DNA from: Acanthochromis polyacanthus
Taxonomy: Eukaryota; Chordata; Actinopteri; Pomacentridae
Reading direction: 5' to 3'
Assembly (NCBI RefSeq): GCF_021347895.1
Contig: NC_067131.1
Coordinates: 6,538,653 to 6,602,652 of the forward strand
DNA: 64,000 bases
Part shown: piece by piece, positions 1 through 64,000 of the stretch
Position numbering within the stretch: position 1 is the stretch's first letter
How the letters are laid out: each line of letters begins with the position of its first letter
Position numbers and translations under genes: made by a program
Notes under the pieces: model-generated
What the model was told of the DNA's origin: nothing
The model's input: only the letters and a program-made list of their open reading frames with translations
Databases searched by the model: none

Positions 1-941
1 TGAGATTGCAAGTTTTCTTTTTGAAAGAGTCTTCCGAATAAACCACCAAAAGCATCGCAGCCTTGAACCTGAACCTGATGGGATTTCATCTAATGGGATT
101 TCATGGCATGGGAATGTTCTGAGTATCAAACTGAAGGTTCTTAAACTCACTTTCTAACAATCATTTAAGAATCCTAGTAAAACACTATCTATCCATTCAC
201 ATTGCTGTGTAAACTCACTGTATTATTGTACTGTACACTACAGGCGTTTTCTGAATGAAACTCTGGGACAAGAAAAAGACATTGAATATAAAGGATTAAC
301 AAACTGTGTGAAGGAACAAAAATGTAATCACTGACCATCATGTCGTAACTGCCCATAATTTAAAAAAAGAAATCTATATTACTGAAGCTGATAACCAGAA
401 TGTAATTTTAAGAAGATTTGTGTTGCAATGCAGCACATTGGTGTCTATTTTCAACAATTCTCGCCGGACATGAAAAGCAAATAGTCGCAGATGTGAAAAT
501 GTCTGAGTGATGATGCCAAAAGATACTGACAGACACCAAACAACAAATAAACTGCACCAGTTCTTTAAAGAACATATCTCTACCTTGAAGAAACATTGTG
601 AAAAATATGTATACCAGTTCTTCTGTGCATGTTTTTTTTAAGCTTTAAGTGGCTAACATGTACATTCATACATGTAAATTTACCTTTTCCCCTCATTCAC
701 CATCTTAGAAATGTTTTAACTCTTTAAATGAGGCATCGGCTTTTTAATCCCTCCAATTTGAAAGAAAACACCAATTAAGCACACCCAGGAAAGCCAGGAG
801 TCATGTTAGTTTCTGTGGTTGTAGGTGGTAGTAGATCATGGGCATTTACTACATGATACAGGATCAGTTTTTACATTTGGAGTCTTTTCATGCAGTAAAT
901 ATTGCGCACTCAGAGGTCTAACTATACTTTCTGTCCTACAG
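1..941. other. Intronic sequence upstream of the first visible ldb3 exon
   Basis: No coding exon is supported here. I looked for the LDB3 exon that normally precedes the next one and did not find it. The stretch is AT-rich with ordinary intron character and ends in a pyrimidine-containing tract before the acceptor AG at 940-941. Confidence 0.6.
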
Positions 942-3900
942 TGGAGTTCTGCCCATGAAGGACCCTGTGGTAGACTGTGCATCTCCAGTGTACCAGGCAG
1001 TGATCAGGCCAGGAGAGACGGTCCAGGACATGTCTGAATGGGCTCGCCGTGCTGCCAACCTGCAGTCCAAGAGCTTCAGGATTCTGGCCCACATCACTGG
1101 AACTGAATACCGTCAGTACATCGACCCGTCCTTTTCTTTTATTTCTTCTTTTGTCCTCTTTCTTGATAGCCTAGCCGCGCTAGACCCAGGTCTGAAGACG
1201 CAAGGGTCTAGGAACTCTCAACAGAGAGGGAGGCGGGCTAAAAGGTTGTCTTTCAAATCACTCTGCAGCAATTGGGTAGGTATACAACCAATCAGCGCAA
1301 CGAATAGGCTGACGTAGTTCCTAGAGCACCGGAAATCAGAGGATATGGTAGTTCGGTGAAGCCTTATTTATACAGTCAATGGGTGAAGCTCAAGTATATT
1401 ACAGACATGTTAACAGAAAGATTATTCAGAGTCGGTGCTAATGGAGCTCAACGACTGTTGTCGTTTTTGTTGTTGACCCTGGCAGAGAATTAAATTCGTT
1501 GCCGTGAGTTGTCTCGTGGGGTTAGGCTAGTTGTTTCCGGTTGTTTCTGTCAGAATCGTCCCGCCTCTGTCGTCACTTATTTATGCCCGTCATCTGACTC
1601 TACACTTCATGGTGATTCGTCGGCCAGTTTTAGGAGCATCCAACTTCGAGGCTTGGTAGTGTCTACAGATACGGACCCGTACCCGTAGCCTGTGGGCTAC
1701 GGATACGACACTTTCCCTTTGCCAGACAGATACGGACCCATACGCAAGTCTCGCGAGTCAAGAAGCTGCTAACCACTGCAAACTGTTGAAAGATAAGCAA
1801 AGGTTAAGGTTAGGGTTAGTGTTGGGGTCAGGTTTAGGGTCCATACCTGTAGTACCGATGCTATGGGTCCGTACCGCTAGTGTCTACCAGGAGTCACGTG
1901 ACCAGATCTCGCGTATCTGATTGGCAAATGGCAAGTGCCGTATCCGTAGTCCATAGGCTACGGGTACGGGTCCGTACTTCTAGCAACAACCTCGAGGCTT
2001 ACCGAGGGTAACTAGACTGACCCTGGCAGAGAATTAAATTCGTTGCTGTGGGTTGTCTAGCGCGGCTAGGCTACTTTCTTGATGCATCTCAGCTAAAACT
2101 CTTATCTTATATGTAATTGCTAAATTCCCTTTGCTGTCCATTTTCTGTCTCTGCAGTGCAAGACCCAGATGAGGAAGCCCTGGCGAAGTCGAGGTAAGTG
2201 GTCACTGAAGGAGACGCCATCGCTCGCTTTTGGAGCTTCTAAACTCCATGTCATTGGATACGCAAAGAAATTTCCCACTGTATTGAAGAACAAAATTATT
2301 CTGACCCCTGTGGATGTCCCTGTTCCTTCAAAGATGTTTTATCATTTTGGGAAATATACTTGTTTGGTTTCTTGCCAAGAGTTAGATGAGAGGACTGGTA
2401 TCACTCATGCACCCCTATAGTAAACATGATGGCTTTAGCCTGGCTCTCTCCAAACGGAACCATAATGCTGACCAGCACCAACAGAGCTCACTAATCGACA
2501 CATTTTAGGTCTAAATTATTTAAAGTGTAAAAACAACAAACTAGGCAACTAGCGGTGAATCCATAGAAAGTTGCTGGTTGTAGCAAAGAAATGATCCAAC
2601 ACACAACTTCTAATAAGCACATTTTATAGTCAATTCATCCATCCAATATTTGCATTTTCTTCTGCATATCTGGAGTTGGGTCATGATGGAAGCTGGTTAA
2701 GCAAAGTATCCCAGTCGCCCCTTTCCCCAGCAACGCTTTCTTCCTGGGGGATCCTGAAGTGTTCTCAGGCCAGATGAGATATTGAATCCCTCCACTGGGT
2801 TCTCCAGAGGGGTCTCCCCCCAGGTGGACATACCTGGAAAACCTCCAAATGAAGGCGCCCAGAAGCTATCCTGAAGATTCCAAAACTACCTTAACTGGAT
2901 CCTTTTGTTGTTAAGGAGCAGTGACTCTATTCCAAACTCCGTATAGAAGCCCAGGGTACTCACCTCATCTCTAATGGCCAATTTATGCTTTATGTGTGCA
3001 CAGACTGTAGCTCTGTAGCTGTGTTCACTCAGATCACACGCAGAAACACACAAAGAAACAGCAGCTACTAGTAGATTGGGCTGTGGCACCAGTCATTATC
3101 AGTCATTGTTAGAGTATGCCGGGTACAGTGTGTGAACGTAGCACAGGATATCTGGAGAAATGAAGGCTTCCTACTGGATTTGAGATCCACTGATGGAATT
3201 CTGCACAAACGAAGCTCCACTAAAGTCCTGTGGGCACAACTTCAACTACAACTCTTTTCATAATAAATTACAAAGGTGTGGATGAAGGAAAGTCACCTTT
3301 TATAGTCTCTCCTGGTGCTAAACATTTGTTTTAAGCACTGCTTGTTTTCCTGGCACAGGGCACTTGTGGTACAGACAGTCCCCACAGACTTGGGTGGATG
3401 ACAAATTATTTCCTACCTTGGGAATTGGCCTTAAGACTAAACCTCGCCACCCCATGGAGGAAGCGGCTTTTGGCAGCTTGTATCTGCCATCTCATTCTTT
3501 CGGTCACGACTAGTAAATCAAGAACTCTGTCTTCCACCTCAACTCCCTCTTCACCATAACAGTTTAGTACAATATAGCACAAATCTGTGTCTACCTCAAG
3601 CACCATTTCCTCATCACTCATGGACAAAATGTCAAGATTCTTCATCTTGGCTAGAGGCAGAATCTCACCCCCACCCAATGCTCCTGTTTTGACAGAAAAC
3701 TATGGCTTCAGATGTGAGGTGTTGACACTGTGTAGATTTTTTGTACAGATTAAACAAATGAAACGTATTGTGGTAAATCTTAAGCTTCAGAGGTGTTGGT
3801 GGAAAGAGTCAGACAAGCTGTTTCCATGTTTTCACTGTTCATGCTAAGCTAAGCTAACCAGACGCTTGTGGTAGCTTCCACCAAACCAACATGAGTGTGA

Positions 3901-4094
3901 TATGAGTCTTCTCATCTAACTCAATACCAACGTATATCTCTATAATTGTCATAAAATATCCAATGTAACAGTTTTTTCATGCCGTTCTCACCATCAGAGA
4001 GAAGTTTGAGTCTGAGGTCAAAGGGCCTCGCTTTGCCAAGCTGAAGAACTGGCACCACGGACTGTCTGCACAGATCCTCAACATCCAGGAATAA
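942..4094 (+). CDS. ldb3: LDB3/ZASP (Cypher)-type PDZ-LIM family protein, last three exons of the short isoform (5' part outside window)
   Basis: Three coding exons join in frame: 942-1111, 2157-2193 and 3998-4094 (stop TAA 4092-4094). All introns have GT-AG borders (donors GTCAGT and GTAAGT). The first exon encodes ASPVYQAVI, then [20 protein letters not shown] and ITGTEY. The second encodes [12 protein letters not shown]. The last begins REKFE and ends [15 protein letters not shown]. This order is the ZASP-motif/linker region of LDB3 followed by the alternative C-terminal exon of the LIM-less short isoforms; PDLIM1 and PDLIM3 share a related tail. LDB3 is a Z-disc scaffold that binds alpha-actinin through its PDZ domain, which lies upstream of the window. 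No LIM-domain exon was found between 4094 and the next gene. Neighbouring sncg and glud1 favour ldb3 over other PDLIM genes. Which teleost duplicate (a or b) cannot be told. Confidence 0.86.
1158..2082. mobile_element. Non-autonomous TIR DNA transposon in an ldb3 intron, itself containing a second MITE
   Basis: The element spans 1167-2073. It starts TAGCCTAGCCGCGCTAGAC and ends with the exact reverse complement (2055-2073). It is flanked by a perfect 9 bp direct repeat, CTTTCTTGA (1158-1166 and 2074-2082). No transposase reading frame is present. A segment of about 40 bp starting GACCCTGGCAGAGAATTAAA occurs twice, near 1478 and 2018. A 9 bp target duplication suits Mutator-like elements, but the superfamily is a guess. 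Confidence 0.82.
1647..2000. mobile_element. Nested hAT-like MITE with strong subterminal palindromes
   Basis: The element spans 1655-1992. It is flanked by an 8 bp direct repeat, CGAGGCTT (1647-1654 and 1993-2000), the length typical of hAT elements. Its ends are imperfect inverted repeats sharing the core TACGGACCCGTACCCGTAG (left near 1670, inverted near 1977). Each end also has an inner hairpin built on GTAGCC/GGCTAC. The middle holds TTAGGG-like runs near 1806-1840. It lies inside the larger TIR element, so it inserted later. Confidence 0.72.
2640..3560 (-). mobile_element. Decayed LINE (non-LTR retrotransposon) ORF2 C-terminal fragment
   Basis: Read on the minus strand, 3406-3530 encodes [20 protein letters not shown]. 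About 415 bp further on, 2886-2990 encodes [20 protein letters not shown] and then KRIQLR. From 2850 down to 2660, pieces such as [18 protein letters not shown] follow. These match the C-terminal part of ORF2 downstream of reverse transcriptase in LINEs common in fish genomes (ERMRxxIQAAExxFLRRVAG ... GRPRxRWRDYVxxLA). Frame breaks and a roughly 0.4 kb foreign insert (about 2995-3405) show the copy is dead. Confidence 0.7.
3690..3965. repeat. Teleost dispersed repeat (GCTAAGCTAAGCTAA type)
   Basis: The motif ATGCTAAGCTAAGCTAACC near 3840, followed by a TAGCTTC block and a CTTCTCATCTAACTC block near 3907, is a combination I know from an abundant interspersed repeat of fish genomes. It ends about 30 bp before the last ldb3 exon. 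No target duplication was identified. Confidence 0.5.
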
Positions 4095-6600
4095 AGAGAA
4101 GGAGAAAAAAAAAACAAGAAAAAGAGACAAAGACGAGAAGAAGGACATGCAAAAGATGACATGGACAAAAGCACAAGAGTTAACAGGAAGAGGGGGATAA
4201 GTTATGGTGAAAATAAGGAGCAGGAGGAGAAGCAAACTCCTCAGGAATGTGGGATAGTGTTGTAGCCTTAAATTAGTAGAATGTGAGATACATGTTAGTG
4301 TGAGAATGCCATATGTTCATACGCCCTAATGTCAAATGTATCTGTCTGCTGCTGAGACCTGATCCTGCATTTTGGGGTTTTTCTTTCTTTGTTTCCTGTT
4401 TGTTTGGGTTCTGTCTCTCTTAAGTTAAAGAGAAATTGTACAAAAAATACGTATTCAAGTGAAAATGCAGAAATGATGTTTCTTTTATGCCCCAGGACAT
4501 AAACACACACACACACACACACTAATGTACACATTTTAACACTATGAGCATGTTTTGTGAGGCGGCACACGAAGAGAAGTACACAAATAGAGATTTATCT
4601 ACATGCACAAATACAGTATGTAAAAAATGCACTCAGAAATGTATTGATATCAATGTGAATAAATGTTTTCTTAAAACTAATCAGCTGAGTGTACTGTTGG
4701 AAAACCCACAAAGGAAATCAACGCGTGACACTTTTTATTCTGAGAATCGGAACCGGAAGCATGAAGTTGTGTCAAAATTGATGGAGTTGATCCTCAATCA
4801 ACGAGTCATATTTCCCGTCGTTTCCATTGCTGGTGGGAAGGCAGAAGGAGTGTTTTGACTGTCAAAGATCACCTAATAGCATTTGCCAGAATAATATGAT
4901 TGTTTATTCGCTGCTGGCTACATGGACGGTGACACAACTGTGATGGCAAAGCAGACAAAGCTTCAAATACACTGCATGAGGAGCTGACTATTACAGTGAC
5001 TGCATTCTCAAAATTAGATTTGTTTAATTTATGGCAAAAAAGAGACTTCAGATGGCTGAGTTACTTCTGAAGGGGATTTACAATGTAGCTAAAAGTACTG
5101 GTATTATAATTTAGTTGGAATGAGTAGAATTACAAACAAGAACAGTGAAAGGGAAATGCTCAGAAATGCTGATCTGCTTGGATTTCACTGACATGTTAGC
5201 CGTTTTGAAAGCCTTCATTTGGACTCATATTTGTGGCCCCAGCCAAATGTCAGTCCAATTTTAGCTGAGAAATATATTGAGGTGTTTAACTGATAATTGC
5301 TCTACTATGAGATAGGTTGGTTTGGGTTTATCGGAGGCGAAAACAGCTGGAAGTAACGCGAAACGGTGAAGCTGTAAAACCAAAATAGTCAGTTGGTAGA
5401 TGCTAAAACACTTCATTTTTAAAATCCCTGCAATACAGGAAACAACAGCAATAATCTTAGAATAACCAACTACATGCTAAAAATTGCCAGTTTTGATGAA
5501 GATTTGGACCCTGCAATAAGGCTAGCCTACTTAGCTCTTTTGGGGAATTGGCCATCGCTCCCCATGAGCAAAACAGTCTCTTCAAACCTGAAATGAAATG
5601 ACACGTGATCATACAATTAACAGATGAAGACTTGACTTGTACTTCCCCACAAAAAAACTTGAAATCAGGGTCTGCCACTGATGATTTGACATGTTTGAAT
5701 TTGCCAACTGAAGTATGAATAATGCTCTACCCTGCTAAGAGAACCCTGAGTCCTGCCATAGTGCTGCGTCATGATGTGATCTGTGCTGCCATCACCAGAG
5801 GGCAGTGCGATTGCATTCAGTCCAAGACCCAAGAAGAGGAGATCCACATCTGTGCATCAGCAGCAGAGCACTACATGGATCTATTCACTATAAAACACAT
5901 CGCTTTCTCCTCCTGTCACCGCTGTTTTTATCACAGAGAAACCAAAGAATAGAATTCCCTCAGCTGTTTGTTTCTTTTCACCACTATTTTGATGAAAAAC
6001 AATGAAAATGAAAGAAATAAAGAGCTATTATAATTACTCAATTGCTGTGCTGCTGAGCTGGCACGTCTGGGAAGAAGAAGAAGAGGAAGAGGAAGAGGAG
6101 GGGAGCGGTTGTGACTCATCCAGGTGGAGATGACGAAGCATTTTCTCTCCTCGCATCAATAAAAATGGCTGCAGGTGGGATGTACCTGCAGTCATTAGGA
6201 TTTAATGCAGCTCGGTGAGGTTTTGCTCGCAGACACCTTGGGCAAGAAAACATGACCATGTACAGATACATAAACTGAATGTGTTTACTGATGGCACTTA
6301 CAGTGAGAAATTAGAAAGAGGGAAGAAGAAATCACATCTTTGGGACGAGCTGCGTGATGTGATTACAGATTACATGACAGCATCTCACAAGCCGTATGAC
6401 GTGCAAAAAAGAAATCCTCTGCTTATGTAACGGAGGCTCGCATGCTCAGCATCCAGAAAAGGTGTTGCTCAGAACAACGTGCCAATCAGAAAAATATGCA
6501 CACGGAGAGAGCCGGAGGCTGAGAGGCGAGCATGAGTTAGAATCATCAGAGGAAAGATGGATGAGAGTGGAAGGATGGTCGAGGGGCGGGGTTGCTGCAT
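4095..6600. other. ldb3 3' flank and ldb3-sncg intergenic region
   Basis: Possible poly(A) signals (AATAAA) lie at about 4659 and 6015. A (CA)10 microsatellite is at 4503-4522 and a purine-rich GAA/GGA run at about 6073-6105. I searched for LIM-domain exons of ldb3 here and saw none. No other gene is supported. Confidence 0.5.
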
Positions 6601-6952
6601 GACTTGAAAATGCTGCAGCATCCGGCCGTCTCTCCTCCTCCTCCTCCTCTTCGTCTCCCCATCTCGTGCACACCGGCTGTTTCCTCCCCCCTCTCTCCTC
6701 TCCTCTTCCTCTCTCTCTCTCTCTCAGTCTGTGTGCTGTAGCCCTGCTGTGCGATCCTCTCAGCCCTCTGTTGTAGCACCAAAGGGAGGACACACACTCT
6801 CACGCACAGACACACACACACACACACACACACTCTGACATCTCGCATAGTCTCTTCTGCACACTCACCGTAAAGCACCAACCAGCCAGCCAGCCAGCCA
6901 GCCAGCCAGGCCCGATCGGAGACAGGGGAGCCCAGCCGTCTCGTCGCCCAAG
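6600..6952 (+). promoter_or_regulatory. gamma-synuclein promoter/5'UTR region, TATA-less and rich in simple repeats
   Basis: This segment is clearly more GC-rich than the flanking DNA. It has a CTCCTC-rich tract (about 6630-6730), an (AC)12 run (6810-6833) and a GCCA tetranucleotide run (6882-6909), then the start codon in AAGATGG at 6951-6956. No TATA box is evident. The transcription start is not determinable by eye. Confidence 0.45.
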
Positions 6953-15751
<8,799 letters not shown>

Positions 15752-16268
15752 ACGTCTTCCGGCCCCCCCACCCCCCCGTCCTCCCCGGCAGCCCCTCTCT
15801 CCCCCCTCCTCCGCCTTGCTGTACCAGAATCCAGATGTTCAACATATTTTTTTGTGACTTTATGGAACCAAAATCAACTAAAAACAGACTCTTCCGGATG
15901 CTGCACCTCCTCAGCCCTTGTCTCTTTCTCTCTCTCTCTATCTCCCCCCTCACCCCCTACTCCCTCTCTCTCTCTCTCTCCTCACCCCTTTCTGCCTCGT
16001 CACTCCCCCTCGATGCCACTTTGCCCTCACCCTTGAATTTCCTGCAGCCTGTAGCTTTTTTCTTCCACTGCCTCCCCCTTCCTCCCCCACACCTCCTCAG
16101 CCTCACCCGTGTGTTAGTGTCGTCCTGATATGAGCCCTCTCGTTGTTGCCACCCCCGCTCACCTGACCGACCGATAGGGAAAACACACAAACACACACAC
16201 ACACACACGCCAACGTAAAAAGAGACACACCTTCATCAGGCACATCAGTGGAAACACTCACATACAGT

Positions 16269-16318
<50 letters not shown>

Positions 16319-17796
16319 GGCAAATGAGTGGCACAAATAGGTGTGTGCGTACAGTAAAGTGGGGTGTGTGTGACTGAGGCAGGGCATGAGAGGGTGTGTG
16401 AGCTGCAGTCGATGTGTGTGTCCGTGTTCCAAGCTTGTGTGTGCATGTGTAGCTGCTGGCGCATTAGATAAACCTCCAGAGGCCTGCGCAGGGAAAACTT
16501 TGTGCATCGAAGAGGGTTACCGCTCTGTTTCCTGCGTGTTAGTAGTTAGTTCCAGTAGACTGCATGAACAGATGTGTAGGACGAGTCGTCACGTGTTCCA
16601 CTAGAGAGTAGCAGCTGTACCGTCGTGGCTTTGTATGGCTTTTAGCGTGTCGTTTCGTCTCAGCGTTTTAGGGTTGAAGTAAAACACTCGTGTGCTCATA
16701 CGGCAGGCTGTTTGGACATCTGCGAGTGTCGTGTGGTTTTTTTTTTAGACGTCTCAAATTCAAATTTATCACATGATTGCAACAAATGAGGCTGTTGAAA
16801 TGTGTAAATGTTGATTCCGGATAATAATAGGTGTTTAAAAACGGCTTGTCATATGCCATATGCTCATTAATCTCGGCTGTTAGAGCGGCAGTGTGATGTG
16901 ATGCATGAGGGAGCGAGAGAAGTTTCTAATCTTTCTCTGTGATATGAAATAGAAGGAAAAAAAAGCAGAATTAAACCGGGTGATATCATCTTTAAATTAA
17001 CAGATTAATTTACTGAATTAATTGGATTTGACTGGCAGACATGCAGATTCTGATCATTGAATATAATTATTGGTTAAATGTCTTTAAAGTTACATCAAGA
17101 GCAAAGACAAATAAATGAATTTCTTATGTTAGGAAAAGCAGGGCTGCCAATAATGTGGACAATTTTAAGAATTTTAAGATGACACACGAGTTAGTATTTC
17201 AATTTTAACAGACAACCCAAAGTTTCCAGGAGGAGATTTGTGCAAAATTCTAAATAGTTTCAAATTGTTTTAACCATTTAATAGTCATAAAAGGGAAATT
17301 GAAATTAAAAACTCGACTTTATTTGTGTAAAATTATGGAAAACAAATCCTCAAATGATGGAATTGGTTTGAGTTTTTAACAATTTGAAGCCACATAAAAA
17401 GTAATTAAAATGAAAAACCGGGCTTTTAAGGTTAAAAATGTTCAAAAATGCTCATTCCAGAAGGAAATAGGATCACTTCTTGTTCTTTAGTAGTTGCTTT
17501 TGTTGTCTCTTGTGAAACTGGTTTGCATGCCGTGGAGAGAAACAAGCATTCGGGACGTTAGAGTCAGTGAAATTCTGTGATTTATGCGGCTGATGGAAAA
17601 AGAGCAGAATGAAGTTTTTCTCATAGATCAGCTTTGTGTGTAGTTCAGTGTGTAGCTTGAATTCTGGGATGTGTAGTTGTTTTCTAGTCAACTTTTTACT
17701 TCACACTAACTAGTCTGGCTGTTGTGAAGCTCCCGCCCATCGACTGTCTCAGCCAATCAGACGACTCCTTTCTTCCAGTCCACGCCTGCCCAGCAT

Positions 17797-17832
<36 letters not shown>

Positions 17833-18323
17833 ATCGTATGTGTGTGCGTACATATGTGTGTTGACACAGAACAGGTTCAGCCAGCAAAGTGTGTGTGTGT
17901 GTATGTGTGTGCGGTTGTGTGTGTGTTTGTGTCTAGAGCAGGTTTGTGTGTTTTTACTTTGAAGCCAATGGAAACTGATGACTGCATGTTGCCTTATCAA
18001 GCAATCTCACATTCACACACACGCACACACACACACACATACACACATGCACAACACACCACACAACACACAGCACACTCTGGACAACACACAACCACGA
18101 ATCCCACCACGAATACACACAGACACGAATCACACACCATGTTTAAGTTGGCATCAAAGCAGACTCGCTGATTTTATAAACAGTACCAGTGAAATTAAAG
18201 AGGTTTTGTTGAAATCCAGCTTCAGTGTCAAGAGTTTATTTGAAGATGTGGGTGCTGAGTGATTGAAGTTTGACTGATAAAGTTTTCAACAGGTTAATCT
18301 CACATTTAGAGACATATGAACAC
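15752..18323 (+). other. sncg 3'UTR and flank, dense in CA/GT microsatellites
   Basis: After the stop come a C-rich and then CT-rich stretch (15760-15990), (CA)n at about 16191-16208 and 16274-16315, (GT)n at 17799-17832 and 17890-17930, and a CA-rich degenerate run at 18013-18130. The 3'UTR end is not certain; an AATAAA lies at about 17109. No further gene is supported. Confidence 0.55.
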
Positions 18324-18490
18324 GTTTTGTGACATTAGGTTTAACCCAATAAATATGCAAAAAAAAAAAAAAACATCATGGTTTAGTATGTCGTGCAAAA
18401 TACTGATGTTTTTGTAATATTTTGGATGACATACTGAACTATGAAGTTTTTTTTTACATATTTAATGGGTTAACCCTAATGTCACAAAAC
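18324..18490. mobile_element. Palindromic MITE-like element, apparent founder of the adjacent satellite
   Basis: The two ends are near-perfect inverted repeats. The left end starts GTTTTGTGACATTAGG with TTTAACCCAATAAATATG after it; the right end contains CATATTTAATGGGTTAACCC and closes CTAATGTCACAAAAC. The arms continue inward through a poly(A)/poly(T) block and then a GTTTAGTATGTCGTGCAAAA half mirrored by TTTTGGATGACATACTGAAC, meeting at about 18405. It is the only copy in the region with both arms. Every later spacer in the array is only its right half. Confidence 0.78.
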
Positions 18491-21400
18491 CATCATGGTT
18501 TGGTATGTCGTCCAAAATATGGAAAAACGTCATAGTTTATAGTATGTGGTCCAAAATATGAAAAAAAAGTCATAGTTTAGTATGTGGTTCAAAATATGAA
18601 AAAAAGTCATAGTTTCGTATGTGGTTCAAAATATGAAAAAAAAGTCATAGTTTAGTATGTGGTCCAAAATATGAAAAAAAAGTCATAGTTTCGTATGTGG
18701 TTCAAAATATGAAAAAAAAGTCATAGTTTAGTATGTGGTCCAAAATATGAAAAAAAGTCATAGTTTAGTATGTGGTTCAAAATATGAAAAAAAAGTCATA
18801 GTTTCGTATGTGGTTCAAAATATGAAAAAAAAGTCATAGTTTAGTATGTGGTCCAAAATATGAAAAAAAAGTCATAGTTTCGTATGTGGTTCAAAATATG
18901 AAAAAAAGTCATAGTTTAGTATGTGGTCCAAAATATGAAAAAAAAGTCATAGTTTAGTATGTGGTTCAAAATATGAAAAAAAGTCATAGTTTAGTATGTG
19001 GTCCAAAATATGAAAAAAAAGTCATAGTTTCGTATGTGGTTCAAAATATGAAAAAAAAGTCATAGTTTAGTATGTGGTCCAAAATATGAAAAAAAAAGTC
19101 ATAGTTTAGTATGTGGTTCAAAATATGAAAAAAAGTCATAGTTTCGTATGTGGTTCAAAATATGAAAAAAAAGTCATAGTTTAGTATGTGGTCCAAAATA
19201 TGAAAAAAAGTCATAGTTTAGTATGTGGTTCAAAATATGAAAAAAAAGTCATAGTTTAGTATGTGGTCCAAAATATGAAAAAAACGTCATAGTTTCGTAT
19301 GTGGTTCAAAATATGAAAAAAAAGTCATAGTTTCGTATGTGGTCCAAAATATGAAAAAAACGTCATAGTTCCGTATGTGGTCCAAAATATGAAAAAAAAG
19401 TCATAGTTTAGTATGTGGTCCAAAATATGAAAAAAAAAAGTCATAGTTCCGTATGTGGTCCAAAATATGAAAAAAAAGTCATAGTTTAGTATGTGGTCCA
19501 AAATATGAAAAAAACGTCATAGTGTAGTATGTCGTCCAAAATATGGAAAAAACGTCATAGTTTCGTATGTGGTCCAAAATATGAAAAAAAGTCAGAGTTT
19601 AGTATGTCGTGCAAAATACTGATGTTTTTGTAATATTTTGGATGACATACTGAATTATGAAGTTTTTTTGTACATATTTAATGGGTTAACCCTAATGTCA
19701 CAAAACCATCATGGTTTAGTATGTGGTCCAAAATATGAAAAAAAAGTCATAGTTTAGTATGTGGTCCAAAATATGAAAAAAATGTCATAGTTTCGTATGT
19801 GGTCCAAAATATGAAAAAACGTCATAGTTTACTATGTCGTCCAAAATATGAAAAAAAGTCATAGTTTCGTATGTGGTCCAAAATATGAAAAAAAAAGTCA
19901 TAGTTTAGTATGTGGTCCAAAATGTGAAAAAAAGTCATAGTTTAGTATGTGGTCCAAAATATGAAAAAAACGTCATAGTTTCGTATGTGGTCCAAAATAT
20001 GAAAAAAACGTCATAGTTCCGTATGTGGTCCAAAATATGAAAAAAAAGTCATAGTTTAGTATGTGGTCCAAAATATGAAAAAAACGTCATAGTTTACTAT
20101 GTCGTCCAAAATATGGAAAAAACGTCATAGTTTCGTATGTGGTCCAAAATATGAAAAAAAGTCAGAGTTTAGTATGTCGTGCAAAATACTGATGTTTTTG
20201 TAATATTTTGGATGACATACTGAATTATGAAGTTTTTTTTGTACATATTTAATGGGTTAACCCTAATGTCACAAAACCATCATGGTTTAGTATGTGGTCC
20301 AAAATATGAAAAAAAAGTCATAGTTTAGTATGTGGTCCAAAATATGAAAAAAATGTCATAGTTTCGTATGTGGTCCAAAATATGAAAAAACGTCATAGTT
20401 TACTATGTCGTCCAAAATATGAAAAAAAAGTCATAGTTTCGTATGTGGTCCAAAATATGAAAAAAAAAGTCATAGTTTAGTATGTGGTCCAAAATGTGAA
20501 AAAAAGTCATAGTTTAGTATGTGGTCCAAAATATGAAAAAACGTCATAGTTTCGTATGTGGTCCAAAATATGAAAAAAACGTCATAGTTCCGTATGTGGT
20601 CCAAAATATGAAAAAAAAGTCATAGTTTAGTATGTGGTCCAAAATATGAAAAAAACGTCATAGTTTACTATGTCGTCCAAAATATGGAAAAAACGTCATA
20701 GTTTCGTATGTGGTCCAAAATATGAAAAAAAGTCAGAGTTTAGTATGTCGTGCAAAATACTGATGTTTTTGTAATATTTTGGATGACATACTGAATTATG
20801 AAGTTTTTTTTTTACATATTCAATGGGTTAACCCTAATGTCACAAAACCATCATGGTTTAGTATGTGGTCCAAAATATGAAAAAAAAGTCATAGTTTAGT
20901 ATGTGGTCCAAAATATGAAAAAAATGTCATAGTTTAGTATGTGGTCCAAAATATGAAAAAAAAAAGTCATAGTTCCGTATGTGGTCCAAAATATGAAAAA
21001 AAGTCATAGTTTAGTATGTGGTCCAAAATATGAAAAAAACGTCATAGTGTAGTATGTCGTCCAAAATATGGAAAAAACGTCATAGTTTCGTATGTGGTCC
21101 AAAATATGAAAAAAAAGTCAGAGTTTAGTATGTCGTGCAAAATACTGATGTTTTTGTAATATTTTGGATGACATACTGAATTATGAAGTTTTTTTGTACA
21201 TATTTAATGGGTTAACCCTAATGTCACAAAACCATCATGGTTTAGTATGTGGTCCAAAATATGAAAAAAAAGTCATAGTTTAGTATGTGGTCCAAAATAT
21301 GAAAAAAATGTCATAGTTTCGTATGTGGTCCAAAATATGAAAAAACGTCATAGTTTACTATGTCGTCCAAAATATGAAAAAAAAGTCATAGTTTCGTATG

Positions 21401-21569
21401 TGGTCCAAAATATGAAAAAAAAAGTCATAGTTTAGTATGTGGTCCAAAATGTGAAAAAAAGTCATAGTTTAGTATGTGGTCCAAAATATGAAAAAAACGT
21501 CATAGTTTCGTATGTGGTCCAAAATATGAAAAAAACGTCATAGTTCCGTATGTGGTCCAAAATATGAAA

Positions 21570-24500
21570 AAAAAGTCATAGTTTAGTATGTGGTCCAAAA
21601 TATGAAAAAAACGTCATAGTTTACTATGTCGTCCAAAATATGGAAAAAACGTCATAGTTTCGTATGTGGTCCAAAATATGAAAAAAAGTCAGAGTTTAGT
21701 ATGTCGTGCAAAATACTGATGTTTTTGTAATATTTTGGATGACATACTGAATTATGAAGTTTTTTTTTTTACATATTCAATGGGTTAACCCTAATGTCAC
21801 AAAACCATCATGGTTTAGTATGTGGTCCAAAATATGAAAAAAAAGTCATAGTTTAGTATGTGGTCCAAAATATGAAAAAAATGTCATAGTTTAGTATGTG
21901 GTCCAAAATATGAAAAAAACTGTGATAGTTTCGTATGTGGTCCAAAATATGATAAAACGTCATAGTTTACTATGTCGTCCAAAATATGAAAAAACGTCAT
22001 AGTTTACTATGTCGTCCAAAATATGAAAAAAAGTCATAGTTTAGTATGTGGTTCAAAATATGAAAAAAACGTCATAGTTTCGTATGTGGTCCAAAATATG
22101 AAAAAAAACGTCATAGTTTAGTATGTTGTCCAAAATATGAAAAAAAAGTCATAGTTTCGTATGTGGTCCAAAATATGAAAAAAAAAGTCATAGTTTCGTA
22201 TGTGGTCCAAAATATGAAAAAAGTCATAGTTTCGTATGTGGTCCAAAATATGAAAAAAAAGTCATAGTTTAGTATGTCGTCCAAAATACTGATGTTTTTG
22301 TAATATTTTGGATGACATACTGAATTATGAAGTTTTTTTTTACATATTTAATGGGTTAACCCTAATGTCACAAAACCATCATGGTTTAGTATGTGGTCCA
22401 AAATATGAAAAAAAAGTCATAGTTTAGTATGTGGTCCAAAATATGAAAAAAATGTCATAGTTTCGTATGTGGTCCAAAATATGAAAAAACGTCATAGTTT
22501 ACTATGTCGTCCAAAATATGAAAAAAAAGTCATAGTTTACTATGTCGTCCAAAATATGAAAAAAAAGTCATAGTTTAGCATGTCGTCCAAAATATGAAAA
22601 AAAAGTCATAGTTTCGTATGTGGTCCAAAATATGAAAAAAACGTCATAGTTTCGTATGTGGTCCAAAATATGAAAAAAAACGTCATAGTTTAGTATGTGG
22701 TCCAAAATATGAAAAAAAAGTCATAGTTTCGTATGTCGTCCAAAATATGAAAAAAAAAAGTCATAGTTTAGCATGTGGTCCAAAATATGAAAAAACGTCA
22801 TAGTTTACTATGTCGTCCAAAATATGAAAAAAAGTCATAGTTTAGGATGTCGTGCAAAATACTGATGTTTTTGTAATATTTTGGATGACATACTGAATTA
22901 TGAAGTTTTTTTATTACATATTTAATGGGTTAACCCTAATGTCACAAAACCATCATGGTTTAGTATGTGGTCCAAAATATGAAAAAAAGTCATAGTTTAG
23001 TATGTGGTCCAAAATATGAAAAAAATGTCATAGTTTCGTATGTGGTCCAAAATATGAAAAAACGTCATAGTTTACTATGTCGTCCAAAATATGAAAAAAA
23101 ACGTCATAGTTTAGTATGTTGTCCAAAATATGAAAAAAACGTCATAGTTTCGTATGTGGTCCAAAATATGAAAAAAAAGTCATAGTTTCGTATGTGGTCC
23201 AAAATATGAAAAAAAACGTCATAGTTTAGTATGTGGTCCAAAATATGAAAAAAAAGTCATAGTTTTGTATGTGGTCCAAAATATGAAAAAAAACGTCATA
23301 GTTTAGTATGTGGTCCAAAATATGAAAAAAAAAGTCATAGTTTCGTATGTGGTCCAAAATATGAAAAAAAAGTCATAGTTTCGTATGTGGTCCAAAATAT
23401 GAAAAAAAACGTCATAGTTTAGTATGTGGTCCAAAATATGAAAAAAAAGTCATAGTTTAGTATGTGGTTCAAAATATGATAAAAACGTCATAGTTTTGTA
23501 TGTGGTCCAAAATATGAAAAAAAACGTCATAGTTTAGTATGTGGTCCAAAATATGAAAAAAAAGTCATAGTTTCGTATGTGGTCCAAAATATGAAAAAAA
23601 AGTCATAGTTTAGGATGTCGTGCAAAATACTGATGTTTTTGTAATATTTTGGATGACATACTGAATTATGAAGTTTTTTTATTACATATTTAATGGGTTA
23701 ACCCTAATGTCACAAAACCATCATGGTTTAGTATGTGGTCCAAAATATGAAAAAAAAGTCATAGTTTAGCATGTGGTCCAAAATATGAAAAAAAAGTCAT
23801 AGTTTCGTATGTGGTCCAAAATATGAAAAAAAAGTCATAGTTTACTATGTCGTCCAAAATATGGAAAAAACGTCATAGTTTCGTATGTGGTCCAAAATAT
23901 GAAAAAAAAGTCATAGTTTAGGATGTCGTGCAAAATACTGATGTTTTTGTAATATTTTGGATGACATACTGAATTATGAAGTTTTTTTATTACATATTTA
24001 ATGGGTTAACCCTAATGTCACAAAACCATCATGGTTTAGTATGTGGTCCAAAATATGAAAAAAAAGTCATAGTTTAGCATGTGGTCCAAAATATGAAAAA
24101 AATGTCATAGTTTCGTATGTGGTCCAAAATATGAAAAAACGTCATAGTTTACTATGTCGTCCAAAATATGAAAAAAAAGTCATAGTTTCGTATGTGGTCC
24201 AAAATATGAAAAAAAAAGTCATAGTTTAGTATGTGGTCCAAAATGTGAAAAAAAGTCATAGTTTAGTATGTGGTCCAAAATATGAAAAAAAAGTCATAGT
24301 TTAGTATGTGGTCCAAAATATGAAAAAAATGTCATAGTTTCGTATGTGGTCCAAAATATGAAAAAACGTCATAGTTTACTATGTCGTCCAAAATATGAAA
24401 AAAAACGTCATAGTTTAGTATGTTGTCCAAAATATGAAAAAAACGTCATAGTTTCGTATGTGGTCCAAAATATGAAAAAAAAGTCATAGTTTCGTATGTG

Positions 24501-27500
24501 GTCCAAAATATGAAAAAAAACGTCATAGTTTAGTATGTGGTCCAAAATATGAAAAAAAAGTCATAGTTTTGTATGTGGTCCAAAATATGAAAAAAAACGT
24601 CATAGTTTAGTATGTGGTCCAAAATATGAAAAAAAAAAGTCATAGTTTCGTATGTGGTCCAAAATATGAAAAAAAAGTCATAGTTTCGTATGTGGTCCAA
24701 AATATGAAAAAAAACGTCATAGTTTAGTATGTGGTCCAAAATATGAAAAAAAAGTCATAGTTTAGTATGTGGTTCAAAATATGATAAAAACGTCATAGTT
24801 TTGTATGTGGTCCAAAATATGAAAAAAAACGTCATAGTTTAGTATGTGGTCCAAAATATGAAAAAAAAGTCATAGTTTCGTATGTGGTCCAAAATATGAA
24901 AAAAAAGTCATAGTTTAGGATGTCGTGCAAAATACTGATGTTTTTGTAATATTTTGGATGACATACTGAATTATGAAGTTTTTTTATTACATATTTAATG
25001 GGTTAACCCTAATGTCACAAAACCATCATGGTTTAGTATGTGGTCCAAAATATGAAAAAAAGTCATAGTTTAGCATGTGGTCCAAAATATGAAAAAAAGT
25101 CATAGTTTCGTATGTGGTCCAAAATATGAAAAAAAAGTCATAGTTTACTATGTCGTCCAAAATATGGAAAAAACGTCATAGTTTCGTATGTGGTCCAAAA
25201 TATGAAAAAAAAGTCATAGTTTAGGATGTCGTGCAAAATACTGATGTTTTTGTAATATTTTGGATGACATACTGAATTATGAAGTTTTTTTATTACATAT
25301 TTAATGGGTTAACCCTAATGTCACAAAACCATCATGGTTTAGTATGTGGTCCAAAATATGAAAAAAAAGTCATAGTTTAGCATGTGGTCCAAAATATGAA
25401 AAAAATGTCATAGTTTCGTATGTGGTCCAAAATATGAAAAAACGTCATAGTTTACTATGTCGTCCAAAATATGAAAAAAAAGTCATAGTTTCGTATGTTG
25501 TGCAAAATACTGATGTTTTTGTAATATTTTGGATGACATACTGAATTATGAAGTTTTTTTTTACATATTTAATGGGTTAACCCTAATGTCACAAAACCAT
25601 CATGGTTTAGTATGTTGTCCAAAATATGAAAAAACGTCATAGTTTAGTATGTGGTCCAAAATATGAAAAAAAAGTCATAGTTTCGTATGTGGTCCAAAAT
25701 ATGAAAAAAAAGTCATAGTTTCGTATGTGGTCCAAAATATGAAAAAAAAGTCATAGTTTAGTATGTCGTCCAAAATATGAAAAAACGTCATAGTTTACTA
25801 TGTCGTCCAAAATATGAAAAAAAAGTCATAGTTTCGTATGTGGTCCAAAATATGAAAAAAACGTCATAGTTTACTATGTCGTCCAAAATATGAAAAAAAA
25901 AGTCATAGTTTAGCATGTGGTCCAAAATATGAAAAAACGTCATAGTTTAGCATGTGGTCCAAAATATGAAAAAAATGTCATAGTTTCGTATGTGGTCCAA
26001 AATATGAAAAAACGTCATAGTTTACTATGTCGTCCAAAATATGAAAAAAAAGGTCATAGTTTCGTATGTGGTCCAAAATATGAAAAAAAGTCATAGTTTA
26101 GTATGTGGTCCAAAATACTGATGTTTTTGTAATATTTTGGATGACATACTGAATTATGAAGTTTTTTTTTACATATTTAATGGGTTAACGCTAATGTCAC
26201 AAAACCATCATGGTTTAGTATGTGGTCCAAAATATGAAAAAAAAAGTCATAGTTTAGCATGTGGTCCAAAATATGAAAAAAATGTCATAGTTTAGTATGT
26301 GGTCCAAAATATGAAAAAACGTCATAGTTTACTATGTCGTCCAAAATATGAAAAAAAGTCATAGTTTCGTATGTCGTGCAAAATACTGATGTTTTTGTAA
26401 TATTTTGGATGACATACTGAATTATGAAGTTTTTTTTTTACATATTTAATGGGTTAACCCTAATGTCACAAAACCATCATGGTTTAGTATGTCGTCCAAA
26501 ATATGGAAAAACGTCATAGTTTAGTATGTGGTCCAAAATATGAAAAAAAAAAGTCATAGTTTCGTATGTGGTCCAAAATATGAAAAAAACATCATAGTTT
26601 AGTATGTGGTCCAAAATATGAAAAAAAACGTCATAGTTTAGTATGTTGTCCAAAATATGAAAAAAACGTCATAGTTTAGTATGTGGTCCAAAATATGAAA
26701 AAAAAAGTCATAGTTTAGTATGTGGTCCAAAATATGAAAAAAAAGTCATAGTTTCGTATGTGGTCCAAAATATGAAAAAAAACGTCATAGTTTAGTATGT
26801 GGTCCAAAATATGAAAAAAAAAGTCATAGTTTCGTATGTGGTCCAAAATATGAAAAAAAACGTCATAGTTTAGTATGTGGTCCAAAATATGAAAAAAAGT
26901 CATAGTTTAGTATGTCGTCTAAAATATGGAAAAAACGTCATAGTTTAGTATGTGGTCCAAAATATGAAAAAAAAGTCATAGTTTCGTATGTGGTCCAAAA
27001 TATGAAAAAAACATCATAGTTTAGTATGTGGTCCAAAATATGAAAAAAAAGTCATAGTTTAGTATGTGGTCCAAAATATGAAAAAAAAGTCATAGTTTCG
27101 TATGTGGTCCAAAATATGAAAAAAAAGTCATAGTTTCGTATGTGGTCCAAAATATGAAAAAAAAGTCATAGTTTCGTATGTGGTCCAAAATATGAAAAAA
27201 AATGTCATAGTTTAGTATGTGGTCCAAAATATGAAAAAAAAAGTCATAGTTTCGTATGTGGTCCAAAATATGAAAAAAAACGTCATAGTTTAGTATGTGG
27301 TCCAAAATATGAAAAAAACGTCATAGTTTACTATGTCGTCCAAAATATGAAAAAAAAGTCATAGTTTAGCATGTGGTCCAAAATATGAAAAAAACGTCAT
27401 AGTTTAGCATGTGGTCCAAAATATGAAAAAAACGTCATAGTTTAGCATGTCGTCCAAAATATGGAAAAACGTCATAGTTTACGATGTCGTCCAAAATATG

Positions 27501-27930
27501 GAAAAAACGTCATAGTTCCGTATGTGGTCCAAAATATGAAAAAAAAGTCATAGTTTCGTATGTGGTCCAAAATATGAAAAAAAAGTCATAGTTTAGTATG
27601 TCGTGCAAAATACTGATGTTTTTGTAATATTTTGGATGACATACTGAATTATGAAGTTTTTTTTTTTACATATTTAATGGGTTAACCCTAATGTCACAAA
27701 ACCATCATGGTTTAGTATGTGGTCCAAAATATGAAAAAAAGTCATAGTTTAGTATGTGGTCCAAAATATGAAAAAAATGTCATAGTTTAGTATGTCGTCC
27801 AAAATATGAAAAAAAACGTCATAGTTTAGTATGTGGTCCAAAACATGAATAAACGTCATAGTTTACTATGTCGTTCAAAATATGAAAAAAAAGTCATAGT
27901 TTCGTATGTGGTCCAAAATATGAAAAAAAG
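21570..27930. repeat. First copy of a ~6.36 kb tandem duplication inside the satellite
   Basis: Spacer-to-spacer distances from 21718 are about 572, 572, 768, 311, 996, 305, 268, 609, 267 and 1229 bp. The same series recurs from 28072. Rare variants (GGGTTAACGCTAATG at 26190, ACATGAATAAACG at 27843, GATAAAACG at 21951) each reappear about 6355-6362 bp later. Confidence 0.88.
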
Positions 27931-30900
27931 TCATAGTTTAGTATGTGGTCCAAAATATGAAAAAAACGTCATAGTTTACTATGTCGTCCAAAATATGGAA
28001 AAAACGTCATAGTTTCGTATGTGGTCCAAAATATGAAAAAAAAGTCAGAGTTTAGTATGTCGTGCAAAATACTGATGTTTTTGTAATATTTTGGATGACA
28101 TACTGAATTATGAAGTTTTTTTTTTACATATTCAATGGGTTAACCCTAATGTCACAAAACCATCATGGTTTAGTATGTGGTCCAAAATATGAAAAAAAAG
28201 TCATAGTTTAGTATGTGGTCCAAAATATGAAAAAAATGTCATAGTTTAGTATGTGGTCCAAAATATGAAAAAAACTGTCATAGTTTCGTATGTGGTCCAA
28301 AATATGATAAAACGTCATAGTTTACTATGTCGTCCAAAATATGAAAAAACGTCATAGTTTACTATGTCGTCCAAAATATGAAAAAAAGTCATAGTTTAGT
28401 ATGTGGTTCAAAATATGAAAAAAACGTCATAGTTTCGTATGTGGTCCAAAATATGAAAAAAAACGTCATAGTTTAGTATGTTGTCCAAAATATGAAAAAA
28501 AAGTCATAGTTTCGTATGTGGTCCAAAATATGAAAAAAAAGTCATAGTTTCGTATGTGGTCCAAAATATGAAAAAAAGTCATAGTTTCGTATGTGGTCCA
28601 AAATATGAAAAAAAAGTCATAGTTTAGTATGTCGTCCAAAATACTGATGTTTTTGTAATATTTTGGATGACATACTGAATTATGAAGTTTTTTTTTACAT
28701 ATTTAATGGGTTAACCCTAATGTCACAAAACCATCATGGTTTAGTATGTGGTCCAAAATATGAAAAAAAAGTCATAGTTTAGTATGTGGTCCAAAATATG
28801 AAAAAAATGTCATAGTTTCGTATGTGGTCCAAAATATGAAAAAACGTCATAGTTTACTATGTCGTCCAAAATATGAAAAAAAAGTCATAGTTTACTATGT
28901 CGTCCAAAATATGAAAAAAAAAGTCATAGTTTAGCATGTCGTCCAAAATATGAAAAAAAAGTCATAGTTTCGTATGTGGTCCAAAATATGAAAAAAACGT
29001 CATAGTTTCGTATGTGGTCCAAAATATGAAAAAAAACGTCATAGTTTAGTATGTGGTCCAAAATATGAAAAAAAAGTCATAGTTTCGTATGTCGTCCAAA
29101 ATATGAAAAAAAAAAGTCATAGTTTAGCATGTGGTCCAAAATATGAAAAAACGTCATAGTTTACTATGTCGTCCAAAATATGAAAAAAAAGTCATAGTTT
29201 AGGATGTCGTGCAAAATACTGATGTTTTTGTAATATTTTGGATGACATACTGAATTATGAAGTTTTTTTATTACATATTTAATGGGTTAACCCTAATGTC
29301 ACAAAACCATCATGGTTTAGTATGTGGTCCAAAATATGAAAAAAAAGTCATAGTTTAGTATGTGGTCCAAAATATGAAAAAAATGTCATAGTTTCGTATG
29401 TGGTCCAAAATATGAAAAAACGTCATAGTTTACTATGTCGTCCAAAATATGAAAAAAAACGTCATAGTTTAGTATGTTGTCCAAAATATGAAAAAAACGT
29501 CATAGTTTCGTATGTGGTCCAAAATATGAAAAAAAAAGTCATAGTTTCGTATGTGGTCCAAAATATGAAAAAAAACGTCATAGTTTAGTATGTGGTCCAA
29601 AATATGAAAAAAAAGTCATAGTTTTGTATGTGGTCCAAAATATGAAAAAAAACGTCATAGTTTAGTATGTGGTCCAAAATATGAAAAAAAAAAGTCATAG
29701 TTTCGTATGTGGTCCAAAATATGAAAAAAAAGTCATAGTTTCGTATGTGGTCCAAAATATGAAAAAAAACGTCATAGTTTAGTATGTGGTCCAAAATATG
29801 AAAAAAAAGTCATAGTTTAGTATGTGGTTCAAAATATGATAAAAACGTCATAGTTTTGTATGTGGTCCAAAATATGAAAAAAAACGTCATAGTTTAGTAT
29901 GTGGTCCAAAATATGAAAAAAAAGTCATAGTTTCGTATGTGGTCCAAAATATGAAAAAAAAGTCATAGTTTAGGATGTCGTGCAAAATACTGATGTTTTT
30001 GTAATATTTTGGATGACATACTGAATTATGAAGTTTTTTTATTACATATTTAATGGGTTAACCCTAATGTCACAAAACCATCATGGTTTAGTATGTGGTC
30101 CAAAATATGAAAAAAAAGTCATAGTTTAGCATGTGGTCCAAAATATGAAAAAAAAGTCATAGTTTCGTATGTGGTCCAAAATATGAAAAAAAAGTCATAG
30201 TTTACTATGTCGTCCAAAATATGGAAAAAACGTCATAGTTTCGTATGTGGTCCAAAATATGAAAAAAAAGTCATAGTTTAGGATGTCGTGCAAAATACTG
30301 ATGTTTTTGTAATATTTTGGATGACATACTGAATTATGAAGTTTTTTTATTACATATTTAATGGGTTAACCCTAATGTCACAAAACCATCATGGTTTAGT
30401 ATGTGGTCCAAAATATGAAAAAAAAGTCATAGTTTAGCATGTGGTCCAAAATATGAAAAAAATGTCATAGTTTCGTATGTGGTCCAAAATATGAAAAAAC
30501 GTCATAGTTTACTATGTCGTCCAAAATATGAAAAAAAAGTCATAGTTTCGTATGTGGTCCAAAATATGAAAAAAAAAGTCATAGTTTAGTATGTGGTCCA
30601 AAATGTGAAAAAAAGTCATAGTTTAGTATGTGGTCCAAAATATGAAAAAAAAGTCATAGTTTAGTATGTGGTCCAAAATATGAAAAAAATGTCATAGTTT
30701 CGTATGTGGTCCAAAATATGAAAAAACGTCATAGTTTACTATGTCGTCCAAAATATGAAAAAAAACGTCATAGTTTAGTATGTTGTCCAAAATATGAAAA
30801 AAACGTCATAGTTTCGTATGTGGTCCAAAATATGAAAAAAAAGTCATAGTTTCGTATGTGGTCCAAAATATGAAAAAAAACGTCATAGTTTAGTATGTGG

Positions 30901-33900
30901 TCCAAAATATGAAAAAAAAGTCATAGTTTTGTATGTGGTCCAAAATATGAAAAAAAACGTCATAGTTTAGTATGTGGTCCAAAATATGAAAAAAAAAGTC
31001 ATAGTTTCGTATGTGGTCCAAAATATGAAAAAAAAGTCATAGTTTCGTATGTGGTCCAAAATATGAAAAAAAACGTCATAGTTTAGTATGTGGTCCAAAA
31101 TATGAAAAAAAAGTCATAGTTTAGTATGTGGTTCAAAATATGATAAAAACGTCATAGTTTTGTATGTGGTCCAAAATATGAAAAAAAACGTCATAGTTTA
31201 GTATGTGGTCCAAAATATGAAAAAAAAGTCATAGTTTCGTATGTGGTCCAAAATATGAAAAAAAAGTCATAGTTTAGGATGTCGTGCAAAATACTGATGT
31301 TTTTGTAATATTTTGGATGACATACTGAATTATGAAGTTTTTTTATTACATATTTAATGGGTTAACCCTAATGTCACAAAACCATCATGGTTTAGTATGT
31401 GGTCCAAAATATGAAAAAAAAGTCATAGTTTAGCATGTGGTCCAAAATATGAAAAAAAAGTCATAGTTTCGTATGTGGTCCAAAATATGAAAAAAAAGTC
31501 ATAGTTTACTATGTCGTCCAAAATATGGAAAAAACGTCATAGTTTCGTATGTGGTCCAAAATATGAAAAAAAGTCATAGTTTAGGATGTCGTGCAAAATA
31601 CTGATGTTTTTGTAATATTTTGGATGACATACTGAATTATGAAGTTTTTTTATTACATATTTAATGGGTTAACCCTAATGTCACAAAACCATCATGGTTT
31701 AGTATGTGGTCCAAAATATGAAAAAAAAGTCATAGTTTAGCATGTGGTCCAAAATATGAAAAAAATGTCATAGTTTCGTATGTGGTCCAAAATATGAAAA
31801 AACGTCATAGTTTACTATGTCGTCCAAAATATGAAAAAAAAGTCATAGTTTCGTATGTTGTGCAAAATACTGATGTTTTTGTAATATTTTGGATGACATA
31901 CTGAATTATGAAGTTTTTTTTTTACATATTTAATGGGTTAACCCTAATGTCACAAAACCATCATGGTTTAGTATGTTGTCCAAAATATGAAAAAACGTCA
32001 TAGTTTAGTATGTGGTCCAAAATATGAAAAAAAAGTCATAGTTTCGTATGTGGTCCAAAATATGAAAAAAAAGTCATAGTTTCGTATGTGGTCCAAAATA
32101 TGAAAAAAAAGTCATAGTTTAGTATGTCGTCCAAAATATGAAAAAACGTCATAGTTTACTATGTCGTCCAAAATATGAAAAAAAAGTCATAGTTTCGTAT
32201 GTGGTCCAAAATATGAAAAAAACGTCATAGTTTACTATGTCGTCCAAAATATGAAAAAAAAAGTCATAGTTTAGCATGTGGTCCAAAATATGAAAAAACG
32301 TCATAGTTTAGCATGTGGTCCAAAATATGAAAAAAACGTCATAGTTTAGCATGTCGTCCAAAATATGGAAAAAACGTCATAGTTCCGTATGTGGTCCAAA
32401 ATATGAAAAAAAAGTCATAGTTTCGTATGTGGTCCAAAATATGAAAAAAAAGTCATAGTTTAGTATGTGGTCCAAAATACTGATGTTTTTGTAATATTTT
32501 GGATGACATACTGAATTATGAAGTTTTTTTTTACATATTTAATGGGTTAACGCTAATGTCACAAAACCATCATGGTTTAGTATGTGGTCCAAAATATGAA
32601 AAAAAAGTCATAGTTTAGCATGTGGTCCAAAATATGAAAAAATGTCATAGTTTAGTATGTGGTCCAAAATATGAAAAAACGTCATAGTTTACTATGTCGT
32701 CCAAAATATGAAAAAAAAGTCATAGTTTCGTATGTCGTGCAAAATACTGATGTTTTTGTAATATTTTGGATGACATACTGAATTATGAAGTTTTTTTTTT
32801 ACATATTTAATGGGTTAACCCTAATGTCACAAAACCATCATGGTTTAGTATGTCGTCCAAAATATGGAAAAACGTCATAGTTTAGTATGTGGTCCAAAAT
32901 ATGAAAAAAAAAAGTCATAGTTTCGTATGTGGTCCAAAATATGAAAAAACATCATAGTTTAGTATGTGGTCCAAAATATGAAAAAAAAACGTCATAGTTT
33001 AGTATGTTGTCCAAAATATGAAAAAAACGTCATAGTTTAGTATGTGGTCCAAAATATGAAAAAAAAAGTCATAGTTTAGTATGTGGTCCAAAATATGAAA
33101 AAAAGTCATAGTTTCGTATGTGGTCCAAAATATGAAAAAAAACGTCATAGTTTAGTATGTGGTCCAAAATATGAAAAAAAAAGTCATAGTTTCGTATGTG
33201 GTCCAAAATATGAAAAAAAACGTCATAGTTTAGTATGTGGTCCAAAATATGAAAAAAAAGTCATAGTTTAGTATGTCGTCTAAAATATGGAAAAAACGTC
33301 ATAGTTTAGTATGTGGTCCAAAATATGAAAAAAAAGTCATAGTTTCGTATGTGGTCCAAAATATGAAAAAAACATCATAGTTTAGTATGTGGTCCAAAAT
33401 ATGAAAAAAAAGTCATAGTTTAGTATGTGGTCCAAAATATGAAAAAAAAGTCATAGTTTCGTATGTGGTCCAAAATATGAAAAAAAAGTCATAGTTTCGT
33501 ATGTGGTCCAAAATATGAAAAAAAGTCATAGTTTCGTATGTGGTCCAAAATATGAAAAAAAATGTCATAGTTTAGTATGTGGTCCAAAATATGAAAAAAA
33601 AAGTCATAGTTTCGTATGTGGTCCAAAATATGAAAAAAAACGTCATAGTTTAGTATGTGGTCCAAAATATGAAAAAAACGTCATAGTTTACTATGTCGTC
33701 CAAAATATGAAAAAAAAGTCATAGTTTAGCATGTGGTCCAAAATATGAAAAAAACGTCATAGTTTAGCATGTGGTCCAAAATATGAAAAAAACGTCATAG
33801 TTTAGCATGTCGTCCAAAATATGGAAAAACGTCATAGTTTACGATGTCGTCCAAAATATGGAAAAAACGTCATAGTTCCGTATGTGGTCCAAAATATGAA

Positions 33901-34290
33901 AAAAAAGTCATAGTTTCGTATGTGGTCCAAAATATGAAAAAAAGTCATAGTTTAGTATGTCGTGCAAAATACTGATGTTTTTGTAATATTTTGGATGACA
34001 TACTGAATTATGAAGTTTTTTTTTTACATATTTAATGGGTTAACCCTAATGTCACAAAACCATCATGGTTTAGTATGTGGTCCAAAATATGAAAAAAAGT
34101 CATAGTTTAGTATGTGGTCCAAAATATGAAAAAAATGTCATAGTTTAGTATGTCGTCCAAAATATGAAAAAAAACGTCATAGTTTAGTATGTGGTCCAAA
34201 ACATGAATAAACGTCATAGTTTACTATGTCGTTCAAAATATGAAAAAAAAGTCATAGTTTCGTATGTGGTCCAAAATATGAAAAAAAGTC
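27930..34290. repeat. Second copy of the ~6.36 kb tandem duplication
   Basis: Spacer distances from 28072 are about 576, 572, 771, 309, 996, 306, 269, 609, 268 and 1226 bp, matching the first copy to within a few bases; the differences are mostly poly(A) lengths. Both block borders are estimated to within roughly 50 bp. Confidence 0.88.
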
Positions 34291-36416
34291 ATAGTTTAGT
34301 ATGTCGTCCAAAATATGAAAAAAAAGTCATAGTTTAGTATGTGGTCCAAAATATGAAAAAAAAGTCATAGTTTCATATGTGGTCCAAAATATGAAAAAAA
34401 CGTCATAGTTTACTATGTCGTCCAAAATATGGAAAAAACGTCATAGTTCCGTATGTGGTCCAAAATATGAAAAAAACTTCATAGTTTCGTATGTGGTCCA
34501 AAATATGAAAAAAAAGTCATAGTTTAGTATGTGGTCCAAAATATGAAAAAAAAGTCATAGTTTCGTATGTGGTCCAAAATATGAAAAAAACGTCATAGTT
34601 TAGTATGTGGTGCAAAATACTGATGTTTTTGTAATATTTTGGATGACATACTGAACTATGAAGTTTTTTTTTTACATATTTAATGGGTTAACCCTAATGT
34701 CACAAAACCATCATGGTTTAGTATGTGGTCCAAAATATGAAAAAAAAGTCATAGTTTAGTATGTGGTCCAAAATATGAAAAAAATGTCATAGTTTCGTAT
34801 GTGGTCCAAAATATGAAAAAACGTCATAGTTTACTATGTCGTCCAAAATATGAAAAAAAAGGTCATAGTTTCGTATGTGGTCCAAAATATGAAAAAAAAG
34901 TCATAGTTTAGTATGTCGTCCAAAATATGAAAAAAAAGTCATAGTTTCGTATGTGGTCCAAAATATGAAAAAAAGTCATAGTTTAGTATGTGGTCTAAAA
35001 TATGAAAAAAAACGTCATAGTTTACTATGTCGTCCAAAATATGAAAAAAAACGTCATAGTTTAGTATGTGGTCCAAAATATGAAAAAAAAGTCATAGTTT
35101 AGTATGTCGTCTAAAATATGGAAAAAACGTCATAGTTTAGTATGTGGTGCAAAATACTGATGTTTTTGTAATATTTTGGATGACATACTGAACTATGAAG
35201 TTTTTTTTTTACATATTTAATGGGTTAACCCTAATGTCACAAAACCATCATGGTTTAGTATGTGGTCCAAAATATGAAAAAAACGTCATAGTTTCGTATG
35301 TGGTCCAAAATATGAAAAAACGTCATAGTTTACTATGTCGTCCAAAATATGAAAAAAAAGTCATAGTTTCGTATGTGGTCCAAAATATGAAAAAAAGTCA
35401 TAGTTTAGTATGTCGTCCAAAATATGAAAAAAAGTCATAGTTTCGTATGTGGTCCAAAATATGAAAAAAAAGTCATAGTTTCGTATGTGGTCCAAAATAT
35501 GAAAAAAAAGTCATAGTTTAGTATGTGGTCTAAAATATGAAAAAAAACGTCATAGTTTACTATGTCGTCCAAAATATGAAAAAAAACGTCATAGTTTAGT
35601 ATGTGGTGCAAAATACTGATGTTTTTGTAATATTTTGGATGACATACTGAACTATGAAGTTTTTTTTTTACATATTTAATGGGTTAACACTAATGTCACA
35701 AAACCATCATGGTTTAGTATGTCGTCCAAAATATGGAAAAACGTCATAGTTTACTATGTCGTCCAAAATATGAAAAAATGTCATAGTTTACTATGTCGTC
35801 CAAAATATGAAAAAAAACGTCATAGTTTCGTATGTGGTCCAAAATATGAAAAAAAAGTCATAGTTTAGTATGTGGTCTAAAATATGAAAAAAAACGTCAT
35901 AGTTTACTATGTCGTCCAAAATATGAAAAAAAAACGTCATAGTTTAGTATGTGGTCTAAAATATGGATAAAACGTCATAGTTTAGTATGTCGTCCAAAAT
36001 CTGGAAAAAAAGTCATAGTTTAGTATGTCATCCAAAATGTGAAAAAAAGTCATAGTTTAGTATGTGGTCTAAAATATGAAAAAACGTCATAGTTTAGTAT
36101 GTGGTCCAAAATATGAAAAAAAAGTCATAGTTTAGTATGTGGTCTAAAATATGGAAAAAACGTCATAGTTTAGTATGTCGTCCAAAATCTGGAAAAAAAG
36201 TCATAGTTTAGTATGTCATCCAAAATATGAAAAAACGTCACAGTTTAGTATGTCGTCCAAAATATGAAAAAACGTCATAGTTTAGTATGTCATCCAAAAT
36301 ATGAAAAAAAAGTCAAAGTTTAGTATGTCATCCAAAATATGGAAAAAAACGTCATAGTTTAGTATGTGGTCCAAAATATGGAAAAAAACGTCATAGTTTA
36401 GTATGTCATCCAAAAT

Positions 36417-36541
36417 GGAGGAAGGCGGAAGACATGCAACAGAAGGGCTGCAAGCGGGAATTGAACCCGGACCGCTGTGTCGGACACCAGTTCCTGTATG
36501 TGATTAACCCACTTAATCCATTGAGCTATACGGCCGCCCCC
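36417..36541 (-). mobile_element. tRNA-derived SINE copy 1 (tail missing) at the array inversion point
   Basis: On the minus strand it begins GGGGGCGGCCGTATAGCTCA. A-box-like TAGCTCAATGGATTAAG lies at about 36514-36530 and B-box-like GGTTCAATTCC at 36457-36467. The two boxes are further apart than in a normal tRNA. The body continues through GCAGCCCTTCTGTTGCATGT and stops at satellite sequence, without the AAAGGCTC tail seen in copies 2 and 3. Confidence 0.75.
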
Positions 36542-36689
36542 TTTTCCATATTTTGGACAACATACTAAAGTATGACTTTTTGTCATATTTTGAAGACATA
36601 CTAAACTTTGACGTTTTTTCATATTTTGGACGCCATACTAAAGTATGATTTTTTGTCATATTTTGGAAGACATACTAGACTGACATTTT

Positions 36690-37621
36690 TTTTATTTTTG
36701 AGCCTTTATTTGACGGGGTGGCTGAATCCCAAACCGCCCCCTACACACTATCCCTACACACCACCCCTCCGTTTGCGCGTTCCCGTGGAGGGTCCTCCAT
36801 ATTAAGGGCCGTCCCAAACCGCGTAGTGCGGAGGAAGAGTGGACTGTTCAGCCCTTAAATAGCGAGTCTGCATTGATGCTCACTCTGGACAACTTTTTCA
36901 GGAAGTGCAACGTCGAAATGGAGGAGGAAACAACATATTGATGTGAGTTCCACATGCGTCCATTATTTCTCCCACACCTTTTTCACACTGACAGAACATC
37001 ACAAAAAGAGTGATGTAAAAAGATAAATCAAAAGAAACAAATCTTCTTCTCTGCTGACGTTTGATTTAATTGTGCACCCCCTGACACCTTAAAATTTGAA
37101 CACAACTGACAGAATTCATTTATTCATTTATTCATTTGTTGGATTTGAAATGCCAGATAATAGGATTGGAAAAAATATGAGTGAAAAAAGTGGGATGCTT
37201 TCGTCTTCTGGAAGCAGCAGCGATCCTTGTTAGTTGCAACCTGTGCCACAGTGCTACAGCCATGCACAGTAGGCGTCTTTGTGTTACCATGGCGATGACG
37301 TCTTCCGTTTTCCGGTGAGGCGACAGGGCGTCCCATTCCTGACAATCGTATTTATACCCTCCCCCTTCAATAATAGGTGCCCTCCACAGCTGCGAGTGTG
37401 ACTTCTTTTGGAGTGACACTCGGTAGTGGAGGGGGAGTGTGTCGGGGGCGGTTTGGGATTCAGCCGGTAAGTGAATGAGTTACAGGAAACGGGGGAGAAG
37501 AGTGGGGGAAGACATGCAACAGAAGGGCTGCGAGCGGGAATTGAACCCAGGCCGCTGTGTCAAACACCAGTTCCTGTATGTGATTAACCCACTTAAACCA
37601 TTGAGCTATACGGCCGCCCCC
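36690..37621 (-). mobile_element. tRNA-derived SINE copy 2, split by a DNA transposon
   Basis: The head (minus strand, from 37621) has the same GGCGGCCGTATAGCTCAATG start and GGTTCAATTCC B box as copy 1. The body runs to 37466, is interrupted by the element at 36720-37465, and resumes at 36719-36690 as the tail containing AAAGGCTCAAAAA. Confidence 0.78.
36720..37465. mobile_element. 746 bp non-autonomous TIR DNA transposon inside SINE copy 2
   Basis: The ends are inverted repeats: GGCTGAATCCCAAACCGCCC at the left, and its reverse complement GGGCGGTTTGGGATTCAGCC closing at 37465. An apparent 3 bp target duplication (GGT, 36717-36719 and 37466-37468) would fit PIF/Harbinger-type elements, but three bases are weak evidence. 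No transposase frame is present. The neighbouring SINE halves become continuous when the element is removed, which confirms the borders. Confidence 0.82.
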
Positions 37622-37859
37622 TTTTCTGTATTTTGGACGACGTGCTAAACTATGACCTTTTTTTTTCCATATTTTGGACAACATACTAAAGTATGTTATT
37701 TTTTTCATATTTTGGATGACATACTAAACTGACTTTTTTTCCATATTTTGGACCACATACTAAACTATGATGGTTTTGTCATATTTTGGACGACATACTA
37801 AACTACAGCGTTTTTTTTCATATTTTGGATGACATACTAAACTTTGACTTTTTTTTTTT

Positions 37860-38043
37860 TTTAAATTTTTGAGCCTTTTTTCAACAGGGTAAGTGAGTGA
37901 GTTACAGGGAATGTGGGAGAAGAGTTGGGGGAAGACATGCAGCAAAGGGCCGTGAGCGGGAATTGAACCCGGGCCACTGCGTCGGACACCAGCTCCTGTA
38001 CATGATTAGCCCACTTAAACCACTGAGCTATTCAGTCGCCCCC
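37860..38043 (-). mobile_element. tRNA-derived SINE copy 3 (full length)
   Basis: On the minus strand it runs from GGGGGCGACTGAATAGCTCA through a GGTTCAATTCC B box and the shared body (CTTCCCCCAACTC, CCTGTAACTCACTCACTTAC) to a tail with AAAAAGGCTCAAAAATTTAA. The A-box half has more substitutions than copies 1 and 2. Confidence 0.78.
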
Positions 38044-38265
38044 TTTTCAATATTTTGGACGACATACTAAACTATGATGTTTTTTTCATATTTTGATGAC
38101 ATACAAAAGTATGACGTTTTTGTCATATTTTGGACAACATACTAGACTATGATGTTTTTTTTCCAATATTTTGGATGACATACTAAAATATGTTTTTGTC
38201 ATATTTTGGATGATATACTAAATTATGACTTTTTGGTCACATTTTGGACGACATGCTACGTCCAG

Positions 38266-38559
38266 TACAGGGCTATGAGCTCAAATGAAAGCTGTATCAT
38301 ATTTAACTTTAAACCCTAGAAGTTCTTGCAACATTCAACCACCATATCACACCCTATATACAACATTCAGAATTAGGTAGAGATGCAGGAGGCATTTTAA
38401 TGCTTTTATGATTCTTATTTATAGAGTGAACATGTGTATTGGCAGAGAAGGCGTCCATACTGCCCAAGCTTCTGCAGTTAGATTTCCTTGTTGGACGTTC
38501 AGGATCAGTGTATGTCAGGAAATAAACACAAGTCCACTTTTGTATCTTCTTCTGAACAT
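38266..38559. other. Short unique stretch between satellite and glud1 3' end
   Basis: No monomers, gene or repeat family is recognised. It separates the last degenerate satellite unit from the probable glud1 poly(A) signal. Confidence 0.5.
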
Positions 38560-39459
38560 TTTATTGGTTTCAAAAAAATATGAATAAAATAAAAATAGAA
38601 AGTAATTTCCTCCAAAATAATTTTGATGCTGAGAAACTGGACGGTTACAACTGAGGAAAATTCAACCAGGGGCTGGGCGATCACAGTGACACCTCGCCCA
38701 GTCCCTGCTCCTCTTTCTTGGCCAGTGGAGGATTCGGGGAGAAGCTGCGTTTAGGACAAAAGCGACAGGAAGGGAGGAGAAAAAAAAAACCGTCAAAGAG
38801 GGCGATGAGTACGGGAGCATCCACTGAATCCTAAACAGTAAAAACACTATGAAAAAAAAAAAAGAAAGTTCTTCTTGGGAATTCGAAATCTTGGCAACTT
38901 CACCACTAATCTTTACACCTTAAGAGTGAGAAGACAAACTCGACAGCAATAAAATTGTCTTTTATTCACATGAAATTAATTCTAAATCCCTTTTAATAAG
39001 TGCTAGACTGAAGTGGCCGTCTCCTTTTCAGAGCAGACCTCTTTCTGAAATAAGGCATCTGTAGTGCTGTCAACTGAAACAAATGCAACACATGCATTCA
39101 GCGACCGCAAAAAGAGGCGAGGACACGGCTGCCGTACAACAACATCACTAACGTAGTGGCTGAAGGAGGGACAAGTTCTTTTATTCCCTCTTGTGATGGC
39201 GCGCTCTGTTTTATCTCAGGCAAAAACTAGAACAGGGCCGATATCTAAACAGAGATGTGATGGCAGCACAAAGATCACAGGATAAATAGCGGACTCGCCA
39301 ACGTGTCGCTGCATGTGTGCGCGTGAAAGAGCCAACGAGCTGCGGTAAACAGTGATATGTTCTGAAGGCTGTTTCTAGGAGGTGGAGGGAGGCGGGAGAG
39401 GAGGATCGATAGCAGGAGGGCCGGAGGAAGGGAGTAAAGCGTGGGTCCCGATTGGACGC
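38560..39459 (-). other. glud1 3'UTR with poly(A) signal
   Basis: A TTTATT at 38560-38565 is AATAAA on the minus strand, about 0.9 kb past the glud1 stop, and is the first good signal after it. This places the 3'UTR at roughly 38540-39459. The exact cleavage site is not visible. Confidence 0.55.
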
Positions 39460-56553
<17,094 letters not shown>

Positions 56554-56830
56554 GACTGGGACTAGCTAACCGTGTAACGGAACGAATAAAGAGGCAACTA
56601 AACAACAAGGACGATGGGGGTGACGACAGGAGAGGGGTAAATGAGCGACTGCAGCTCCTCACCGTGTCCCGTCCTCTGGCCGAGTGAGGAATGGCATCCT
56701 GCGTCCGTTTGCTTTAAAAGGCAGCGCGAGCCGAGGAGCGCAATGGGGGCTCCTCGAAACGCACGCGGAAGAGGAGGGCCGCTGAGCTCGTGCGTGGCAG
56801 TTGACAGCGCGCGCTCCTGAGACTGCGCTG
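56554..56830 (-). promoter_or_regulatory. glud1 promoter and 5'UTR, GC-rich and TATA-less
   Basis: Sequence upstream of the glud1 start codon (56553) is GC- and CpG-rich up to about 56830, in contrast to the AT-rich flank beyond 56870. This is the pattern of a CpG-island promoter of a housekeeping gene. No TATA box is evident. Confidence 0.55.
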
Positions 56831-57245
56831 TCGCTTTTGTGACAGAAAGTGAAAAGAAAAAGAAAGAAAAATGCCGCGTAAATGACTTCGTTCTTACACA
56901 GTCGGCGATGTCGAGGTTAAAATTCTGTTTTGAAGCAGGATTTTGTACCATAGTCTGATGGTTGCAGTTGAGCTGTACTGGCTGAAACTGGTTAGCATTA
57001 TGTAACGAAGTAAATTTACTCGAGTACTGTGCTTACTAGTACAAATCTGATGCATTTGAATATTTCTGTTTCTGCAACTTCATTATTATCCTAATATTTA
57101 TATTTATGTGGTAAAGGTAGTTACTTTAACAGTTTCAAATCAATTATACCAAATATATTAAACAACTACATTATGCTGTATTGTTATAGGTTATGAAAAT
57201 GTGATAATAAATTGCTGCAATTCAGCATTATTTAAGTCTTTAAAA

Positions 57246-57908
57246 GGAATTTCACCTGTCCTGGAAACGCCAATGATTTTCTGCAGCAAATGGAGGTTGA
57301 TCAAACCTTGAAAGTTGGTGCCACCAAATCCTACAGGTGTCCAACTTTTCTTGATTACTTACAACCCCCTCTGTCTGCATAAAAGTAGTGTGGTTACCAC
57401 AGCATTTTGCAGTGCCATGCAGCACCCTCTGGTATGCATCTAGTTGGTCAGGGGTTTGTCCTACAGCAAGATAATGACCCAAAACACATGTCCAAGCTAT
57501 TCCAGAACTACGTTAGGAAAATAGAACCAGATTGTGAGCTTGAAAACATGGAGTGGTCAACACGATCTCCAGATTTGGGAAGGTCTAAACAGACGAGTGA
57601 AAGCAAAGCATGTTACAAGTTCCACACGTTTATGGGAACTTCTGCAACAGAGTTGGGAAGAATATTTGATTTCCATTGTGGAGAGAATGCCATGAGTGTG
57701 TTCAGCTGTTTTATCTGCCAAAGGGGGCTACTTTGATGAGTCAAAAGTTTAAAATACATTTTGGTTTTTAAATTGATTTGTTCTTTTACTTAATTTGTTT
57801 ATTTGTTCGATGCTTGTATTTCACAGTAAAGTGTGATATTAACATGCAGAATTTCCATTAAAAAACTAGAAAAACAGAGGTCTTCTAAAACCTTTGACCG
57901 GTAGTGTA
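57246..57908 (+). mobile_element. Decayed Tc1-like DNA transposon (transposase C-terminal part)
   Basis: Around 57440-57590 the + strand encodes QGFVLQQDNDPKHMSKLFQN and then MEWSTRSPDL, the DNDPKH and SPDL blocks of Tc1-family DDE transposases. A later out-of-frame GYFDES-like piece near 57725 is the usual C-terminus. The right end CCTTTGACCGGTAGTGTA (to about 57908) is the typical Tc1 terminal repeat. The left terminus and the N-terminal half are missing, and frameshifts have broken the frame, so the copy is inactive. The left border is approximate. Confidence 0.82.
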
Positions 57909-58609
57909 TATTAATATTTTTTTATGTGTCTAGAGGCGTTTGGCTGCAGCTGCAGGCTGTGCACCGGCCTGGTGATTGCAGCATCACACTTTTGTACTTT
58001 GTGGTTTGATCAAAGGGTCTGTGCAAGACCGGCATGCTGTCATCAGCAGTTCCCCTGACCTGTTGAGTGAATGACGCAGCCGTGAGGGAAGAGAGAGGGT
58101 GAATCAGGTGGGAGGATGTGGTTGCATCAGTCTTTAACCTCCCTCTTGTACATCAATAATTAATGAGAGGGTTGATCTGATGATGCACAGTTTCTGACTA
58201 TGAGCACAAATAATTTACTATTACTGGCTTCCACTGGAATATGTCTGTATTGGCCTGTGGTGTCAGTAAGAGTAGGAAATTGCAGCCGATCTGTAACTGT
58301 GTGAATGCTAACAATGCTAATATTTTTCATGCTATGATTTTATTAGAATAACTAGATAACAAAACACAGAAGCAGTTGATGTGGATGTCATTAGTTTTGC
58401 AGGAACTTATTCAGAAATCAACTAAAGTTCAGTCTCTGAAGGGTCACAAGCTTAATGGAAATCTGTTTTAGCTCCTCTGGAAACCATTAATTTCTATTAA
58501 ATTGTGGCCCAGCTCATCTAGTAGATGCTAAAATATGTTGCTGTACAAGTGAAGTGTTTAATCTGACAAGCAGCAAATAAAAACTCAAAGAATCCCCAAA
58601 GTCAGTACA

Positions 58610-58750
58610 GTACAGCATCTGGTAGGTATTAATGTCTGTGCAAAATTTCATGGCAATCCATCCCATACTTGTTGAAAGGTTTATGTTTGGACTGGAGAGG
58701 TGAACCGACATCTTCATCCACAGCGCCGCTGCAAGTGTGGCTAAAAATAA
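58610..58750. repeat. Teleost dispersed repeat fragment
   Basis: The blocks TGCAAAATTTCATGGCAATC, GTTGAAAGGTTT, GGTGAACCGACAT and GCGCCGCTGCAAGTGTGGCT occur in the order known from a widespread fish interspersed repeat. Ends are not defined. Confidence 0.5.
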
Positions 58751-59150
58751 AAGCATGAAAATTGGCATTGAAAACAGATGATTGACTGCTGAGAGCTGCT
58801 CATATCAGTGCTGGCCTTCAAAAGCTGCAGAAACCCAACATGAAACCTGGCATCAGTGGACGGAGCTCAATCGTAAAACCCACCAGAGCTTGCAAAGTCG
58901 CTACGAATGTGTTTGTGCAGGAATTTCCACTTTCTATCAAAATGCATGAATGGATGTGCATACAAGCATATGTGTGCAATTATGTCTAAATTACACTGGG
59001 TAATTTAGGGCAGCAGGACACTCGTGTTGTGCACATGTGTGGTTGTGAATAAAGATTAGCAGGAGAGGGGTGTGTGTAAGGAGATTTTCATTAGAGGCCT
59101 CAAAATTCAGTATAAATATCAGTTAATCAGCACTTTTTATGTGTTTATAT

Positions 59151-59711
59151 ACAGGGTGTCCATACAGTCTCTTTACAATTTTAACAATTTATTACAAAGA
59201 CAGTTAATAAGATATCTTAACCAGATTTGTTTTATTGTAATTAGTGGTTGTCAGAGTTTTTCTACCTCATTTATTACATCTCTATACGGTTTAGATTATC
59301 ACATTGTAGAAACAGTATGACAGACGTAATAATACCTAACAGATGTCACAACTGACAAAATAAGAACCAAAAAAACTCAGAAATTTTCAGATTACTACCA
59401 CCATTACTTGCACGAAGCACATCAAGACGGTACTCGATTTCTTGCCATGTTCGCTGTAGAATAGCCTCTTCAATGGTGGCACTGACATCAGAAATCTTTT
59501 GCTTCAAGTCAGTAATGTCCCGCATCTTTGTTCGATACATGATATCTTTAACATAACATCATAGAAAGAAGTCCAAAGGAGTGATATCTTTATACCTTCT
59601 CTTGAGGAGTAGCCATTTTTTAGGGTTTCATTTAACAGCACGTCTTTCACCAACGAGATACTAACGAGATTCTTAAAATTGTTAGGAGACCGTATGGACA
59701 CCCTATATTTA
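59151..59711 (-). mobile_element. Decayed mariner/IS630-type element with both TIRs
   Basis: The left end (59153 on) reads CAGGGTGTCCATACAGTCTC and the right end closes GAGACCGTATGGACACCCT (to about 59710). The inverted repeats are about 32 bp with few mismatches and abut TA on both sides. On the minus strand 59346-59540 encodes RTKMRDITDLKQKISDVSAT and then RTWQEIEYRLDVLRASNG, the C-terminus of mariner-type transposases. An upstream SLLWTSFYDVM piece matches the usual FLWGYVKD block in decayed form. At 0.56 kb it is internally deleted and inactive. Confidence 0.82.
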
Positions 59712-60929
59712 TGCTGTCCATTGGTGCAGTTTCTCAGACACTGTAGATGTTCCATATCTGCTGTAAATCTCTCCCTCTGAGCAGCAGCCAACAGGTGAGT
59801 CATATTTGGGGCCTCCACAAGACTTTTCCATCAGATATTTTTGTGCCTCGTACATCTTTATAACAGTGCGTCTGCGCCCACAGCTACAGCGGCGTGGAAG
59901 TATGCGCCTCTTATATGAGACGTTAACACTGTTTCACTCACAAACGTCACAGTGTGAACATTGTTTGTCGCTCTACACGCCACACAGAGAGCCACAATGT
60001 GAGTGCTGAGCTCGTCCAAATGAGGCCCTGACCTGGGCTTACACCTGTGGACTCTGCACATGAGATAAGATTAGATCCTCTTCCTGGGATGCGGGTACAA
60101 ATATCAGTGCATATGGTTTGACAGAGCTACTGTACAAATATGCGATTGCTCAATACGAAATGCAAGATAAATCAGAGCGTCTTCTTTTATATGTGCAGTT
60201 TATTGCTGATTCAGTTGGTCAGGCTCTAAATCTAGTTTTCAACATCCTGTAGCGTCACTCTGATGTCACTTGCACAAAGTGATCAATACTAACCCTGTTA
60301 CTCATGCCAACTGGCACAAAATTAAGCAATACTTCACTACTACTAATGCGATAATGACACAACTTATCTCCTCATTGTTCTGTCTGTGCATTACAAGGCC
60401 ATATAACTTTATTGACTCTAATAGCTGATATCTGGAAAGCAGGCTGAGATGAAGACACACAAATTTGGCTTCACAGAATCAGAGAGAAATCATCTGGACT
60501 TTCATAGGCTTGTGTGTTCTATCTGTTCCTTCTAGTAGATAAGCAAACAGCAGTAAAGATAATCTGAAGCCGTGCGTGCAGCTGAAGCTACAGGAGAGCA
60601 TGCACATGCAGCCCTGGCCAGATATAGATGTAGGACAAAAACAGCTTCAAAAAAGGTTTTCTATATATACTTAATGTGCAAATAAATGTATGGATGCAGT
60701 GTTTTGAACTACAGGAGTAACAAAATCCATGTGGGGATGTAGTGTTCAATACAGCACAGTCGCATGATTTAATAACCCCAATAACCCCCAAGTGGTTTAG
60801 CAGGAACACACAAACCATAAAAACTAAATAAAGAACTGTCTGTAGCTCAACTGTGATAAATATTTGTTCATTGTTGCCATTTCTGCAGTGATTTCTTGTT
60901 ATTTTCACACCTTCAGTCTGGGATGTTCA

Positions 60930-61060
60930 GCAGATTTAACACAACTTTAGCTTCCATCCTGAACACAGTTCACCAGTCCCAATGCTAAGCTAAGCTAAGG
61001 TAGCAACTGAGCCATTAGCATTAGTCAGTTAGGACACCTTCTGACACTGAAATGAACTGA
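60930..61060. repeat. Fragment of the GCTAAGCTAAGCTAA dispersed repeat
   Basis: AATGCTAAGCTAAGCTAAGG near 60980 is shared with the repeat at about 3840 in the window. Only the core is recognisable. Confidence 0.4.
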
Positions 61061-61675
61061 TTTTTCGAGAAAAGCTGACCACATTTAGTGTTTAAAATGC
61101 TGACATAGTCAAGCCTTTCTACACTCTGGAAAATACGTTCAAAAAAGCTTCGAGCTCTGTTGTAAGAAATATGTTGGCTGAGTGAAGCTATAAGGCCAAA
61201 AGACTTGTCATTTCTTAATTTTAGCTTCTAGCCCCTTTCAGACTGGATTCTGTAGCGATACCGAAGAAAACTTTAACTTAAAATACCAGCTGCTCATCCG
61301 AACTGATTTTGCATCAGTAATATATTCGTGAACTTGCAGGTTTTCAATTTCCTCCATTCAGACACTGATCAGTCTGGAACCTGCTTTTCATTTCACAGTT
61401 GAGCAAAATGTATTTATAAAGCACATTTTAAACAACAGAAGTTGATTCAAAGTCCAACTGTTCATATTGTCCAATTGTATATATTGTAGTAATATTAAAC
61501 TAAAATTACAAATTTACCTAAGGTAAACATTAAAATAGAATAAAACAAATAAAAATAACAATAATGTTCTAATTTGTCTAATTTTTATGCTAAGAATATG
61601 GTCATACGTGATGATATTAGTGTTGGTGTTCTGTTGGGTTTGTGGGCTGTCTGCGTCTTAACATGCTAATAAAGT

Positions 61676-61702
61676 ATTATTCTATTCTATTCTATTCTAT
61701 TA
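61676..61702. repeat. (ATTCT)n minisatellite with LINE-like 3' end
   Basis: Five ATTCT units follow AATAAAGTATT. This is the same pentamer, in opposite orientation, as the AATAG run at 12410, and again looks like a retroelement 3' tail. Confidence 0.7.
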
Positions 61703-63720
61703 ATGCATTTTATTTTGGAGTGCACTTTTCTGAGCATTCAAAGACATTTTATAGGTAAAAGGCAAATTGTAAAACAAAAAATAAACAAATACAATAAACA
61801 GCAAGTATAAAAGCATAAACCAGTTAACAATTACAAAGGAAAAAACTAATTGATGAGTAGAAGCATTAAGTTTTCTGATATTCTGCTGCCATCCAGCTCC
61901 ACTCCAGATAATCCAAAGAGCGCACTGAACAAACTCTCATGGGGCCCATTTCCTTGGCATTAAGTAGGAAAAACTGTTGACACTGCTGCCTGTGGATCCT
62001 CCAACAAAAGATTTTCTTTTGGCAGCTTTGGGCATCAGAAGCAAAATTCTGGTCACTTACACTCAACTGTAATGAAGGCAGAAACCCTCAGAGAACGTAT
62101 TTGTGCAGTTTGGATAAAGTGTTTCCAAGCTCCTTCAAACTGAGAAGAAAATGACTTCATTTTGTGTTTTTCCATCAGCTAACACAAAAGAAAGAGCAGC
62201 AAACTTATATCAGCAACGTGTGGTTCTACTGATCATTTTTATGTAGCTTTTACTACATGTTTCTTAGCTTTTCTTGGGATTTTTAATGATTTTTTGTGTG
62301 CTACTGTGCTGGTGGAATAGCATTAGGTTCACTGTGCGCCTAGCAACAAACAACAACAAAATGTTCTGTACCAGACACGCAAAACAGAAAGCAGTTGAAG
62401 AACTTTGCACTGTAACTTTTGCACCAGAGGTCAGTTACATGTGAGGCTGTTTTTTCCACTATTTTATGTACATCAGATACACTTTCCACCATAAACAACG
62501 GCAGATAAAAAGCAATCAGTGCCTAAATAAAATTAAACATATGGAGAGATGGTTTTGTAGTGCCTTGGATTAGTAGTACAGTCCTTTTTTCCCAATCACC
62601 ACACCCACATTTCCTCGTTAGCGAGCCTCTAGTTTATCTGTAATCGTACCATTCCCCTTGCCTCCTCCTCTCTGTGTTTTGCTCTCTGCAGTGACACACA
62701 CTGATTTATCATGGTTTGTTTCAAAGGGTGAACGCCGTCATGTCATTGGCTGATGGCCTGACAACACCCACCCAACCATAGAGGGGTGTGACTGGGGGAG
62801 GAGAGGAGGGTAAGAGGAGAGAGTTGGGGGAGTGTTGGGGTAAATCAGGGTCTGTTTGTGAGTCACATGGCCCCGGCACTGGAAAGACATGCGAGGAACA
62901 GAGATCGTCTTCCTGTCTGAGTCAGAGGAGCTTTTTTGTGTCTTCTGGTGCCTCCTTAACACAGAGTCTCACCATCATGTGAAATGTAACCCTCGTCCCA
63001 CCACCGTGACTTCCTCCACCTCTTATCTCCACCCTCTGGACCTCAGACTTGGTCATACCGGAGCCATCAGGCCTCTGAGACGAGACTCAAGGCCGCAAAT
63101 GGCCTCAACAACTGCTAAGGTCACCTTGAAAAGCAGCAGAAAATGGCAGCGTAGCAAACTTAGGCAGTCAGTTGAAAACAATTTCCTGGAGTCAAATTAA
63201 TACGAACAGCGAGGACAAAAACTGCTTTATTATGCGATGGGTTTTTTTCCATGTTACTTTCCTTGAAGACATAAAAGCTCACAATCAGCTGTGACTTCAT
63301 GCCTACTTCCGCTATAATCAGCCTTTAATAGTTCACTAATAAACAAGGCAGAAGCACTGATGATGACCCCTCTTGGAATCTAAGTCCTTTCCTAAGTAGT
63401 CTTCATAAAAAAAATCTAATCTGTGTTATTTTTCACTCTGAGTCATCTTTTGATGCATAAGCGACTAAAGTGGTTCAGTCCAGCTTTCTCCAACTCAGAC
63501 AGCGGAACAAGATGAGGTCATTGCTCTCTGCTGCAGACTTAGAAAAGGTCGCCACGCTTTTATCTCTTCCAGACTTGACTGCACTTTATTCTGGTCCACC
63601 TTTAAAAGTAGAACTTCAAGAAACCTTTTCAGGTTCCTCATTACCGACACTGGAGAAAAGTTTAAAATGGTTCCTTGAGAAACCAGTGCAGCTTCATTAC
63701 CTCTGCCAGGAGGTTATGTA
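61703..63720. other. Intergenic region without supported gene
   Basis: Open frames such as 62889-63200 (+) and 63470-63721 (+) have no recognisable domain, start context or splice sites. A purine-rich stretch lies at 62790-62840. Confidence 0.45.
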
Positions 63721-63752
63721 ATCATCGGAGTTTGTCTGTCTGTTTGTCTGTT

Positions 63753-64000
63753 AACAGCATAACTCAAAAAGTCATGGACGGATTTTCACCAAATTTTTAC
63801 AGAATGTCCGGAAGAGCAAAAGTAACAATCGATTAGATTTTGGAAGTGATCCGGATCACCGTCTGGATCCAGGATTTTTTTGAAGGACTATGTACAATTG
63901 AGAGATGGCCGCCAATCTAATCGATTGTTACTTTTGCTCTTCTGGACATTCTGTAAAAATTTGGTGAAAATCCGTCCATGACTTTTTGAGTTATGCTGTT
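63753..64000. mobile_element. Inverted-repeat (MITE-like) element cut by the window end
   Basis: The left arm 63753-63839 (AACAGCATAACTCAAAAAGT through CGATTAGATT) is mirrored by 63914-64000 (AATCTAATCG through GAGTTATGCTGTT), 87 bp each with about one mismatch. The loop is about 74 bp. The left flank (GGAGTTTGTCTGTCTGTTTG) probably belongs to the element as well, so its true ends are unknown. Confidence 0.8.

What the first reader, a model, noticed from the sequence alone, without database searches (positions are those of the whole stretch)
18324..18600. A palindromic MITE appears to be the founder of the 18 kb satellite
Only at the left edge is an element seen with both arms, each starting GTTTTGTGACATTAGG or its complement. 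The satellite monomer is the inner part of its arm, and the 30 recurrent spacers are exactly its right half. This fits a model in which one MITE arm was amplified by slippage or unequal exchange, with the founder still in place. Direct traces of transposon-to-satellite conversion with the parent copy adjacent are uncommon.
Basis: partly seen in the sequence, partly recalled or inferred. Interest (0 to 1): 0.8.

Follow-up and report, generated by a model that had tools for sequence, protein, structure and literature searches.

The report
Foldback element inside old fish minisatellite
A small palindromic, mobile-element-like sequence sits at the edge of an 18 kb repeat array between two genes and half of it recurs through the array, but older repeats beside it make it unlikely that the array grew from this copy.

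Summary
In detail: 18324-18490 is a 167-bp palindrome (44-nt arms, 93% complementary). Its left terminus occurs once, its right terminus 30 times, 29 of them in the array.

The founder interpretation is partly supported. The 29 spacers do descend from such an element, apparently through one junction: all 30 junctions agree but for one base. The monomers do not look like offspring of its left arm. Of 352 ordinary monomers, 328 are closer to the right arm, 24 tie, none is closer to the left. A spacer-free, inverted array of the same monomer at 36542-38262 is about three times as diverged (edit distance 0.24 against 0.07) and carries inserts. The after-spacer monomer matches that array at 35-37 of 38, the founder's left arm at 32-33.

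Best reading: a MITE/foldback element with internal minisatellite repeats, a known kind (Tetris, Xstir, miDNA4), whose truncated half was amplified inside higher-order units. Solitary copies, target duplications and orthologous loci stay untested: the genome server did not complete (14 tries).

The parts
18324..18490 (.). 167-bp palindromic (MITE/foldback-like) element, the only copy in the window with both termini
18324..18367 (+). left terminal inverted repeat; single copy in the window
18373..18403 (+). left-arm monomer-like unit (ATCATGG...GTGCAAAATAC); 5' side like the after-spacer monomer, 3' side like the before-spacer monomer, one base off at its 5' edge (site 0)
   Evidence: edges by eye
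18403..18447 (-). right-arm unit; runs past one monomer into a start of the next (ATATTACAAAAACATCA), like monomer-monomer junctions of the inverted array
18447..18490 (-). right terminal inverted repeat; its outer end recurs 29 more times inside the array
18493..36419 (+). tandem array of 37-38-bp monomers interrupted by 29 truncated half-elements (117-119-nt steps); units of 5-30 monomers from one spacer to the next
21712..27700 (+). first copy of a long tandem duplication (offset about 6.36 kb)
   Evidence: 9 mismatches in 5977 aligned bases
28068..34058 (+). second copy of that duplication
35705..36419 (+). spacer-free right edge of the + array, more diverged than the interior (0.108 against 0.068)
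36542..38262 (-). inverted array of the same monomer, no spacers, the most diverged class, interrupted by inserts
36420..36541 (-). SINE-like insert copy 1 at the + array / inverted array boundary, lacking the 3' part seen in copy 3
   Evidence: edges and the name SINE by inspection only
36686..37622 (-). SINE-like insert copy 2, split by a TIR-bearing insert at 36720-37465
   Evidence: edges by eye
37857..38041 (-). SINE-like insert copy 3 inside the inverted array
   Evidence: edges by eye

Best explanation
The locus holds a member of a non-autonomous MITE/foldback-type family whose arms carry 37-38-bp minisatellite monomers (TIR - n monomers - centre - m inverted monomers - TIR). A monomer array was here before the spacers multiplied; its remnant is the inverted array at 36542-38262. 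The 167-bp palindrome at 18324 is the left end of such an element, its + arm collapsed to one hybrid monomer. Its right terminus was joined once, across a short ACAAAAC match, to an old-type monomer. A unit of several already diverged monomers plus this truncated half-element then multiplied by unequal exchange or template switching, giving 29 spacers without a left TIR. The last large step is a tandem duplication with a 6.36 kb offset. Shown: anatomy, the shared junction, higher-order units, relative divergence, arm-to-monomer distances. Inferred: mobility of the element, the order of events, collapse rather than expansion of the left arm, and any role of hairpins in copying.
For: Of 352 ordinary monomers 328 are closer to the right arm than the left, 24 tie, 0 reverse; 344 of 352 match something in the inverted array better than the right arm, a comparison that lets the array offer its best unit. 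Left-arm G at site 7: 30 of 30 after-spacer, 0 of 352 ordinary, 1 of 16 inverted-array monomers. Left-arm G at site 22: 25 of 29 before-spacer, 0 of 352 ordinary, 0 of 16 inverted. So the left arm reads like the after-spacer 5' side joined to the before-spacer 3' side, one base off at site 0. All 30 right-end junctions read CACAAAACCATCATGGTTT. The 38-nt junction monomer matches the inverted array at 37 (24 copies), 36 (5) or 35 (1), the founder's left arm at 32 (27) or 33 (3). Mean pairwise edit distance: inverted array 0.236 (0.208 for the 12 of 16 with clean cores), right edge 0.106, bulk 0.067 (3000 sampled pairs), after-spacer 0.019. Units share runs of the same monomer types from left to right (by eye), so monomers had diverged before the spacer multiplied. 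The right-arm tail fits the in-register continuation of inverted-array monomers better than shuffles (12 of 2000 as good). Duplication: 9 mismatches in 5977 aligned bases.
Against: The left end, at the border with unique sequence, is where a founder would be expected, and the founder's right half has the same state as the three rightmost spacers. Divergence of the inverted array may reflect escape from homogenisation rather than age, and ungapped figures for it (0.274) are inflated by indels. Distances rest on 34-38-nt units. Mean distances of the bulk to left arm, right arm and inverted array differ little (0.238, 0.212, 0.216), so on that measure the right arm, not the inverted array, is nearest. 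Of 15 single inverted-array monomers 10 are nearer to the bulk than the left arm is, 1 is level and 4 are further. Two of six left-arm bases do occur in some ordinary monomers. A spacer unit does not fold better than expected (z -1.39, 19 of 200 shuffles as good), whereas a stretch of plain monomers does (z -4.47), so hairpin-driven copying of the spacer has no support. No target-site duplication was found, so mobility is unproven.
Confidence: 0.6

Rival explanations
1. Founder model: one solitary MITE inserted here, one arm was amplified by slippage into the 18 kb satellite, and the parent copy remains at the left edge.
For: Single two-ended copy at the left edge with unique sequence outside it; identical junctions; the founder shares GAACTATGAAG with the three rightmost spacers; a 3-nt match (TCA) 38 nt apart in the right arm could have seeded slippage (by eye, sequence).
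Against: Ordinary monomers lack four of the six left-arm bases altogether and are closer to the right arm, which lies in the opposite orientation; the monomer-monomer junction of the array is not in the left arm (by eye); a more diverged, spacer-free inverted array is next door.
Confidence: 0.2
2. A MITE inserted into the edge of a 37-38-bp minisatellite that was unrelated to it in origin, and its right half was swept into the higher-order repeats.
For: Steps that hold a spacer are 117-119 nt, i.e. one 38-nt monomer plus about 80; the after-spacer monomer is nearly an inverted-array monomer.
Against: Both arms of the element contain the monomer, which an unrelated MITE should not; no target-site duplication seen; the left flank is unique sequence, not monomer.
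Confidence: 0.12
3. No transposon at all: the palindrome is a local inverted duplication at the edge of a minisatellite, and the 'TIR' is an ordinary spacer sequence.
For: No solitary copy or target duplication could be shown; the only other copies in the window are in the array.
Against: Symmetric ends, with TIRs more alike (3 of 44 differ) than the inner monomers of the two arms (8 of 34 differ), as for a terminal-repeat element.
Confidence: 0.08

Closest known systems
Xstir MITE and tandem arrays of Xenopus (Hikosaka and Kawahara 2004; original not seen, only passages in reviews PMC12628747 and PMC9659126)
   Same: [quoted passage not shown] tandem repeats related to inner MITE sequence; stem-loop copying proposed.
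   Different: Here the array carries a recurring truncated half with only one kind of end; other sequence and host.
miDNA4 MITE with satellite, Xenopus tropicalis (Scalvenzi and Pollet 2014; original not seen, only passages in the same two reviews)
   Same: Monomer as a single unit or a variable array in a MITE; microhomology changes copy number. [quoted passage not shown]
   Different: Here monomers lie in both arms in inverted orientation; Tc1/mariner membership untested.
Tetris / TIR-220 of Drosophila virilis (PMC4079207; abstract and sections 10, 19, 20 read)
   Same: Foldback structure with tandem repeats inside the TIRs; arrays grew within the element; DAIBAM is a MITE-like relative probably derived by deletion.
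   Different: About 220-bp repeats, 8-10-bp target duplications, beta-heterochromatin; here 37-38-bp repeats, no target duplication seen, between two genes.
CMITE tandem arrays of Acropora (PMC2872659; abstract and section 16 read)
   Same: MITEs in tandem.
   Different: Full-sized MITEs there; here a half-element separated by minisatellite monomers.

Membership tests
MITE (non-autonomous DNA transposon) | short element with terminal inverted repeats | tested here: met
   44-nt TIRs, 93% complementary
MITE (non-autonomous DNA transposon) | target-site duplication | tested here: inconclusive
   right flank is an array monomer; the last 6-7 nt of the left flank recur in 36401-38600 only at 37097-37098, inside an insert
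MITE (non-autonomous DNA transposon) | multiple dispersed copies | not testable with these tools
   own-genome search unanswered 14 times; no copy outside 18.3-38.3 kb in the window
Foldback element with tandem repeats in its arms (Tetris type) | tandem repeats within both inverted arms | tested here: inconclusive
   one monomer per arm in the two-ended copy, the right arm slightly over one period; + and - arrays lie head to head but there is no right TIR at the outer end near 38262
MITE-derived satellite (Xstir/miDNA4 type) | composite of element and tandem array sharing sequence | tested here: met
MITE-derived satellite (Xstir/miDNA4 type) | monomers descend from the element's internal sequence | tested here: inconclusive
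   for this copy's left arm the evidence is against; for a longer ancestral element untested

The most novel reading that the evidence does not exclude
The locus records one cycle of a foldback minisatellite element: expansion of an arm, loss of one terminus by a single microhomology junction, capture of the remaining terminus as a higher-order marker, and collapse of the edge copy to a minimal MITE. Solitary MITEs of this family would then be products of array collapse rather than parents of arrays.
Probability: 0.25. Interest if true: 0.55.

Novelty: new member of a known kind. Interest (0 to 1): 0.35.

Why it matters
TE-to-satellite conversion is documented (reviews), but whether the element made the array or the array shaped the element is hard to decide. 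This locus keeps a two-ended element, truncated copies, a young array and a more diverged inverted array with inserts side by side, so the direction could be tested with one genome-wide search. The evidence here leans against the simple founder story.

Tried and rejected
Exact pattern scans for the TIR and monomer in viral contigs and genome contigs found 0 matches; these collections hold viral and prokaryotic DNA, so this says nothing about fish. A paper search for six monomer/TIR words found none. ARAGORN (bacterial setting) and Rfam at gathering scores gave nothing in the window, so calling the inserts tRNA-derived SINEs is recall and inspection only. Same-position distances across units were mixed: 0.026-0.094 counted from the spacer on their left, 0.039-0.093 from the one on their right, against 0.067 for any pair within a unit (19 of 30 units used, units 17-26 dropped as the second duplication copy and unit 29 as the open end). 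The shared runs of monomer types in the same output were judged by eye. One search used only the first 150 of 334 bulk monomers for its pairwise mean (0.069) and ungapped windows (0.274 for the inverted array); one search repeats it with all bulk pairs (0.068) and with edit distance. A first right-arm comparison used too short a stretch (mean 14.1) and was dropped; one search replaces it. A tandem duplication of the founder from its own left arm (AAAAC joint) would explain the single left TIR, but the after-spacer monomer is nearer to the inverted array. Hairpin-driven copying of the spacer: not supported (see evidence against).

Full report
Observation. The window lies between a synuclein-family gene (exon near 6953-7078) and a GLUD1-type gene (exon near 56.1-56.6 kb, - strand). 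At 18324-18490 there is a 167-bp palindrome: outer arms of 44 nt, 93% complementary (3 differences), inner arms 18365-18402 and 18418-18455, 87% complementary across 15 nt. The fold of 18324-18466 beats all 200 shuffles. The left terminus occurs once, the right terminus 30 times, 29 of them through the array. TRF places the array at 18493-36416, period 38. A core scan (up to 6 mismatches) finds 412 + strand monomers, left arm included, between 18381 and 36396, and none outside 18.3-38.3 kb.

What the spacers are. Each of the 29 spacers resembles the element from inside the left-arm monomer (GTGCAAAATAC in 26 of 30 copies, founder included) through the centre and right arm to the right terminus; no spacer has a left TIR. 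Ignoring a T-run, the 30 copies fall into five haplotypes. The founder shares one with two of the three rightmost spacers and the third differs from it by one base; the other 26 carry GAATTATGAAG. All 30 right-end junctions are CACAAAACCATCATGGTTT, followed by A in 29 and by G next to the founder. One junction event followed by amplification explains this best (inference).

How the array grew. Spacers bound units of 5-30 monomers that share runs of the same monomer types: units 1, 2 and 4 are the same type for type, and unit 27 opens with the same four types. The longest step is a tandem duplication: 21712-27700 against 28068-34058 has 9 mismatches in 5977 aligned bases and 26 single-base gaps; a control pair of neighbouring stretches (19615-21140 against 21141-22700) had 48 mismatches in 1517 aligned bases and 52 gap positions. 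This fits unequal exchange or template switching, recent for the last step; an assembly error cannot be excluded.

Polarity. Three lines speak against the visible founder as parent of the monomers. (a) Sites: the left arm differs from the right-edge consensus at 6 of 34 sites. Its state at site 7 is in 30 of 30 after-spacer monomers and at site 22 in 25 of 29 before-spacer monomers, and each in 0 of 352 ordinary ones. Sites 30 and 31 behave like site 22 (29 of 29 before-spacer, 0 of 352 ordinary). Site 2 is shared with 4 and site 32 with 26 of 352 ordinary monomers. In the inverted array the left-arm state occurs at sites 2, 7, 22, 30, 31, 32 in 8, 1, 0, 1, 2, 6 of 16. The left arm is thus close to a recombinant of the first and last monomer of a run, one base off at site 0. 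This is expected if a run collapsed to one unit, though expansion is not excluded. (b) Distances: ordinary monomers match the right arm better than the left in 328 of 352, tie in 24, never the reverse (mean 30.8 against 28.9 of 37; inverted array 33.3 with its choice of units). Taken singly, 10 of 15 inverted-array monomers are nearer to the bulk than the left arm, 1 is level, 4 are further. By plain mean distance the bulk is nearest to the right arm (0.212), then the inverted array (0.216), then the left arm (0.238). (c) The junction monomer, with the last 7 bases of the right TIR, matches the inverted array at 37 of 38 in 24 of 30 copies (36 in 5, 35 in 1, the founder's own), the founder's left arm at 32-33; the inverted array is the longer target. 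ACAAAACCATCAT occurs 30 times in the + array, once in the inverted array and nowhere else in the window.

The inverted array. At 36542-38262 the same monomer runs in the opposite orientation (15 or 16 units by the cut-off), with no TIR or spacer. Mean pairwise edit distance is 0.236 (core alone 0.178; 0.208 for the 12 of 16 with clean cores), against 0.067 for the bulk and 0.106 for the spacer-free right edge. It is interrupted by related inserts that look like tRNA-derived SINEs (inspection only; silent), one split by a further TIR-bearing insert at 36720-37465. The copy at the + / - boundary lacks the 3' part of copy 3, which suggests that the + array was joined there after that insert. These are relative-age arguments; lack of homogenisation could also raise divergence.

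Mechanism. I commit to a MITE/foldback family with internal minisatellite repeats whose edge copy collapsed and whose half-element plus old monomers formed the higher-order unit (0.6). The right arm runs past one monomer into a tail that fits the monomer-monomer junction of the inverted array (8.0 of 12 matches against 6.33 in shuffles, 12 of 2000 as good). This suggests that tandem monomers preceded this palindrome, but slippage seeded from that tail would look the same.

Known kinds. Reviews describe MITE, tandem array and composite forms for Xstir, and a MITE carrying a repeat as one unit or an array for miDNA4 (passages; originals not seen). Tetris shows tandem repeats inside foldback arms feeding satellites. 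The class is known, so novelty is low. In fish, the passages seen mention the zebrafish Angel MITE as the basis of an amplification model and an LTR-derived satellite of Monopterus albus. In six paper searches I noticed no teleost MITE-to-satellite case with the two-ended copy adjacent, but the library is open-access only, and beyond four papers read in part I saw listings and opening lines of abstracts.

Not done. Solitary copies, target duplications, orthologous loci and allele comparison could not be examined: the genome search gave no answer in 14 identical tries.

Noticed in passing
36420-36541, 36686-37622, 37857-38041: Three related SINE-like inserts (- strand) at the same phase of the inverted monomer array; copy 1 lacks the 3' part seen in copy 3. 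Insertion preference for the T-run, or a duplicated block.
   Followed up: partly
36720-37465: Insert of about 746 bp with 40-nt TIRs (90% complementary) inside SINE-like copy 2; the flanks suggest a 3-bp GGT duplication by eye.
   Followed up: no
21712-27700 and 28068-34058: Tandem duplication with 6.36 kb offset, 9 mismatches in 5977 aligned bases: very recent or an assembly effect.
   Followed up: partly
18493-19615: The first unit after the founder is dense in GGTTCAAAATA monomers in a short local pattern; one of the two types also occurs singly in other units. Apparently a separate local expansion.
   Followed up: partly
40317-40586: AAG-rich purine tract.
   Followed up: no
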